DNA from: Verrucomicrobiales bacterium | GTDB taxonomy: Bacteria > Verrucomicrobiota > Verrucomicrobiia > Limisphaerales > UBA9464 | Length of the DNA stretch: 64,000 bases | Assembly: GCA_027488845.1 (NCBI GenBank) | Contig: JAIYBC010000057.1 | Coordinates: forward strand, 124,001-188,000 | Reading direction: 5' to 3' | In this document: in pieces, positions 1 through 64,000 of the stretch | Numbering within the stretch: the first letter of the stretch is position 1 | Layout: the number at the start of each line of letters is the position of its first letter | Made by a program: the position numbers and the translations under genes | Notes under the pieces: model-generated | The model's input: the letters and a program-made list of their open reading frames with translations, nothing else | What the model was told of the DNA's origin: nothing | Databases searched by the model: none

Positions 1-1028
1 TTCACGAGGATGTTGGTGCGGCCGGACATGTCGCTGACCAGCACGCGGCGGTGGTTGCCGACGGATTCCGGGGCGATGTGCTCGTAGCTGCGGGCGACGC
101 GTTCGATGGCGTGGACGTGGATGCCGCCCTTGTGGGCGAAGGCGGTCTGGCCGACCCAAGGCTGGCGCGGGTCATGGCGCATGTTCGCGATCTCGTCCAC
201 GTACTCGGACAGCTCCTTCAGCTTCGGCAGCGACTTCGTGGGGACGCCGCGAAGGCCCATCTTGAACTGCACGAGCGGGATGACGCTGGTGAGGTTGCAG
301 TTGCCGGTGCGTTCGCCGTAGCCGTTGACGACGCCCTGGATGTGGGTGGCCCCGGCCTCGAGCCCGGCGATGCCGTTGGCCACGCCGAGCCCGCAGTCGT
401 TGTGGGTGTGGATGCCGATCCGGGTGGTCAGGCGGCCCTTGGCGACCGCGGTGATGCGGGCGATCTCGGACGGCAGGCATCCGCCGTTGGTGTCGCAGAG
501 GCAGATCACGTCCGCACCCGCCTTCTCCGCCGCCTGCCACGTGGCCAAGGCGTACTCGGGCTCGTCCTTGAACCCGTCGAAGCTGTGCTCGGCGTCGTAC
601 ACCACCGTCTTCCCGTGGTCCTTCAGGTAGCGGATGGTGTCCGCGATCATGGCGAGGTTCTCGTCGGGCTTCGCGCGGAGCACCTCGGTGACGTGGAGCA
701 GCCAGGTCTTGCCGACGATGGTGACCACGGGGGTCTCGGCATCCAGCAGCATGCGGATCTGGTCGTCCTGTTCGACTGGGACGCCCTTGCGCCGCGTGAA
801 GCCGAAGGAGGCGATCCGGGCGTTCCGCCAGCGCCGCTTGGCGGCCTGCTGGAAGAACTCGAGGTCCTTGGGATTGGATCCCGGCCAACCGCCCTCGATG
901 TAGTGCACGCCGAACTGGTCCAGGCGCTCGGCGATTCGGATCTTGTCGGCGAGGGAGAAGTTGATGCCCTCGCCCTGGGATCCGTCGCGGAGCGTCGTGT
1001 CGTAGATTTCGACCTGCTGTGGCTTCAT
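1..1028 (-). CDS. cimA: (R)-citramalate synthase, 3' end cut by window edge
   Basis: Condenses pyruvate and acetyl-CoA to citramalate, the first step of the threonine-independent isoleucine route. About 342 of an expected ~530 residues lie in the window; the C-terminal regulatory part is outside. Seen: a DTTLRDGSQ motif at residues 10-18 (catalytic Arg and metal-binding Asp of the HMGL-like/LeuA family), HTHND at about 207-211 (metal-binding histidines) and GYGERTGN at about 236-243. The N-terminal GSQGEGINFS and EGGWPGSNPKD stretches resemble citramalate synthase more than canonical 2-isopropylmalate synthase, but the distinction rests on recalled family patterns. The ATG at 1028 is the natural start, directly before the conserved VEIYDTTLRDG. 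The 5' leader carries a leader-peptide frame and a terminator hairpin (separate entries), suggesting control by isoleucine supply. Confidence 0.9.
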   Translation of the reverse strand, partial: MKPQQVEIYDTTLRDGSQGEGINFSLADKIRIAERLDQFGVHYIEGGWPGSNPKDLEFFQQAAKRRWRNARIASFGFTRRKGVPVEQDDQIRMLLDAETPVVTIVGKTWLLHVTEVLRAKPDENLAMIADTIRYLKDHGKTVVYDAEHSFDGFKDEPEYALATWQAAEKAGADVICLCDTNGGCLPSEIARITAVAKGRLTTRIGIHTHNDCGLGVANGIAGLEAGATHIQGVVNGYGERTGNCNLTSVIPLVQFKMGLRGVPTKSLPKLKELSEYVDEIANMRHDPRQPWVGQTAFAHKGGIHVHAIERVARSYEHIAPESVGNHRRVLVSDMSGRTNILV

Positions 1029-1074
1029 GTGCTTTGTCTTCGATGTTGTCGGCAGTGCCGGTCGGGAAAAACGA

Positions 1075-1106
1075 AAAACCCCGTTCCGGCGGCGGAACGG
1101 GGTTTT
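1075..1106 (-). terminator. Intrinsic terminator in the cimA leader (candidate attenuator)
   Basis: A perfect 13-bp stem (1106-1094 with 1087-1075 on the minus strand) closes a 6-nt loop and is followed on the minus strand by two T-runs separated by CG. It lies 13 nt past the stop of the short leader frame and about 46 nt before the cimA ATG, so transcription towards cimA must read through it. No minus-strand gene ends just upstream, which argues against an ordinary gene-end terminator. An alternative pairing that would disrupt it is described in the findings. Confidence 0.8.
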
Positions 1107-1119
1107 CGGGAAAACTCGT

Positions 1120-1176
1120 TCAACGCCGCGGGACGCGGGGAATAATGATCCGGGAAATGACGGTTCCGAAACCCAT
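1120..1176 (-). CDS. Putative 18-residue leader peptide of cimA, Ile/Val rich
   Basis: The frame reads MGFGTVISRIIIPRVPRR and stops at 1120-1122. Four of 18 codons are Ile (ATT, ATC, ATT, ATT), three in a row, with two Val codons; AT-rich Ile runs stand out in this GC-rich DNA. Its last codons overlap a segment (1117-1129) that can pair with the 5' half of the downstream terminator. Position and composition fit a leader whose translation senses Ile-tRNA. The Shine-Dalgarno is weak and the exact start is uncertain, because the frame stays open further upstream. No homologue is claimed. Confidence 0.55.
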   Translation of the reverse strand: MGFGTVISRIIIPRVPRR

Positions 1177-1396
1177 GCCGATGCCATGGGCCGGACCCCG
1201 GGAATCGGGGACCTGCATCTGGCCAAGGCAGGAGGACTGGTTTGTGGAATCGCGCAACGTGGGCTTCTTGTCGTCCAGGGCGTCGATGGTGGCAAGGTCG
1301 GATTCGCTACGGCCACGCCGGTGTTCGGTGGCCTGGACTCCTTCGGCCCTCCTCGACATCCGCCTCCCGGTCGCGTCCCATTCTGGAGCGTCCAAC

Positions 1397-2416
1397 GTGA
1401 ATCCCTTCCGTTCCATGTTGCTTGCGGCCCTGTTGACCGGAATCCCGTCGGCGGCCGCGGATCCAGCCGATCAGGCGTTTCCGATCGGCGTTCCGGGATC
1501 GTCGACGGAATCCGTGCGCCCCGGTCCGGCGCCGCGGATCCGCATGGAGCGTTCGGGACGGTCCGAATGGCCCATCCGGCTGCGCTTCCGCGACGTCGCG
1601 GAGACCGGCCGTTCCCAGACGCTCCAGCGTTGGATTCCTCCGGGACCGTGGCGGAACGCGGGACTGGTGCCGCCTTCCGGCTCCGGTGTCGACGCCGCGC
1701 TCCCGGTTCCCGACGAGGGGGTGGTTCTCTACCGGTTGGTCGAGTCGACGAACCGCACCGTGGTCCGGCAATGGTTCACCGGAAACCCGGACACGCGCAC
1801 CGCCGTGATCCCGGCGCCGCAATTGGGTGAGCCATGGTTCGTCCGGGGCATCGGCTGGACCCAATGGACGCAGGCCCGGGTGGCCTTCGGCATGGTGGTC
1901 GACGAGAATCCGCTTCAGCAGGTGACCTATCTCTGCCAGAGGCTGCCCGACCGGCCGACACGGATGGAGGCCACCGTCGAATGGCATCCGTACCACAGCA
2001 GCGGCGACCGGGAGTCGGCCATCGTGATGGCGGTTTGCCGGGAAGGCGGAGAAGCGGCGTGGTACATGAACTGCGTCCATGTCCGGCTCCATCGGGATGC
2101 CGTGGTGGTCGACGTGATCCAGGACGGCCGGATCGCCCAGGGGCTGTTCGTGGCCGGAATCGTCCCGCCCCTCGAGCCCGGGCGTCGCCACCACTTCGCG
2201 GCGGACCTCGCCGGCGAGCTCATCCGGGTGCATGTGGACGGGAGGACCCTCATCGAGGGTTCGGAGCCCCGCATCGACCGCCTCGCAGGCCCGGCGGTCT
2301 TCTGGGAAATCTATTCCGACGCCGGACGTCGTCTCCTTTCCGGTGCCATCCATGGGCTTTCCGCGGAGGTCCCGCGGTCCGGTTCCGGGCTTTCCGCCGG
2401 TTCGGAGCGCCGCTAG
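1397..2416 (+). CDS. Secreted protein of unknown function
   Basis: 339 residues from a GTG; the ATG at 1415 would give nearly the same protein. The N-terminus (VNPFRSMLLAALLTGIPSAAA) is a typical signal peptide with a likely cut after SAAA, so the product is exported. The body has alternating hydrophobic beta-type segments, and its second half (about residues 160-320), with RMEATVEWH and HVDGRTLIEG motifs, resembles concanavalin-like jelly-roll domains. I cannot assign a function. The reading direction is chosen for the signal peptide and composition: a long antisense frame over the same bases has shadow-type low complexity. It ends 11 bases before ffh, and its promoter region is shared with the divergent cimA leader. 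Confidence 0.7.
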   Translation: MNPFRSMLLAALLTGIPSAAADPADQAFPIGVPGSSTESVRPGPAPRIRMERSGRSEWPIRLRFRDVAETGRSQTLQRWIPPGPWRNAGLVPPSGSGVDAALPVPDEGVVLYRLVESTNRTVVRQWFTGNPDTRTAVIPAPQLGEPWFVRGIGWTQWTQARVAFGMVVDENPLQQVTYLCQRLPDRPTRMEATVEWHPYHSSGDRESAIVMAVCREGGEAAWYMNCVHVRLHRDAVVVDVIQDGRIAQGLFVAGIVPPLEPGRRHHFAADLAGELIRVHVDGRTLIEGSEPRIDRLAGPAVFWEIYSDAGRRLLSGAIHGLSAEVPRSGSGLSAGSERR

Positions 2417-2427
2417 TTTCGCCACTC

Positions 2428-3780
2428 ATGTTCGACGCGCTGACCAGCAAACTGCAGAACGTCTTCCGCGACCTCCGAGGTCTCGGGAAGATCTCCGAGG
2501 GCAACGTTTCCGAGTCGCTCCGCCAGGTGCGGCTCGCGCTGCTCGAGGCTGACGTCCACTTCAAGGTCGCCAAGGACTTCATCGAGTCCGTGAAGACGAA
2601 GGCCCTGGGCGCCGAGGTCATCCAGTCGGTCCAGCCCGGCCAGCAGATGATCAAGCTGATCAGCGACGAGCTGGTCGCGTTGCTGGGGTCGGAACACCAG
2701 GGCCTGAGGCTGTCCGGCGGACAGGCCTGCATCCTGATGTGCGGTCTCCACGGTTCGGGCAAGACGACCAGTTCGGCGAAGCTGGCTCGTCTCCTGGTGA
2801 AGCAGGGGCGGCTTCCGCTGCTGGTGGCGGCGGACGTCTACCGTCCCGCCGCGATGGACCAGCTGGCGACCCTGGGCGAGAAGATCGGCGTGCCGGTCTT
2901 CGTGAAGAAGGGGGAGACCGACGTCCTGGCGATCGCGCGGGAGGCGTTGGAGTGGGCGGCTTCGCACCAGCGGAACACGTTGATCTTCGACACCGCCGGG
3001 CGGCTCCAGATCGACGAGCCCCTGGTCCAGGAGCTGGTCCGGCTGCGGGACCTGGTGAAGCCGCAGGAGACCCTGCTGGTGCTGGACGCCGCGACCGGAC
3101 AGGAGGCGGTGAACGTCGCCACCCATTTCGACAAGGCCCTGAACATCACCGGGGCGATCCTGAGCAAGCTCGACGGCGACGCCCGCGGCGGCGCCGCGCT
3201 TTCCTTCCGGCACGTGGTCGGCAAGCCGATCCAGTTCATGGGCGTCGGCGAGAAGGTCGAGGACTTCGAGCCGTTCCATCCGGAGCGCATGGCCCAACGG
3301 ATCCTCGGGATGGGCGACGTCGTCTCCCTCGTCGAGAAGGCCATCGACCGCGTGGACGCCACGAAGGCGATGGACCTCGAGGAGAAGATGCGTAAGGGGC
3401 AGTTCACCCTGGACGACTTCCTCGTGCAGCTGCGGGAGATGAAGAAGCTCGGGCCGATCCAGGATCTCGTGGGCCTGCTCCCGGGCGGTGGCGAGATGCT
3501 GAAGAACGCCGACCTCTCGAAGAGCGAGAAGGAATTCAAGCGGATGGAAGGCATCCTGTGCAGCATGACCCGCCAGGAGCGCCGCACCCCCCAGATCCTC
3601 AACGCGAAGCGGCGTCAGCGCATCGCCAAGGGTTCCGGCGTCACGGTCACCGAGGTGAACAACCTGCTGAAGCGCTTCGACGAGATGCGCGAGATGATGC
3701 GCAAGATGGGCAAGTTCCAGAAGATGATGTCCCGCATGGGCGGCGGCGGGCTCATGGGCGGGCTGCCATTCGGACGCTGA
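2428..3780 (+). CDS. ffh: Signal recognition particle GTPase
   Basis: 450 residues, normal length for Ffh/SRP54. It binds signal peptides of nascent inner-membrane proteins together with SRP RNA and delivers them to FtsY and SecYEG. Domains in order: N-terminal helical bundle (1-90); G domain with P-loop GLHGSGKTTSSAKLA, DVYRPAAMDQL, DTAGRLQID and SKLDGDARGGA; then the methionine-rich M domain (about 300-440), ending in repeated Met-Gly. The start at 2428 gives the standard MFDALTSKLQNVFRDLRGLG opening. A long in-frame extension upstream is discarded because it overlaps the preceding gene in another frame. The stop lies inside a palindrome shared with tmk. The SRP RNA gene was not recognised in this window. 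Confidence 0.97.
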   Translation: MFDALTSKLQNVFRDLRGLGKISEGNVSESLRQVRLALLEADVHFKVAKDFIESVKTKALGAEVIQSVQPGQQMIKLISDELVALLGSEHQGLRLSGGQACILMCGLHGSGKTTSSAKLARLLVKQGRLPLLVAADVYRPAAMDQLATLGEKIGVPVFVKKGETDVLAIAREALEWAASHQRNTLIFDTAGRLQIDEPLVQELVRLRDLVKPQETLLVLDAATGQEAVNVATHFDKALNITGAILSKLDGDARGGAALSFRHVVGKPIQFMGVGEKVEDFEPFHPERMAQRILGMGDVVSLVEKAIDRVDATKAMDLEEKMRKGQFTLDDFLVQLREMKKLGPIQDLVGLLPGGGEMLKNADLSKSEKEFKRMEGILCSMTRQERRTPQILNAKRRQRIAKGSGVTVTEVNNLLKRFDEMREMMRKMGKFQKMMSRMGGGGLMGGLPFGR

Positions 3781-3797
3781 TCCGGCCGCCGGATCAG
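3777..3797. terminator. Palindromic hairpin between convergent ffh and tmk
   Basis: A perfect 9-bp inverted repeat (3777-3785 with 3789-3797, 3-nt loop) contains the stop codon of ffh on the plus strand and the stop codon of tmk on the minus strand. It can form on either transcript and may act as a shared end structure, but neither side has a T-run, so factor-independent termination is uncertain. Confidence 0.45.
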
Positions 3798-4444
3798 ACC
3801 CAGTTCCGCGAGGCCAACCGCCCCCAGACCGCGGCGGCCACGGTGGCGACGTCGCCTCCCGCATCCACGCGGACGATGCGTTCCGGTTCCGTCGCGAGAA
3901 TCGACTCGAATCCCGCGCGGACGCGGGAGAAGAAGGCGTCCTTCTCCTCGTCGAACCGGTCGGGCTCAGCCCGGTCGCCCCGGCGCCGTGCAAGCCGCTG
4001 TCGCGCGGTGGCGGGATCGACGTCGAGGTAGAGCGTCAGGTCGGGCCGTGTCGGGCCGACCGCGATGTCGATGACGGCGCGAACCTGAAGCGGGTCCAAT
4101 CCGCGTCCATGACCCTGGTAGGCGGTGGTGGAGTCGAAGAAGCGGTCGGAGACCACCCATCGACCTGCCTCGAGGGCGGGTCGGATCACCTTCCGTACCA
4201 GCTCGGCGCGGCTGGCGTTCATGAGCAGCAGCTCCGATTCGGAAGACATCCCGTGTCCATCCGGATCGTGCTTGAGCAGGTGCCGGATCTTCTCGCCGAT
4301 CGGAGTGCCGCCCGGTTCCCGGAGTTCGACCACGTCCAATCCCATCGAGCGGAGCCGCTCGGAGAGGAGCCGGATCTGGGTGGATTTCCCGGCCGCCTCA
4401 CCGCCTTCGAAGGAGAGGAATCGGGCGGTTCGCGGTGCGTTCAC
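3794..4444 (-). CDS. tmk: Thymidylate kinase
   Basis: 216 residues. Phosphorylates dTMP to dTDP in the cytoplasm for DNA synthesis. Motifs: P-loop FEGGEAAGKSTQ near residue 13, the DR-type motif SDRFFDSTTAYQG with the substrate-binding Arg, and an Arg-rich lid region RRRGDRAEPDRFDE. Length and motif spacing are normal. The start is GTG at 4444; its GTGA overlaps the stop of the upstream DUF1573/cytochrome gene, so the two are probably translationally coupled. The stop lies inside the palindrome shared with ffh. Confidence 0.95.
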   Translation of the reverse strand: MNAPRTARFLSFEGGEAAGKSTQIRLLSERLRSMGLDVVELREPGGTPIGEKIRHLLKHDPDGHGMSSESELLLMNASRAELVRKVIRPALEAGRWVVSDRFFDSTTAYQGHGRGLDPLQVRAVIDIAVGPTRPDLTLYLDVDPATARQRLARRRGDRAEPDRFDEEKDAFFSRVRAGFESILATEPERIVRVDAGGDVATVAAAVWGRLASRNWV

Positions 4445-5355
4445 TTCGTCGGATTTCCGAGGGGAAGGGCGCCGCGGATGGAGCGCTTCCCGAATTCGGC
4501 GCTGTCGAGGTATTCGGCGAGGGACTCCATCTGGGCCTGGTCGAGGATGCCGCCCTGCTTGAGGTCGAAGGCGGGCATCAGGGAGTTCGGCTTGCCGTTG
4601 CGGATCCAGTTCAACCAGTAGTCGTAGTCGGTCGGAACCTTCAGTTCGCGCAGCGCGGGCACCATCGAGGCCTTGTTCGGCGCATCGTGGCAGATGCCGC
4701 AGGCGGTGTTGTAGAGCTCGTGGCCGCGCTTGCCGATGGTCGGGGTGACGTGGCAGGTGGCGCAGTCGCCGCGGAAGACGGCCTGGCGGTCGGCCGAGGC
4801 CACCGCGAGGTTCCGCTGGCGATCGGCCTCGCGCATCCGGGTCGGATCCGCCTTGGGGATGTCCACCGTCACCGAAAGGGTGGCCCGGCCGCCGTCGTAG
4901 TCGACGCCGACGGTCTTGGTCACGAGGCCGCTCTTGCCGAGGATGTTCATCGTGCCGCCGATCTCACCGGTCTCGCCGGGTCCGATGGTCCACGGGGTCT
5001 GGGGCAGCTTGGCCACGGTGCAACCGCAGCTGGTCTGGGTGCCGGAGATGACGACGGCCTTCGAGGAGACGTTGGTGAAGACGAGCTTGAAGTCGACGGA
5101 AGTCTGGCCGTCCTTGGCCTGGAGCTTCAGGGCCTTCTCCTTCCAGGCGAGCGCGTCGGGATTGAAGGTGCGTGCGGCGGAATTGGTCGTGGGCGGCGGG
5201 CTGTAGGGGACCGCGGTGTATTGTGCGGGCGCCTTCTTGCGTGCAGGGGCCTCGGGAAGGGGAGGCAGGGAATTGGTCGCCGCCCGGGTCCGACCGAAGA
5301 CCAAGGCCACCACGGCCAGCAAGGGAAACCAGCGGGACAGGGACGACGCTCGCAT
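4441..5355 (-). CDS. Exported DUF1573 protein with C-terminal dihaem cytochrome c region
   Basis: 304 residues. An N-terminal signal peptide (about 1-25, ending in TRA) is followed by a proline-rich linker, then a DUF1573 Ig-like domain (about 70-180; the TSCGCTV motif is typical of this family), then two c-type haem sites, CATCH and CGICH, about 20 residues apart, and a helical C-terminus with MPAF, where the Met could be an axial ligand. Predicted periplasmic or cell-surface, probably in electron transfer. DUF1573 proteins are common in Bacteroidetes and PVC bacteria without a firm function. The gene overlaps tmk by four bases; the link looks positional rather than functional. Confidence 0.85.
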   Translation of the reverse strand: MRASSLSRWFPLLAVVALVFGRTRAATNSLPPLPEAPARKKAPAQYTAVPYSPPPTTNSAARTFNPDALAWKEKALKLQAKDGQTSVDFKLVFTNVSSKAVVISGTQTSCGCTVAKLPQTPWTIGPGETGEIGGTMNILGKSGLVTKTVGVDYDGGRATLSVTVDIPKADPTRMREADRQRNLAVASADRQAVFRGDCATCHVTPTIGKRGHELYNTACGICHDAPNKASMVPALRELKVPTDYDYWLNWIRNGKPNSLMPAFDLKQGGILDQAQMESLAEYLDSAEFGKRSIRGALPLGNPTK

Positions 5356-5457
5356 GGCCAAAGGGTTAGCAGATGCGCCGGGGTCCGCGAGCCCGTTTTC
5401 GGTCCCAGCCCCGAATCGGTTCGCCCGGGGCATGGGGCTCCGACACACTGCGATCCG

Positions 5458-6591
5458 ATGACCGGGATGGAAACGGGCGTGGAGTGGCTCGGAGACGGGG
5501 ACCAGGCGTTCCGTGCTCTCTTCGACACGATCGCGTCCGCCCGGAAAAGCCTGAGGCTGGAGACCTACATCCTCTCCGAGATGGCGCCCGGGGATGCGGT
5601 CCGGGAGGCGTTGGGTGCGGCCGCCCGCCGTGGTGTCGACGTGCGCCTCATGGTGGATGGCATCGGTTCCATCGAGCTGCCGGACCGGGCCCTGGAGGAA
5701 GCCGTCTCCGCCGGTGTCGCCTGCCGGGTGTTCAACCCGGTCTCGAAGGGCCGACTCCTGGTGCGGAACCACCGCAAGCTCGTGGTCGCTGACGAACGCG
5801 TGGCCCTGGTCGGCGGGTTCAACGTGGCTCCGGAGTACCTCGGCGACGGCGTGACCCGTGGTTGGTGCGACGTGGGGATCCGGCTCGAGGGGCCCGTGGC
5901 TACGGCGCTCGCCTCGGGCTTCGACCATCTCTGGTCGCTGGCCGAAACCTGTCCGGCGCGGTTCGCCCGGCTGCGTCGCCGCGACCGGACCTCGCCGCAG
6001 ACCGGCGATCCGACGATGACCGTGCTCGAGAGCGGTCCGGGACGTGGACGGGCTCTCTTCCTCGGAGCGCTCCATAGGGACATCGAGAACGCGAGGGACA
6101 TCGAGTTCGCGGTCGCCTACTTCCTGCCGGGCCTGAGACTGCGGCGGCTGATGGCGCGACAGGCCCGTGCCGGTGCCCGGGTCCGCCTGCTGGTGCCGGG
6201 ACGGACGGACGTGCCCATGTCACGTCGTGCGGCACGGTTCCTCTACGGAGGGCTGCTGCGGGCCGGGGTGGAGATCCTCGAGTACCGGCCGCAGGTGCTC
6301 CACGCGAAGCTCTACCGGCTCGACGACATCGTCTACGTGGGCTCCTCCAACCTGGACACCCGCAGCCTCCACCTGAACCACGAGATCATGGTCCGCATCC
6401 AGCGGCCGGCAGTGGCCGAGCAGGCGCGGGCCTGGATGTCCGAGGCGTGCGGACGCGCGGACCGGGTGGAGGCGCGGACCTGGAACCGGTCGCGTGGGCG
6501 TTGGGAACGGTTCCGGGAAGCGTGGGCCCATTTCGTCCTCGCGCGCCTGGATCCGTACCTGACCCGGCGGTTGGCCCCGGACCCACGCTGA
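5458..6591 (+). CDS. Phospholipase D superfamily enzyme, cardiolipin synthase-like
   Basis: 377 residues with two HKD half-sites: HRKLVVADERVALVGGFN (about residues 105-122) and HAKLYRLDDIVYVGSSNLD (about 281-299), each with the HxKx4D signature. Two such sites form one active site in cardiolipin synthases, which join two phosphatidylglycerols or a phosphatidylglycerol and phosphatidylethanolamine. No N-terminal transmembrane segments are visible, so it resembles the short ClsB-type rather than ClsA-type enzymes; the exact substrate is not shown by sequence. ATG at 5458 is chosen because upstream in-frame sequence overlaps the divergent DUF1573 gene. Nothing nearby points to a dedicated lipid operon. 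Confidence 0.88.
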   Translation: MTGMETGVEWLGDGDQAFRALFDTIASARKSLRLETYILSEMAPGDAVREALGAAARRGVDVRLMVDGIGSIELPDRALEEAVSAGVACRVFNPVSKGRLLVRNHRKLVVADERVALVGGFNVAPEYLGDGVTRGWCDVGIRLEGPVATALASGFDHLWSLAETCPARFARLRRRDRTSPQTGDPTMTVLESGPGRGRALFLGALHRDIENARDIEFAVAYFLPGLRLRRLMARQARAGARVRLLVPGRTDVPMSRRAARFLYGGLLRAGVEILEYRPQVLHAKLYRLDDIVYVGSSNLDTRSLHLNHEIMVRIQRPAVAEQARAWMSEACGRADRVEARTWNRSRGRWERFREAWAHFVLARLDPYLTRRLAPDPR

Positions 6592-6628
6592 CCTCGAGAG
6601 GCTCGATCCGGACCCATCAGAAGGGTGA

Positions 6629-6757
6629 CTCACGCCAAGGCGCCCAGCCGCGAAGGAAAGCTCGGAATTGGTAGTGCCGGTCCAAGGCACCTACTGGCGG
6701 TGACCAAAACGGTTCCGGCCCCGGTTTCCCGTTCGCGCCTTGGCGGGTTCGCGTGAG
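6629..6757. other. Structured intergenic element, possible ncRNA or terminator
   Basis: The gap between the phospholipase-D-type gene and htpX (6592-6782) has no convincing ORF but strong dyad symmetry. A 10-bp perfect repeat pairs 6634-6643 with 6735-6744 and is extended by 5 bp (6629-6633 with 6753-6757) past a bulge. Inside it, 6671-6678 pairs with 6686-6694 (one bulged C), supported by 6648-6651 with 6697-6700, and a second arm pairs 6708-6712 with 6729-6733. Together this resembles a three-way junction. The strand of any transcript is unknown and I recognise no Rfam family. Confidence 0.4.
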
Positions 6758-6782
6758 GACACTCCACTTCCCGATGAGCGGA

Positions 6783-7679
6783 TCAGGCGGCCTGCTGGAG
6801 CGCGGCGATGCGGTCCTCCAGGGGCGGGTGCGAGGAGAACCAATTGCCGGCCTTGTGGCTGATCTTGAACGCGCTGAGCGCGGCGGAGCGGTCGTCGAGC
6901 ACGCCGTGGTTCTCCTGGATGCGCTTCAGGCGCTCGAGCGCGCCGACCATGGCGTCCCTTCCCTCGATCTTCGCCGCCATGGCGTCCGCGGCGAATTCGC
7001 GACGGCGCGAGTAGGCCATGACCACCATCGTGGCCAGGAGTCCGAGGAAGATCTGGGCCACCAGGGAGCCGATGAAGAAGCCGATGCCGGTTCCGTGCGA
7101 TTCCTCGTCGTCGCGGCGTTGGCCGCGCAGCGCGGAGTCCACCAGCATCCCGATCACGCGGGAGAAGAAGATCACGAAGGTGTTCAGCACGCCCTGGAGG
7201 AGGGTCATGGTGACCATGTCGCCATTGGCGATGTGGGCGACCTCATGGGCGAGCACACCCTCGACCTCGCGTTGGCGCATGGACGCGAGGAGGCCGGAGC
7301 TGACCGCGACGAGGGCGTTGTTCCGCGAGGGACCGGTGGCGAAGGCGTTGGCCTCGGGGCTCTCGTAGACGCCGACCGTCGGCATGGGGATCCCGGCGCG
7401 GCGGGCCTGGTTCTCCACGGTCTCGATCAACCAGCGTTCGGTGGACGTCCGGGGGGATTCGATGACCTCGATCGAGTAGGCCCGGATGGCCATCCACTTC
7501 GAGATCATCAACGAGATCAGGCTGCCCGTGAAACCGAGGACCACGGAGAACGCCAGGAGCATGCCGTAGTTCATCCCGTGGCGGCCCATCCACCGGTCGA
7601 GCCCGAGGGCCCGGACCACGATGGAGACGACCACGAGGACGGCGATGTTGGTGAGCAGGAACAGGGTGACGCGTTTCAT
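6783..7679 (-). CDS. htpX: Membrane metalloprotease HtpX
   Basis: 298 residues, normal for HtpX. Inner-membrane zinc protease (M48B) that degrades damaged membrane proteins and works alongside FtsH. Two N-terminal transmembrane segments (about 5-25 and 38-58), zinc motif HEVAHIANGD with the HExxH histidines and Glu near residue 145, two further hydrophobic segments (about 160-215), and the third zinc ligand in RRREFAADAMA. ATG 7679 gives the classic MKRVTLFLLTNIAVL opening; an in-frame extension further upstream lacks family similarity. It is monocistronic, convergent with the upstream plus-strand gene across the structured gap. Confidence 0.95.
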   Translation of the reverse strand: MKRVTLFLLTNIAVLVVVSIVVRALGLDRWMGRHGMNYGMLLAFSVVLGFTGSLISLMISKWMAIRAYSIEVIESPRTSTERWLIETVENQARRAGIPMPTVGVYESPEANAFATGPSRNNALVAVSSGLLASMRQREVEGVLAHEVAHIANGDMVTMTLLQGVLNTFVIFFSRVIGMLVDSALRGQRRDDEESHGTGIGFFIGSLVAQIFLGLLATMVVMAYSRRREFAADAMAAKIEGRDAMVGALERLKRIQENHGVLDDRSAALSAFKISHKAGNWFSSHPPLEDRIAALQQAA

Positions 7680-7923
7680 TTCGGAGACCGCAGGGTTTGA
7701 AATCCGCCGGCCATGGTGGGCCGGGCGAGGGACAGTTAGCCGGATCGGCGTCCGCGCGCAACTTGGAGCCCGAGGACGATTTTCCAAGGATCGTTCCGTT
7801 TCGTTCCGGTGAAGGTTACCGTTCACGGAAAGCGCGACGTTGCCAAATCCGTGCGGCTGGAATATTCCCGGGATGTTCCCAAGCCCGAGGTATCCAGACC
7901 CGACCTCCGGCCCGGAATCCCCA

Positions 7924-8100
7924 ATGGCCCTGTTTGGAAAACCCAAGAACGCCGAAGCCCGGCGCTACTACCTCCTGCCCGGCCAAGGCCGCGGAGCGCG
8001 GAAGAAATTCTACCAGCAGCTGGGGATCGCGCTGCTGGTCGGTTCCATCTTCTCGGCGCTCCTCGGCTTCGCGCTGATCTACCTGAACAAGCGGCACTGA
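7924..8100 (+). CDS. Small single-span membrane protein
   Basis: 58 residues starting MALFGKPKNAEARRYYLLPG, then a basic stretch and one hydrophobic helix (about 36-54) ending in LNKRH. The frame stays open upstream to 7840, but the ATG at 7924 opens with better composition. Function unknown. It sits alone between divergent htpX and the convergent DHH phosphoesterase gene. Basic N-terminus, single helix and clean codon use favour a real gene; no family is recognised. Confidence 0.6.
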   Translation: MALFGKPKNAEARRYYLLPGQGRGARKKFYQQLGIALLVGSIFSALLGFALIYLNKRH

Positions 8101-8126
8101 AGCGTGCCCATGCGTTGGGGGCGGCC

Positions 8127-9068
8127 CTACTTCTTGGCCGCTTCCCAGCGGGCGAGCAGGTCCTCCATGCCGTTCATGGACTCACCCGGCGGCGTGGGAT
8201 TGAGGCGCTGGCGGATGTACTCGGCCGCGGCGTCGTGATCGGTGACGGAGCGGGGCAGCGTCGTGCCGGCGGCATTGGCGTGGCCGCCGCCGTCGAGCCG
8301 GGAGGCCACCTTCAGGGCTTCGCCATTCCGGCTGCGGAAACTGACCACGAATGCGCCGTTGCCCTTCTTGAAAAGCGTCGTCAGGACCGCATGGGGGGTC
8401 ACCCGTTGCTCCAGCATCTGGTGCACGATGGCGTTGGTGTTGCCGACCACGGTCCGGACGAGGCCGACCTCCGGGCTCAAGGCCTCCACGTGGTTCCGGG
8501 CCCACTCGAAGCCGATGGGGTCCTCGAGGCGGCGCTTCACCTGCATGACCTCGATCAACGGGTGTTGGAGCAGCTTCTCCAGCTCGCCTCCGATGAGGGC
8601 GTGGAGATTCCAGAATCCATAGGCCTTCACCAGGTTGGCGTAGTCGCAGGCCTCGATGAAGTCCGGGTCGTTCTCCAGGAAGAGGTCGCCGACGTCGGTC
8701 AGGTGGACGATGCGGTCGAGCACCGGGGTCCCGAGTCCATGCTGGCAGCACATCTCGTAGCAGAGCAGGGAGGCGGACTTCTTCAGGTCATGGACCAGCT
8801 TCGCGAGCTTCGGACGGGTGTCGCCGGTATGGTGGTCCACCACGAGCCAGCCGCTGCGGTCCAGCCGCGCCTCGAAGGTGAAGTCGCTCACCCACGCCGT
8901 ACGTTCGGAAAGGGAGCGGATCTTCCATCCTTGGTAATGGTAGGCCTCCAACGCCACGTCGGAGCCGAAGAGGTGTTTGGCGAGGCGTTGCAGGAGCAGG
9001 CCGGAAACCAACCCGTCGAGATCGCTCTCGTGTGTCAGCACCACCTGCGGCTCGGTCAGGGAACCCAT
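8127..9068 (-). CDS. DHH/DHHA1 family phosphoesterase
   Basis: 313 residues. Seen: HESDLDG near residue 13 (metal-binding Asp pair), VVDHHTGD near residue 80 (the DHH motif) and, in the C-terminal DHHA1 domain, GGGHANAAGTTLP near residue 275. This domain pair is shared by nanoRNases/pAp phosphatases (NrnA) and cyclic dinucleotide phosphodiesterases. There is no GGDEF or PAS domain, so it is a cytosolic stand-alone enzyme; whether it acts on short RNA, pAp or a cyclic dinucleotide is undecided. ATG 9068 is chosen because further in-frame sequence would overlap the start of divergent fmt. Confidence 0.88.
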   Translation of the reverse strand: MGSLTEPQVVLTHESDLDGLVSGLLLQRLAKHLFGSDVALEAYHYQGWKIRSLSERTAWVSDFTFEARLDRSGWLVVDHHTGDTRPKLAKLVHDLKKSASLLCYEMCCQHGLGTPVLDRIVHLTDVGDLFLENDPDFIEACDYANLVKAYGFWNLHALIGGELEKLLQHPLIEVMQVKRRLEDPIGFEWARNHVEALSPEVGLVRTVVGNTNAIVHQMLEQRVTPHAVLTTLFKKGNGAFVVSFRSRNGEALKVASRLDGGGHANAAGTTLPRSVTDHDAAAEYIRQRLNPTPPGESMNGMEDLLARWEAAKK

Positions 9069-9192
9069 GTCCGGGGACGCTAGGGACGTGCCGGGGAGTG
9101 GCAATCGCCGATTCCACTGGCGGGCGCGGCGTGCGTGGATTCGCCGGCGTTCACGACTGACTTCCCCGGGGTCCGGCCCGTAGTCTGCCCCC

Positions 9193-10134
9193 ATGTCGGA
9201 GCCACTCCGGATCGTGTTCATGGGCACCGCCGACCTGGCGGCCACGGTGTTGCGCCGTCTTGCGGGGGATCCCCGTTGGACGGTGGTGCTCGCGGTGAGC
9301 CAGCCGGACAAGCCGAAGGGAAGGGACCTGACCCTGCAGCCGACCCCGGTGAAGAGCGCCGCCCTGGAACTGGGCATTCCGGTCGACCAGCCCCTGAAGG
9401 CGCGACTGCCGGACTTCCTGGACCGACTGCGCGCGTTGGAGCCGGCGCTCATCGTGGTGGCCGCCTATGGTCAACTCCTTCCGCAGGCCCTGCTCGACAT
9501 CCCCCGGCACGGTTGCCTGAACGTCCACACCTCGCTGCTGCCGCTCTACCGGGGAGCCGCGCCCATCCAGTGGGCGATCGCGGATGGACGCAAGGAGACC
9601 GGCGTGAGCCTGATGCGCATGGACGCCGGGTTGGACACCGGTCCGGTGGTGGCGACCGTGGTCACCCCGATCGCCGATTTGGACACGGGCCAGACCCTGC
9701 ATGACCGTTTGGCCGAATTGGGCGGTGAACTGCTGGTGGCGACCCTTGCGGACTACGTGGAGGGGCTGCGGATCCCGGTGCCGCAGCCCTCGGAAGGCGT
9801 CACGCTTGCCCGCAAGATCACAAGGGAAGACGGCCGGATCGTGTGGGAACGGCCGGCGGTGGAGACGTGGCGGCGCACCCGGGCCTTCACCCCGTGGCCA
9901 GGTGCCTGGTGTGAGATCCCCGCATCGCCCAAGCCCCGGCTGTTGAAGGTCCACAAGGTCCGGCCGGTGGAAGGATCGGGCGTCCCGGGAACCGTCCTGC
10001 CCTCGGAGAAGGGGCGTCTGGTGGTGGCCTGCGGGGAAGGGGCGTTGGAACTGGAGGAGATCCAGCCCGAGGCCGGCCGTCGGATGACGTCCGCGCAATT
10101 CCTGGCGGCTCAGCGTCCGGAACGCCTGTCCTGA
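9193..10134 (+). CDS. fmt: Methionyl-tRNA formyltransferase
   Basis: 313 residues, normal length. Formylates the initiator Met-tRNA using 10-formyl-THF. N-terminal formyltransferase domain: IVFMGTADLAA opening, catalytic region NVHTSLLPLYRGAAPIQWA (Asn and His, SLLP loop) and MDAGLDTGPV containing the catalytic Asp; the C-terminal OB-like domain starts near residue 205. Its functional partner def (39854-40429) lies elsewhere in the window; the two are often adjacent in other genomes. The last 25 bases overlap the end of a small minus-strand ORF. Confidence 0.96.
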   Translation: MSEPLRIVFMGTADLAATVLRRLAGDPRWTVVLAVSQPDKPKGRDLTLQPTPVKSAALELGIPVDQPLKARLPDFLDRLRALEPALIVVAAYGQLLPQALLDIPRHGCLNVHTSLLPLYRGAAPIQWAIADGRKETGVSLMRMDAGLDTGPVVATVVTPIADLDTGQTLHDRLAELGGELLVATLADYVEGLRIPVPQPSEGVTLARKITREDGRIVWERPAVETWRRTRAFTPWPGAWCEIPASPKPRLLKVHKVRPVEGSGVPGTVLPSEKGRLVVACGEGALELEEIQPEAGRRMTSAQFLAAQRPERLS

Positions 10135-10328
10135 TCCCCGACGGCTTCGCCGGCCTTGGGGGCGCTTCCATCGGCCGTGGGATTCGCCTTCGCTTTCCGG
10201 GACCGCCACCACCAGAAGCCGACGCCGCCGGCGGTCAGTGCGCAGAAGCCGACGAACAGGATCCCGGCGACGACCAGCATCGCGAGGAAGGCGGCGCCGA
10301 TGAGGATGAAGTAGCCCATGGCGACCAT
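10110..10328 (-). CDS. Small membrane protein, unknown
   Basis: 72 residues. MVAMGYFILIGAAFLAMLVV begins a long hydrophobic stretch (about 3-42, perhaps two tightly packed helices), ending with a WWW cluster, followed by a hydrophilic basic tail. It follows the MFS transporter stop by 14 bases on the same strand, so it may be its co-transcribed partner, and its tail overlaps the end of fmt in the opposite direction. No known family. Composition and operon position support it; a start at 10319 is equally possible. Confidence 0.55.
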   Translation of the reverse strand: MVAMGYFILIGAAFLAMLVVAGILFVGFCALTAGGVGFWWWRSRKAKANPTADGSAPKAGEAVGDQDRRSGR

Positions 10329-10342
10329 ATTGGTTCCCCGGT

Positions 10343-11551
10343 TCAGGAGGGCGGGTTGTGGGAAGCTTCGACGTGCCGGACCCGGTAGGCGAGCCAGACC
10401 GTGACCAAGGCGGCGACCACGGCGATCCAGCCGAGGCGGTTGTAGCCGTCGATCTTCCCGTCGGGACCGACCGTGACCAGCCAGCCACCGAGCGTGGCGG
10501 TGATCCCGGCCATGAGGTCGCGTCCACAGGAGTTGAGGCTCATGAACGCGCCGCGGCGTCGGGGATGCACGGCGAGGCTGCAGATGGCCTGGGCGGGAAT
10601 GAAGCGGCCGCTGGCGAAGACGAAGAACGAGGCTCCCAAGGCGACCACGGCGACACCCGGCAGATGCCCCGCATGGGTGATCCCGAGGGTCACCGGAACG
10701 GCGATGCCCACGAGGATGGCGTAGACCTTGGGGCGGCCATGGGTGTCCGCGAGCCGTCCGATCCATGGGGTGGTCACCACGCTGAGGATGCCGCCGACGA
10801 GGTAGAGCAGGAACAGCCGGTCCTCCGGGAAGCCCGCGTTGGCGATCAGGTAGGGGGCGAGCATCGGCACGATGGTGAAGTGGGCGAACACCAGGGTGCC
10901 GAAGAAAAGCAGGGCGCGGCGGGCGTTGGAATCGCGGAGGACCTCGAGCAGCGGGGCGAGTGCGGATCCGTGGGTCGGGTGGATGTGCCCGCGCATCTCG
11001 GGAAGGAAGCGCAGGATGAGTCCGAAGTTCACCACGGAGAGCGCGCTGACGAACCAGAAGGGGGCCTCCCAGTCGATGCGCGTCGCCAGGTAGAGTCCCA
11101 GGGGCACCCCCGCGGCGAGGGAGACCGAGAACGAGGTGGTGACCAGTCCGAGGCCCGCGGCGCGGCGCTCCGGCGGCACGATGTCCGACGCCACGGTCAT
11201 CACCATGGAACCGCAGATGCCGCCGAAGGCCCCGCAGACGGCGCGCGAGACGGCCAGGGCCGTGGCGGTATGGGAAAGGGCGCAGGCGACGGTGCCGGCG
11301 ATGAAGCCGACGTAGGTGACGAGCAGCAGGCCGCGGCGTTCGTGTCGGTCGATGTAGCCGGTCGCGAGGAATCCCACGATGCCCGAGAAGAGCGAATAGA
11401 CCGAGACCAGCGCGCTGAACTCCTTGGGGCTGATGGAGAGGTCCCGCATCAGCTGAGGCCCGAGCGGCAGCATCACCATGAAGTCTAGGACGTGGGTGAA
11501 CTGCACCGCGGACAGCAGGATCAGAAGGGCGCGTTCGCGGCTTCGGGTCAT
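10343..11551 (-). CDS. MFS transporter, DHA1-like
   Basis: 402 residues with about 12 hydrophobic segments in two bundles. Near the N-terminus are FTHVLDFMVMLPLGPQL (helix 1, as in sugar- and drug-efflux MFS) and, in the loop between helices 2 and 3, GYIDRHERRGLL, matching the MFS signature G-x3-D-R-x-G-R-R. Probably a proton-linked exporter; substrate unknown. ATG 11551 is chosen over an upstream in-frame ATG at 11599 because MTRSRERALLILLS opens directly into helix 1. It follows the PTP-RpiB-GlyA gene on the same strand, but a large hairpin in the 154-bp gap suggests separate transcription. Confidence 0.88.
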   Translation of the reverse strand: MTRSRERALLILLSAVQFTHVLDFMVMLPLGPQLMRDLSISPKEFSALVSVYSLFSGIVGFLATGYIDRHERRGLLLVTYVGFIAGTVACALSHTATALAVSRAVCGAFGGICGSMVMTVASDIVPPERRAAGLGLVTTSFSVSLAAGVPLGLYLATRIDWEAPFWFVSALSVVNFGLILRFLPEMRGHIHPTHGSALAPLLEVLRDSNARRALLFFGTLVFAHFTIVPMLAPYLIANAGFPEDRLFLLYLVGGILSVVTTPWIGRLADTHGRPKVYAILVGIAVPVTLGITHAGHLPGVAVVALGASFFVFASGRFIPAQAICSLAVHPRRRGAFMSLNSCGRDLMAGITATLGGWLVTVGPDGKIDGYNRLGWIAVVAALVTVWLAYRVRHVEASHNPPS

Positions 11552-11630
11552 GGAGGAGAGGTGACGGACGGCCGATGTCGGGCGACGGGCCGCGAGCACG
11601 TTGAAGCCGCCGTGGCCGGCCGGAAAGGCA

Positions 11631-11682
11631 AACCGCCGGCGAACCGTCCGGTCCTGGGACCGGGTGCGTTTCGCCGGCGGTT
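11631..11682 (-). terminator. Two-part hairpin after the glyA-containing gene
   Basis: A perfect 13-bp inverted repeat (11631-11643 with 11670-11682) encloses a second perfect 7-bp repeat (11648-11654 with 11657-11663). On the minus strand the outer arm runs into TTTGCCTTT. It sits 24 bases past the glyA stop, so it likely ends that transcript before the MFS gene. Confidence 0.6.
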
Positions 11683-11705
11683 GTCGGCAGTCCGGCCTGG
11701 CCGTG

Positions 11706-13847
11706 TCAGTAAGGCAGCGGGAAGCGCGCGGTGAGGGCGCGGACGCGGTCGCGGACCTTGTGGGCGGTGGCCGGGGTCGCGATGTCGAGCAGCACCTCGG
11801 AGATCATGTCCGCGATGGCGGCCATCTCGGTCTCCTTCATGCCGCGGGTCGTCACGGCCGGGGTCCCGAGCCGGACGCCGGAGCCTTCGAACGGAGAGCG
11901 GGTCTCGAACGGGATCGTGTTCTTGTTCGTGGTGATGCCGGCCTCGTCGAGGGCCAGCTGGCACTGCTTGCCGGTGAGGCCGCGGGCGCCGACATCGACC
12001 AGCATCAGGTGGTTCTCCGTGCCGCCGCTCACGATGCGGAATCCGTTGCGCTTCATCCCCTCCGCGAGGGCCGCGGCGTTCTTCACGATCTGCTGCTGGT
12101 AGGCCTTGAAGCCGGGCTGCAAGGCCTCGTGGAAGCAGACGGCCTTGGCGGCGATGACGTGCATCAGCGGGCCGCCCTGGATGCCGGGGAACACCTGGGA
12201 ATCGATCGCCTTCGCGTACTGCGCCTTGCAGAGCACGAGTCCGCCGCGGGGACCGCGCAGGGTCTTGTGGGTGGTCGTGGTGACGAAGTCGGCGTGCGCG
12301 ACGGGGCTCGGATGGACGCCGGCGGCGACGAGTCCCGCGATGTGGGCGATGTCGGCGAGGAGCATGGCGCCGACCTCGCGGGCGATCTCGCCCATGCGCT
12401 GGAAGTCGATCACGCGGGAATAGGCCGAGGCGCCCACGGTGATCATCTTGGGCCGGTGTTCCCGGGCCATGGCGGCGAGCTGGTCGTAGTCGATGCGTTC
12501 GTCGCCCTGGCGGACGCCGTAGTGGACGATCTCGAAGAACTTGCCGGAGAAGTTGGCCTTGTTGCCGTGGGTGAGGTGGCCGCCGTGGCTGAGGTCCATG
12601 GTCAGCAGCTTGTCGCCCGGCTTCAGGGTGGCGAAGTAGACCGCCATGTTGGCGCCGGAACCGGAGTGCGGCTGCACGTTGGCGTGTTCGGCGCCGAAGA
12701 GCTGCTTCGCCCGGTCGATCGCCAGCTGCTCGGCCTCGTCCACGAACTCGCATCCGCCATACCAGCGCTTCTTCGGATAGCCCTCGGCGTACTTGTTGGT
12801 GAGCACGCTTCCCTGGACCTCCATCACGGCGGGACTCGTGAAGTTCTCGCTGGCGATCAGCTCGATGTTCTCGAGCTGGCGGCGGCGTTCGTTGCGGATG
12901 ATCTCGGCGATCTGGGGATCGACGGCTTCGATGCGGTTGGACATGTCGGATTCGAGCTTCAGGACACGGCGTTCATGGCGCCCGCCTTCAAATTCGGAGT
13001 GGAGGAAGGTGTCGACGATGCCGGTGGCGGCCTCCGGTGGGACGAACCGGGCCCCGAGGCAGAGGATGTTGGCGTCGTTGTGCTGACGGCAGAGGGCGGC
13101 GCCCTCGACATTGTGGACCACGGCGGCCCGGATGCCGCGGACCTTGTTCGCCGCGATGCTGATTCCCACGCCCGTCGAGCACACCAGGATGCCCTGGTCG
13201 GCCTCGCCCTCGGCGACGATCTCCGCCACGGCGCGTCCGTAGTCCGGATAGTCCGTGGACTCGGTCGACCGCGTGCCGACGTCGACGACCGTGATGCCCT
13301 CGCGGGTCAGCAGTCCCTTGATGGATTCCTTCAGCTGGAACCCGGCGTGGTCGGATCCGACGGCGACCGTGCGGGTCGCCTTCGGGGCCTCGCCTTCCTT
13401 GACGAACCGGATGGCGGATTCGACGGCCCGGTGGATCTGGTCCCGGCATTCCACGTAGCCCTCCAGCGGACCGCCGATCGGGTCGGAGATGTCGAGGTCG
13501 ATGTCGGAGACACCCTCCTCGAACTCGCGCAGGACGAAGAGCTTCTCTGCCGCTTCGGGATAGAGCATGGCGATGCCCTCGACGTGTCCGCGGGTGAGGC
13601 CGAAGATGTAGTCGGCCTCGCGGATCATCCGTCCCGTCAGCATCTTCGCGCTGTGCCCGGTGAGTTCGACCCCGATCTGCCGGAGCGCGGTCACCGAGTG
13701 GGAGCTGGCCGCCTGGCCGTTGATGGCCCCGATGCCGGCAGACAGGACCCTCCAGTCCGGCCGATCCGCGAGGGCGCGACGGGCCAGGGCCTCGGCCATC
13801 GGGCTGCGGCAGGTGTTGCCGGTGCAAACGAAAAGAAGGGTCTTCAT
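11706..13847 (-). CDS. LMW phosphatase / RpiB / serine hydroxymethyltransferase, one open frame
   Basis: 713 codons uninterrupted. Residues 1-155: low-molecular-weight phosphatase with [16 protein letters not shown] (Cys8, Arg14; Thr at the position that sets arginine-phosphatase specificity in Bacillus YwlE) and an SDPIGGP general-acid loop. Residues 160-300: ribose-5-phosphate isomerase B ([10 protein letters not shown], catalytic Cys in [22 protein letters not shown]). Residues 302-713: serine hydroxymethyltransferase, which makes glycine and 5,10-methylene-THF, with the PLP-lysine motif [14 protein letters not shown] and full length (412). An ATG at 12944 falls exactly where SHMT normally begins, so separate translation of glyA is possible, although no stop separates the parts. 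Bacillus keeps ywlE-ywlF(rpiB)-glyA as close neighbours in this order. An indel in the assembly could mimic the second fusion: an out-of-frame TGA lies at 12961-12959. Confidence 0.88.
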
Positions 13848-13986
13848 CGCCGAACGAAGGGCCGAAAAGTGGGAGCGAAGGTGGGGATGGTCAACGGGAT
13901 TTGCCGAAAGGAAACGGGCCGGACGTCCGGGATTCCATCCGGCGACCAAGCCGTTCCGTCGGCGTTCGGGGAGCGGCGCGCGAGGT

Positions 13987-15390
13987 TCAGCGTTGGCTCC
14001 AGCCCCAGCGGGCGCTCAAGGGCCAGAACACCCATCCGGAGCAGCCGACGATGCGTTCCTCCGGGAAATACGGGAGCGGCCACATGCGGGAATCGGAGCT
14101 GTTCATGGTGTTGTCGCCGAAGCAGAGGACCTGGCCCGCCGGCACGGTCAGGCCGTTGGCGGCGTCGGGGAAGTTCGGCGTCGAACGGCTCATGGAATCC
14201 AGTTGCGCCTTGTTGCGGAGGAACTGCTCCCGGAGCGGCCCCGCCGACGGGAGCATCGTGGCGTTGGTGAAGCCCCTCCAGATCGCCGCCTTCTCCGAGG
14301 CGATCTGCGCCAGCCCGGCCTTGGCCGACGGATCGGCGCTGCGCATCAGCTCGTACTCCACCTCGTGCGGAGAGAACCAGTAGCCCTCGGCGAACCCGAT
14401 GCCGTTGACGTGTCCGGAGTAGCGGCTTGAGGCCGGATGCAGCGAGGCGTCGAAGGAATAGACCTTCTCGAACCCGCTGTCGGTGGACTCGATCCTCCGG
14501 CCGTTGATCGTCACATGGCGGTCGTCGCCGATGGTCACCGTCTCCCCACCCAGCGCGATCAGGCGCTTGATGTAATGGGTGTTGGCCGTCATGCCCGGAT
14601 GCTTGAGCGACTTGAAGACGACGGTCTCGCCCCGCTGCGGACGCCGGAAGTTGTAGGTGACGCGGTCGACGAAGAGGCGGTCGCCGGACTTGATGCGGCA
14701 ACGGATGATGGGTTTACCGGCCTTGAACCGGCGCTGCGGGTAGGTGCCGTACTCGTTCACAAGGCTCATGTGGCGCGGGAAGTCCTGCCGGCCTTCGCTC
14801 ATGGAGGTCGAGACCGGGTACTCCCGGTTGCCCACCCGGACGAGGAACTTCCGTCCCAGCAGGTTCTGGATCGCGGAGCCGGGAGCGGGGCCTTCGACCC
14901 CCGCGAACTCGCCGTCCTCCGTCGCGATCACCTCGACGTAGTGGTATCCGAACAGCGCCCACTCCGCGGCCCGCACCAGGACGTTGGGAACCTGCTGGCC
15001 GTTGAAGCGCAGGTCCTCCGAGGTGATGCCGTTGAAGGTGGGCTGGGCGGAGCCGGTGGGGATGACCATCGGCTGGAAGAAGAACTGGCGGAAGGCGAAG
15101 AGCAGGATCGCCATGGTCACGAAGCCCTCCACGTTGTCGCGGATCGAGGCGTTCGGATAGGCGTTGAGCCACTGGTTGGCCGAGGTTTCCAGACGCCGCA
15201 TCTCGGCCTGGATCTCTTCCTTCGTCCCGGTGGCGCGCACCTGCCGGAGTCGGGCGATGGCCGAATCCATCTCCCCGACGTTCTTCGGCGCCAGCTCGTC
15301 GCGCTGGTGGTTCAGGATCTTCTCCGCCGAATCGGCCAATTGGCCCGCTTCCCGGTAAACCTTCCAAAGCAGATGACGGATCACGGACAT
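13987..15390 (-). CDS. lepB: Signal peptidase I, enlarged
   Basis: 467 residues, longer than usual. It removes signal peptides from secreted proteins at the outer face of the inner membrane. Layout: charged helical N-terminus (1-95); one membrane anchor (about 97-112, ending RQFFFQP); catalytic Ser in [11 protein letters not shown], where the usual SMxPT is SAQPT; a long insertion (about 135-245); catalytic Lys in [20 protein letters not shown]; another insertion (about 310-400); and the C-terminal box [14 protein letters not shown]. Catalytic Ser and Lys are both present, so it should be active. ATG 15390 gives the natural opening. It is divergent from the large haem protein gene and 139 bp upstream of the PTP-RpiB-GlyA gene. 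Confidence 0.9.
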
Positions 15391-15545
15391 GCGTGGGCTC
15401 ACAGTCGGGGAACCCTCCACGGGGCGCGAGAAGAAATCGGTCCACGTGGGGACCGCGCGGCGGCCCGTCCGTCGAATGCGGTTCCTGGACCGCCTTGGCG
15501 GCCGTGCTCTTGCCGGGGGTGGCCCGGTTCGCGCAGCGTTCCGGC

Positions 15546-18500
15546 ATGACTCCTCTGCGTGCCTTCTCCGGCGCCCTCGCGTTGCTCCTGATTGGGGGAG
15601 TCCCATGGACGGCTTCGGCGGATCCGGCGGATGCGAACGGTCCAGCGGCCCCGTCCGCGGATGCTATGACATCGGCGACCCGCCTCAGGGTGGCCCCCGG
15701 TCTGGCGGTGTCGCCGTGGGCGACGGAGCCGCTGGTCCGGGACATCACCAGCCTCTCCTTCGACTCCGCCGGCAGGGCCTATGTGGTGGAGACCGGCCGG
15801 CGCCGGACGAGCGTGTTCGATGTCCGCGGGCTTGGGGCCTGGTTGGAGGATGACTTCGCGTTCCGTTCCACGGGCGATCGGCAGGATTTCCTGAGAAAGG
15901 TGCTGGATCCGTCGGATCCCCGGTATTCCGCCTTCCTCTCCGCGGTCACCAAGGCGGGGAAGGGGGGATTCCAGGACTTCAACCGGGACGGCACCATCGA
16001 CTGGAAGGACCTCGAGGTGGAGTCCGAGCGGGTTCGGCTGCTGACCGACACCGATGGCGACGGCCGGGCCGACACCGCGGAGACCTTCGTGGACGATTTC
16101 CGCAGTCCGATCGGAGGCGTGGCCGCCGGGGTGTTGGTGGAGGGCTCCCATGTGTGGTTCGCGTCGATTCCGGACCTCTGGCGGTTTGATGCCGGCGACC
16201 GGCGGTTCTCGGGATCCGGTCCTGCGGCTCCGGAACTCCAGGCCGCGAAGGAATCCCACCGGATCCTCACCGGCTTCGGAGTGCACATCGCCTTCGGGGG
16301 ACATGACCTGCACGGACTCACGCTTGGACCGGATGGGAGGCTCTACTTCAGCATCGCCGACCGCGGTACCTCGGTGACGAACCGCGAAGGTTTGCGGATC
16401 TCGCTGCCGGACACGGGAGCCGTCTTCCGCTGTGACCCGGATGGAAGCCGGATGGAGGTGTACGCCTCGGGGTTGAGGAACCCGCAGGAACTCGCGTTCG
16501 ACGACCTGGGGCGGCTCTGGACCGGCGACAACAACGGCGACGGCGGGGACAAGGCGCGGTGGACGCTCGTCCTCGAGGGGGCCGACTACGGCTGGACCCT
16601 GGGATGGCAGTGGCTGCCGAAGATGGGGGCGTGGAACTCGGAGCGGCTCTGGCACCTGCGTGAGGGCAACAGCGCCGCGTACCTGGTTCCTCCGGTGGCC
16701 CACGTGGGGCATGGGCCGGCGGGAATCGCCTTCTATCCGGGCACGGGACTCGGGGACCGGTTCCGCGGGCATTTCTTCCTCGCCGATTTCCCGGGTGGAA
16801 TCCGGACGTTCCAGGTGGAGCCGCAAGGGGCCTTCTTCCGGGTGGCCCAGCAAGGGCCGTGGATGGAGGACAACGCGTCCACCAACCGCACGGGGAAGCT
16901 CCTGTGGGACCTGTCGCCGGTGGACGTGACCTTCCCGCCGTTCGGGGGAGTCGTCGTGGCGGACTGGGTCCAGGGGTGGGACAAGACCGGGAAGGGGCGG
17001 CTCTGGCATGTGGCCGACCCGGCGTTGGCTGGCGACCGTGCGATTGCCGAGGTCCGCCGATTGCTAGCGGAAGGGACCAGTGGGGTCTACGCGGCCGAGT
17101 TGGCGGGGAGACTCGGGCATCCGGACCAGCGCGTGCGTCTGGCGGCGCAATGGGAGTTGGCCCGGCGCGGCGCAGCGTCGATGCGTCCGCTCCTGAGGAT
17201 CGCCCAGGATTCCAGGTCGCGGTTGGCGCGGATCCACGCCATCTGGGCGCTGGGGCAGATCGTCCGATCGGACCGTTCGCTGGGGGAGGGGAACTCCTTC
17301 CGATCCCTGCGCCCGCTGTTGAGGGACCGGGATCCCGAGATCCGTGCACAGGTCCTGCGTCTGTTGTCGGAGACCGGTGAACCGGGATGGCGTCGTGGAC
17401 TTGCGGGGCACCTTGCGGATCCGGAGGCGGTCGTCCGGGTCGCCGCGCTGGAAGCGGTCCGGAGGATCCAGGACCGGGAAGGTCGGTTGTCCCCGGAGAC
17501 GGCTTGGGCGGTCGCGAGTCTGGCTGCCGGGGAGAGGGAGCCGGATCCGGCGGAGTTCCTTGCATTGACCCGGGCGGTCCCGGTGACGGAGTCCTTCCAT
17601 TACCTCGGGGAGGATCCGCCTGTGGGGCGGACGCCTTCGCGGTCCCGGATCGGTCATGGACGGGGACTGGCCTCGTCGCCGTACGCCGACCGGCTCCGTT
17701 TGGCCTTGCTGATCCGGCTGCGGCGGGAAGGGGATCCGGAAGTCGCGAGATTCCTGGGCTCCTCGAATGCGGTCCTGGCCCTGGAGGCGGCGCGGGCGGT
17801 GAACGACGTGCCGATCCCGTCGGGGTTCCCGGCCCTGGCCGCACTGCTCCGGGAAAACGTCCCGGCGCTTCCCCGTGGGGGAGAGGAGCGTCTCGGGGGA
17901 GTCCGCCTGAAGCGGGAAGAGGCGAGGGGCTGGATCCTGCGCCGAGCCGTCAATGCCGCGTTCCGTCAGGGGGAGACTTCCGGGGCCGCGGCCATCGGAC
18001 GACTTTCGATGGATGCCGGCCAGCCCGAGGCGCTCCGCGTCGAGGCGATCGAGGCGTTGGCCGATTGGGGGCGTCCCTCGCCCCGGGATCGGATCGTCGG
18101 TCTCCATCGGCCCCTTCCCCCGCGCGATCCGGCACCGGCCTTGGCGGCGATGGAGGAATCCTGGCGGACGCTGGAAGGTCCGAAGACGCCGGTTGCCGTG
18201 GCTGTCGCAGCGTTGAGGGCGGCGGAACGCCTGCGGCCCACCGGACTTCAGGAGCTGTTGAAGCGGAGTACGTCGAGCCCGTTCGCCGAGGTCCTGAAGG
18301 AGGCTGAGCGTATCGACGTTGCCGTGCGGAAGGAGTCGTGGGAGTCGCTCTTGTCCTCGCTGGAGACCGGATCGGTGCGCGAGCGGCGGGCCGCCTTCGC
18401 GCGGTTGGCCTCCGCGGGGAATTCCGGTTTGTCTTCCGCGGTGGAGAAGTGGATCCGGAAGGTGACGGCCGGAGGTGTCGATCCGGCGTTGCGGGCGGAC

Positions 18501-19031
18501 ATCCTGGACCTGGCCCGGATTCCGGGTCTTTCGTCAGCGGTCGGCGACGCGTTGGCCGATTGGAGACGGAGCCTGCCGGAGAGCGATCCGCTTGCGGCGT
18601 TCCGGCCGGCTTTGGGAGGGGGCGATCCGGAGAACGGTCGGCGCCTTTTCGCCGAGCGGGCCGACTGGGGATGCCAGCGGTGCCACAAGCTCGGCGGGGT
18701 GGGTGGAGACGTCGGACCGGAGTTGGCCGGACTCGGCCGCAAGCGGGGACGGGAACATGTGCTTCGGTCGATCCTCCAACCCAACGCCGAGATCGCCGCG
18801 GGTTTCGAGAGTGTCGTCGTGGTCACCCACGACGGCGAAACCATCGCGGGAACGCTCCGCTCCGAGACGCCGGAATCGGTCGTGGTCCTCACCGGCGACG
18901 AAGGGCCGGTGGCGGTTCCGAAGTCCCGGATCGCAAGCCGGGAGCGGGCGCCTTCGGCGATGCCGGAAGGGCTTGGGGAGCTGATGACCCTTCGTGAGCT
19001 GCGCGACCTGGTCGAAGCCCTGCAGGATTGA
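15546..19031 (+). CDS. PVC-type beta-propeller/HEAT/haem-binding CxxCH protein
   Basis: 1161 residues with a signal peptide (1-26, ending ASA). Order: a six-blade propeller-type sugar-dehydrogenase-like region (about 45-500; SFDSAGRAYVVETGR, LTLGPDGRLYFSIADRG, GLRNPQELAFD), a stretch of HEAT-like repeats (about 510-950), and a C-terminal haem domain with one CQRCH site (about 1040) and a DVGPELAGLG motif. Within the propeller are two EF-hand-like loops, DFNRDGTIDWKDL and DTDGDGRADTAE, likely Ca-binding. This architecture is frequent in Planctomycetes and Verrucomicrobia, where many copies exist; substrates are unknown, with carbohydrate oxidation as the usual guess. ATG 15546 is chosen for the signal peptide; the frame is open further upstream. 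Confidence 0.88.
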   Translation: MTPLRAFSGALALLLIGGVPWTASADPADANGPAAPSADAMTSATRLRVAPGLAVSPWATEPLVRDITSLSFDSAGRAYVVETGRRRTSVFDVRGLGAWLEDDFAFRSTGDRQDFLRKVLDPSDPRYSAFLSAVTKAGKGGFQDFNRDGTIDWKDLEVESERVRLLTDTDGDGRADTAETFVDDFRSPIGGVAAGVLVEGSHVWFASIPDLWRFDAGDRRFSGSGPAAPELQAAKESHRILTGFGVHIAFGGHDLHGLTLGPDGRLYFSIADRGTSVTNREGLRISLPDTGAVFRCDPDGSRMEVYASGLRNPQELAFDDLGRLWTGDNNGDGGDKARWTLVLEGADYGWTLGWQWLPKMGAWNSERLWHLREGNSAAYLVPPVAHVGHGPAGIAFYPGTGLGDRFRGHFFLADFPGGIRTFQVEPQGAFFRVAQQGPWMEDNASTNRTGKLLWDLSPVDVTFPPFGGVVVADWVQGWDKTGKGRLWHVADPALAGDRAIAEVRRLLAEGTSGVYAAELAGRLGHPDQRVRLAAQWELARRGAASMRPLLRIAQDSRSRLARIHAIWALGQIVRSDRSLGEGNSFRSLRPLLRDRDPEIRAQVLRLLSETGEPGWRRGLAGHLADPEAVVRVAALEAVRRIQDREGRLSPETAWAVASLAAGEREPDPAEFLALTRAVPVTESFHYLGEDPPVGRTPSRSRIGHGRGLASSPYADRLRLALLIRLRREGDPEVARFLGSSNAVLALEAARAVNDVPIPSGFPALAALLRENVPALPRGGEERLGGVRLKREEARGWILRRAVNAAFRQGETSGAAAIGRLSMDAGQPEALRVEAIEALADWGRPSPRDRIVGLHRPLPPRDPAPALAAMEESWRTLEGPKTPVAVAVAALRAAERLRPTGLQELLKRSTSSPFAEVLKEAERIDVAVRKESWESLLSSLETGSVRERRAAFARLASAGNSGLSSAVEKWIRKVTAGGVDPALRADILDLARIPGLSSAVGDALADWRRSLPESDPLAAFRPALGGGDPENGRRLFAERADWGCQRCHKLGGVGGDVGPELAGLGRKRGREHVLRSILQPNAEIAAGFESVVVVTHDGETIAGTLRSETPESVVVLTGDEGPVAVPKSRIASRERAPSAMPEGLGELMTLRELRDLVEALQD

Positions 19032-19119
19032 GCCGATCGTGGTCCCGGATCCGGATCCTCCTTGGGGGCCTTGAGTTTCCGCGGGAGGTCCGTCCCCGCT
19101 CCCATCGGTTGGATCCGCC

Positions 19120-20862
19120 TCAGAGCCAGGGTTGCAGCAGTTCCTTCTCCTGACGCTTGAGGGAGGTCGTGTCGATCTGGCGTGCGTATCGGCGGGCGGC
19201 CTCGCGTTGCTGGTTGGCGCCGAGGATGGCGACATAGGTCACCTGCTCGCGGGTGGAGAGTTTCTCCCACTCCGGGGAGCCCTGTTCGAAGGTGTTGAGA
19301 GCCGCCGCGGCATCTCCCTTGCGGAGACGCACGAGCGCCAGGGCGGAGACGAACCGCCGGTTCCTGGAAGGCTCCGCGTCCTTCTCGTCGTCGAGCACCT
19401 TGCGGAGGGCGCGCTCCGCGTCGTCGAGGTTGCTTCCGTTCAACGCCTCCCGTTCGGCCCGTTCGGCCGCCAACCGGAAGTCGTTCGGGGCGAAGTTGCT
19501 CAACCGCGAAAGGACGGTGATCTCCGCCTCGACCTGGTCTCGATCCTTGGCGAGCCGGAGCGCCTGACCGCCCGCGGCGAGCATCAGGTGCTGGAACTCG
19601 GTGATCCGGGTCCAGATGCGGATCGCGGTGTCCGGAAGGGTGAGTTCCTCGGCGGTGCGGGCGATGAAGACAAGGGCGTCGGGGCTGCGCGTGGTGAGGT
19701 CGGCGGCACCTTGCAGCAGGTTCTCGGCGTCCGCGCCGCGGCCTTCCGCGGCCGCCAAGCGCGCCCTCAGAATCAGATGGGAGAAATCCGGGATGCGTCG
19801 TTCGCTCTTGCGGAGGAATGCGGCGAGGTCCTGCCACTTCCCGGTTTGGGCGAGGGCTTCGGCATGGTGGACGCCCAATGTCGGATCGAGGAGCGCCCGG
19901 TCCTCGGGGAGAACCTCGATCAGGCCGGCCGGGTCCCTCTGGAGAAGCCAGGACGCCAGCAGGATGGAATTGGTGGTCGAGGACTCGGCGGCCAGCTGGG
20001 CCTTGGCCTTGGCGGCGATCTCGGGCCGGTCGTTCGTCCGTGCCTGCCACCGCAGGGTCAGGGCGCTGATGTTGTTGGTGATGTTCCCGAGGTTGAGGTC
20101 GAGGATCGCCAGCAGTTCGGGGATCTGCTCCGAGTTCAGCTGGCCGCTGCCCACGAGCCGGCTGATTGCGGGTGTCTGGAGCGGGCCGCGGACGCGGGCC
20201 ACGTCGGTCAGGAGTGCGAGTCCCTCGCCGGCCACGGACGAGTTGGTGTTGAGGGCCAGCAGGCTGCCCAGCGTGAACTGGTTGGTCAGGTCGAGCGGGT
20301 CCTGGGTGAACGCGTAGCGGGCGAGTCCGATGGCGCGGTCCTGGAAGCCCGTCTCGGTGAGGTGGGTGATGCCCAGCCGCAGGATCCGGGAATTGGTGGA
20401 CTGTGCCGGTGCCAGTTCGGTCAGGAGCGGGGCGGAGACGTCCGCCCGGTGCAGGGTGACCGAGGTCTCGAGGAAGTTGACCTTGTCCTCGAAGGTGGCC
20501 CTGCCGAGTGCCGTCAGGGTTTGCCAGTCCTGGAGGGCCGCCACGGGATTGAGCCTGAAGAGGTATTGGGCGCGAAGCCGGACGATTTCAGGATCGTTGG
20601 GTGCGAAGCGGTTGGCGGCCTTGATCTGCAGGATGGCCTCGTTGGTCTTCCCGGCATTCAGCAACCCCGTGGCCTCCGCGGCGAGTTGGCGGCCTCGGTA
20701 CTCCTTGAACTTCGGATAGCCGAACTTCTGGGCAAGTACCGCAGCGATCCCGAAGGCCGGGATCCCGACGAACAGGAGGAAAGCCTTCCGTGAGGAACCC
20801 ATCCTGCGGCGTTTGCGCGCCTGTGGACTCGTGGGAGGTGTGCTGGGCGGGTTCGGTTTCAT
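19120..20862 (-). CDS. TPR-rich membrane-anchored protein, second copy
   Basis: 580 residues. Basic N-terminus (RKRRRMGSSRK), one membrane helix (about 27-45), then tetratricopeptide-type helical repeats for the rest. Its end (YVAILGANQQREAARRYAR, then KRQEKELLQPWL) closely matches the end of the preceding gene (YVALLGASGQRESARRLAR, then HRQEKPLVAPWL), so the two arose by tandem duplication. Last gene of the exosortase-TPR-TPR operon; its ATG overlaps the previous stop by four bases. Probably a scaffold facing outside the membrane; partners unknown, perhaps extracellular polymer or exosortase substrates. Confidence 0.8.
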   Translation of the reverse strand: MKPNPPSTPPTSPQARKRRRMGSSRKAFLLFVGIPAFGIAAVLAQKFGYPKFKEYRGRQLAAEATGLLNAGKTNEAILQIKAANRFAPNDPEIVRLRAQYLFRLNPVAALQDWQTLTALGRATFEDKVNFLETSVTLHRADVSAPLLTELAPAQSTNSRILRLGITHLTETGFQDRAIGLARYAFTQDPLDLTNQFTLGSLLALNTNSSVAGEGLALLTDVARVRGPLQTPAISRLVGSGQLNSEQIPELLAILDLNLGNITNNISALTLRWQARTNDRPEIAAKAKAQLAAESSTTNSILLASWLLQRDPAGLIEVLPEDRALLDPTLGVHHAEALAQTGKWQDLAAFLRKSERRIPDFSHLILRARLAAAEGRGADAENLLQGAADLTTRSPDALVFIARTAEELTLPDTAIRIWTRITEFQHLMLAAGGQALRLAKDRDQVEAEITVLSRLSNFAPNDFRLAAERAEREALNGSNLDDAERALRKVLDDEKDAEPSRNRRFVSALALVRLRKGDAAAALNTFEQGSPEWEKLSTREQVTYVAILGANQQREAARRYARQIDTTSLKRQEKELLQPWL

Positions 20863-22616
20863 TGGGTCGTCAACCAGGGGGCTACCAACGGTTTCTCCTG
20901 CCGGTGCAACAAGTCAATCGGGACTCTCCGGGCCAGTCGTCGCGCGGATTCCCTCTGCCCCGAGGCGCCCAGCAAGGCGACGTACACCGCCTTGGCCCGG
21001 GGGGAGACGCGGTCGAAGTCGAAGCCGGCTTCCTCCAGGAGGGCCAGGCCCGAGGAGGGATCCGCGGACCTCAGGCGAGCCAGCGCGAGTCCAATCCTCC
21101 ATTCGATCCGATCCGGCTGCGATTCGTGCAGCCCCTGAAGCGTCTTCGTCGCCTTGGCGGTTTCCTCCTCGAAGAGCAGGTCGAGGATCGCCGCTTCGGC
21201 GGTGAAGGACTCGTCCGCGCTGAAGAAGCCCGCCAGCCGACGCACGGAACGGTGGAAGAGCGTCAGGTCGTCCATGGACCTCGCCATCCGGCTGACCTGG
21301 CGTGCGGCCTCGACGGAATGCCTCGAGTCGCCAAGGAGGGTCTCCCACGCGGCCAACGCGGCATTGGTCATGCCTTGGGCCTCGGCGGTCCGGGCCAACA
21401 CGGGGAGCCAACGCCGGTCGTTGCCGGCGGACTCGACCGCGGCCCGGTACTCCGCCTCCGCCTCGTCCCGGCGCCCGGCCGCAAAGGAGCTTCTTCCCCT
21501 GAAGTACTTGACCACACCGGGGGTCAACCCGGGTTTCTCGTCGGACAGGATGGATTGGAGTTCCTTCCAGCGTCCGGCCGAGGCGAGACCCTCGCAGCGG
21601 ATCATCTGGAGGTTCAGGTTCGTCCGGGCCATCCCTTCGGGCAACCAGTCTGGCAGGCGTGACGCGGCGTTCCTCAACAGCCATTCGCAGACCTGGAAGG
21701 TCTCCGCCCGATCCGCCCCCGGTGGCGTGGCGGACAGCAGTTCGTCGACTGGCGACTTCTGGCCGTCCGTGGGGAAGCGCATGCGGATCGCGGTCAGTGC
21801 GAGGCGCACCGGGAGCGGGGGATTGTCCTGGCTGGACAGCCGGCGGAGGACCGTGTCGGCCTCGGACCGCTTGAGGTCGGGGATCCCGGAAAGCAGCAGC
21901 GCCGCCTCGACGGCGTCCTCGCCGCCGTCGGCGACCAGTGACCAAACGAGCCGCCTGCCTTCCTCCCGCGGCGGACCCGGCGGGAACTCGAGGAGCACGG
22001 TGCCCAGCAGCAGCTGGTTCCTCCGGTTGGAGGGCTCCTGGGAAAGCAGGAAGCGGGCGGTGCGGGTCGCGCGGGGGATGTCCCGCAGCAGCAGATGCTG
22101 GCGGACCAGCAGCCGCAGGAAGACCGGATTCGTCGGGCTGGCCCTGACGAGCTCGGTCAGCATCGGGCGCGAGAGGTCCAGCCGGTTGGCCATGAGGGCG
22201 GCCTCGACATACTCGGACCGTTCCCGTGCGTCGGCCCGCGGGCCGGCCACGGCAAGGTACTTCTGCCAGTAGGCCACCGATTCCTCGGCCCTGCCGAGGG
22301 CGAGGAATCGGGCGGCGGCCCGGAGGACCTCCGGGTCGTCGGGTGCCAGGCGAACCGCCGACTTGACGAGGTCGAAGGTGCCGTCGAGGTCGCGGGCGGC
22401 GACCCGGGATTCCACCTCACGGGCCTTTCCCCGGGCGTTCCAGCCCTTCGCGAAGCGATACGCCGGCCTCGCACCGGCTCCGAGCGCCAGGGCGAGGACC
22501 GTCGCCCAGCCGAGGAAGCGGAAAATGCGACCCGAAGTCGAACGTCTCCGCGGCCGACGGGAACCACGCGGCGTCGGCTGTGTTTCGGCGGATTGCGGAT
22601 CGACGGGTCCGTTCAT
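20859..22616 (-). CDS. TPR-rich membrane-anchored protein, first copy
   Basis: 585 residues. Proline- and arginine-rich start (about 1-30), a membrane helix (about 33-52), then TPR-like helical repeats (for example SAVRLAPDDPEVLRAAARFL near residue 85). Paralogue of the next gene: same layout, related ends, similar length. It starts 13 bases after the exosortase stop and overlaps the second TPR gene by four bases, so the three form one operon. The function cannot be read from the sequence. Confidence 0.8.
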   Translation of the reverse strand: MNGPVDPQSAETQPTPRGSRRPRRRSTSGRIFRFLGWATVLALALGAGARPAYRFAKGWNARGKAREVESRVAARDLDGTFDLVKSAVRLAPDDPEVLRAAARFLALGRAEESVAYWQKYLAVAGPRADARERSEYVEAALMANRLDLSRPMLTELVRASPTNPVFLRLLVRQHLLLRDIPRATRTARFLLSQEPSNRRNQLLLGTVLLEFPPGPPREEGRRLVWSLVADGGEDAVEAALLLSGIPDLKRSEADTVLRRLSSQDNPPLPVRLALTAIRMRFPTDGQKSPVDELLSATPPGADRAETFQVCEWLLRNAASRLPDWLPEGMARTNLNLQMIRCEGLASAGRWKELQSILSDEKPGLTPGVVKYFRGRSSFAAGRRDEAEAEYRAAVESAGNDRRWLPVLARTAEAQGMTNAALAAWETLLGDSRHSVEAARQVSRMARSMDDLTLFHRSVRRLAGFFSADESFTAEAAILDLLFEEETAKATKTLQGLHESQPDRIEWRIGLALARLRSADPSSGLALLEEAGFDFDRVSPRAKAVYVALLGASGQRESARRLARRVPIDLLHRQEKPLVAPWLTTQ

Positions 22617-22629
22617 CGGGATCGCGGGG

Positions 22630-24267
22630 CTAGGGTCCGGCCGGCCGGTATTGGAACATCTCCGCGATCGAACCCATGGCGACCGCGATCGGCGGATCCT
22701 TCTGCGACAACGGGTAGGGGACGAAGCAGGAGACCAGCTCCACGCCGAGCAGGTGGCGGTCCGTGGGCCACGGCTGATAGACCTCCGGGTGCGGTGTGTA
22801 TCCGGCCTCGTAGCTCATCACCACCGGACGCCCATTCCGCCAAACGCCCCAGAGCTGCACCGCCTTCACGTCCTCGCGTTCGAATCGGAAGACGTAGAAC
22901 TGGAGCGGAACCCCTTCGATGACGACATTCGTGGTCGAGACCCCGCCCACCTGTTTCCAGCCGGAGCCAGGCATGCAGCTGTCGGGCCGGTGCCCAAGGG
23001 CGCGCTTGCTCTGGGGGGAAGGACGCCAGAACAGGTGGTAGGCGTCGACGAAGCCGAACGGGGCGAGCGCGTTGGTGAGACGCAGGGACTCGCCGGACGT
23101 CGCCTGGAGCTGGTTCCAAGCCCCTTCGTCGAAGTGGTTCTTCTTGATTCCCGGCCGTTTGTCGAACTGGGCCGTGAAGTAGGGCTCGGTCTGCGGCTTG
23201 GCCTTCCTGGCGAGGATGGCGTACCAGCCGTGGACCACGGCGAAGCACAGGATCAACACGGCCAGCATGGGGCGGAGGTCGGGCACGCGGTCCCAGCGCA
23301 GGTGGCGGACCAGGGGGACCGCATCCTTGGGGCGCTTGGAGGGCCATACGTCGCCGGCGGTGCTCTTCCCGGCCAGCCACTTCCCGAGGAGCCAGATGAC
23401 CGCGTAGAACGAGTACATGGCGGCATTGCCGATCCAGTCATGCGCCCGTTCCATCGCCTCCGGGCCTTCCTTCTCCATGATCCAGCAAAGGGCGAAGGTC
23501 CGCACGAAGTTGCTGATCAGCGCGAAGACGGTGGTGAGGAGGACGAGCGCGACACGGCGTGGCGTGGCGAGCATCAGCAGTTCGCCGATCGCGAGGCTGA
23601 GCATGAGTCCGGACTGGAGCGACCGGATGCCGCTGCAGGCCTCGACGATGCCGACGGTCCCCTTGCTGAGCTTGAGCACCGCGCCGGATCCCGATTCGAC
23701 CGGGATGCCCAGCCACCAGAGCAGTTCCGTCACGACCTGGGCGACGCCGATCATGAGGTTCTGCTGGAGCGGATGGGCGATGCGATCCGGCCATGGGACC
23801 GAAGTGAGGAAAAAGAGCACCGGGAACGCCCCGCAAAGGACCAGCTTCCGTCCCCCGGTCCAGAACATCGCGGCGAGGGTGAGGCCGACGGCGGCGAGGT
23901 TGATCGCCCAGAGCACCATGCCGGACTGGTGGTATTCGCTGCGGTAGACCTCGACCGGGAAGAGCGCCAGCGCCGGGATCGCCAACAGCCACCGGTTCCA
24001 GGGAACGCCGGCTCCCGCCGCGGGGCCCAGGGAGGTCCAGAACCCCTCGGGTTGGGTGCCGAGCCGTCTCCAAAGGTACAGCCCCATCAGCACCGGCACG
24101 ATGAAGCCATAGGAGTAGTTGTCGTCGGTCGACCAGAAGCCGGCGCAGATCGAGATCGCCCAGACCCAGAAGCATCCCAACAATACTCCCAGGACCCCGG
24201 CGCGCCCCTTGGGTGGAACGTCGACCTCCGGGCTTGGGCTGGATGGGGCAATCGACATCGGGTTCAT
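22630..24267 (-). CDS. Exosortase with fused C-terminal EpsI-like domain
   Basis: 545 residues from ATG 24267 (24258 is also possible). The first ~310 residues hold about eight to nine membrane segments and the catalytic set of exosortases/archaeosortases: Cys in VEACSGIRSLQSG, Arg in SNFVRTFAL and His in AHDWIGN. From about 345 follows a soluble domain with RPDSCMPGSGW, the mark of EpsI-type exosortase-associated proteins. Exosortases cut C-terminal PEP-CTERM-like sorting tags on the outer side of the inner membrane and are linked to exopolysaccharide production. No tagged substrate was found in this window. Which named subfamily it belongs to cannot be decided here. Confidence 0.9.
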   Translation of the reverse strand: MNPMSIAPSSPSPEVDVPPKGRAGVLGVLLGCFWVWAISICAGFWSTDDNYSYGFIVPVLMGLYLWRRLGTQPEGFWTSLGPAAGAGVPWNRWLLAIPALALFPVEVYRSEYHQSGMVLWAINLAAVGLTLAAMFWTGGRKLVLCGAFPVLFFLTSVPWPDRIAHPLQQNLMIGVAQVVTELLWWLGIPVESGSGAVLKLSKGTVGIVEACSGIRSLQSGLMLSLAIGELLMLATPRRVALVLLTTVFALISNFVRTFALCWIMEKEGPEAMERAHDWIGNAAMYSFYAVIWLLGKWLAGKSTAGDVWPSKRPKDAVPLVRHLRWDRVPDLRPMLAVLILCFAVVHGWYAILARKAKPQTEPYFTAQFDKRPGIKKNHFDEGAWNQLQATSGESLRLTNALAPFGFVDAYHLFWRPSPQSKRALGHRPDSCMPGSGWKQVGGVSTTNVVIEGVPLQFYVFRFEREDVKAVQLWGVWRNGRPVVMSYEAGYTPHPEVYQPWPTDRHLLGVELVSCFVPYPLSQKDPPIAVAMGSIAEMFQYRPAGP

Positions 24268-24358
24268 AGTGTGTGGATCGGTTGCGGGGGGGTCAATGGC
24301 GAGGCCTTCCGGGGAAGGACGGCATTTGTCCCAGGCCTCGGGACAGGATGGCCGCCAC

Positions 24359-24565
24359 ATGAAGGCATTGATGGTCCTGATCCCGGGAACCGCATCCGGG
24401 GAGACGCTGGCCCGGTTCGGAAGGGCGCACCTCGTCCGGTTGTGGGACGGGCGGTTCGTGGTGGAAGGCGGAGGTGACCACGAGGTCCGGGAGGCCCGTG
24501 AGTGGGCGGCGCATTTCCTTCACGAAGCCGTGTACATCGGGCGCATTGCCGGACGTCGTTCCTGA
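24359..24565 (+). CDS. Small hypothetical protein
   Basis: 68 residues beginning MKALMVLIPGTASGE. Mixed hydrophobic and charged segments with no clear signal peptide or membrane helix; the LVRLWDGRFVVEGGGDHEV stretch is probably beta-strand. It lies between the divergent exosortase gene and the convergent response regulator gene. The frame is open upstream, but the upstream part overlaps the exosortase. No family recognised; supported only by sensible composition and position. Confidence 0.45.
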   Translation: MKALMVLIPGTASGETLARFGRAHLVRLWDGRFVVEGGGDHEVREAREWAAHFLHEAVYIGRIAGRRS

Positions 24566-24622
24566 ATCGGGGGGCAGTTCCCGAATCGCCATGTGCGGCC
24601 GGGCATCCGCCGGCCCGGTTCC

Positions 24623-25270
24623 TCAGGCGTCGACCAAGCCTTCGCGGACGGCGTAGCGGACCAGTCCGGCGACGGAATGCACCGCCAGCTTGCGCATCAC
24701 GTTGGTGCGATGGGATTCGACCGTCTTCACCGAGAGCCCGAGCTCGGAGGCGACCTCCTTGTTGCTCTTGCCCTGGGCGAGGTGGCGGACGATTTCGCGT
24801 TCCCTCGGGGAAAGGTTGGCGGTCTCGACCGGGGCCGGCGGGCGTTCGCCGACGAACTCGCCGACGACCATGCTGGTGACACGCTGGGTGAAGTACGTGC
24901 GGCCCTGGCGGATCGCGGTCACCGCCTCGGCCAGTTCGCGGCCGGCATCGGACTTGAGCAAGTAGCCCTTGGCTCCGGCACGGAGCACCTCGCGGACGAC
25001 CTGGTTGGACTCGTGCATGGTCAGCACGAGCACGGCGGTCTCGGGTGAGACCTCGCGGATCGCAGCGGCGGTCTCGAAGCCGTTCATCCGGGGCATGGTG
25101 ACATCGAGGACGGCGAGACCCGGCCGGTGGGCGCGCACCAGCTCCAGCGCCGCCTCGCCGTCCGCGGCCTCGCCCACCACATGGCACTCGGGCAGTTCCT
25201 CCAGCGCGGAACGGATGCCCCGGCGGACGATTTCGTGGTCGTCGGCGATGACGATGTTGTAGTCGCTCAT
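24623..25270 (-). CDS. NarL/FixJ-type response regulator
   Basis: 215 residues. Receiver domain (about 1-120) with the acidic pair in IVIADDHEIV, phosphorylation Asp in LAVLDVTMPRMNG, the Thr/Ser switch in LVLTMH and Lys in GYLLKSDA; then a LuxR-type helix-turn-helix (about 150-210; LSPREREIVRHLAQGKSNKE and SVKTVESHRTNVMRKL). Acts as a DNA-binding regulator controlled by the adjacent kinase, whose stop overlaps this ATG by four bases. Target genes are unknown. Confidence 0.95.
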   Translation of the reverse strand: MSDYNIVIADDHEIVRRGIRSALEELPECHVVGEAADGEAALELVRAHRPGLAVLDVTMPRMNGFETAAAIREVSPETAVLVLTMHESNQVVREVLRAGAKGYLLKSDAGRELAEAVTAIRQGRTYFTQRVTSMVVGEFVGERPPAPVETANLSPREREIVRHLAQGKSNKEVASELGLSVKTVESHRTNVMRKLAVHSVAGLVRYAVREGLVDA

Positions 25271-26388
25271 GGTGTTTCGGAGGGAAGGGGAATGGTGGCG
25301 ATGATCCGCGTCAGTCCGGGTTTGGACTCGATCGAGAAGCGTCCGTTGAGCTCGCGCACCCTCTGGCGCATGCCGGAGAGGCCGACGCCGGTGCCGGGGG
25401 AATCCATCTGTCGCTGGATCTTCTCGGGAAGACCCTTGCCGAAGTCCTCGACCTCAAGCCGGACGTTTCTTCCCCGGGTGCCGAGCCGGATGGTGGCCCT
25501 CTTGCTTTCGGAATGGCGGAGGATGTTGGAAAGCGATTCCTGGACGATGCGGAACAGGGTCAGTTCGATGTTGCCCGGCCAACGCGTGTCGTCGTCGGGG
25601 GCCTCCAGTTCGGTTCGGATGCCGCTGCGGTCGGAGAACCGGGAGACATGCCACCGGAGGGTGTTGCAGAGGCCCAGGTCCTCCAGGAGCGGCGGGTGGA
25701 GCAGGGCGGACATGGTCCGCAGCTCCAGGGAGCAACGGGCTGCCAGACGGATGCATTCGCGCACGGTGTCGGTGTGCGGCGAATGGTTGGAATCGAAGAC
25801 CCGTTCCAGGCGGCTCAGGCCGATCTCAAGCGCCGCGAGGACCTGGGCGGTGGAGTCGTGCAGCTCGCGGCCGATCCGGCGACGCTCCTCGTCTTGGGAA
25901 CGGAGGAGGGCACCGGCCAAGGCGCTTTCCGCGCTGTATCGGGTGGAAAGGTCCCGCAGCTGCACCAGTGCGACCGGTTCCCCTTCCGATTTCGCGGCGG
26001 AAGTGATGACGACGGAGACCGGGGTCTCGAGGCCGTTCCTGCCGGTCATCAACGTCTCGCCGGACCAGCTTCCCTTCTCGAAGGCGGTCCGAAGGCCTTC
26101 ACGGACCGTGGCCTGCGACTCCGTCACCGGAAACAGGGCCAGAAGACACCGCATCGTCTCTCCACGAGCTGCGGGCAGCTGTCTGGCGGCGGACTGGTTC
26201 TTGTGGATGCAGTTCCCTTCGGCGGTGACGAGGATCACCAGGTCCGGCGACAGGTCCAAGGCGTGGAGCAGGGCGATGCCGAGCCCGTTTCCGGGCACCG
26301 CATCCTTCTTGGCACCGTTCGAATCCGGAGGTTTTCCGACTCCCGGATCCGAGCCGCCGTCTCCACGCTTTCTTGGGGTCACAGGCAT
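25267..26388 (-). CDS. PAS sensor histidine kinase, NarX/DegS type
   Basis: 373 residues, no membrane segment, so probably a cytosolic sensor. A PAS-like domain (about 40-160; SPDLVILVTAEGNCIHKNQS) precedes HisKA_3 with the phospho-acceptor His in RRIGRELHDSTAQVLAALEIG (about 195-215) and an ATPase domain (about 280-365; NILRHSESKRATI for the N box, DFGKGLPEKI and GTGVGLSGMRQRV for the G boxes). Partner of the overlapping response regulator. The signal is unknown. Confidence 0.93.
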   Translation of the reverse strand: MPVTPRKRGDGGSDPGVGKPPDSNGAKKDAVPGNGLGIALLHALDLSPDLVILVTAEGNCIHKNQSAARQLPAARGETMRCLLALFPVTESQATVREGLRTAFEKGSWSGETLMTGRNGLETPVSVVITSAAKSEGEPVALVQLRDLSTRYSAESALAGALLRSQDEERRRIGRELHDSTAQVLAALEIGLSRLERVFDSNHSPHTDTVRECIRLAARCSLELRTMSALLHPPLLEDLGLCNTLRWHVSRFSDRSGIRTELEAPDDDTRWPGNIELTLFRIVQESLSNILRHSESKRATIRLGTRGRNVRLEVEDFGKGLPEKIQRQMDSPGTGVGLSGMRQRVRELNGRFSIESKPGLTRIIATIPLPSETP

Positions 26389-26621
26389 TCCAAGTCACCC
26401 GGCAGGGTGCCTCAATGGGCAGAACATCGGCCGATGGCGCCCCAGACCTAAGCTCCCCGGGAAGAAATTGCCAACGAATCGGACGCAGGCGCTGGGCTTT
26501 CCAAGAGCCGGCTGTTCGCGCCCGAACGACTTCGTCCCCGACCCAATCGTGGCGCCCGATGCAGAAAGGGATGGAAGATCGGCCACCGGGGCCGGCATCG
26601 TTCCGCCGCCCGAATCGCACC

Positions 26622-28232
26622 ATGCTTTCCATTCGTGATCTGAAGATGTCCGTCGCCGGACGGACCCTGTTCGAGAACGCCTCCATGCAGGTGAACTACG
26701 GCGACCGGGTCGCCCTGGTCGGGCCCAATGGCGCCGGCAAGTCCACGCTGTTCTCGTTGATCCTGAAGAAGAACGTCCCCGACGAAGGGGCGATCGAGAG
26801 GGACCCGTGGACCATGGTGGGCTACCTGCCCCAGGAGGGCGAGGCGATCGGGGAGGAGACCGTGCTCGAGGTGGCGACCGGCCGGGCCGGGGAACTGCCC
26901 CTCCTGGAGAAGAGGCTCCATGACCTCGAGGCCGCCGGGGCGGTGGACAGCCCGGACTACATGGAGGCCCATGCGAAGCATTCCGCGCTGAACGACCCCC
27001 AGGTCGAGGCCAAGGCGAAGAAGATGCTGAAGGGACTCGGCTACAAGGAGGCCGACTTCCTCCGCAAGGCGCGCGAGATGAGCGGCGGCTGGGTGATGCG
27101 GGCGCACCTGGCCCGGCTGCTGGTGATGGAGCCCGACCTGTTGTTGCTCGACGAGCCGACCAACCACCTGGACCTCCTGTCGCTGCTCTGGCTGCAGGGA
27201 TACCTTAAGAACTACTCGGGCGCCCTGCTGTTGATCTCGCACGACCGGCAGTTCATGGACGAGATCATCACGCAGGTCCACGAGATCGCCGACCGGAAGC
27301 TGGTCTCCTACAGCGGCAACTACTCGGACTTCCTGAAGCAGCGGGAGGAGCGTTACGAGCAGCACCTCGCCGCGTACAAGAACCAGCAGAAGGAGATCCA
27401 GTCGCTCCAGGAGTTCGCGGACCGCTTCCGTTCCGTGGCCTCGAAGGCCTCGCAGGCGATGTCCAAGCTCAAGCAGATCGAGCGCATGGAGCTGATCGAG
27501 AAGCCGACGCCTCCGAGGAAGCCCTTCCGATTCCAGATCCCGCCACCTCCGCGCGGCGGCCAGCGGGCGGTGACCCTCGAAGGCATCCACATGGCCTATG
27601 GCGACCACGTCGTCTATTCGGGCCTCGACCTGATGGTGGAGCGCGGGGAGCGGACCGTCCTGGTGGGGCCCAACGGCGCGGGCAAGTCCACGCTGCTGAA
27701 GATCATTGCCGGGGTCGTCCCGCACCAGAAGGGCGAGGTGAAGCTCGGCCACAACGCCAAGCTGGGCTACTTCAGCCAGCACCGGGCGGGGACGCTCGAC
27801 CCGAAACGAACCGTGCTCGAGGAACTGCTCGCCTGCGCCCCGGCGCTCCGCGAGGACGAGGCCCGCGCCATCCTCGGTTCCTTCATGTTCCGCAAGGAGG
27901 AGATCTACAAGCTCACGGGCGTGCTCAGCGGCGGCGAGAAGAGCCGCCTGAACCTGGTGAAGTTCCTCGTCGATCCGCCGAACCTCCTGCTGATGGACGA
28001 GCCCACCACCCACCTCGACATCACCACGGTCGAGTCGCTGACCCTCGCGCTGGAACGTTACGAGGGCACGCTGCTGTTCATCTCGCACGACGTGCACTTC
28101 ATCCGCCGCCTCGCGACCAAGGTGCTCCATGTGGCTGGCGGACGCCTGATGCCGTACGCCGGCGGCTACGACTACTTCCTGGAGAAGACCGGCGCCGGGG
28201 ACGACGCCCGGGCGGCGCTCACGTCGGAGTGA
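26622..28232 (+). CDS. ABC-F family ATPase
   Basis: 536 residues with two complete ABC domains and no membrane segments, as in ABC-F translation factors acting on the ribosomal E site. First domain: Walker A VGPNGAGKST, signature MSGGWVMRAHLARLL (imperfect), Walker B LLLLDEPTNHLD. The linker between them (about 250-330, coiled, Lys/Glu rich) matches the P-site-interacting linker. Second domain: VGPNGAGKST, LSGGEKSRLNLVKF, LLLMDEPTTHLD. Exact subtype (Uup, YbiT, Ettа-like or resistance type) not assigned. ATG 26622 begins at the conserved MLSIRDLKMSVAG; earlier in-frame sequence overlaps the divergent kinase gene. The 230-bp gap to that gene shows nothing else. Confidence 0.92.
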   Translation: MLSIRDLKMSVAGRTLFENASMQVNYGDRVALVGPNGAGKSTLFSLILKKNVPDEGAIERDPWTMVGYLPQEGEAIGEETVLEVATGRAGELPLLEKRLHDLEAAGAVDSPDYMEAHAKHSALNDPQVEAKAKKMLKGLGYKEADFLRKAREMSGGWVMRAHLARLLVMEPDLLLLDEPTNHLDLLSLLWLQGYLKNYSGALLLISHDRQFMDEIITQVHEIADRKLVSYSGNYSDFLKQREERYEQHLAAYKNQQKEIQSLQEFADRFRSVASKASQAMSKLKQIERMELIEKPTPPRKPFRFQIPPPPRGGQRAVTLEGIHMAYGDHVVYSGLDLMVERGERTVLVGPNGAGKSTLLKIIAGVVPHQKGEVKLGHNAKLGYFSQHRAGTLDPKRTVLEELLACAPALREDEARAILGSFMFRKEEIYKLTGVLSGGEKSRLNLVKFLVDPPNLLLMDEPTTHLDITTVESLTLALERYEGTLLFISHDVHFIRRLATKVLHVAGGRLMPYAGGYDYFLEKTGAGDDARAALTSE

Positions 28233-28253
28233 AGTCCTTCGGGTGGGCTGGAC

Positions 28254-28280
28254 TCCCACGTTGTTCACCGTGGGAACAAC
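28254..28280. other. Overlapping inverted repeats after the ABC-F gene
   Basis: 28254-28260 pairs with 28269-28275 (7 bp, 8-nt loop), and 28260-28266 pairs with 28274-28280 (7 bp). The two share ends, so they are either alternative hairpins or a small pseudoknot (second stem trimmed to 28261-28264 with 28276-28279). There is no clear T-run. Possibly the end of the ABC-F transcript. Confidence 0.3.
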
Positions 28281-28359
28281 TTTCCCGCCAATGCCGTTGC
28301 TTCCCGCCGGCGTGTGGGGGAGAACCGCGCCCCGCCGGAAAGGTCCCGTCGGTCCCGAG

Positions 28360-29043
28360 ATGAAAACCAAAGCGATGAACGACGCGATGTTCCTGGACCT
28401 GCTCCAGCGCATCCTTCCCAAGGCCACCCCCGATCCGCGACTGGCCGCCGCCATCTACGAGCGCGTGGCCCAGGAGGTCCGGCTCATCAACAACCTGAAG
28501 TCGCTGGACAAGCTCTGTACCGAGGGACGTTTGCCCAACCTGGAACCGGACACGGTCGCGGAACTCCAGAGCCGCCTTGCGACCAACTTCGGCGAATCGA
28601 ACGTGACCGTGACACCCGCCGAGAAGGGGGACTCCGTCGAGGTGGAGATCGTCCTGCCGGACCGCACCATCACCAACCGGGTCAAGGTCCTGCCGCCGGG
28701 GGCGGTGGACGAGGAGGAGGTCAAGGTGCCCTATGTCCCGCTCCCGGTGGTGCTTCCCGAGGATCCTGAGCTGGTCTGGGTGCTGGCACGGCGCGAGGAC
28801 CTGCCGCCCGAGGAGGCGTCCCGTGCGTTGGCGGCGATCGAGGAGGAGTTCTGGGAGACCAAGCTGGGCTTGAAGCTGCTCAAGGACAGGGTGGAGAAGA
28901 ACTTCTTCGAGTTCATCTCCCGGGTTCCCGCCGGCGCCCTCGCGGATCGTGGATTGAAACGCATGTTCAAGGTCCCGGAACCGCTGCACACGCTCCGCCG
29001 GCTGAATCCCACCGGTCAGGCCCTGCTGAAGGCGGTCGACTGA
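28360..29043 (+). CDS. Conserved-looking cytosolic protein of unknown function
   Basis: 227 residues from ATG 28360, soluble, acidic. Helical N-terminal part (ILPKATPDPRLAAAIYERVA), a beta-type central part (NVTVTPAEKGDSVEVEIVLP) and a helical C-terminus rich in Lys and Glu. No catalytic motif is seen. It stands alone, 127 bp after the ABC-F gene and 118 bp before the hybrid kinase gene. The codon pattern and clean charge distribution indicate a real protein; I recognise no family. Confidence 0.7.
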   Translation: MKTKAMNDAMFLDLLQRILPKATPDPRLAAAIYERVAQEVRLINNLKSLDKLCTEGRLPNLEPDTVAELQSRLATNFGESNVTVTPAEKGDSVEVEIVLPDRTITNRVKVLPPGAVDEEEVKVPYVPLPVVLPEDPELVWVLARREDLPPEEASRALAAIEEEFWETKLGLKLLKDRVEKNFFEFISRVPAGALADRGLKRMFKVPEPLHTLRRLNPTGQALLKAVD

Positions 29044-29161
29044 ACGTCCCGCATCGGAAGCGTCCTTGGAAAAGCCTTCCGAAGGTGATGGACTCCTCCG
29101 CGGGTCCCACTGACCAAGTCGATGGTTGGAACCCGGAAATTCCGGAAGGCGCTGGCCTGCC

Positions 29162-31972
29162 ATGGGTTCCTCACCGACATTGTATCTCGTCAAGTTGGTG
29201 GCGGTCGCGGCCGCCTACTACGCGTCGGCACGGTTTGGCTTGGTCCTGCGGGATCCTGTCGACAGCACCACGCTGGTCTGGCCCGCCACCGGTCTCGCGG
29301 TGGCGGCGGTCGTGCGATGGGGCCCGGGTTGCTGGATTGGGATCTTCGTCGGCGCGCTTTTCGCGGAACGGTCCTTGGACCATCCCTGGTGGGTTGCAAC
29401 CCTCCTGGCCACCACCAATTCAGTCGCCCCGCTGGTCGTCGGTCGCCTCCTGGCTCGGATGCGGGTGGACACCGCCTTCCAGACCCGCAGGGACGGTGCT
29501 CTGTTCGGCCTTGCAGCGTTCGTTGGAATGACGGTTTCGGGACTTGGCGGGACCCTGGCCCTGCTCCTGTCGGACGTGATCACCGCCAACCGGGCAGGAC
29601 TCACCTTCCTCCGCTGGTGGCTGGGGGACACCGGCGGCGTTCTCACGATCGGTTCCTTCCTGTTGGCCGTCCGCCGGTCCGACGTCACCTCCTTGTGGTC
29701 CAGGCATCGTGAGGCGGCGTTGTTCGTCGCCGCGTTCGCCGGCGTGGGTTGGCTGGGTTTCAGTCCGGATTCGCATGCGGGCCGCCTTCTGCCCCTGACC
29801 CTCGTCACCGGCCCCCTGGTGGTCTGGGCCGCGTTCCGGTTCGGCGTCGCCGGGGCCACGGCCGCGTCCGTCTACGTCTCCGGCGTGGCCGCCCTCGCGA
29901 CCGCCCTTGGGAGGGGTCCCTTCCACATCCAAGGGCAGGGCAACGCAACCTTCGTCCTCTGGGCCTTCATCGTCGGCAACGCGTTCCTGGGCCTCATGAT
30001 CACCACACTGCGGGCCGAGCAGGGGCGTACGGATGCGGCGTTGCGCGAGAGCGAGCGTCGGCTCCAGGTCTTCGTGGATCGGGCGCCTGCGGCGCTCGCC
30101 ATGTTCGACCTCCAGAGGCGCTGCTTGGCGGCCAGCCGGAGATGGACCACGGAGTTCGGCCCCGTCGCCCAGCCTGGTCAACCGTCCTGCCCACCGGCCC
30201 TCTTCTCGCAGATGACCGCCAAATGGGAGGACGCCTGGCGACGCGTGCTTTCCGGGGAGATCCTCGGTTCCGAGTCCGAACAGACCACCGACTCCGACGG
30301 CGGCATCCGGTGGTTCCGCTGGGAGGCGAGGCCTTGGCACGACGACCTGGGTCGGATCGGCGGTTCGGTGTTCCTCATGGAGGATGTCACCGCCGGCCGG
30401 CGAAGCGCCCAGGAATCGGAACAGCACCGGAAAAGGCTCGAGAGCGTCATCCTCTCCGCCATGGACGCGATCATCAGCGTCGACGCGTCCCGCCGGATCG
30501 TCCTCTTCAACCCCGCCGCCGAACGGATCTTCGGGCGTTCCTTCCGTTCGGTCCGGGGACAGGCCATCGAGGTCCTGATGCCGGAGCGGTTCCGTGGTCG
30601 TCATCCGGAACACTTCCGGTCCTTTGCAGACGGGACGGAGGATTCCCGGGAGATCGGACGGATCACGACCATCGTCGGACTTCGGTCCGATGGGCAGGAG
30701 TTCCCATTGGAAGCGTCGATCTCAAAGTCCCAGCTCGATGGACAGTGGCTTTTCACGGTCACCTGCAGGGATGTCAGCGACCGCGTGCGGGACGAGGAGA
30801 CACGCAGGGGACTGGAGTCCCGCCTCCTACAGGCCCAGAAGATGGAGGCCGTCGGCCAGCTCGCCGGCGGGGTTGCCCACGATTTCAACAACCTCCTGAC
30901 GGTCATCGAGGGGAACGCCTCGTTGATCCGGTCCCGGCGAACCGGTGATCCGGAGCTGGTCGACGAGATCATCGCCGCCTCAGGTCGCGCGGCGCGCCTC
31001 ACCCGGCAGCTGCTCCTCTTCAGTCGCAAGCACGCCCCGGTGGTCACCGAGCTGCAGTTGGACGAGGTTGTCTCGGGTTTCTCAAGGACCCTGCTTCGCC
31101 TCCTTGGAGACCACATCGTGCTCCAGGCCGTCTCCGTGAACGGATTGCCCAGGATCAACGCGGACCTTGGGATGATGGAACAGGTGCTTCTGAACCTCGC
31201 CATCAACGCCCGGGATGCGATGCCCAAGGGCGGCCAACTCACGGTGGCGACTTCGACCGTTTCGGTTCTCTCCTCCGAACCCGCTCGACATCCCGACGCG
31301 GCTCCAGGCGAGTACGTGTGCCTCACCGTCCGCGACACCGGCACCGGGATCGATCCGGAACACCTGCCCCACATCTTCGAGCCGTTCTTCAGCACGAAGG
31401 AGGTCGGGAAGGGAACCGGCCTCGGGCTGGCGACCGTCTACGGGATCGTCCGCCAACACCTCGGCTGGATCCATGTCGAGAGTCGGCCCGGTGAAGGGAC
31501 CGCGTTCCACGTCCATTTCCCGGCTCTGGCGGGTGGTCCCCCGGACTCTGCGGCCCCGAAATTCGCCTCATCGGCCATCGACCCGTCCTTGGACGTCGGA
31601 TCGGAGACCCTCCTCGTCGTGGAGGATGATCCGTCCGTGCTGCAGCTCACGGTGAAGGTCCTCGACGGCGCGGGCTACCGGGTCCTGACCGCCGCATCCG
31701 GCGTCGAGGCGCTGGGCGTATGGTCCCAGCACCGGCGGTCCATCCGGCTTCTCGTCACGGACATGGTGATGCCTCATGGTGTGAGTGGCATCGACCTGGC
31801 ACGGCGGCTCCGTGGCGAGCGGGGTTCCCTTCGGATCCTGCTGACCAGCGGGTACGGAGGTGAGGCCTTGAGCCAGAACAGCTCGCGATCCATGGGGTTC
31901 CTGCAGAAGCCTTACACCCCATCGATCCTGCTCCGCGCGGTCCGCGAGGCCCTCGATGGGCACCTCGCCTAG
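29162..31972 (+). CDS. MASE1 hybrid histidine kinase with receiver domain
   Basis: 936 residues. Domains: MASE1-type membrane sensor with about eight helices (1-290; [26 protein letters not shown]), PAS-like domain (about 300-410), a second PAS/PAC (about 425-550; [20 protein letters not shown]), HisKA with His in [20 protein letters not shown], HATPase with [27 protein letters not shown] and [13 protein letters not shown], and a C-terminal receiver (about 820-936; VVEDDPS, phospho-Asp in LLVTDMVMP, Lys in FLQKPYTP). The internal receiver suggests further phosphotransfer, or feedback control of kinase activity. No partner regulator is adjacent, so it is an orphan. ATG 29162 begins just ahead of the first helix. 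Confidence 0.93.
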
Positions 31973-32014
31973 GAACCTGCTTGGCTCCGCGGAGCTTCCC
32001 GGTATGGATCCCCC

Positions 32015-32362
32015 ATGCCCGCCCGCGTTGCCGCCTCCATGGTCTTGGTCACCGTCCCCGATCGAAAGACGGCGCGGCTCGTCGCCGACACCGTGCTCGA
32101 GGCGCGCTTGGCCGCCTGTGTGCAGATCCTTTCCGGACTGGAATCCCGCTATCTCTGGAAGGGCCGGAAGGAGGTCTCCAAGGAATGTCTGTTGATCCTG
32201 AAGACCCGCCGGAGCCGTGTGCCGGCGCTCCGGAAGGCGGTCCGCTCCGTCCATCCCTACGAGACACCCCAGTTCGTCGCCTTCGACATCGACTCCGGAG
32301 GGCCCGACTACCTGGCCTGGATCGCTGGGTGTGTCCCGGCCGCGGGAAAGTCTTCGGGCTGA
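32015..32362 (+). CDS. cutA: CutA-type divalent cation tolerance protein
   Basis: 115 residues, normal size. Small trimeric PII-like fold; named for copper tolerance in E. coli, though the true role is debated. Features: MVLVTVPDRKTARLVADTVLE opening strand and helix, LAACVQILSGLESRYLWKG (the ACV-x-I motif and the SxYxWxG pattern) and VHPYETPQFVAFDI. It ends shortly before ruvC on the same strand. Confidence 0.93.
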   Translation: MPARVAASMVLVTVPDRKTARLVADTVLEARLAACVQILSGLESRYLWKGRKEVSKECLLILKTRRSRVPALRKAVRSVHPYETPQFVAFDIDSGGPDYLAWIAGCVPAAGKSSG

Positions 32363-32458
32363 CTTTCTCGGGACCTCCGCCGGAATCCGGTTTCCAGCCG
32401 GCCGGGGACCGCGTTTCATGGTCCGGACGTGGGAATCAGCCCGAAACAGTTCGCCGCG

Positions 32459-33049
32459 ATGACCGCCCGGATCTCCGGCGGTGGGGGCGCGAAGTCCGAA
32501 GCTGGAGCCACTTCGGCTCCCTCGACCGAGGTGATGCTGATCCAGCCCGGAACAGTCGTGATCGGCATCGACCCCTCACTGCGGGGGACAGGCTGGGGAG
32601 TGGTCCGGGTTGCCGATCCGGAACCGATTCACCTGGCCTCCGGGACGATCCGTTGTCCGGAGCGCTGGGAGCGTACCCGGTGTCTCGGGGAGATCGGGAA
32701 GGAGATCGCCGGCATCATGGCGCGTTTCCAACCCTCGGAGTGCGCCTGCGAGGGCCTCTTCTTCGCCCAGAACCTCCAGACGGCCCTGATCATGGGTGAA
32801 GCCCGCGGGGCCGCACTGGCCGCGGTGGCCGTCGCAGGAATCCCGGTCCACGAGATCGCGCCGCGCAAGGTGAAGCAGGCGATCGTCGGCTACGGCGCTG
32901 CCCAGAAGATCGCCGTGGCAAAGATGGTCCAACGGAGGCTGTCCTTGGAGGAGTTGCCGGGACCGGACGCGGCGGATGCCCTGGCGCTGGCGATCGCCTT
33001 CATCCAGGAGCGTCGCCGGCCCGCCTTCGCGACCGCGAAACGGATCTGA
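32459..33049 (+). CDS. ruvC: Crossover junction endonuclease RuvC
   Basis: Cleaves Holliday junctions during recombination, with RuvAB. The conserved core starts at about residue 27: VIGIDPSLRGTGWG (first metal Asp), CEGLFFAQN (Glu), APRKVKQAIVGYGAAQK and DAADALALAI (two late acidic residues). The start is uncertain: ATG 32459 is used (196 residues); ATG 32534 would give about 171, closer to the family norm, and an upstream GTG at 32429 is also in frame. The Ala/Gly/Ser-rich stretch before the core is not needed for activity. ruvA is 5.5 kb away on the same strand; ruvB is not in the window. Confidence 0.93.
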   Translation: MTARISGGGGAKSEAGATSAPSTEVMLIQPGTVVIGIDPSLRGTGWGVVRVADPEPIHLASGTIRCPERWERTRCLGEIGKEIAGIMARFQPSECACEGLFFAQNLQTALIMGEARGAALAAVAVAGIPVHEIAPRKVKQAIVGYGAAQKIAVAKMVQRRLSLEELPGPDAADALALAIAFIQERRRPAFATAKRI

Positions 33050-33114
33050 CGAAGCGGCTTGGTTCCGCCTTTTCGGACCTGCTTCGCCGTGGGAATTCCG
33101 CTTCAATCCGGCGC

Positions 33115-33597
33115 ATGCAGATCCAGACCGGAATCATCACCATCTCCGACCGGGCCTCGCGGGGCCTGTATGACGACCTGGGCGGACCCGCGTTGAAGGA
33201 GGCCTCACTCGGATATGGCTGGGTGGTCCTCGACGAGGCCTTGGTCCCGGACGAGAAGGCCGAAATCCAGCGCGCGATCCGTTCCCAGGCGGCCAAGGGT
33301 TGCCAACTGATCCTCACCACCGGTGGCACCGGCGTTGCGCTCCGCGATGTGACGCCGGAAGCGGTCCGTGAGATCGCCATCCGGGAGTTGCCGGGATTCG
33401 GCGAGGTCATGCGCATGGAAAGCCTCAAGATCACGCGGAACGCGATCCTCTCCCGATGCCTGGCCGCGGTGGTGGACCGGAGCCTCGTGGTCTGCCTGCC
33501 GGGCAAGCCCCGTGGAGCCGTGGAGTGCCTCGGCTTCGTGGCTCCGGCGATCCCGCACTGCGTCGAGGTGATCCAGGAAGTGCCGACAAGTTGCTGA
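33115..33597 (+). CDS. mogA: Molybdopterin adenylyltransferase-like protein
   Basis: 160 residues, single MoCF-type domain. MogA activates molybdopterin by adenylation before Mo insertion. Motifs: GIITISDRASRG (N-terminal strand), LILTTGGTGVALRDVTPEAVR (the GGTG loop and DxTPE) and LPGKPRGAVECLG. The length is right for MogA or MoaB, which are hard to separate by eye; MogA is favoured by the DVTPEAVREI motif. No other molybdenum-cofactor genes are in the window. Confidence 0.88.
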   Translation: MQIQTGIITISDRASRGLYDDLGGPALKEASLGYGWVVLDEALVPDEKAEIQRAIRSQAAKGCQLILTTGGTGVALRDVTPEAVREIAIRELPGFGEVMRMESLKITRNAILSRCLAAVVDRSLVVCLPGKPRGAVECLGFVAPAIPHCVEVIQEVPTSC

Positions 33598-33702
33598 CCC
33601 GGCGGTTGGTGAATCGGAATTCGGATCTGGCAACCCCCCAAGGCTGCAAGCGTCCCGAGGGCTCGGAGAAGGGGGAATGCGTCCAAAGGGACGATGGGGC
33701 CG

Positions 33703-33723
33703 GCGGATTCCGATGGAATCCGC
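33703..33723 (-). terminator. Hairpin just downstream of tRNA-Tyr
   Basis: A perfect 9-bp stem (33703-33711 with 33715-33723) with a 3-nt loop begins four bases past the encoded CCA on the minus strand. Position suggests an end or processing structure for the tRNA transcript; no T-run follows. Confidence 0.45.
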
Positions 33724-33726
33724 AGG

Positions 33727-33814
33727 TGGTGGTAGGAGAAGGATTCGAACCTTCGTAGGGCGTTAGCCCGACAGATTTACAGTCTGTTCCGATTGACCAC
33801 TCCGGCATCCTACC
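33727..33814 (-). tRNA. tRNA-Tyr (GTA anticodon)
   Basis: 88 nt including an encoded 3' CCA. Acceptor stem GGTAGGA pairs with TCCTACC; the D arm contains GTGGTCAATCGG; the anticodon loop reads CTGTAAA with GTA at 33780-33778; a long variable arm (class II, as in bacterial tRNA-Tyr) follows; the T loop is GGTTCGAATCC. All arms pair properly. It stands alone between mogA and the rhodanese gene. Confidence 0.97.
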
Positions 33815-33927
33815 CCTGTGGCCTGCGCCGCCCAGCGGGCGGGGACGCGAATGAACTCAAACGCCGGGTCCGGGCTCAAGGCGTTTTTTGGAAATTAAAT
33901 GCGGGCAAAGGCTCCGGCGTCCCAAGG

Positions 33928-34392
33928 TCACTTCGCGGGCTTCTCGGCGGGCTTGGCCGGGATCGCCATTTTGTTGCCGGCGTCGGTCCAGGCGCCGATG
34001 CCGCCGAGAAGATTCGCGGTCTCCTTGAACTTCAGTCCGCTCATCTGGGTGCAGGCGCGCGCGCTCCGATAGCCGCTGCCGCAATACACGAGGTACGACT
34101 TCGACTTGTCGAGCTTGGCGACATCCTCGGCGAAGGTCTTCGAGCGGAAGTCGACGTTGAGGGCGCCGGGGATGTGGCCACCCTCGAATTCGGCCGGGCT
34201 ACGGACATCGAGCACCACCCAGTTGGTTCCCGCGCGCAGCTTCTCCCAAGCGGCGACGTCCAAGTTTTGGGTTCCGGCCCCTTCGGCCTTGGGAACGGGA
34301 CGGGTCGGGAACGGCGGGATGGTGTTCTGGGCGAAGAGCGTGGTCGCGCAGACGGCGGCCAGGATCGACACGAGCAGGGTCAGTCGTTTCAT
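33928..34392 (-). CDS. Exported rhodanese-like protein
   Basis: 154 residues with a signal peptide (MKRLTLLVSILAAVCATTLFAQ). One rhodanese domain (about 45-140): VVLDVRSPAEFEGGHIPGALNVD and the active-site loop YCGSGYRSARA with the catalytic Cys. Rhodaneses transfer sulfane sulfur or act as sulfur/thiol handling proteins; here it would work outside the cytoplasm. Natural substrate unknown. It follows the oxidoreductase gene by 39 bases on the same strand, so co-transcription is likely. Confidence 0.9.
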   Translation of the reverse strand: MKRLTLLVSILAAVCATTLFAQNTIPPFPTRPVPKAEGAGTQNLDVAAWEKLRAGTNWVVLDVRSPAEFEGGHIPGALNVDFRSKTFAEDVAKLDKSKSYLVYCGSGYRSARACTQMSGLKFKETANLLGGIGAWTDAGNKMAIPAKPAEKPAK

Positions 34393-34431
34393 GCGGTCTT
34401 GATGGAGATGTGGAGGTGTCCCAGGAGGCTC

Positions 34432-35730
34432 TCAGGAAAGCTTCCAGCCCTTGCGGTAGTGGTGGTGGATGAGTGAATCCGCCTCGGGGCAACCGCGGGC
34501 CTTCATGCCGGCGGCATCCCATTCGATGACCTTGCCGGTGCGATAGGCCAGGTTTCCGAGTTGGCCGATCTCCGTCAGATGGCAGCCGTAGGTCAACGGT
34601 GAGCCGGTCGTGCCCTCGCCCTTGCAGGCGCGGATCCATTCGGCGTGGTGACCGATCGAATTCGCGATCGTCTGTGCCGGAGCCGGGTGGCCCTGGAACT
34701 TTTCCTCGGGAAGCAGCATCCGCCGTCCGTAGTCGGCCAGCAGCAGGCCCTTCGAGCCGACGAAAAGCGTTCCTCCCCCCCACTTCGAAAGGTCGGGAGC
34801 GCCCGCGACCTTCGGGCGGGCCGAGCCGCTGTACCAGTGCATCCGGACTGCCGGACGGGCTCCCTTGGCCGGGAAGTCGTAGTGGACCACCATCCCGGTC
34901 GGAGCGCAGTGACTGTCGGGAGCGGGGCCTTCCGCGGAGATGCGCGTGGGCAGGTCTAGGTCCAGCGCCCAGACGCCCAGATCCATGTGGTGGCAGCAGA
35001 AGTCGGAGAGCGTCCCGCCTCCGAAATGCCACCAACGCCGCCAGTTGAAGGGAACGTATTCCTTGCTGAAGCCCACCGGTTGGACGGGGCCCAGCCATTG
35101 TTCGTAGTCGAGTCCGGCCGGGATGGGTTCAGCGGCGGGGAGGGGCTTCGTTTCCCAGACTGATCCCGCCCAGTGGTGGACCTCGGAGACCTCCCCGATG
35201 GCACCCGAACGGATCAACTCAACGACTCGCCGGTAGTTTTGCTCGGAATGGATCTGGTTGCCGGTCTGGGTGACCCGACCCGACTTCCGCACCTTCGCCG
35301 CCAGCGCGCGCGCCTCGGATATGGTATGGGTGACCGGTTTCTCGCAGTAGAGGTGGCGGCCCGAGGCCAGCACCGCCGTGGCGATCACCGCGTGGGTGTG
35401 GTCGGGCGTGCTGACCACGACCGCGTCCAGATCGGTCCGGTCCAGAAGGCGACGGTAGTCGGAACACGTGTCCGCGGAAGGGAACTTGGCCTTGGCGGCG
35501 GCAAGGCGCGAGGCGTCGACGTCGCAGAGGGCCACGATGTTCTCCCCGGAAACCCCCGCCAGGTTCTCCCCGCCGCGTCCCGCCACGCCGACGATTCCCA
35601 GGTTGAGCTTCCCGTTCGGGGAAATCCGGCGGGCCACGGGTTGCGACTGGCAACCGGCGAAGAAGCCGGCCGTGGCGGCCGCGCCGGACTGGAGGAAGCG
35701 ACGGCGGTTCAGGATGATCAGGTCAGACAT
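34432..35730 (-). CDS. Exported Gfo/Idh/MocA family oxidoreductase
   Basis: 432 residues. A twin-arginine-type start (NRRRFLQSGAAAT) leads to a lipobox-like AGC, so it is probably Tat-exported and possibly a lipoprotein. A Rossmann domain follows (LNLGIVGVAGRGGENLAG, ALCDVDASRLAAAKAKFP), with DAVVVSTPDHTHA and LYCEKPVTH, the EKP motif with catalytic-type Lys typical of the family. The C-terminal sheet domain has an HWAGSVWETKPLPA segment common in PVC members. These enzymes oxidise or rearrange sugars with NAD(P). It sits nine bases after the cytochrome/FGE protein gene in the same direction. Confidence 0.9.
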   Translation of the reverse strand: MSDLIILNRRRFLQSGAAATAGFFAGCQSQPVARRISPNGKLNLGIVGVAGRGGENLAGVSGENIVALCDVDASRLAAAKAKFPSADTCSDYRRLLDRTDLDAVVVSTPDHTHAVIATAVLASGRHLYCEKPVTHTISEARALAAKVRKSGRVTQTGNQIHSEQNYRRVVELIRSGAIGEVSEVHHWAGSVWETKPLPAAEPIPAGLDYEQWLGPVQPVGFSKEYVPFNWRRWWHFGGGTLSDFCCHHMDLGVWALDLDLPTRISAEGPAPDSHCAPTGMVVHYDFPAKGARPAVRMHWYSGSARPKVAGAPDLSKWGGGTLFVGSKGLLLADYGRRMLLPEEKFQGHPAPAQTIANSIGHHAEWIRACKGEGTTGSPLTYGCHLTEIGQLGNLAYRTGKVIEWDAAGMKARGCPEADSLIHHHYRKGWKLS

Positions 35731-35739
35731 GGTGGTTCC

Positions 35740-37494
35740 TCAGGGCTTCGGGGTGAAACTGGTCCAGTACTTCTCGAAATCCTCGCGGGGCGGAACCTTG
35801 AGCGGTCGGACCACGCGGAAGCCGAGGAACTGGGCGTCGGTAAGGTACCACTTCGACTTGGGAAGCTGCGGATCCCGCATCTTCCAACTCGAGTCGCTCG
35901 CACGGCGGGCACCGCTGCGGAGGATGTCCGCCTCGTCGTCCCAGGAGCCGCCTCGAGCCACATGGGGATACTCCGTCGCACCGGGCACGTAGGAGATGTC
36001 ACCCACCTTGGAGTAGTCGTCCACGTAGGCGTCCAACACCCACTCGGCCACGTTGCCGTGCATGTCGTGGAGCCCCCAGGGGTTTGCCTTCTTCTTGCCC
36101 ACCTGTTGGTACTTGCCGTCGGAATTCGTGTAGAACCAGGCGTAGTCGCCGAGCTTCGACTCGTCGTCGCCGAAGGAATAGCGTGTGGTCGTTCCCGCCC
36201 GGCAGGCGTACTCCCATTCCGCCTCGGTGGCCAAACGGTAGAAATGTCCGGTCTTGGCGGTGAGCCATTTGCAGTACTTCACCGCGGCATAGTGGGTCAT
36301 CGAAATGGCCGGGAATCCCTCCTTGCCCATGCCGAAGCTCATTTCGACATACGGTGTGGTCGGACGGGAGACGGCGTCGGCTTCCTTGCCCACGTAGGGG
36401 TTTTTGCCCGGGGTGGCGTTGGCGGGCACGAGGTCGGGATAGGCCAGCCACAGTTCGCGCTCCATGCGCTCGGTCGGAACGTTGGTGCCCTTCTCCAGCG
36501 ATGGGAACTGGAAGAGTTCGTACTCGTTCCAGGTGACCTCGGTCTTGCCCATCCAGAACGGCTCGATCTTCACCTTCCGCCGAGGACCCTCATCGCCCTT
36601 GCGCTTCGGTTCACCATCGGGCGTTCCCATCTCGAATTCACCGCCCGGGATCGGAACCAGGTCGAACTGCACCGAGGTGCCCGGAATCGGTTCGGCGTAG
36701 GCCTTCATGTCCGCCGCCGTGCTCTCCGTGGACTTCGCCGCGACGAGCGCATGGATCGCCTCGAGCATCGCCTGCGGATCGCGGGTCAGCGTGGAACCGG
36801 CCTCCTTCTGGCTCAGGGTCACGCCATCGGGCCAATTCGCCCCTTGGTCGATCCAGTCGCGGATGAGGTCGGTCTTCGCCTTCGGCAGCGGACCACCCTT
36901 CTTGGCCGGCGGCATCAGGTCGTCGTGGTCGGCCGGCAGGACGGTCGTGGTGTAGACCTTGGAGGCGGCCGAGTCGCCCGGGACGATCGACTTCGACGCG
37001 AAGAACTCCGCCTTCACGTCCATGCGCAGGTCGCCCTTGGCATGCCCGTCCTTGTGACACGCCACGCAGTGCACCTCGAAGATCGGTTTCACGTCCTTCA
37101 CGAAGTCGACCTTCTCCTTCTGCGACAGCTTCTGTTCTTCAGGCCAGGCGGCGCCTTCGAGGATCCAGGTCTTCAGGACTTCCTGCTGCGCCGCGTTGAG
37201 CCTCTCGCCCTTTGGCGGCATCAGGTCGTCGTGACCGTCCGGGAGGGCCGTGGTGGTGTAGAGGGGACTCTTGGCCGGGTCGCCGGGAACGAGGGATGTT
37301 CCGCCGTCACCTCCCTTGATGGCATCGGCTCGGGTGACCAGGGAAAGGCCGGACTTGGGCTTCTCGGCGCCGTGGCACTTCAAGCAGTAGACCTCGAGAA
37401 TGGGGCGGACCTGCCTGCGGAAATCCACCGCTCCGGCGGCGGAAAACGGCAGGACAAGGGCGGCAAGGGCCGGGAGTACGGCGAATCGATTCAT
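35740..37494 (-). CDS. Two PSCyt1-type cytochrome domains plus FGE-like domain
   Basis: 584 residues with a signal peptide (1-22). Two planctomycete-type haem domains in tandem: CLKCH (about 37-41) and CVACH (about 143-147), each followed by a DDLMPP motif; then a formylglycine-generating-enzyme-like domain (about 285-575): GGEFEMGTPDGE, EWEYACRAGTTTRYSFGDD, HDMHGNVAEWV, ARGGSWDDEAD, and GFRVVR at the end. The Cys pair used by true FGE is not seen in the RGGSW region, so the domain is probably a binding or structural module rather than an active oxidase. Exported. First of three same-strand genes with the oxidoreductase and rhodanese. Confidence 0.88.
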   Translation of the reverse strand: MNRFAVLPALAALVLPFSAAGAVDFRRQVRPILEVYCLKCHGAEKPKSGLSLVTRADAIKGGDGGTSLVPGDPAKSPLYTTTALPDGHDDLMPPKGERLNAAQQEVLKTWILEGAAWPEEQKLSQKEKVDFVKDVKPIFEVHCVACHKDGHAKGDLRMDVKAEFFASKSIVPGDSAASKVYTTTVLPADHDDLMPPAKKGGPLPKAKTDLIRDWIDQGANWPDGVTLSQKEAGSTLTRDPQAMLEAIHALVAAKSTESTAADMKAYAEPIPGTSVQFDLVPIPGGEFEMGTPDGEPKRKGDEGPRRKVKIEPFWMGKTEVTWNEYELFQFPSLEKGTNVPTERMERELWLAYPDLVPANATPGKNPYVGKEADAVSRPTTPYVEMSFGMGKEGFPAISMTHYAAVKYCKWLTAKTGHFYRLATEAEWEYACRAGTTTRYSFGDDESKLGDYAWFYTNSDGKYQQVGKKKANPWGLHDMHGNVAEWVLDAYVDDYSKVGDISYVPGATEYPHVARGGSWDDEADILRSGARRASDSSWKMRDPQLPKSKWYLTDAQFLGFRVVRPLKVPPREDFEKYWTSFTPKP

Positions 37495-37620
37495 TGTGTG
37501 TTGCGTGACCGGAGAGTACCGCGGCAGCGGTCCGCCGTGTCAAATGCGGTAACCGTCGGACGCCCGGTGCAGCCGGGAATTCAGCCCAGGCATATCGGGG
37601 ATTGTGGTGAACGCTCGCCG

Positions 37621-38397
<777 letters not shown>

Positions 38398-38509
38398 TCC
38401 CGTTCTCTAGTCGGATCCAGTTCGGATGTCTCGCGGAATTCCGCGAAAGGCGCGCGCCCACCCGTTCGCGGCTTGATTCCAGATCCCGAAAGCCGCATTT
38501 CGGCCGTAC

Positions 38510-39121
38510 GTGATTTCCTTTCTGCACGGCCGTCTGGTCGAGATCCTGCCCACCCAAGTGGTCGTGGACGTCCATGGAGTCGGCTATGAAGTCCTCGTCC
38601 CGCTCTCGACCTCCGACCGGCTTTCCGGTGTCGGCGGCGAGGTGCATCTGCTGACCCACCTCGCGGTTCGTGAGGACGCCCATGTCCTCTATGGGTTCCT
38701 CACCGCGGCCGAGCGGGATCTGTTCCGCCTGCTGATCCACAACGTGGGTGGAATCGGTCCGAAGATCGCCCTGAGTGTGCTCAGCGGGCTCAGCGTGGCG
38801 GCATTCCGTGCCGCGGTGGCGGCCGCGGACGTCAAGGCGCTCTCCGCGGTCAATGGCGTGGGCCGCAAGACGGCCGAACGCATCGTCGTGGAGTTGAAGG
38901 ACAAGCTGGGAGGTTTTGGAGCGGTTCGTCCCTCCCCGACGCCCGACTCCAAGGCCGACGGGGAACGGGACACGAAGGCGACCGACGCCGCCGCCGCGCT
39001 GATGGCCTTGGGTTTGCGACCCAACGAGGCCCATGAAGCGGTTCGTGCCGCCATCGCCATGCTGGGGGCCGAGGCCTCCGCGGAGCAGATCATCCGGGCC
39101 AGCCTCCGAAGAAACGGATGA
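38510..39121 (+). CDS. ruvA: Holliday junction branch migration protein RuvA
   Basis: 203 residues, normal length. Tetramer that binds four-way junctions and loads RuvB. Three domains: OB fold (about 1-64; MISFLHGRLVEI), helix-hairpin-helix domain (about 65-150; LLIHNVGGIGPKIALSVLSG and VNGVGRKTAERIVVELKDKL), a flexible linker, and a RuvB-binding C-terminal domain (about 160-203). Start is GTG 38510, as the protein begins with the standard MI opening. Its end overlaps the acyltransferase ATG by four bases. Confidence 0.96.
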   Translation: MISFLHGRLVEILPTQVVVDVHGVGYEVLVPLSTSDRLSGVGGEVHLLTHLAVREDAHVLYGFLTAAERDLFRLLIHNVGGIGPKIALSVLSGLSVAAFRAAVAAADVKALSAVNGVGRKTAERIVVELKDKLGGFGAVRPSPTPDSKADGERDTKATDAAAALMALGLRPNEAHEAVRAAIAMLGAEASAEQIIRASLRRNG

Positions 39122-39822
39122 CTCCTCCCAACTCCCCGAAAAAGGGCGCCGTCAGCGGCGTGGTGATCCCGGAACTGGCCCGGTGGCATGGCCGGATCGT
39201 GGCCCGGATCGTTTGGGCTGTGGTCAACCTCATGGCGCTCTCCCTCCGATGGAGGTGGGTCGACCGGAGTGGGGTGATCGACCCGGACGGCGAGGGGCGC
39301 ATCATCTTCGCCATCTGGCACAACCGTCTGTCCCTTTCCCTCGTGATCTACCGCAGGATCCTAGGCGGTCTGGGCAAGGGGCGCCGATTGGCCGCCATCG
39401 TCAGCGCCAGCAAGGATGGAGGTCTCCTTGCCCATGTCCTGCAGCTCTTCCATGTCCAAGGCGTACGTGGTTCATCCAGCCGGCGGGGTGCACAGGCGTT
39501 GAGGGAGTTGGTGACCGCGGCCGAGAAGGGCATGGACCTCGCCGTCACTCCGGATGGCCCGCGTGGGCCGAAGTATGAACCCCATCCCGGGGTGATCGCA
39601 CTGGCCCAGATGACGGGTCTTCCGATCGTTCCGGTCGGCGTCTCGCTGCGGTGGAAACGGACCCTCAAGTCGTGGGACGGGTTCCAGATTCCGATGCCGT
39701 TCAGCGTCGTCGAAGTCCGGTTCGAGCCGCCGATCAAGGTTCCCCCCGATGCGGACCCAGCCGAGCGTGAACGCCTGCGTCAGCTCCTGAAGGATACACT
39801 CCTGAGCGTGACCCGCGACTGA
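39118..39822 (+). CDS. DUF374/lysophospholipid acyltransferase-like protein
   Basis: 234 residues. A single hydrophobic segment (about 30-48) near the N-terminus, then an acyltransferase-like core: IIFAIWHNRLSLSLVIYRR (an HN-type active-site variant instead of HX4D), SASKDGGLLAHVL, SSSRRGAQALRELV, LAVTPDGPRGPKY and PIVPVGVSLRWKRTLKSWD. This pattern is the DUF374 family, relatives of lipid A acyltransferases. The presence of acyl transfer is inferred; the acyl acceptor is unknown. Overlaps ruvA by four bases. Confidence 0.88.
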   Translation: MTPPNSPKKGAVSGVVIPELARWHGRIVARIVWAVVNLMALSLRWRWVDRSGVIDPDGEGRIIFAIWHNRLSLSLVIYRRILGGLGKGRRLAAIVSASKDGGLLAHVLQLFHVQGVRGSSSRRGAQALRELVTAAEKGMDLAVTPDGPRGPKYEPHPGVIALAQMTGLPIVPVGVSLRWKRTLKSWDGFQIPMPFSVVEVRFEPPIKVPPDADPAERERLRQLLKDTLLSVTRD

Positions 39823-39853
39823 GCCGTGGCTTCACCGAAGCGCTGCGGGCCGT

Positions 39854-40429
39854 TCAGCGGCGGGATCGGCCCAGGGCCTTCTTCGTGTCGGCCTGAAGGC
39901 GGTCGACCTCGTCGCGAACCTCGTTGCGGACCGATGCACTCATGCGGTCGATGAAGAGCAGGCCATTGAGGTGATCCACCTCGTGCTGGATCGCCCTGGA
40001 AAGCAGACCGCCGGCGCGAAACTCAAAGGATTCCCCGCGCTCGTTGAGGGCCGAGACCTCGACTTCCGCTGGGCGAACGATCTCACCGTAGATCTCCGGG
40101 AAACTGAGGCATCCCTCGGGGCCCTCCTGAGCCTCACCGACCGGCCGGATCACGGGGTTGATGAGGACCAACGGCATGAAGGCATCGACGTCGGCAGGAT
40201 GGCCTTGGACCCACAGTTGGCTGGGGCGGTCCTTGATTCCCCGGAGGTCGAGGACCGCGAGTTGGACGGCTTGGCCAACCTGTTGGGCGGCGAGTCCGAT
40301 TCCCTTCGCCGAATACATCGTGTCGAACATGTCGGCCACGAGTCGCCGGAGGGCGTCGTCGAGCTTTGCGACCGGCGCGCCCCTTTGGCGGAGCACCGGA
40401 TTCCCATACTTCACCACGGGCAGAACCAT
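39854..40429 (-). CDS. def: Peptide deformylase
   Basis: 191 residues. Removes the formyl group from the N-terminal Met of new proteins; metal enzyme. Three hallmark motifs: GIGLAAQQVG (box 1), EGCLSFPEIYG (box 2, metal Cys) and QHEVDHLNG (box 3, HEVDH). Length and spacing normal. Stands alone, convergent with the acyltransferase gene and divergent from the ribosomal cluster; its functional partner fmt is far away. Confidence 0.96.
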   Translation of the reverse strand: MVLPVVKYGNPVLRQRGAPVAKLDDALRRLVADMFDTMYSAKGIGLAAQQVGQAVQLAVLDLRGIKDRPSQLWVQGHPADVDAFMPLVLINPVIRPVGEAQEGPEGCLSFPEIYGEIVRPAEVEVSALNERGESFEFRAGGLLSRAIQHEVDHLNGLLFIDRMSASVRNEVRDEVDRLQADTKKALGRSRR

Positions 40430-40545
40430 GTGGGAAATGGTGGCGTGGCCCGTGGAATCTGGCCAGCCGGGAACTGGGGTAGGGGACTTCCCAGGATGCA
40501 GACCAGACGCATTGGTCGCGCCCTCCCTGACGGCATCGGTGAAGT

Positions 40546-40599
40546 GAAATCAAAAAAAGTTCAGAAAACTATTGCACCTAGTCCCATCCTGAATACGCT
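40546..40599 (+). promoter_or_regulatory. Promoter-like region of the ribosomal cluster
   Basis: In otherwise GC-rich DNA an A-rich stretch (about 40546-40571) precedes TTGCAC (40572-40577), a 16-base spacer and TACGCT (40594-40599). The A-rich part looks like an UP element, the two hexamers like sigma-70 -35 and -10 boxes (the -10 box is weak). It lies about 130 bases ahead of rplB and is the natural start of the r-protein operon. Confidence 0.45.
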
Positions 40600-40651
40600 C
40601 TGCGCTCCCTTTCGACCCCAAAAGGTCTCGAGGAAAAGGTCCGGCCGATAA

Positions 40652-40708
40652 CCGGTCTGCTCCAAGCAGTCGGGAGTGATGGCAGGGCACATTGGGACTT
40701 CGTGTCCC
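40652..40708 (+). promoter_or_regulatory. Two hairpins in the rplB leader
   Basis: Stem one pairs 40657-40661 with 40665-40669 (3-nt loop), extended past an internal loop by 40652-40654 with 40671-40673. Stem two pairs 40694-40698 with 40704-40708 (5-nt loop) and ends 18 bases before the rplB start. Such leaders often bind an r-protein for feedback control; here that is inference only. Confidence 0.35.
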
Positions 40709-40726
40709 GTGATACAAATTTACGCA

Positions 40727-41575
40727 GTGAAAACGTACAGACCGCTAACGCCGTCCACACGGTATCTTACCGTGCAGGACTTCTCGGACATCACCAAGAC
40801 CAGTCCTGAGAAGTCTTTGGTATTCACCCGGAAACGGACCGGTGGCCGCAACAATCACGGCCGCGTGACTGTCCGCGCCCGTGGTGGTGGCCACAAGCAG
40901 AAGGTCCGCACCGTGGACTTCCGCCGGAACAAGTTCGGCGTCGAAGCCAAGGTGATCGCGATCGAGTACGATCCCATCCGGAGCGCCCGCCTTGCTCTGT
41001 TGGAGTACTCGGACAAGGAGCGCTCCTACATCGTGAGCCCCGATGGTTTGAAGGTTGGGGCAACCGTGGTCAGTGGCCCGACTGCGCCGCCCACCGTCGG
41101 CAACGCGTTGCCGCTTTCCAAGATTCCGGTGGGTCTTCCGATCCACAACATCGAGCTGGTCCCTGGTCGGGGCGGCCAGATGGTTCGCTCGGCTGGGTCG
41201 GCGGCGACCCTGATGTCCCGCGACGCGGGTTACGCCCAGGTCCGGCTTCCGTCGGGTGAGATCCGTAAGATCCACGAGAACAGCCTCGCCACCATCGGCG
41301 CCGTCGGGAACGCCCAACATGAGAACGTCGTCCTCGGCAAGGCCGGGCGCGCGATCCACATGGGTATCCGACCGCTGACCCGCGGTATGGCTCGGAACCC
41401 GGTGGACCATCCCAACGGTGGCGGTCAGGGCAAGTCCAAGGGTGGCGGCGGTCGCCAGCACCTCACCTCGCCTTGGGGCCTGCTTTCGAAGGGTTATCGC
41501 ACCCGCAAGAAATTCAAGATCTCCAACCGCTTCATCGTGGCTCGTCGCGATGGTCGGCCGATGAAACAGAAGTAA
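40727..41575 (+). CDS. rplB: 50S ribosomal protein L2 (uL2)
   Basis: 282 residues. Core rRNA-binding protein near the peptidyl transferase centre. Features: [11 protein letters not shown] opening, [20 protein letters not shown], and near the end [20 protein letters not shown], holding the conserved His that packs against 23S rRNA. GTG 40727 gives the usual L2 start (K-Y-x-P-x-T-P); further in-frame codons upstream to 40676 carry no similarity. First gene of the cluster. Confidence 0.97.
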
Positions 41576-41579
41576 TCCT

Positions 41580-41861
41580 ATGGCTCGTTCACTCAAGAAG
41601 GGTCCCTTTGTGGACGGTCACCTGTTGGCGAAGGTCTCCAAGACCAAGGCCACCAAGTCCAAGGCGCCGATCAAGACTTGGTCGCGTCGCTCGACCATCA
41701 CGCCCGATTTCGTCGGCCTGACGGTCAACGTCCACAACGGTCGCGTTTTCAGCCCTGTGTTCGTCACCGAGAACATGGTCGGCCACAAGCTCGGTGAGTT
41801 TGCGTTCACCCGGACGTTCAAGAAGCACGGTGCCCATACCGCCAAGGCGGAGGCCAAGTAG
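41580..41861 (+). CDS. rpsS: 30S ribosomal protein S19 (uS19)
   Basis: 93 residues. [20 protein letters not shown] and [17 protein letters not shown] are diagnostic. Binds 16S rRNA in the head with S13. Four bases after rplB; same operon. Confidence 0.97.
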
Positions 41862-41878
41862 TCCCCACAGGAGTTCCC

Positions 41879-42211
41879 ATGGAAGTGCAGGCCATTCTCA
41901 AAAATTTCCGTATGTCACCCCAGAAGGTGCGCGAGGTCGTGCGCCAGGTTCAGGGGCTGCCCGCGGACCAAGCCCTCGCCATCCTCAAGGTGGTTCCGCG
42001 CAAGTCCGCACGAGCCGTCGCCAAGACGCTCGCCTCGGCCATTGCCAACGCGGAGAACAACCACGGAATGCGACGGGAAAATCTGGTGGTTCACCGCGCC
42101 TACGCGCAGACCGCCGGCAGCATCAAGCGCTTCATCCCGAAGGCCCGCGGCTCCGCCGGCCCCATCCTGAAGCGGAGCTCCCACATCAAGATCATTCTGA
42201 CCGAACTCTGA
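41879..42211 (+). CDS. rplV: 50S ribosomal protein L22 (uL22)
   Basis: 110 residues, typical size. Opening [20 protein letters not shown] and the tail [20 protein letters not shown] (the loop reaching the exit tunnel) identify it. Lies at the nascent-chain exit tunnel. Starts 18 bases after rpsS. Confidence 0.97.
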
Positions 42212-42215
42212 TCCT

Positions 42216-42899
42216 ATGGGCCAGAAGACCAATCCAATCGGCTTGCGCATCCCGGTCAATCGGGAGTGGCGCTCAAAGTGGTACGCCAACAAGAAGGACT
42301 TCGGAGCCCTTCTGGTTGAGGACAACCTCATCCGGACCACGCTCAAGAAGAAGCTCGGCTCGGCGGCCGTGCCCAAGATCCATATCGAGCGTGCAGCCAG
42401 CCGCTGCCGCGTGACGATCTTCACCGCCCGTCCGGGTGTCGTGATCGGCCGCAAGGGCTCGGAAATCGACAAGCTCAAGGAGGATCTTTCCAAGCTGACC
42501 GGCAAGGAAATCTACGTCGACATCCAAGAGGTCAAGAACGAGAAGAGCGACGCTCAGCTTGTCGCCGAGAATATCGCCATCCAGCTGGAGCGGCGAATCG
42601 GTTTCCGCCGCGCAATGAAGAAGGCCGTGCAGGAAGCGCGGCAGTCCGAAGGCGTCGAAGGAATCAAGGTCCGCTGCGCCGGACGTCTCGGGGGGGCGGA
42701 ACTGGCCCGCGTCGAAATCTACCACGAAGGCCGCGTGCCGCTCCACACCCTCCGCGCCAACATCGACTATGGATTCGCCGAGGCGAACACGGTCTATGGC
42801 AAGCTCGGGGTGAAGTGCTGGATCTGCAAGGGCGAGATCAAAAAGGCGGACCTCCGTAAGGTCGAAGACCGTCGGTCCGAGACCCTCGCGGTCAAGTAG
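42216..42899 (+). CDS. rpsC: 30S ribosomal protein S3 (uS3)
   Basis: 227 residues. N-terminal [22 protein letters not shown] domain with the GRKG loop in [18 protein letters not shown]-terminal domain [17 protein letters not shown]. Forms the mRNA entry site with S4 and S5. Five bases after rplV. Confidence 0.97.
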
Positions 42900-42931
42900 T
42901 CGAATCGAAACAATTTTCCTGAAGGACGAAT

Positions 42932-43351
42932 ATGGCAATGATGCCAGCAAGGGTTAAGTACCGCAAAATGCAGCGCGGCAGCCGTACGGGAATCGCATCC
43001 CGGTGCAATGCCGTGTCGTTCGGCGAGTACGGTCTGCAGGCTCTCGAGCGCTGCTGGATGGACACCAAGCAGATCGAGGCCGCCCGTGTGGCGATCACCC
43101 GCTACATGAAGCGGCGTGGCAAGGTCTGGATCCGCATCTTCCCCGACAAGAGCTTCACCAAGAAGCCATTGGAGGTCCGAATGGGTACCGGAAAGGGCGG
43201 TGTCGAATCGTGGGTGGCCGTCATCCGGCCCGCTACGGTTCTTTTCGAGGTCGACGGCGTTCCCGAGGCGATCGCCCGGGAGGCGATGCGCTTGGCTTCC
43301 ACGAAGCTGCCGATTTCCACCAAGTTCATCTCCCGTCACAAGCTTTCCTGA
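42932..43351 (+). CDS. rplP: 50S ribosomal protein L16 (uL16)
   Basis: 139 residues. [18 protein letters not shown], and [20 protein letters not shown] in the middle, are diagnostic. A good Shine-Dalgarno (GAAGGA) sits seven bases before the ATG. Binds near the A site and tRNA elbow. The ATG at 42932 gives an opening slightly longer than the usual ML start. Confidence 0.96.
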
Positions 43352-43361
43352 GGGTAACAGC

Positions 43362-43556
43362 ATGGCAAAGTCCGCACTGAATGATCTGACGGCTCAGGAA
43401 CTCGCTGCCAAGGGCCGCGAGCTCCGCCAAGAGCTGTTCAACCTGCGAATCCAGAAGGCCACGGCCCGCCTGGAGAAACCTCATCGTATCCGTGAACTCC
43501 GCCGGGAAATTGCCCGGTGCGAGACCCGCGTGAACCAGATCTCGAAGAAATCCTGA
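43362..43556 (+). CDS. rpmC: 50S ribosomal protein L29 (uL29)
   Basis: 64 residues. Helical protein: [20 protein letters not shown], then [11 protein letters not shown]. Sits at the exit tunnel and is part of the docking site for SRP and trigger factor. ATG 43362 is the natural start; the frame stays open upstream across rplP. Confidence 0.96.
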
Positions 43557-43561
43557 ACCGT

Positions 43562-43843
43562 ATGTCCCAAGAAACAACCGCGCGGGGTCATCGCAAGGAG
43601 CGGGTCGGCGAAGTCGTCTCCAACAAGATGGAGAAGACCATCGTGGTGCGCGTCGAACGCCGCTTCCGCCACCCGCAATTCAAGAAGGTCGTCACGAGCT
43701 TCAAGAAGCTCTACGCCCATGACGAAGCCCGTCGCGCCCAGATCGGCGATCTGGTCCGTATCCAGGAAACCCGCCCGCTCTCCAAGCTCAAGTCTTGGCG
43801 ACTCGTGGAGATCCTGAACCCGGACGGTTCGGTGAAGGCCTGA
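43562..43843 (+). CDS. rpsQ: 30S ribosomal protein S17 (uS17)
   Basis: 93 residues. OB fold: [53 protein letters not shown] are standard. Six bases after rpmC. Confidence 0.96.
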
Positions 43844-43862
43844 TTCCCGAGGAAAGGTTCCA

Positions 43863-44228
43863 ATGCTACAAATTCGTTCCAGTCTTGATGTCGCCGACAA
43901 CACCGGCGCCAAGGTCGCGTGGGTCATCGGCGTCATCGGCCGCAATCAGGTCTATGCGCACGTCGGTGACGTGATCAAGGTCCACATCAAGGAGGCGGCG
44001 CCGGATGGCACCGTCAAGAAGGGTGAGGTCCAGAACGCGGTGATCGTGCGTACCCGCCAACCGGTGCGCCGCAGTGACGGCTCGTACCTGCGGTTCGACC
44101 GGAATGCGGTCGTGATCATCGACAAGGAGAACAACCCCAAGGGCACCCGCATCTTCGGCCCTGTCGCGCGTGAGCTGCGCGAGAAGAAGTTCATGAAGAT
44201 CATCTCCCTCGCTCCCGAGGTGATCTAA
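43863..44228 (+). CDS. rplN: 50S ribosomal protein L14 (uL14)
   Basis: 121 residues. [20 protein letters not shown] opening, then [19 protein letters not shown] and [13 protein letters not shown]. Binds 23S rRNA at the subunit interface. AGGAAAGG lies eight bases before the ATG. Confidence 0.97.
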
Positions 44229-44244
44229 CACAATCGGATTTCCA

Positions 44245-44547
44245 ATGGCTTCCAAATTTCACGTCAAGAAGGGTGACGAGGTCGTCGTGATCGCCGGCTC
44301 CGCCAAGGGCCGCCGCGGCAAGATCTCGTCCGTGCTGTCCTCCAGACAGGCTGTCGTCCTCGAGGGGACCGACGAACGTTCCAAGGCGCAGGACGACAAG
44401 GACCGCCTCGTCAAACCCATGCTCCACCACCTCCGCAAGAGCCAGCAACACCCCAATGGTGGACTGCTTTGGCTTGAGGGTCCGATCCACGTTTCCAACG
44501 TGATGAAGGCCGAGGTGTTCGACGCGAAGCAGGCCAAGAAGCGCTGA
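44245..44547 (+). CDS. rplX: 50S ribosomal protein L24 (uL24)
   Basis: 100 residues. KOW motif [20 protein letters not shown] near the start; assembly initiator of the large subunit. Normal length, 16 bases after rplN. Confidence 0.95.
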
Positions 44548-44554
44548 TCCATCG

Positions 44555-45094
44555 ATGAAACCACGCCTTTATTCCAAGTACCTTGAGGAGATCCGTCCCG
44601 CTCTGACCGAGAAGCGCGGCTACAAGAACGTCCATCAGGTGCCCGTGATCGAGAAGATCGTCATCAACATGGGTGTCAGTGCTTCCCTCGAGAAGGGGGC
44701 ATTGGAGGACGCGGTCAAGGAGTTGACCCAGATTTCCGGCCGCAAGCCTGTGATCAACATCTCCCGCAAGAGCATCGCGAACTTCAAGCTCCGGAAGGGG
44801 CAGTCGATCGGGTGCCGTGTCACCCTGCGTCGCGAAGTCATGTACGAGTTCTTCGACCGTCTTGTCTCCGCGGCCTTGCCTCGCATTCGTGACTTCCGGG
44901 GCGTCAGTCCCCGGCAGTTCGACGGCCGCGGCACCTACTCGCTCGGACTTCCGGACCAGACCATCTTCCCGGAGATCGAGCTCGACAAGATCAAGCGTCA
45001 GCAGGGCATGGATATCACCATCGTCACTTCGGCGCCGACCAACGAGGAGGCCTATGACCTCCTCAAGATGATGGGAATGCCGTTTTCCAAATAA
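44555..45094 (+). CDS. rplE: 50S ribosomal protein L5 (uL5)
   Basis: 179 residues. Binds 5S r[28 protein letters not shown]-like [20 protein letters not shown], and [19 protein letters not shown] at the end identify it. Eight bases after rplX. Confidence 0.97.
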
Positions 45095-45106
45095 GGAACC
45101 AATTGT

Positions 45107-45376
45107 ATGGCCAAGAAATCCTGGCTGGCACGTAACAAGAAGAAGGCCGCAACGGTGAAGAAATTCGCCGCGATTCGCGCCGAACTGAAGGCTAAGGGCG
45201 ACTATGCCGCCCTCTCAAAGCTTCCCAAGAACGCGAGCCCTGTCCGGCTGGTGAATCGCTGCAAGGTCAGCGGCCGCCGCCACGGCTTCATCCGGAAGTA
45301 TGGGGTTTCTCGCCTCTCTTTCCGCGAAGCGGCTCTTAACGGGCTGATCCCGGGCGTCACCAAGGCCAGCTGGTAA
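45107..45376 (+). CDS. rpsN: 30S ribosomal protein S14, zinc-independent type (uS14)
   Basis: 89 residues, the longer form without the four-Cys zinc site; only one Cys ([19 protein letters not shown]) is present where the short form would show paired CxxC motifs. C-terminus [20 protein letters not shown] is standard. AAGGAA precedes the start. Confidence 0.96.
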
Positions 45377-45390
45377 TCCAAGCACTTCAA

Positions 45391-45780
45391 ATGAACGCCG
45401 ATCCCGTTTCCGACCTGCTGACCCGCATTCGCAATGCCGGCATGGCCTTGCATCCGTCCATCACGCTTCCGCACTCGCAGTTCAAGCAGTCGATTGCAGA
45501 GGTTCTCCGCGAGGAGGGCTATATCGCTTCGGTCTCCACCGACGGCGAGAAGCTGAAGACGCTCAAGCTCACCTTGAAGTACCAGGGCCGTAAGCCGGTC
45601 ATCGTTGGCCTCAAGCAGGTCAGCTCTCCGGGGCTCCGGCGCTATGTCGCCAGCACCGACATCCCGCGGGTCCTCGGTGGCCTCGGGGTGGCGATTGTCT
45701 CCACTCCGAAGGGGGTCATGTCCGGCAATCAAGCCCGGAAACAGAACCTCGGCGGCGAACTCGTCTGCTACGTCTGGTAA
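45391..45780 (+). CDS. rpsH: 30S ribosomal protein S8 (uS8)
   Basis: 129 residues. DPVSDLLTRIRNAGMALHPS opening and GVAIVSTPKGVMSGNQARK are diagnostic. In E. coli S8 is the spc-operon repressor; no such site was examined here. Confidence 0.97.
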   Translation: MNADPVSDLLTRIRNAGMALHPSITLPHSQFKQSIAEVLREEGYIASVSTDGEKLKTLKLTLKYQGRKPVIVGLKQVSSPGLRRYVASTDIPRVLGGLGVAIVSTPKGVMSGNQARKQNLGGELVCYVW

Positions 45781-45790
45781 AGGATTTGTC

Positions 45791-46327
45791 ATGTCACGAA
45801 TCGGAAAAAGCCCGGTAGCCATCCCGGCCAAAGTGAAGGTGGCTGTCATCGGAAGCCGCGTTTCCGTCGAAGGCCCAAAGGGCAAGCTGGAGCTCGCTCT
45901 TCCCCGGCACACCGCCGCCGCGGTGGACAGCTCCTCCGTCAAGATCTCCAGGACCGGCGAGACCGCTGAAGCCAAGTCGATGCATGGGCTTGCCCGCGCT
46001 CTCGTGGCCAACATGGTGAAGGGCGTGTCCGACGGCTTCCAAAAGAAGCTCGAGATCCAAGGCGTCGGCTTCAAGGCCGCCGTGCAAGGTTCGGTGGTCA
46101 ATCTCGCTCTCGGGTACAGCCATCCCGTCAACTACACCATTCCCCAGGGAATCAAGGTGACCGTCGAGGAGAACACCAAGCTGACCATCGACGGTGCCGA
46201 CAAGGAGATGGTCGGACGTGTGGCCGCCGAGATCCGCAGCTATTATCCGCCCGAGCCTTACAAGGGCAAGGGTGTCCGGTACGCCGGAGAGAAGGTCGAG
46301 CGCAAGGAAGGCAAGACCGTTCAGTAG
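45791..46327 (+). CDS. rplF: 50S ribosomal protein L6 (uL6)
   Basis: 178 residues. MSRIGKSPVAIPAKVKV opening, VEGPKGKLE, and YYPPEPYKGKGVRYAGE at the end are standard. Binds near the GTPase centre. Confidence 0.97.
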   Translation: MSRIGKSPVAIPAKVKVAVIGSRVSVEGPKGKLELALPRHTAAAVDSSSVKISRTGETAEAKSMHGLARALVANMVKGVSDGFQKKLEIQGVGFKAAVQGSVVNLALGYSHPVNYTIPQGIKVTVEENTKLTIDGADKEMVGRVAAEIRSYYPPEPYKGKGVRYAGEKVERKEGKTVQ

Positions 46328-46359
46328 TCCGGTCACACCAATCATCAAGTTTCACCCGA

Positions 46360-46722
46360 ATGAGAACCGATCACAAACTCCGTCTGGCCCGGCTCCGCCG
46401 TTGGCGGGTGCGGAAGACCGTCGTGGGCTCCGAGGCCCGGCCTCGCATGAGCGTCAAGTTCACCGGCGAACACATCTACGTCCAGTTCATCAACGACCAG
46501 TCCGGCGTCACCATCGCGGCAGTTGGGACCCGCGACAAAGTTGCTCCCAAGGAAACCCGTGGTGCGAATGCCGCGAACGCGGTTGTCACCGGCAAGCGGG
46601 CGGCAGAGGCCGCGATCGCCAAGGGAATCAGCGCCGTCGTCTTCGACCGTGGCAGCGCCCGTTATCATGGCAAGGTGAAGGCCCTTGCTGACGCCGCCCG
46701 CGAGGCCGGCCTCAAGTTCTAA
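46360..46722 (+). CDS. rplR: 50S ribosomal protein L18 (uL18)
   Basis: 120 residues. HKLRLARLRRWRVRKTVVGS, RLSV-like RPRMSVKFTGEHIYVQFIND and VFDRGSARYHGKVKALADA are diagnostic. Binds 5S rRNA with L5. Confidence 0.96.
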   Translation: MRTDHKLRLARLRRWRVRKTVVGSEARPRMSVKFTGEHIYVQFINDQSGVTIAAVGTRDKVAPKETRGANAANAVVTGKRAAEAAIAKGISAVVFDRGSARYHGKVKALADAAREAGLKF

Positions 46723-46742
46723 TCTTACAAAGAGGATTTTTT

Positions 46743-47375
46743 GTGGCAGACGAGAAGGAAATGACATCGAGCCCCGGCACCGCTCCCGCGGCCGCCCCTG
46801 CAGCCCCCGAGCGTTTCGGTCGTGGAGACCGTGACCACAATCGTGGACGCGGACCCCGCCGACCCAACCGCGATACCCGAGATGACGAGCCGAAGGATGG
46901 GCTCACCGAGAAGGTGATTTTCATCAACCGTTCCTCGAAGGTCGTCAAGGGTGGTCGTCGTTTCAGCTTCAGCGCCCTTGTGGTTGTTGGAGACAAGCAA
47001 GGCCGAGTCGGTCTCGGGCTTGGAAAAGGCGGGGAAGTGAGCGAGGCCATCAAAAAGGGCGGGGAGAACGCCAAGAGCCGTCTCGCCAATGTCTCCCTCT
47101 CCGGAAGCACCATCCCCCACGAGGTCTATTCCGAGTACGGTGGCGCCAAGGTTCTTCTTCGTCCTGCCAGCCAAGGCACTGGGCTGATCTGCGGCAAGAC
47201 GGTGCGCGCCGTTATCGAGTCCGTTGGCATCCGTGACGTTCTGTCCAAGTCCCTCGGTTCCAAGAATGCAGCTAATGTCGCCAAGGCGACCTTGGCTGCC
47301 ATCCTGACCCTCCGTACCCGCGAGCAGATCATGAAGACTCGCGGCCTCGAACACCGCCTCGCCAAGGCCAACTGA
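46743..47375 (+). CDS. rpsE: 30S ribosomal protein S5 (uS5) with N-terminal extension
   Basis: 210 residues against about 166 usually; the extra length is an N-terminal Ala/Pro then Arg/Asp-rich segment (about 1-55) before the normal core (VIFINRSSKVVKGGRRFSFS, VGLGLGKGGEVSEAIKKGGE). Start is GTG 46743. Involved in mRNA entry and decoding accuracy. It ends one base before rplO begins; the rpmD (L30) slot is empty. Confidence 0.94.
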   Translation: MADEKEMTSSPGTAPAAAPAAPERFGRGDRDHNRGRGPRRPNRDTRDDEPKDGLTEKVIFINRSSKVVKGGRRFSFSALVVVGDKQGRVGLGLGKGGEVSEAIKKGGENAKSRLANVSLSGSTIPHEVYSEYGGAKVLLRPASQGTGLICGKTVRAVIESVGIRDVLSKSLGSKNAANVAKATLAAILTLRTREQIMKTRGLEHRLAKAN

Positions 47376-47376
47376 T

Positions 47377-47823
47377 ATGCGTCTACACGATCTCAAGCCC
47401 CGTCCCGGTGCCAAGCACCGCCGCAAGCGCCTCGGTCAAGGTGAATCCAGCGGACATGGAAAGACCTCAGGTCGCGGCGGAAAGGGCCAATCGGCCCGCT
47501 CTGGTAGCTCGATTCGCCCCGGTTTCGAGGGCGGTCAGATGCCGCTCATCCGACGCATTCCCAAGCGCGGATTCAACAACGCCCGCTTCAAGGTCAACTA
47601 TCTGCCTGTGAACTTGGCGGCTCTGAATGCCTTTGCAGACGGTGACGTCGTCGACATTGCTGCACTTCGCAAGGCGGGGCTCGCCACGGGCAAATCCGAT
47701 GGCATCAAGATTCTCGGTCAGGGTACCCTTGAACGGCGACTTACCGTCAAGGCCAACGCCTTCAGCGCGACTGCCAAGGCGGCCATCGAGAAGCTGGGCG
47801 GCACGGCGGAGATCGCCGGCTGA
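47377..47823 (+). CDS. rplO: 50S ribosomal protein L15 (uL15)
   Basis: 148 residues. LHDLKPRPGAKHRRKRLGQG, GKTSGRGGKGQSARSG and MPLIRRIPKRGFNN are diagnostic. Late assembly protein of the large subunit. Directly after rpsE with one base between. Confidence 0.97.
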   Translation: MRLHDLKPRPGAKHRRKRLGQGESSGHGKTSGRGGKGQSARSGSSIRPGFEGGQMPLIRRIPKRGFNNARFKVNYLPVNLAALNAFADGDVVDIAALRKAGLATGKSDGIKILGQGTLERRLTVKANAFSATAKAAIEKLGGTAEIAG

Positions 47824-47846
47824 TCCGGGACTCCGGACCCCAACCC

Positions 47847-49229
47847 ATGATCGGACAGCTTTTCAGCACCTTTTCGAACTGCCTGAAGATTCCGGAGCTT
47901 CGGTCCCGGATCATCTTCACGGCCTTGGTTCTTGGAGTCGCACGTCTCATTGCGCTGACTCCTGTTCCGGGCTTGGATGGCGCCAAATTGGCAGAGTTCT
48001 TCTCGGCCCAGGCGGCCCAAGGCGGAGGAGCGGGCGGAGTTTTCGGACTCTATAGCCTGTTTACCGGCGGTGCGCTTGAGCAGTGCGCGGTGGGTGCGTT
48101 GGGCATCATGCCGTATATCAGTGCTACGATTTTCATCCAGCTACTGACCGCCGTCGTGGCGCCCTTGGGCAAGCTTGCTCGAGAAGAGGGTGGGCGTGCA
48201 AAGCTGGTGGCCTATGGTCGGTACCTGACCGTAGTTCTCTGTATCGGACATGGCCTAATTGTTGCCCTAGGCTGGGAGAATCCAGAGAAGTCGTTCCAAG
48301 GCTTCAGTGGTTCCTTGGTTACCATGGAATACCTGTGGGTCTACCGCTTCCAGACCGTGGTCATTTTGACCGCCGGAACACTTCTGTTGATGTGGTTGGG
48401 TGAACAGATCACAGAGCGCGGCATAGGCAATGGCGTTTCGTTGATCATTACCATTGGTATCCTAGCCCGTCTGCCCGGCGCCGCCCGCTCACTCTTCGCG
48501 ATGTTTCAGCAGGAGAATACCAAGTTTCTACAGTTAATCCTTCTGGTGGCGGTTTTGGCCATTGTAGTCGCTGGGGTAGTTGCCATCACCCAGGGACAGC
48601 GCAAGATCCCGGTTCAGTATGCCCAACGGGCAGTTGGACGTAAGATCATGTCCGGTGGCACTTCCTTCATGCCCCTCCGAGTCAATTATGCGGGGGTAAT
48701 GCCGGTGATTTTTGCCCAGGCGATCTTGATGTTTCCGGGCATGATTTTTGAGAAATTGGCCGCAATCCTCAAGCCGGGCCCATTCCGTGACGTGTCCGTC
48801 TATATCGCGTCTCACCTCGGTCGTGAGGGCTTTGTCTACCTTCTGCTCTACTCGCTGATGATCCTCTTCTTCTCGTACTTCTGGGTTGCAACCCAGTTCA
48901 ACGAGTTGCAGGTGGCCGATGACCTCAAGAAGCATGGCGGCTACATCCCTGGCGTTCGCCCCGGAAGCGCGACAAGCGATTTTCTCCATCGCACGATGAG
49001 CCGGATCACGTTGGCAGGTGCGGTCTTCTTGATGGTGATAGCGGTGATCCCCATCGTCATGAGCACCCGGCTCAAGATCGATCCGCTCGTTTCTCAATTT
49101 TTTGGTGGTACCTCCTTGCTGATCACGGTTGGCGTCCTTTTGGACACCATGCGGCAGATGGAGTCCTACCTGCTGATGCGGCACTACGATGGGTTCCTGA
49201 AGAAGGGCCGAGTCCGCGGACGCTCTTGA
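47847..49229 (+). CDS. secY: Protein translocase subunit SecY
   Basis: 460 residues with about ten membrane helices. The channel of the Sec translocon, partner of SecE, SecG and SecA and receiver of SRP cargo from ffh. Conserved: VARLIALTPVPGLD in helix 1, plug region FGLYSLFTGGALEQC, GIMPYISATIFIQLLTAV, EQITERGIGNGVSLIIT, LRVNYAGVMPVIFAQ, FNELQVADDLKKHGGYIPGV. The central part has noticeably more A/T codons than its neighbours, usual for membrane proteins. Confidence 0.97.
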   Translation: MIGQLFSTFSNCLKIPELRSRIIFTALVLGVARLIALTPVPGLDGAKLAEFFSAQAAQGGGAGGVFGLYSLFTGGALEQCAVGALGIMPYISATIFIQLLTAVVAPLGKLAREEGGRAKLVAYGRYLTVVLCIGHGLIVALGWENPEKSFQGFSGSLVTMEYLWVYRFQTVVILTAGTLLLMWLGEQITERGIGNGVSLIITIGILARLPGAARSLFAMFQQENTKFLQLILLVAVLAIVVAGVVAITQGQRKIPVQYAQRAVGRKIMSGGTSFMPLRVNYAGVMPVIFAQAILMFPGMIFEKLAAILKPGPFRDVSVYIASHLGREGFVYLLLYSLMILFFSYFWVATQFNELQVADDLKKHGGYIPGVRPGSATSDFLHRTMSRITLAGAVFLMVIAVIPIVMSTRLKIDPLVSQFFGGTSLLITVGVLLDTMRQMESYLLMRHYDGFLKKGRVRGRS

Positions 49230-49290
49230 TCATTTTGTTCTTTGTCAGTCTCCACGGCCCGGGAGCGATCCCGGGGTGAACGGAACAGTT

Positions 49291-50073
49291 ATGGCTCGGA
49301 CCATTAAACAGGTCCCCTTGAAGGCAGGCGATGAGCTTGACCGGATGAGGATGGCTTGCCGAATTGCAACGCGGGTGCTCCGCGGCGCATCGGCGCTGGT
49401 TCAGCCGGGCATCTCCACCGCAGAGCTCGACTCCGAGGTGGGACGCCTCATCGCAGAACAAGGGGCTGTCTCCGCGTTTAAGGGGTACCGCGGTTTCCCG
49501 GCCCAGTGCTGTCTGTCGGTCAACGAGGCCGTGATCCACGGCATTGGCAACAAGCGCCGCCTCCAGTTTGGCGACGTCCTCAAGATCGATGTCGGGGTCC
49601 GGTACCAAGGGTTTGTCGGCGACATCGCCATGACAGTGGGTGTGGGCGGTGTTTCCACCTCATTTCAAAAACTGATGGACACCACCGCGCAGTCCCTTTA
49701 CAAAGGAATTTCTGCTGCGCGCCCCGATTCCAGCGTCATGGGCATCGGAAGAGAAGTCTTCCAGTGTGCCACAAAGGCAGGATACGGGGTGGTTCGGGAG
49801 TTCTGCGGCCACGGTGTGGGCCGCAACGTTCACGAGGATCCCCAGATACCGAACTATCCGGACCCTTCCAACAAGGCCAAGTTGAGGCCTGGGATGACCG
49901 TGGCGATTGAGCCGATGATCACTCTAGGTGATTCGTCGGTGGAGATTTTGGCGGACGGATGGACCGTGGTGACGAGGGATCGTCAGGTGGCCGCCCACTT
50001 CGAACACACGGTATTGATCACCGAGTCGGAACCGGAGATTTTGACGAGAGACGAAGGAAACCCGCTATATTGA
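49291..50073 (+). CDS. map: Methionine aminopeptidase, type I
   Basis: 260 residues. Removes the N-terminal Met after deformylation. Metal ligands: two Asp in VLKIDVGVRYQGFVGDIAMT, His in GHGVGRNVHEDP, Glu in VAIEPMITLGD and Glu in HFEHTVLIT. ATG 49291 is used; GTG 49276 would add five residues. In the usual secY-adk-map-infA-rpmJ order both adk and infA are missing here. Confidence 0.95.
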   Translation: MARTIKQVPLKAGDELDRMRMACRIATRVLRGASALVQPGISTAELDSEVGRLIAEQGAVSAFKGYRGFPAQCCLSVNEAVIHGIGNKRRLQFGDVLKIDVGVRYQGFVGDIAMTVGVGGVSTSFQKLMDTTAQSLYKGISAARPDSSVMGIGREVFQCATKAGYGVVREFCGHGVGRNVHEDPQIPNYPDPSNKAKLRPGMTVAIEPMITLGDSSVEILADGWTVVTRDRQVAAHFEHTVLITESEPEILTRDEGNPLY

Positions 50074-50092
50074 GCGGTGTAGGATTTAGAAA

Positions 50093-50206
50093 ATGAAAGT
50101 AAGAGCGTCAGTGAAGAAGCTTTGCGAGAACTGCAAGATGGTCAAACGCAAGGGTGTGATCCGGGTGATCTGCACCAACGCGCGCCACAAGCAGCGCCAG
50201 GGTTGA
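50093..50206 (+). CDS. rpmJ: 50S ribosomal protein L36 (bL36)
   Basis: 37 residues, a tiny gene easily missed. It reads [20 protein letters not shown] and continues through [16 protein letters not shown]. The zinc ligands CxxC, then C and H, are all present, so this is the zinc-binding form. Lies between map and rpsM as in most genomes. Confidence 0.95.
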
Positions 50207-50225
50207 ACCGCCTAAAAACACGCCT

Positions 50226-50609
50226 ATGCCACGTATTCTTGGAGTAGACATTCCTGCGGACAAGCGGATCGACATCGCGCTCCGCTATCTTTACGGAATC
50301 GGACCCGCCAACGCGGTCGAGATCCTGAAGCGCGCCAATATCGATCCGGCTATTCGTGCGAAGAGCCTGAACGAATCGCAGCTTTCCCTGATCGTGAATG
50401 CGATCCAGGACGGGAAGTATGTGATCGAGGGTGACCTTCGTCGTGAACTCGGCATGAATCTGAAGCGCCTTCAGGCGATCAAGAGCTACCGGGGACAGCG
50501 CCATCTTCGGAGCCTGCCGGTCCGCGGTCAACGCACCCAAACCAATTCCCGTACCCGTAAGGGTCCCCGCAAGACGGTCGGCGTGCAGAGGGCTGCAGCG
50601 GCGAAGTGA
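50226..50609 (+). CDS. rpsM: 30S ribosomal protein S13 (uS13)
   Basis: 127 residues. PRILGVDIPADKRIDIALRY opening, LRSLPVRGQRTQTNSRTRKG at the end. Contacts the P-site tRNA and the 50S via bridge B1. 19 bases after rpmJ. Confidence 0.97.
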   Translation: MPRILGVDIPADKRIDIALRYLYGIGPANAVEILKRANIDPAIRAKSLNESQLSLIVNAIQDGKYVIEGDLRRELGMNLKRLQAIKSYRGQRHLRSLPVRGQRTQTNSRTRKGPRKTVGVQRAAAAK

Positions 50610-50635
50610 AGTTTTCACCGATTTCCTGATCTATT

Positions 50636-51241
50636 ATGGCTGAAGAGACGAAGGCCAAGAAGGCCCCCGCCAAGGCTGAGGCCGCGGCAACCCCTCCCGC
50701 ACCCGCCGAAGCGACGCCTGAAAAGGCTCCTGCCAAGAAGAAGGCCGCTGAGGCTTCTTCCGTGGCTCCCACCGCTGCTGCCGCTCCTGCGGCACCAGCC
50801 GGTCCGGTCGCCGCTGCCGCGGCCCCGACTGCCGCTGACCTGCTCGGCGATGATCCGAACGCGAAGAAGATCATCCGTGCCAAGGGCGCGAAGAACATTT
50901 CCACCGGTGTGGCCCATGTCTTGGCTACTTTCAACAACACCCAGGTGACGATCACCGACCTCCAGGGAAACCTGATCGGTTGGAGCACCGCCGGACGGGT
51001 CGGTTTCAAGGGCTCCCGCAAGAGCACCGCGTTTGCTGCTCAGCAAGCCGCCCAAGATGCCGCACGTCAGGCAATGTCCCACGGCATGCGCGAGGTCGAG
51101 GTCCGCGTGAGCGGTCCTGGATCCGGTCGCGAGTCTGCCATCCGTGCCCTTCAGGCAATCGGTCTTGAGATCAGCGCCATCAAGGACGTCACCCCGGTTC
51201 CCCATAACGGATGCCGCCCCCGCAAGAAGCGCCGCGTGTAG
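50636..51241 (+). CDS. rpsK: 30S ribosomal protein S11 (uS11) with long Ala/Pro/Lys-rich N-terminus
   Basis: 201 residues against about 129. The core (about 77-201) is normal: [40 protein letters not shown] and [14 protein letters not shown]. Residues 1-75 are low-complexity Ala, Pro, Lys and Glu (for example [20 protein letters not shown]). ATG 50636 is the first start after rpsM; no later Met precedes the core closely, so the extension is probably translated. Located on the 30S platform near the mRNA exit. Confidence 0.93.
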
Positions 51242-51268
51242 TCCAACAATCCCTACCCTCTTAATACC

Positions 51269-51877
51269 ATGTCGCGCTATACAGGTCCCCGCGTCCGGAT
51301 CAGCCGCCGGCTCGGAGTTCCGATCTTCGGAAGCTCCAAGTACATCGAGCGTCGTCCGTACCCCCCCGGAGTCCACGGTCCGAAGTCACGCCGCAAGTAC
51401 ACCGACTACGCCGTCGGTTTGATGGAGAAGCAGAAGCTCCGTTATTACTACGGGCTTCAAGAGCGTCAGTTCCGCAATGTCTACGAGCGTGCCCTGCGCA
51501 TGCGCGGAGTCACCGGTGAGAAGATGCTCCAGATTCTTGAGACCCGTCTGGACAACATCGTTTTCCAGGCTGGTTTCGCCCTCACCCGTCCGGCGGCTCG
51601 TCAGCTGGTTTCCCACGGCCATGTCCGGGTCAACGGCCGCAAGGTCAGCATCCCGAGCTTCGCGGTGAAGGTGAACGACATCGTCCAGGTCAAGGACCAT
51701 GCGAAGTCGAAGACGATTATCCAGAAGGGGCTCGAGAGCTCCACCAGCCGCTCGGTTCCCGACTGGATTCGTCTCAACCGCGAGGAGTTGAGCGCCGCTC
51801 TGCTCCGCATCCCGACCCGGGATGAGATCAACCCGATCGCCAACGAACAGTCGATCGTCGAATTCTACTCCCGCTGA
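51269..51877 (+). CDS. rpsD: 30S ribosomal protein S4 (uS4)
   Basis: 202 residues. YTGPRVRISRRLGVPIFGSS opening without zinc cysteines, S4 RNA-binding domain with RLDNIVFQAGFALTRPAARQ and SHGHVRVNGRKVSIPS. Early assembly protein of the 30S; in many bacteria also a translational repressor of the alpha operon. Confidence 0.96.
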   Translation: MSRYTGPRVRISRRLGVPIFGSSKYIERRPYPPGVHGPKSRRKYTDYAVGLMEKQKLRYYYGLQERQFRNVYERALRMRGVTGEKMLQILETRLDNIVFQAGFALTRPAARQLVSHGHVRVNGRKVSIPSFAVKVNDIVQVKDHAKSKTIIQKGLESSTSRSVPDWIRLNREELSAALLRIPTRDEINPIANEQSIVEFYSR

Positions 51878-51979
51878 TCCGTGGACCTTCGGGTCCGGGA
51901 TGGCAATTATATGGGAGCCGGCCAACGGGAGTCTTGGAATGAACTGCCGGTTCCAGGTTAAAATTGCAACGATACCAAT

Positions 51980-52990
51980 ATGCCTGTCCGCCTAGGTCGG
52001 TTTGAAATGCCGAAGCGTCTGGTCAAGGATGACCAGGCTTCCAACGAAACGTACGCCCGCTTCATTGCGGAGCCTTTCGAGACCGGTTACGGTCACACGA
52101 TTGGCAACTCGCTGCGCCGGGTGCTCCTCTCCTCGCTGGAGGGGGCTGCCATCACGTCCGTCAAGATCGACGGGGCGATGCATGAGTTCTCCACCGTCGA
52201 CGGCGTTGTCGAGGATGTCACGGACATCGTCCTCAACCTGAAGAAGGTGAAGTTCAAGGCCCATAGCCGCGAGCCGCAGACGCTTCTCCTTTCGGTCAGC
52301 AAAGAAGGGACGGTCACCGCCGGTGACATCCAGCTGAACCAGAACATCGAGCTGGTGAATCCGGAGCAGGTCATCTGCACCTTGGATCGCAAGAAGAAGC
52401 TCGAGATGGAGCTGGAGGTCAAGGTTGGCCGCGGCTTCTGCCCCGGCGACGAAAACAAGAAGATCGATCAGGCCATCGGGGTCATCGCGATCGACTCCCT
52501 CTTCTCCCCGGTCTCCCGCGTCCGCTACAACGTCGAGGCGGCGCGCGTCGGCCAACGGACCGATTACGACAAGCTGATCATCGAGCTCTGGACTGATGGT
52601 CGGATGTCTCCGGACGACGCTTTGACCCAGGCTTCAGCGATTCTCCAGCACCATCTCGACGTCTTTGTCGGCTACGACAAGAACGCCATCGAGTTCGAGG
52701 AGGAGATCAAGCCTCAGGACGATGAAAAGGCGAAGCTCAAGAAACTGCTCAACATGAGCGTTAATGAGATCGAGCTCAGCGTCCGGGCCGCCAACTGCCT
52801 CAACAACGCCAACATCACGACGGTCGGTCAGTTGGCGATGAAGACCGAACAGGAAATGCTCAAGTACCGCAACTTCGGCAAGAAGTCGCTGAACGAGATC
52901 AAGGAAAAGCTCGCAGGTCTCGGCCTGACGCTTGGAATGAACATCGATCCGGCCCTTCTCGAGGCGCCGGCGGACAACAAGAAAATCTAA
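51980..52990 (+). CDS. rpoA: RNA polymerase alpha subunit
   Basis: 336 residues. N-terminal domain (about 1-235) for assembly: EPFETGYGHTIGNSLRRVLL, GVVEDVTDIVLNLK; flexible linker; C-terminal domain (about 255-325) for UP-element and activator contacts: VNEIELSVRAANCLNNANIT and KYRNFGKKSLNEIKEKLAGL. ATG 51980 is used; 52007 (MPKRLVKDD) would also work. The 102-base gap before it holds a TTCG-capped hairpin (51883-51896) and a weak promoter-like pair (51934-51939 and 51959-51964, 19-base spacer), so extra transcription of rpoA is possible. Confidence 0.97.
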   Translation: MPVRLGRFEMPKRLVKDDQASNETYARFIAEPFETGYGHTIGNSLRRVLLSSLEGAAITSVKIDGAMHEFSTVDGVVEDVTDIVLNLKKVKFKAHSREPQTLLLSVSKEGTVTAGDIQLNQNIELVNPEQVICTLDRKKKLEMELEVKVGRGFCPGDENKKIDQAIGVIAIDSLFSPVSRVRYNVEAARVGQRTDYDKLIIELWTDGRMSPDDALTQASAILQHHLDVFVGYDKNAIEFEEEIKPQDDEKAKLKKLLNMSVNEIELSVRAANCLNNANITTVGQLAMKTEQEMLKYRNFGKKSLNEIKEKLAGLGLTLGMNIDPALLEAPADNKKI

Positions 52991-53002
52991 GACACAAAGC
53001 AT

Positions 53003-53548
53003 ATGCGCCATCTCAAGCGCAACAAGAAGCTCGGCCGCAAGGGCGATCACCGGAACGCCATGCTCGCCAACCTGGTCGGCTCGCTGATCAAGCACAAGCG
53101 GGTCACCACCACTCTCGCCAAGGCCAAGGCTGCACGCCCGGTCGCCGAGAAGCTGCTCACCCTCGGCAAGCGCGCCGTGGCCGCTGCCGCCGTGGCCGCC
53201 TCGTCCAGCGACGAGAAGGCCAAGGCTGCCGCCGTTGCGGAGAACGTCCACTGCCGCCGCCTCGTCGCTGCCCGCCTGCGTCAGCAGTCACGCAGCCTCT
53301 TCAAGGGCACCGCCAAGGTGAAGGGCAAGGTCCTCCGTGAGGCCTGGAAGAGCGAACACGATGTCGTCCACATTCTCGTGGATTCGATCGCGCCCGCCTT
53401 CAAGGACCGTACCGGCGGCTACACCCGCATCCTCCGTCTTGGTCAGCGTCAAGGTGACGCCGGCCAGGAAGCGATCCTCGAATGGGTCGACTTCGCCTCC
53501 GCCTCGACCGAGGCACCTGCGGCTCCGGCTGCCGGCGAGTCGAAGTAA
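53003..53548 (+). CDS. rplQ: 50S ribosomal protein L17 (bL17), enlarged
   Basis: 181 residues against about 120. Normal start (RHLKRNKKLGRKGDHRNAML) and GGYTRILRLGQRQGDAG motif near residue 140; an additional Ala/Lys-rich region (about 60-130) and a short Ala/Pro tail account for the extra length. Last gene of the cluster, 12 bases after rpoA. Confidence 0.95.
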   Translation: MRHLKRNKKLGRKGDHRNAMLANLVGSLIKHKRVTTTLAKAKAARPVAEKLLTLGKRAVAAAAVAASSSDEKAKAAAVAENVHCRRLVAARLRQQSRSLFKGTAKVKGKVLREAWKSEHDVVHILVDSIAPAFKDRTGGYTRILRLGQRQGDAGQEAILEWVDFASASTEAPAAPAAGESK

Positions 53549-53569
53549 TCCCTCGTGATCCCATCCCGA

Positions 53570-53597
53570 AGGCCCGCCGGTTTCGGCGGGCCTTCGC
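53570..53597 (+). terminator. Terminator of the ribosomal/rpoA operon
   Basis: A perfect 12-bp stem (53570-53581 with 53586-53597), 4-nt loop, 21 bases after the rplQ stop. The following tract is only weakly T-rich (GCCATTT). Placement and stem strength support an operon end. Confidence 0.75.
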
Positions 53598-53682
53598 CAT
53601 TTCCGGAGACGATGCGGATGGTTCCCATCAGGGTACTGCGATTCGGGTGGCGGATTCGGGCTTGGGATCGCTTGCCGCCTCC

Positions 53683-54711
53683 ATGTCCAGCGCACAGACT
53701 TGGACTCATCCGATGAGCCTAGAAGAACGACTGAGCCGGTTCCGTTCGAGCTATTCGGCCGTCCGCGACGAGATCGCCCGGGTGATGGTGGGGCAGGCCG
53801 ATGTTGTCGAGGGTGTCTTGGGCGCCATCCTCTCCGGTGGCCATGTCTTGCTCGAAGGCGTGCCCGGGCTAGGCAAGACACTGTTGGTCCGGACCGTCGC
53901 CGAAGCGATGGATCTCCGTTTCAACCGCATCCAGTTCACGCCCGACCTGATGCCGTCCGACATCCTGGGAACCCATATGGTCAACGAGGGAACCGATGGA
54001 CGACGTCAGTTCCAGTTCCATCAGGGGCCTGTTTTTTCGAACCTCCTGCTTGCCGACGAGATCAATCGTGCGACGCCGAAGACGCAATCGGCGCTGCTCG
54101 AGGCGATGCAGGAACGCCAGGTTTCAATGGGTGGGGAGGTGCGCCAGTTGCCTCGGCCGTTCTTCGTCCTGGCGACACAGAACCCCATCGACCAAGAGGG
54201 AACCTATCCATTGCCGGAGGCCCAGTTGGACCGGTTTTTCTCGAAGCTGATCGTTCGTTATCCGACAGCCGCGGAGCTGACCGAGGTGCTGAACCGCACG
54301 ACGGAAGGGGGCACAGTGACACCGGCCAAGGTTCTGGATTCGAAGACCCTCTCCGAAATGCAGACATTGGTTCGCGAGGTTCCCGTGGCTTCCCACGTCA
54401 AGGAGTATGCCGTGCGTCTGGTGCTGGGATCCCATCCGGGGACCGAAACGGGGGTGCCCTCCGTGGTTCGGCATCTGCGCTTCGGAAGCAGCCCACGCGG
54501 TGCCCAATGCCTGATCTTGGCTGGCAAGACCCGCGCGCTGGTGGCTGGACGTTTCCAGGTCGGCTTGGAGGACGTCGCGGAGTCGGCCGCCTCGGTCCTG
54601 CGGCACCGCCTGATCCTGAACTACGAGGCGGAAGCGGACGGCGTGGACGCGGACGCAGTTTTGAAGGAGTTGGTGCGTACGGTGCCGATGCGGGCCGGCG
54701 GATCTGCGTGA
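53683..54711 (+). CDS. MoxR-family AAA+ ATPase
   Basis: 342 residues from ATG 53683 (53713 is also possible). Walker A LLEGVPGLGKTLLVRT, Walker B LLLADEINRATPKTQSALLEAMQE, sensor motif FFVLATQNPIDQEGTYPLPEAQLDRF. MoxR ATPases act as chaperones that load or mature partner proteins with VWA domains, several of which follow here (DUF58, BatA, BatB). First gene of the bat-type operon, 135 bp after the rplQ stop. Confidence 0.94.
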   Translation: MSSAQTWTHPMSLEERLSRFRSSYSAVRDEIARVMVGQADVVEGVLGAILSGGHVLLEGVPGLGKTLLVRTVAEAMDLRFNRIQFTPDLMPSDILGTHMVNEGTDGRRQFQFHQGPVFSNLLLADEINRATPKTQSALLEAMQERQVSMGGEVRQLPRPFFVLATQNPIDQEGTYPLPEAQLDRFFSKLIVRYPTAAELTEVLNRTTEGGTVTPAKVLDSKTLSEMQTLVREVPVASHVKEYAVRLVLGSHPGTETGVPSVVRHLRFGSSPRGAQCLILAGKTRALVAGRFQVGLEDVAESAASVLRHRLILNYEAEADGVDADAVLKELVRTVPMRAGGSA

Positions 54712-54734
54712 GCTTGGTTTTCCGAGGTCAAAGA

Positions 54735-55856
54735 ATGGGCTTCAAGCGTCCCCCAATCCTGGATCGGTTATCCGCCTGGTTTGCCGGCGGGACCTCCCAT
54801 GACGATGTCCGGGGTCCCGGCTTCTTGGGCAGACCCGGATCGGTTCCACGCATGTCTCCGATCCGCGAGGAGGACGGTTCGCAGGGAATTCCGCCGGAGT
54901 TGCTGCGGAAGATCCGTCAGATCGAGATCCGCACGAAGCGTCTGGTAAGCGAAACGCTCGCCGGCCAGTACCATTCCGCCTTCAAGGGGCAGGGCATGGA
55001 TTTCGACGAGGTGCGGGAGTACCAACCTGGCGACGAAGTCCGGACCATCGACTGGAATGTCACCGCGCGGATGAACCACCCGTTCGTGAAGAAGTTCCGA
55101 GAGGAACGCGAATTGACGGTGATCCTGATGGTGGACCTCAGCGGCTCCGGGCGATTCGGCTCGGGCGACCGTTCCAAGCGGGAGTTGATGGCCGAGGTGG
55201 CGGCGGTGCTGGCCTTCTCGGCGATCCGAAACCAGGACAAGGTCGGCTTGATCCTCTTCACCGAGTCGGTGGAGAAGTTCGTCCCGCCGACGAAGGGCCG
55301 CCGTCACGTCCTGCGTGTGGTTCGGGACATCCTGTTCCATCAGCCCGAGTATCCAGGCACCAACACGAACGGGGCGTTGGAGTTCCTCAGGAAGGTGTTG
55401 CCCCACCGTTCCGTGGTCGTGTTGTTGTCCGACTTCCTCGGTGAGACACGTCCGAGCCGGGCCATGATCGAGGCGCACCTGAAGCGTCGGGTGCTCCAGT
55501 CCGAGACCCTCGGCCGGATCTCCCAGTCCGTCCTCAGCCAGGTGGCCCGACGTCACGACCTGATCGCCCTCCAGTTCGTGGATCCGCGCGAGGAGTCGCT
55601 GCCTTCGGTGGGCCGACTGATGTTGCAGGACGCGGAGACCGGGGAGGTGGTGGAGATCAACACCTCCGATGAGCGCCGTCTCCAAGCCTTCGCGGTTCGG
55701 CAGCAGAAGGCCCAGGTGGAGTTGGAACGGCTTTTCCGCGGTTGCCGTGTCGACCATCTCCGGATGGTGGTGCCGGGTGCCGGGGCCGAAGAGGACGCCT
55801 ACCTCGGGGAGTTGGCCTCCTTCTTCGACCGGCGTCGCCAAAGGAGGACACGATGA
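54735..55856 (+). CDS. DUF58 VWA-like protein
   Basis: 373 residues. Conserved DUF58 signature VREYQPGDEVRTIDWNVTAR (about 100-120) and a VWA-type fold with the metal-binding motif VDLSGSGRFGSG. Usual genomic companion of MoxR; binds partner proteins in this complex. ATG 54735 is chosen; ATG 54852 (MSPIREEDG) would cut 39 residues of uncertain N-terminus. Its TGA overlaps the next ATG by four bases. Confidence 0.9.
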   Translation: MGFKRPPILDRLSAWFAGGTSHDDVRGPGFLGRPGSVPRMSPIREEDGSQGIPPELLRKIRQIEIRTKRLVSETLAGQYHSAFKGQGMDFDEVREYQPGDEVRTIDWNVTARMNHPFVKKFREERELTVILMVDLSGSGRFGSGDRSKRELMAEVAAVLAFSAIRNQDKVGLILFTESVEKFVPPTKGRRHVLRVVRDILFHQPEYPGTNTNGALEFLRKVLPHRSVVVLLSDFLGETRPSRAMIEAHLKRRVLQSETLGRISQSVLSQVARRHDLIALQFVDPREESLPSVGRLMLQDAETGEVVEINTSDERRLQAFAVRQQKAQVELERLFRGCRVDHLRMVVPGAGAEEDAYLGELASFFDRRRQRRTR

Positions 55857-56437
55857 ACGCCGTTCTTTTGGCGCAGGCAGGCATTGTCTCCAACGCTCCT
55901 GCGGTTCCGCGGCAGCTTCAAGACATCCGGGGTCCATTGGATCTCGCTTTGGTGGCGCCGTGGGTGGTGCGTGGACTTCTGGTCGCGGTGCCGCTGGCGA
56001 TCTTGGCCTGGGTTTGGTGGCGCCGGAAGCCGGCCGGCCGCGCGGCCGGCCAGGTGCGGGAGACGGCTGCGGCGAGGGCGCGGAGCCGACTCTCGGAATC
56101 CTGGGGCTTGCTCGACCGGCCCGAGCCGTTCTGCACTCTGCTGTCCGAGATCGTTCGGGTCTACCTGGAGGAGCGTTTCGGGCTTCGGGCACCGGACCAG
56201 ACCACCGAGGAGTTCCTGGAGGGACTTCGCGAAAGCCTCGCCCTGGACCTCCGACACAAGGAACTGCTCCGCGACTTCATGTCCCAGTGCGACCTTGTGA
56301 AGTTCGCCCGTGGAGAACCGGAGCGTGCGGACTTGGAGCGGTTGCATCAGATGGCCTCGGCGCTGGTCGACGAGACCGGAGTGGAGTCCCAACCGACACC
56401 CCGAACGGAAGCTGCCGGAAGGGAGGCATCGCGATGA
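55853..56437 (+). CDS. DUF4381-like membrane protein of the bat operon
   Basis: 194 residues. One membrane helix (about 37-57; VRGLLVAVPLAILAWVWWRR), then a soluble helical region (VYLEERFGLRAPDQTTEEFL). Position between DUF58 and the VWA protein gene, and size, match the DUF4381 family, a helper of unknown action in this operon. Overlaps both neighbours by four bases. Confidence 0.8.
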   Translation: MNAVLLAQAGIVSNAPAVPRQLQDIRGPLDLALVAPWVVRGLLVAVPLAILAWVWWRRKPAGRAAGQVRETAAARARSRLSESWGLLDRPEPFCTLLSEIVRVYLEERFGLRAPDQTTEEFLEGLRESLALDLRHKELLRDFMSQCDLVKFARGEPERADLERLHQMASALVDETGVESQPTPRTEAAGREASR

Positions 56438-57432
56438 TCCACTTCGCCTCACCCTGGTGGTTGCTGGGTTTGCTGCTGTTCCCCGGGTTGGTGCTCTACC
56501 GGCGGCGCACCTTCCGGGAGCCTGTATTCCTCTTCTCGAGCCTGAGCCTGGTGAAGGGGGTGTTGCAGATGGATCGCTCGTTGGCCGGCCGGGTGTTGGC
56601 CGGCTTGCGATGGGTTTCCCTGGCGCTGTTCTGCGTGGGGATGTCGCGGCCGCAGATCGCCGAGGGTGAGCTGCCGAGGAAGGCCAGTGGGATCGACATC
56701 GCCGTCGCGCTCGACCTTTCGGTCTCGATGCTCAGCGAGGATTTCGAATTGAAGGGGGAACGGGTCAACCGGCTCACCGTCGCGAAGGAGACGCTGAAGT
56801 CGTTCATCCAGAACCGGCCCAACGACCGGATCGGGCTCGCGGTGTTTTCGACCTATGCCTACATCGCGGCTCCGCCCACGTTGGACCATGGGTTCCTGAC
56901 CCGTCATCTCGACCGTCTGGAGGTGCTCGGCGAGCAGGGGACGGCCATCGGTTCCGGTCTGAGCGCGGCGGTCAACCGACTCCGGGAACTCAAGTCGAAG
57001 AGCCGGATCGCGCTGCTGATCACCGACGGCCAGAACAACGCCGGTACCATTCCGCCGCTCACCGCCGCGGAGGCCGCACAATCCCTGGGGGTCAAGGTCT
57101 ACGCCATCGGGGTCGGCATCCGCGGGAACGCCCCAATGCCGGTCGGCCGTGATGCCTTCGGCCGAAAGGTCTACCGCCAGGTGCCGGTGGACATCGACGA
57201 CGAGACACTGACGCGCATCGCCGAGCGCACCGGCGGACGTTACTTCCGTGCCGACAGCACCAAGACTCTCAAGTCGATCTACGAGGAAATCGACCGGCTG
57301 GAGAAGACCGAGCTGGAGACCCACCAACACGCGCTCTATGGGGAGCTGATGGGCTGGTTCGTGACGCCCGCGTTGGTGTTCCTGCTGTTGGAGATCGTGT
57401 TGGGCAACACCGTTTGGCGTCGACTCCCGTGA
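56434..57432 (+). CDS. batA: BatA-type VWA membrane protein
   Basis: 332 residues. N-terminal helix-hairpin in the membrane (about 5-25 and 55-72), VWA domain (about 85-290) with intact MIDAS residues (ALDLSVSMLSED and a late TDGQNNAGT), and a C-terminal helix (about 305-325). Outward-facing VWA domain expected. BatA and BatB were named for Bacteroides aerotolerance; in other bacteria they affect stress resistance. ATG 56434 overlaps the previous stop. Confidence 0.92.
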   Translation: MIHFASPWWLLGLLLFPGLVLYRRRTFREPVFLFSSLSLVKGVLQMDRSLAGRVLAGLRWVSLALFCVGMSRPQIAEGELPRKASGIDIAVALDLSVSMLSEDFELKGERVNRLTVAKETLKSFIQNRPNDRIGLAVFSTYAYIAAPPTLDHGFLTRHLDRLEVLGEQGTAIGSGLSAAVNRLRELKSKSRIALLITDGQNNAGTIPPLTAAEAAQSLGVKVYAIGVGIRGNAPMPVGRDAFGRKVYRQVPVDIDDETLTRIAERTGGRYFRADSTKTLKSIYEEIDRLEKTELETHQHALYGELMGWFVTPALVFLLLEIVLGNTVWRRLP

Positions 57433-59525
57433 ACATGGACTTCGCGCAACCCAAGATGGCCCTGCTGGCCGCGGTGCTCACGCCGTTGTGCGCCTGGTTC
57501 CTCTTCTGGACCTGGCGGCGCAATCGCGACGCCATCCACCTCTTCGTCCGCGCGCGTCTGCTGCCGGACCTCACCTCCGGCCTGTCCCGTCGTCGACCGG
57601 TGGTCAAGCGGGTGCTGGTCACCCTCGGGCTCGGCCTGGTCCTCCTCGGCTTGGCGCGTCCCCGCTGGGGAGATGGGGAGGAGATCGTCCAAGCCAGCGG
57701 ACGCGACATCGTCGTCTGCGTCGACGTCTCCCGTTCCATGCTGGCGAACGACGTGGCTCCCAGCCGACTCGTGCGGGCCAAGCTCGCCTGTTACGACCTG
57801 ATCGCGCAGGCGAAGTCCGACCGGTTGGGGCTCGTGGCCTTCGCGGGGACCGCGTTCGTCCAATGTCCATTGGCCTTGGACGCCGAGGCGTTCCGCCAGA
57901 ACGTGGCGGCGCTGGACCCGGATCTCATCCCAGAACAGGGAACGTCCGTCGGCGAAGCGTTGGACGAGGCCGCGGAGGCCTTCTCCGGCGAGTCCGGCGC
58001 CCAGAAGGTGGTGATCCTGCTGACCGACGGGGAGGACCACGACGAGATGGCGCTTTCGGCGGCTCGCAGGTTGGCGCGCGCCGGGATCCATCTGTTCACC
58101 GTCGGCGTCGGGACCCCGAACGGCGAGGTGTTGAAGAGTTCGGATCCGTTCGGGAACTCGGTCTTCCTGAAGGACGAGGACGGGAACCCGGTACGTTCCC
58201 GGTTGAACGAGGCGCTGCTGGTGCAGATCGCAGGTGCGGCCCACGGATTCCACCTGCCTCTTCGATCGGGGCAGACCATGAAGGACCTCTACAGCCGAGG
58301 CATCGCCCCGCTGGAGGCGACCCGGTTTGAGTCCTCACGTCAGCGGACGCGGGTCGAACGTTTCCAATGGCCGCTGGGTGCCGGGATGCTGTTGCTGCTG
58401 GTCGAGTTCCTGGTCTCGGACGCCGCCACCGCGGGTCGGAATGCGTCCGCATCGGCTGCGCGTCGCGCCACGGGCACCGCGGTGCCGCCCGTGGTCCCCG
58501 GTTTGGGTACCACCGTGGGCACGGGATTGATCCTGCTCTTGGGTGTTGTGGCGGCTCCGAGTATCGAAGCGGGTCCTGCCGACGAAGCCTTGAGGCGGTA
58601 CGAAGCGGGAGATTTCAAGACGGCGCGGTCGCTCTACGAGGATTTGGCGCGCAAGAACCCCGAAGACCTCCGACTCCGGTTCAACGCGGGAGACGCGGCC
58701 TATCGCATGGGGGACTTCAAGGCCGCGGCGGAGCATTACGAGCAGGTCCTGCGATCGCCGGACATCCCGCTGCAGCAGCAGGCCTGGTACAACCTCGGGA
58801 ACGCCCGGTATCGCATGGGAGAGGCTGAGGCCGAAGCCGAGAAGAAGAAGGAGCAATGGATGCAGTCGCTTTCCAGCTTCGCTGCCGCCAAGAAGCTCGA
58901 CACGGGAGATGCCGCGGCGCGGGACAACGCGGAGTTCGTGCGCCGCGCCATCGAGTCCATTCCCCCGCCTCCCGAGCAGCAGCAACAACAGGACGGGAAA
59001 TCCGACAAGGACGACTCGAAGAAGGATCAGAAGGACAAGCAGGATCAGAAGGGGGACTCCAAGTCCCAGAAGCAGCAGCAGAAGAAGCCGGGCTCGGAGA
59101 AGGAGCCGGGCTCGAAGGGCGACAAGTCTCAGCCACAGGAGGGCGAAGGCGAAGAGCCGCGCCAGCCCCAGCCCCAGCCGCAGGACAAGGATCCCAAGCC
59201 GCAGGGGCAGGAACCTGGTGAACCCAAGGACGGCAAGGAGTCCGAGGAAGGGAAGTCGAAGGATGGGGAGAAGGGCGGGGAAAAGGGGAACCAGGAAGGC
59301 TCCGCTGCGTCGGTGGGCCGCGATGGAGAGGACCAGCGGGGCACGGATCCCGCGGGGGGCGACGATGGCAAGGACCGACGTCAGGGAACGATGATGACCG
59401 TCCGTGAGGCGGAAAAGGTGCTGGACGCGCAGAAGGACAAGGAGCGGGCCTTGGTCCTGCGCAACCGGAACGGAGGCCAGAACGGGGAGAACGCCCCAGC
59501 CCGACGTTCGAGGAAGCCGTGGTGA
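57429..59525 (+). CDS. Fused BatB VWA / BatC TPR protein with low-complexity tail
   Basis: 698 residues from GTG 57429 (ATG 57435 is also plausible). First half BatB: membrane helices, VWA with DVSRSMLAND (MIDAS DxSxS), LTDGEDHDE, and another helix near 325-340. Second half BatC: TPR units (YEAGDFKTARSLYEDLARKN, RLRFNAGDAAYRMGDFKAAA) from about 385 to 505, then a long Lys/Asp/Gln/Glu/Pro-rich tail (about 515-690). The two parts are separate genes in Bacteroides. The tail has little secondary structure and may bind partners or the cell wall. Overlaps the previous stop by four bases. Confidence 0.9.
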   Translation: MNMDFAQPKMALLAAVLTPLCAWFLFWTWRRNRDAIHLFVRARLLPDLTSGLSRRRPVVKRVLVTLGLGLVLLGLARPRWGDGEEIVQASGRDIVVCVDVSRSMLANDVAPSRLVRAKLACYDLIAQAKSDRLGLVAFAGTAFVQCPLALDAEAFRQNVAALDPDLIPEQGTSVGEALDEAAEAFSGESGAQKVVILLTDGEDHDEMALSAARRLARAGIHLFTVGVGTPNGEVLKSSDPFGNSVFLKDEDGNPVRSRLNEALLVQIAGAAHGFHLPLRSGQTMKDLYSRGIAPLEATRFESSRQRTRVERFQWPLGAGMLLLLVEFLVSDAATAGRNASASAARRATGTAVPPVVPGLGTTVGTGLILLLGVVAAPSIEAGPADEALRRYEAGDFKTARSLYEDLARKNPEDLRLRFNAGDAAYRMGDFKAAAEHYEQVLRSPDIPLQQQAWYNLGNARYRMGEAEAEAEKKKEQWMQSLSSFAAAKKLDTGDAAARDNAEFVRRAIESIPPPPEQQQQQDGKSDKDDSKKDQKDKQDQKGDSKSQKQQQKKPGSEKEPGSKGDKSQPQEGEGEEPRQPQPQPQDKDPKPQGQEPGEPKDGKESEEGKSKDGEKGGEKGNQEGSAASVGRDGEDQRGTDPAGGDDGKDRRQGTMMTVREAEKVLDAQKDKERALVLRNRNGGQNGENAPARRSRKPW

Positions 59526-61318
59526 TGCGACGCCGACTTCCCAGTTTGGCAGGGCTTCGCGCCCTGTGGTCGTTTCTCCTCGCCTGGGGCCTCCAGGCGG
59601 TGCTGGCGGGTGCGACCGCACGGCTCGAGTTGGACCGTGAGTTCATGGAGGACGGCGAGGTGATCCCGATGCGGATCGTGGTCGAGGACGCGGTTCCCAG
59701 CGCGATCCCATCCATTCCGAACAGCCAGATACTCGTGTTCACGGAGTCGTTGGGGCAGGAGCAACGACAGCAGATCATCAACGGCGTCTCCTCGTTCCAA
59801 GTGATCATCCGCTACCGGGGATCCCTGCGTGGGACCGGGGAGCTGCGTATTCCCTCCATTTCGGTCCCAACCTCGGCCGGGGTGCTCCGGACCGAGCCGG
59901 TCACCGCGCGTGTTTTCGCGACGGGACCCCGGAACGAACCGGTCACGCTGCACCTGTATGCCGCCCGCGACACCTGCTACCTCGGCGAGACCCTCGCCTT
60001 CGAAATCCAGATACAGTCGACCCTCAACCTCCGCGAGGCGACTCCCCACAAGATGTCCTTTGATGGATTCGTCGTCGGACGAACCGCGCCTTGGATCGGT
60101 TCGCAGGTGATCCGGGATGGGGTGGTCGTGGGTGTGTCGGCCAGCCGGCAGGCGGTGATTCCCACCAAGGAAGGGGACCTGATCCTGGGGCCCGTGTCCC
60201 TTGAGGCGGTCGCCGAGGTGGGACGGCGACGGGCCCGGAGCCTCATCGATGACTTCTTTGGCGGAGGCGTGGAACTGAAGCGGTTTGCCCTGGAAGCGCC
60301 GGGTCGACCGTTGAAGGTCTTGCCGCTACCCACCGCCGGTCGTCCCGTGGACTTCGGTGGCGCGATCGGGCGGTTCCAGATCGAGGCGACGGTTTCCCGT
60401 ACCAACCTGAACCGGGGGGACGCCGTGACGGTACGGTTCATCGTCCGAGGGAACGGGTCCTTCGATGCGCTTCCATCGCCGAAGCTGGCCAAGGCCCAAG
60501 GGCTCCAAACCTATCCAGGAACCAATCTCTTCGAACCAGCCGACCCCCTGGGTCTCACCGGGACCAAGGTTTTCGAGGAGGCCGTGGTGGTGGACTCTAC
60601 CGAGGTGACCGCATTGGAGTTCCAACCCTATGCCTTCTTCGATCCGCAGGTGGGCCGGTATTCGACGGCTCGGCTGAACCCGATTCCCATCCGAGTCTTG
60701 GAGCCTGAATCCAGCGGGGAGTCGACGACGGCGGAAGCGGATCCGGCGAAGTCGGCCGCCACCGAATCCGTCCGCACGCCGCCGCAAGGATCGGGAGGAC
60801 TCCAGCCGTTGATGCCTTCCGCCGGATCCGTGGTGTCCATCGAGGCCGACCTCCTCGATTCCGAGTATTTCGGGCTGGTGCTGCTCGTACCCTTTGTCGG
60901 ACTGGGCCTGGTCGCCGGGGTTCGAGGCATCCGTCGTCGTCGCAGCCGGAAGCGTGCCCCCACCCGACGTCACCTCGCCGAGATGACCCTCCGGGACCAG
61001 CAGGCGGCGCTGCGTCGGGCCGCTGCCACCGGGGATTCCAAGGGATTCTTCGACGCGTTGTCGGCGCTGCTGCGCCAGCAGGTCTCGCTGAGCCTCGGCC
61101 TATCCAACGGCGCCTCCCTGACGGCCGTCGATGTGGTGGATCCGCTTCGGGAGCGGGGCGTTTCCGAGGAGTCGATCGAGAACCTGCGGCGCCTGTTCGG
61201 GGCGGCCGACGCGGCCCGTTTCGCCCCGATGGCGCTTCCCGACGAACTCGCGACCTGGCTTGAGATGACCGAGCAGGTGGTCGGTGAGCTCCGGTCACTG
61301 ACAAGGGAGGATCGGTGA
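59525..61318 (+). CDS. batD: BatD-type protein
   Basis: 597 residues. Signal-like N-terminus (RALWSFLLAWGLQAVLAG), several beta-sandwich domains (about 35-410; LELDREFMEDGEVIPMRIVV, LNRGDAVTVRFIVRGNGSFD, VVDSTEVTALEFQPYAFFDP), one membrane helix (about 450-470) and a cytosolic helical C-terminus. Its ATG overlaps the preceding TGA as TGATG, so strong coupling is expected. Part of the same stress-related complex. Confidence 0.88.
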   Translation: MRRRLPSLAGLRALWSFLLAWGLQAVLAGATARLELDREFMEDGEVIPMRIVVEDAVPSAIPSIPNSQILVFTESLGQEQRQQIINGVSSFQVIIRYRGSLRGTGELRIPSISVPTSAGVLRTEPVTARVFATGPRNEPVTLHLYAARDTCYLGETLAFEIQIQSTLNLREATPHKMSFDGFVVGRTAPWIGSQVIRDGVVVGVSASRQAVIPTKEGDLILGPVSLEAVAEVGRRRARSLIDDFFGGGVELKRFALEAPGRPLKVLPLPTAGRPVDFGGAIGRFQIEATVSRTNLNRGDAVTVRFIVRGNGSFDALPSPKLAKAQGLQTYPGTNLFEPADPLGLTGTKVFEEAVVVDSTEVTALEFQPYAFFDPQVGRYSTARLNPIPIRVLEPESSGESTTAEADPAKSAATESVRTPPQGSGGLQPLMPSAGSVVSIEADLLDSEYFGLVLLVPFVGLGLVAGVRGIRRRRSRKRAPTRRHLAEMTLRDQQAALRRAAATGDSKGFFDALSALLRQQVSLSLGLSNGASLTAVDVVDPLRERGVSEESIENLRRLFGAADAARFAPMALPDELATWLEMTEQVVGELRSLTREDR

Positions 61319-62052
61319 AGGTCCACGTGGAATCCGTCCTGGGGTTCGTGCTTGGGGCCTTCCTGCTGGTCGGCCGACTCGCGGCGCAGTCCGACTTCGA
61401 CCGCGGCATCGCGGCGTATTCCGCGGGGCGCTTCCACGAGTCGGTGGGCCATTTCGAGCGTGCACTGACGAACGGGAGGCCGTCGGTCGGGGTGCTCTAC
61501 AACCTCGGCAATGCCCGTTTTCGCAACGGCGAAGTGGGTGGGGCCATCGCCGCCTGGCGTTTGGCCGAGCGCGCGGCCCCGGGGCGCGGTGAGATCCAAC
61601 GGAACCTCGAACTTGCGCGTCGGCAGGTCGGGGCGGGTCCCGGTCTGGAGTGGACGCAATGGGTGCGTCGCTTGCCGCCCCGGCGCTGGGTGATTCCGGC
61701 CGCCATCGCCGCTTGGAGCTGGGCGATCCTGCTCCTCGTCGCAATGGGTGGGAACGATCGCACAGGGCGCCTCCGCAAGTGGGTGAACCGTCTCGGCATC
61801 GCGACGATACTTCTTCTGTCCGGCTACTCGGTCTCCTTGGCTGGAACCCGAGCCGCGCCGGATGCGGTGGTGGTCGGGCAGGGGGTGGCAGCCCGGTTCG
61901 GGCCCGTCGACGAGTCCCCGGTCGCATTTCCGCTGCCCGACGGCGCCGAGGTCCGGGTGGACGAGGTCCGTGGACCTTGGCTCCGCATCGTCGATTCCTT
62001 CGGCCATGTCGGTTGGCTCTCCGCCGGCCAGGTGGTGCGGATACCACATTGA
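61315..62052 (+). CDS. batE: BatE-type TPR and SH3 protein
   Basis: 245 residues. Signal-like start, TPR units (about 26-100; DFDRGIAAYSAGRFHESVGH, LYNLGNARFRNGEVGGAIAA), two membrane helices (about 125-145 and 160-178) and a C-terminal SH3b-like domain (about 185-245; VVGQGVAARFGPVDESPVAF, VGWLSAGQVV). Start GTG 61315 overlaps the previous stop by four bases. Last clear member of the operon. Confidence 0.85.
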   Translation: MKVHVESVLGFVLGAFLLVGRLAAQSDFDRGIAAYSAGRFHESVGHFERALTNGRPSVGVLYNLGNARFRNGEVGGAIAAWRLAERAAPGRGEIQRNLELARRQVGAGPGLEWTQWVRRLPPRRWVIPAAIAAWSWAILLLVAMGGNDRTGRLRKWVNRLGIATILLLSGYSVSLAGTRAAPDAVVVGQGVAARFGPVDESPVAFPLPDGAEVRVDEVRGPWLRIVDSFGHVGWLSAGQVVRIPH

Positions 62053-62115
62053 AACCCATGTCGTTCCCGAACTTTCGTTGCCGCCTTCCCGGGGCTGTCC
62101 GATAAGTCCCGCGAA

Positions 62116-63126
62116 ATGCGACGCCGAGTCCCGGTCCCGATATTGATGCTGGCCACCCTGCTGTCGGCATTGGCCGACCCGGGCCCCTTGCCTCCACCGG
62201 ATCGGTTGCTGCCACAACTGCGTTCCAAGCTGGGACTGCCAACGAACGAATTCGACCGGGCGGCCTCCTCGGCATTGCTGGAGAGGTTCGGAGGGACCTT
62301 GGTCGACACCTCCGCTGAACCGGCGCCTCCGGAGGCGGGCGAAGTCCTGGCCGCGCGGAGGCGGTTCGATGGCGACATACTCTATCTCCGAGTGGGCCAG
62401 GTCAGCTCCGGTCTGGCTCCGCAGCTTCGGGCGGCGCTGGAGGATGCGGAGTGGACCCGGAATGCAGTGGGATTGGTGCTCGATCTCCGCTTCGCCCGGG
62501 GTGCTTCCTTCGAGGCTGCGGGCCAGGCGGGAAGCCTTTTCTCGGGAGACTCCGGCGAGATCCTGGATTGGGGGGCGGGCCGAACCACGGTTGATGGCGC
62601 GGCCACAACCTGGAGGAAGCCGGTCGCCGTGTTGGTGAACGGGGAGACCCGCGGTGCGGCAGGGGCGCTGGCCGCACTTCTGCGCCGCGAAGCGTCGGCC
62701 ATCCTCGTCGGACGCCCGACGGGTGGAGACATCGCAGTGATCGGGGAGTTCGACCTCGAGGGTGGTGCCCGCGTGCGGCTGCCGCTTTCCGCGGTACGGC
62801 TGGGAGACGGTTCGGTGGTGCCCCGTGGCGGCCTCGAGCCGGACATCCTCGTGCGCGGTTCCTCCGAGGACGACCGACTGCACCTCGAGGATCCGTTCGC
62901 GTCGTTTTCCCGCGGTGCCGCCTCCGACGGCGGATCGAAGCCGAACGAACCGGGATCGCCTCCCCGGCGACGGATCAACGAGGCGGATCTGGTGCGCGCC
63001 CAGCGGGAGGGATTGCTCCCGGGCGACGCGAAGACCGAGGTGAAGGCATCGCCAGTCGTCCGGGACCCGGCTCTGGCGCGCGGTTTGGACCTGCTGCGGG
63101 GGCTGGCGATCCTGAAGAAGTCCTGA
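62116..63126 (+). CDS. S41-like exported protein, probably without catalytic activity
   Basis: 336 residues with a signal peptide (about 1-20). The C-terminal-processing-protease fold is suggested by VGLVLDLRFARGASF (about 118-132), VAVLVNGETRGAAGALAALL (about 170-189) and VGRPTGGDIAVIGEF (about 198-212). In active S41 proteases the second motif reads G-S-A-S-A-S-E and the third carries the catalytic Lys (GKG); here neither the Ser nor the Lys is found. It is therefore predicted to be a pseudoprotease, perhaps a binding protein. It follows batE by 63 bases, so co-expression is possible. Confidence 0.72.
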   Translation: MRRRVPVPILMLATLLSALADPGPLPPPDRLLPQLRSKLGLPTNEFDRAASSALLERFGGTLVDTSAEPAPPEAGEVLAARRRFDGDILYLRVGQVSSGLAPQLRAALEDAEWTRNAVGLVLDLRFARGASFEAAGQAGSLFSGDSGEILDWGAGRTTVDGAATTWRKPVAVLVNGETRGAAGALAALLRREASAILVGRPTGGDIAVIGEFDLEGGARVRLPLSAVRLGDGSVVPRGGLEPDILVRGSSEDDRLHLEDPFASFSRGAASDGGSKPNEPGSPPRRRINEADLVRAQREGLLPGDAKTEVKASPVVRDPALARGLDLLRGLAILKKS

Positions 63127-63182
63127 GCTTCGCCGGAGCGGGCGTTTTGACTTGGGACGGGCTGCCGGTAATCTCGGCGGCC

Positions 63183-64000
63183 ATGCAGATCGTCCGCCTT
63201 TCGGATGCCCAATACTCCGCGCAACTCGACCGCGCCTCCGCGGCCACCTCGATGTTCGACCCCGAGATCGAGGATCGCGCCCGGCGGATCCTCGAGGCGG
63301 TGCGCACCCGCGGCGACGAGGCCTTGGTGGAATTCACCGCCAGGTTCGACGGGGTCACCCTCACACCTGAAGGCATCCCGGTCTCCCGTGCCGAGATCCT
63401 GGGAGCGACGGTGGGTGCGGAGCCGGCGCTGCGCTCGGCGGTGACGGAAGCCTCCAAGAACATCGCCGCCTTCGCGCGCAGATCCCGCCGTCGGGACTGG
63501 GAGTCGCGCAATTCCCACGGCGGCAAGGTCGGCGAGATGTACCAGCCCTTCCAAAGGGTCGGCATCTACATCCCCGGCGGAACCGCTCCCCTGGTCTCGA
63601 CGGCCCTCATGACCATCACCTTGGCGAAGGTGGCTGGCTGTCCGGAGATCGTGGTCTGCACACCGTGCGCCAAGGACGGCTCGGTGAACCCGGCCCTGCT
63701 TTTCGCGGCCATCCAGGCCGGTGCCACCGAAATCCACCGCATCGGAGGCGCCCAGGCGATTGCCGCCATGGTCTACGGAACCCCGACCATCCGCCCGGTC
63801 CACAAGGTCTTCGGCCCGGGCAACGCCTATGTGGTCGCCGCCAAGCGCCTGCTTTTCGGCCATGTCGCGGTGGATCTCCTGCCGGGTCCCAGCGAGGTCC
63901 TGGTCGTGGCCGACGATTCCGCCGATCCCCGTCACGTCGCGGCGGACCTCCTGGCGCAGGCCGAGCACGGGTCCGGACACGAGCGGGTGTGGATGGTCAC
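63183..64000 (+). CDS. hisD: Histidinol dehydrogenase, 3' end cut by window edge
   Basis: First 272 of about 430 residues. Catalyses the last two steps of histidine synthesis (histidinol to histidine, NAD-dependent, zinc). Seen: FDPEIEDRARRILEAVRTRG, RVGIYIPGGTAPLVSTALMT, GGAQAIAAMVYGT, KVFGPGNAYVVAAKRLLF, DLLPGPSEVLVVADDSADP and QAEHGSGH, the zinc/substrate region. ATG 63183 is the natural start, 56 bases after the S41-like gene. No other his genes are in the window. Confidence 0.96.
   Translation, partial: MQIVRLSDAQYSAQLDRASAATSMFDPEIEDRARRILEAVRTRGDEALVEFTARFDGVTLTPEGIPVSRAEILGATVGAEPALRSAVTEASKNIAAFARRSRRRDWESRNSHGGKVGEMYQPFQRVGIYIPGGTAPLVSTALMTITLAKVAGCPEIVVCTPCAKDGSVNPALLFAAIQAGATEIHRIGGAQAIAAMVYGTPTIRPVHKVFGPGNAYVVAAKRLLFGHVAVDLLPGPSEVLVVADDSADPRHVAADLLAQAEHGSGHERVWMV

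Follow-up and report, generated by a model that had tools for sequence, protein, structure and literature searches.

A candidate exosortase protein-sorting module of Verrucomicrobia and its TPR protein family

Introduction

How exosortases choose their substrates and hand them over is, to our knowledge, an open question in the field. The 64,000-nucleotide stretch of Verrucomicrobiales DNA analysed here (the window; C11:124001-188000 in genome numbering) poses it in a specific form: what do two TPR proteins do beside a long exosortase, and which proteins does that exosortase sort? We propose, with confidence about evenly balanced, that the locus represents a Verrucomicrobia exosortase protein-sorting module in which the TPR proteins would act as periplasmic adaptors for sorted proteins.

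Results and Discussion

The exosortase and two TPR genes are closely packed

The minus-strand segment 19120-24267 consists of a long exosortase gene and two related TPR genes (Table 1). Only 13 bases separate the exosortase stop from the start of TPR-A, whose own stop is joined to the TPR-B start codon by an ATGA overlap. TPR-A and TPR-B share 28% identity over 555 columns (E=5e-43), in agreement with the original prediction of two paralogous TPR proteins with overlapping ends.

Table 1. Features of the exosortase locus (window positions).
Feature	Position	Strand	Remark
TPR-B, 580 aa	19120..20862	-	paralog of TPR-A by sequence comparison
TPR-A, 585 aa	20859..22616	-	basic N-terminus leading into one membrane helix and an alpha-solenoid
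Long exosortase, 545 aa	22630..24267	-	PF09721 domain at residues 28-298
Gap, 355 bases, response regulator to exosortase	24268..24622		probable promoter region
NarL/LuxR-type response regulator (Response_reg and GerE)	24623..25270	-	upstream of exosortase
PAS-HisKA_3 histidine kinase	25267..26388	-	upstream of response regulator

In a profile search the window exosortase matched PF09721 with 131 bits (E=4.8e-38), far above the cut-off of 25.7. The exosortase motifs occur as EACSGIR at 209, NFVRT at 253 and AHDW at 275, and residues C211, R256 and H276, which we take to be catalytic, are invariant in the seven aligned members. An additional hydrophobic helix lies near residues 327-346, and a C-terminal domain of about residues 357-545 carries HRPDSCMPGSGW. 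The original prediction had described an exosortase with a fused EpsI-like C-terminus; the exosortase part is firm, while the EpsI-like part is plausible but weak by sequence. The C-terminus matched DUF3485 (PF11984) at the expected place with 14.5 bits against a cut-off of 26.1 (E=0.029); five of the seven family members matched this model at E<=0.1, and one matched the EpsI V-type model (0.0024). The structure model of the whole exosortase had a mean pLDDT of 67.6, with better values in the C-terminal domain, and yielded zero matches at E<=0.001 in a fold search. A second fold comparison, with the C-terminal domain, gave Z-scores of about 6-7 against PsbP, LpqN, DcrB, SciW and others, below the value of 8 under which the fold tool warns of common arrangements. 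The PsbP/Mog1/DcrB group that the domain model resembles includes SciW and EagT6, whose structures have been solved in complex with effector transmembrane regions.

The TPR proteins belong to a family of membrane-anchored alpha-solenoids of about 580 residues with seven copies in this genome, five of them outside the operon. Their basic N-terminus leads into a single membrane helix, and the solenoid, which is probably on the periplasmic side, was modelled with a mean pLDDT of 90.5. Among the 50 matches listed, a fold search returned only generic TPR/alpha-solenoid proteins with query TM-scores <=0.33. In a phylogenetic tree TPR-B clusters with the lone exosortase-linked TPR protein of genome G007.

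The TPR family is linked to exosortases across the class

We sampled 189 genomes of the class, scoring the long exosortase at E<=1e-50, and found the TPR family in 36 of 38 long-exosortase genomes (Fisher p=1.7e-18, with kinship ignored). An exosortase of some kind was found in all 65 TPR-positive genomes, which together have 147 TPR genes, compared to 94 of 124 TPR-negative ones (p=1.1e-6). TPR genes without any exosortase, a pattern that would have spoken against the link had it prevailed among relatives, were thus not found; the long form was missing from 29 of the 65, each of which had some other exosortase. Since exosortases occur in 94 genomes that have no member of the TPR family, the TPR proteins are unnecessary for exosortase action in general.

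The link extends to gene position. A TPR gene lay <=1.5 kb from a counted exosortase match in 38 of the 65 TPR-positive genomes, with none so close in the other 27. Among 26 named Verrucomicrobia loci, TPR genes adjoined the exosortase in 20, in 19 of them downstream and co-directional; L193, L194, L203, L198 and L213 had an exosortase match with no adjoining TPR gene. The suggestion that the TPR pair is dedicated to this exosortase therefore holds in that the family is tied to exosortases, but not for every copy, given the five beyond the operon. The exosortase-TPR-TPR order is not a conserved unit, as tandem TPR genes occur in just 5 of the 26 loci.

Such a distribution could also arise mostly by lineage inheritance, with a TPR gene hitch-hiking beside the exosortase and paralogs expanding for unrelated reasons. 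Exosortases are indeed widespread, occurring in 159 of the 189 genomes, and for many of the solo TPR copies no partner is obvious. We nevertheless regard this explanation as very unlikely: adjacency persists where exosortases share only 30-38% identity, and the 31 adjacent long exosortases show three gene orders (17 with the TPR gene downstream, 7 upstream, 7 divergent) amid other neighbours that are mostly unrelated.

PEP-CTERM proteins are encoded outside the window

A search of the genome for PEP-CTERM tails gave 41 matches at E<=1, of which 31 were above the Pfam cut-off. None of the 41 lies in the window, the nearest being about 25 kb outside. The original prediction was therefore correct that the window contains no such tail and that substrates are encoded elsewhere, and the genome is by no means devoid of sorting-tag proteins. 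At some other loci PEP-like genes adjoin the exosortase itself (L205, L209 and L211, with one gene family, and L210).

The G000 tails were sorted, before relatives were examined, into class Y (VPEPSTYAA...WRRR) and class V (VPEPSTVALG...), with 10 seeds each. Within the genus, five genomes with the fused exosortase had 33, 26, 9, 30 and 34 class Y matches at E<=0.05, compared to 1-6 in 14 genomes without it; the corresponding class V numbers were 17, 12, 6, 14 and 11 compared to 3-8. The Y/V ratio fully separates the two sets (1.50-3.09 versus 0.33-0.86), with the caveats that four of the five positives are closely related, that G007 is barely above and that both profiles can match one site. 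G019, a genome of the same family without fused exosortase and without TPR genes, had 20 class Y matches. In view of this last number, the relatedness of the positives and the profile overlap, a single tail subclass (Y) for this exosortase is not established and serves as a lead only. Tails were readable in 33 of 40 cases; in G019 and the congeners without the fused exosortase most of them had another helix core, often with GF, as was noticed after the fact.

Solo TPR copies beside PEP-CTERM genes point to substrate handling

A PEP-CTERM gene adjoins nine of the 31 solo copies of the TPR family, compared to about 2% expected (p=2.8e-9 at an assumed 1.8%; p=2.2e-4 with likely orthologs merged to 5); the other 22 have no recognised PEP-CTERM neighbour. 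Pairs of this kind lie on C10 and C23 of G000, on C50 of G007, and on C181 and C37 of G023. Because solo TPR genes adjoin PEP-CTERM genes, substrate handling is favoured, and the arrangement hints that these TPR copies are sorting partners. Of the two roles suggested originally, a scaffold for polymer export or for substrate presentation, the latter is thus the better supported.

As a scaffold for surface-polymer synthesis or export, a TPR protein would be linked to an exosortase since sorted proteins join the polymer. The TPR regions of PgaA, BcsC and LapB are thought to be such scaffolds, and weak matches to the models of all three were found in some TPR family members. According to the available part of a 2006 survey, exosortase genes are nearly always located amid exopolysaccharide genes (PMC1569441), and when the neighbours at 15 other loci were scanned, five loci (L117, L124, L126, L207 and L210) had genes for sugar metabolism or glycosyltransferases close to the exosortase. 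However, none of these five is a same-family ortholog; the same-family orthologs L189, L190, L192, L193, L199 and L201 had no sugar genes in the neighbours scanned, and glycosyltransferase or polysaccharide-export families were absent from all 14 flanking window proteins scanned. Together with the PEP-CTERM genes beside solo copies, those being the genes that the systematic neighbour scan covered, this leaves a polymer scaffold possible but rather doubtful. Alternatively, the TPR proteins might be regulatory or assembly factors of the exosortase complex that make no contact with clients. Both the close gene spacing in the window and the class-wide co-occurrence fit such a role, but it does not account for solo copies recurring next to PEP-CTERM genes, and we consider it quite unlikely.

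In the sorting module that we propose, exported proteins from many scattered loci, whose C-terminus combines a PEP motif with a helix and a basic tail, would be retained in the inner membrane by that tail. The exosortase, with its fused and probably periplasmic EpsI-like domain, would cut the tail and hand the protein to the cell surface or matrix. As inner-membrane-anchored periplasmic alpha-solenoids, the TPR proteins would bind clients and/or the exosortase and present clients for processing; operon copies may serve the exosortase generally, and dispersed copies beside PEP-CTERM genes particular clients. A more specific version, which we put forward tentatively and think rather unlikely, is that TPR paralogs are client-specific receptors bringing the neighbour-encoded PEP-CTERM protein to a shared exosortase, whose EpsI-like domain would shield the client tail helix. 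The literature searched contained no account of an accessory layer of this kind in exosortase systems. With its class-wide association with exosortases and some spare copies by substrate genes, the TPR family offers concrete gene pairs for client recognition.

Comparison with known sorting systems

The module resembles the proteobacterial PEP-CTERM/EpsH-PrsT-PrsK-PrsR system in combining an exosortase, many PEP-CTERM proteins and a TPR protein (PMC1569441, available part), and a solo TPR gene beside a PEP-CTERM gene recalls the pepA-prsT layout of Aquincola (PMC9850573). The available part of the 2006 survey has no entry for EpsI, PrsK, PrsR or PrsT under Verrucomicrobium spinosum in its Table 1 (PMC1569441), and the TPR family is a candidate for the PrsT counterpart. 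Twelve of 20 family members matched the PrsT model (TIGR02917) at E<=0.01 (best 8e-18). TPR-A scored 27.3 bits on this model against a cut-off of 312, and TPR-B gave no match. Unlike PrsT, the Verrucomicrobia proteins are membrane-anchored, about 580 residues long and multi-copy, and have no lipobox by a simple pattern, which fitted 1 of 57 members, doubtfully, and neither TPR-A nor TPR-B.

Among the named exosortase classes listed, none was reached at its cut-off, and only the general exosortase/archaeosortase signature TIGR04178 passed. The top NCBIfam model by E-value was XrtD (TIGR04152; 88.2 bits against a cut-off of 400), which shares the long C-terminal extension; unlike the XrtD/VPLPA-CTERM system, this genome has VPEP-type tails. 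Rhombosortase and myxosortase are proteases different from exosortase. The available parts of the accounts of rhombosortase/GlyGly-CTERM (PMC3237569) and myxosortase/MYXO-CTERM (PMC11980579) describe a similar many-to-one arrangement of scattered tagged proteins and one membrane protease and, unlike the module here, mention no TPR partner.

Two-component genes and the upstream region

As in PrsK/PrsR systems, a two-component pair lies by the exosortase in this genus. The window kinase scored 18 bits against the PrsK cut-off of 300, and the regulator, unlike PrsR, is of the NarL type and not of the sigma-54 NtrC type. Among the loci read, the pair adjoins the exosortase in the same genus only and was therefore excluded from the system core. 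The gap between regulator and exosortase is probably a promoter region. It also contains a short plus-strand open reading frame (24359-24565), called in three close relatives as well. A common promoter of PEP-CTERM genes and operon was rejected, as none of 31 upstream regions, whose start codons were picked with an approximate rule that is plainly wrong in about three cases, matched the sigma-54 consensus at <2 mismatches. A single 8-mer was enriched upstream of the PEP-CTERM genes and the operon, with 5 occurrences compared to 0.57 expected.

Organization of the exosortase operon

In the 5.39-Mb genome under study (G000, 69 contigs), of which the window covers C11:124001-188000, a gap of 13 bases separates the exosortase gene from that of the membrane-anchored TPR protein TPR-A, which overlaps the gene of a second such protein, TPR-B, by ATGA; based on this spacing, the three genes are probably transcribed as one unit. 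Genes for a NarL-type response regulator and then a PAS histidine kinase occur on the same strand 355 bases upstream of the exosortase. The upstream gap also holds a short antisense ORF, called in three close relatives as well; it could represent a small gene or just arise from a conserved leader. Convergent with TPR-B is a gene for a CxxCH heme-binding protein of PVC type, which combines HEAT repeats with a GSDH-like domain. One gene from the operon, an unusually long signal peptidase I is encoded (467–539 aa depending on the start chosen), with Peptidase_S26 matches in three stretches.

Positions of features in the window or, where an L number is given, at that locus
Feature	Positions	Strand
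Exosortase, 545 aa	22630-24267	minus
TPR-A	20859-22616	minus
TPR-B	19120-20862	minus
Short antisense ORF	24359-24565	plus
Heme-binding CxxCH protein	15666-19031	plus
Signal peptidase I	13987-15390	minus
CAAX-protease-like gene	L193:9812-10534	
Split TPR gene	L117:4042-5779	
Solo TPR gene with neighbouring PEP-CTERM genes	L121:9819-11624	
Solo TPR gene and NAGPA gene	L088:10020-10943	

The exosortase matches PF09721 (131 bits) and the general signature TIGR04178 (51 bits against a cut-off of 23). Scores for the named NCBIfam exosortase classes listed all fall short of the respective cut-off, the best being XrtD with 88 of the 400 bits needed. Position and a conserved motif, HRPD-C-MP--GW, mark the C-terminal part as EpsI-like, although its DUF3485 score is below cut-off; the likeness of its model to the PsbP/Mog1/DcrB group (Z about 6–7) is suggestive only. 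Two further exosortases are encoded in G000, on contigs C36 and C13, the latter directly followed by a separate 255-aa protein that, by position, would correspond to EpsI.

The exosortase–TPR link is conserved among relatives

We compared 26 named loci at which an exosortase was matched, all from Verrucomicrobia metagenome-assembled genomes, seven of them from genomes that were also in the relatives set. A TPR gene adjoins the exosortase at 20 loci, downstream and co-directional at 19 and upstream at one (L212). Five loci have no adjacent TPR gene (L193, L194, L198, L203 and L213); at L198 less than 1 kb of contig is left beside the exosortase, and L213 is a weak, short match. At L188 the contig ends inside the exosortase. 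Other surrounding genes, seen for 25 of 30 loci, mostly differ between lineages. The tandem pair occurred at only 5 of the 26 loci (L195, L200, L206, L207 and L208) and is a feature of some lineages. At L193, L194 and L203, the convergent neighbour of the exosortase is a CAAX-protease-like (Rce1-like) gene; EpsH/CAAX-protease fusions are mentioned in a 2006 survey (PMC1569441).

In a sample of 189 genomes of the class with ≥85% completeness, we found the TPR family in 65 (E≤1e-25), the long exosortase with the EpsI-like part in 38 (E≤1e-50), and both in 36. All 29 genomes with the TPR family and without the long exosortase encode some exosortase (overall rate 159/189). In at least 38 of the 65 TPR-positive genomes, a TPR gene and an exosortase match are separated by no more than 1.5 kb (46 of 147 TPR genes), a lower bound since only long exosortases were compared in the 36 genomes with both. 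We concluded that the exosortase–TPR module is real and conserved, and is a variant of the exosortase/PEP-CTERM kind. In G022, a TPR gene adjoining a second exosortase is split over three open frames, reflecting decay or an assembly error.

Relationships within the TPR family

In the original prediction the TPR pair looked dedicated to this exosortase; as it stood, this was unsupported, since the family has seven copies in G000, five of them beyond the operon. The plan common to members starts from an N-terminus that is mostly basic, continues with a single membrane helix and an alpha-solenoid, and includes a C-terminal motif resembling LKxxERxLLxPWL. Positive-inside reasoning would place the solenoid in the periplasm; TPR-A and TPR-B have 7–8 basic residues before the helix, yet 6–8 also within 35 residues after it. 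Most members (12/20) match the NCBIfam model PrsT, and TPR-A falls far under its cut-off. The identity between TPR-A and TPR-B is 28%. When 48 copies were placed in a tree, the exosortase-linked copies of the bacterial family cluster with weak support (87/69), the position of the G020 copy being unresolved. TPR-B is sister to the single exosortase-linked TPR of G007 (100/100) and TPR-A groups with those of other genera (96/86); thus, the two are not recent duplicates. The tandem genes of L206–L208 form two clades of their own.

Solo TPR genes occur beside PEP-CTERM genes

As predicted, the window contains no PEP-CTERM gene, and putative substrates are encoded elsewhere in G000 (41 matches at E≤1, 31 above cut-off). 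Two of them neighbour solo TPR genes, i.e. copies away from an exosortase: on C10 the genes are convergent and <80 bases apart, the PEP-CTERM protein also having a putative ice-binding-like adhesive domain, and on C23 the PEP-CTERM gene is directly upstream on the same strand. Further cases are G007 C50 and G020 C35 (two genes each), G023 C181 and G023 C37. In three genomes of the bacterial family with neighbourhoods unseen beforehand (G106, G143 and G205), a PEP-CTERM match adjoins 3 of 13 solo copies (C9, C62 and C42), as judged from coordinates and frame length. This gives p=0.0015 at an assumed chance of 1.8% (roughly 40 PEP-CTERM genes among roughly 4,500), or 0.022 if C62 and C42 are orthologs counted once. 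The family total is 9/31 (G000 2/5; G007 1/2; G020 1/3; G021 0/1; G022 0/3; G023 2/4, one being a fragment; G106 1/4; G143 1/4; G205 1/5), counted apart from near-identical copies in G005, G012 and G013, fragments in G007 and G205, G020 C15, and copies adjoining an exosortase. The near-identical copies on G012 C4 and G013 C263 also have a PEP-CTERM neighbour. As G000 C23 groups with G007 C50 and G000 C10 with G023 C37, merging likely orthologs leaves five or six cases (p=2.2e-4 or 1.7e-5).

Similar tails occur beside exosortases: genes of one family ending in VPVPEMSAL...RRR are divergent from the exosortase at L205, L209 and L211, and one ending in VPEGSAL...RRFRGAKK is directly upstream at L210. 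Pfam at E≤0.01 gave no score for the L205 and L210 tails. At L121, a solo TPR gene lies beside two PEP-CTERM genes whose VPEAETYVAGLALVG tails are almost the same; the Pfam PEP-CTERM model misses both at E≤0.01. At L088, a phosphodiester glycosidase (NAGPA) gene and a solo TPR gene on C39 point away from each other, an arrangement also seen in G013.

Possible role of the TPR proteins

The original prediction gave the TPR pair a possible role as a scaffold for polymer export or for substrate presentation. Given the solo copies beside substrate genes, we prefer the reading that the TPR proteins take part in the handling of sorted proteins; that each dispersed TPR protein recognises its neighbouring PEP-CTERM protein goes beyond the data. 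As scaffolds for a surface polymer, the TPR proteins would fit the sugar genes near the exosortase at 5 of 15 other loci (L117, L124, L126, L207 and L210), in a scan of one to a few proteins per locus that may have missed some. However, no sugar gene was found among 14 scanned flanking proteins of the window or in the scanned neighbours of same-family orthologs. The points worth testing are the exosortase–TPR link and the TPR–substrate neighbourhood.

In titles and abstract beginnings of the open-licence papers listed by searches on exosortases and PEP-CTERM, we found no description of the Verrucomicrobia exosortase-linked TPR family. A close precedent in layout for the TPR–substrate neighbourhood is the Proteobacterial PrsT system. 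PrsT was discovered because it matches the profile of a PEP-CTERM regulatory DNA site; an adaptor function was suggested there for TPR domains (PMC1569441). In Aquincola, prsT is located downstream of pepA and is required for flocs (PMC9850573).
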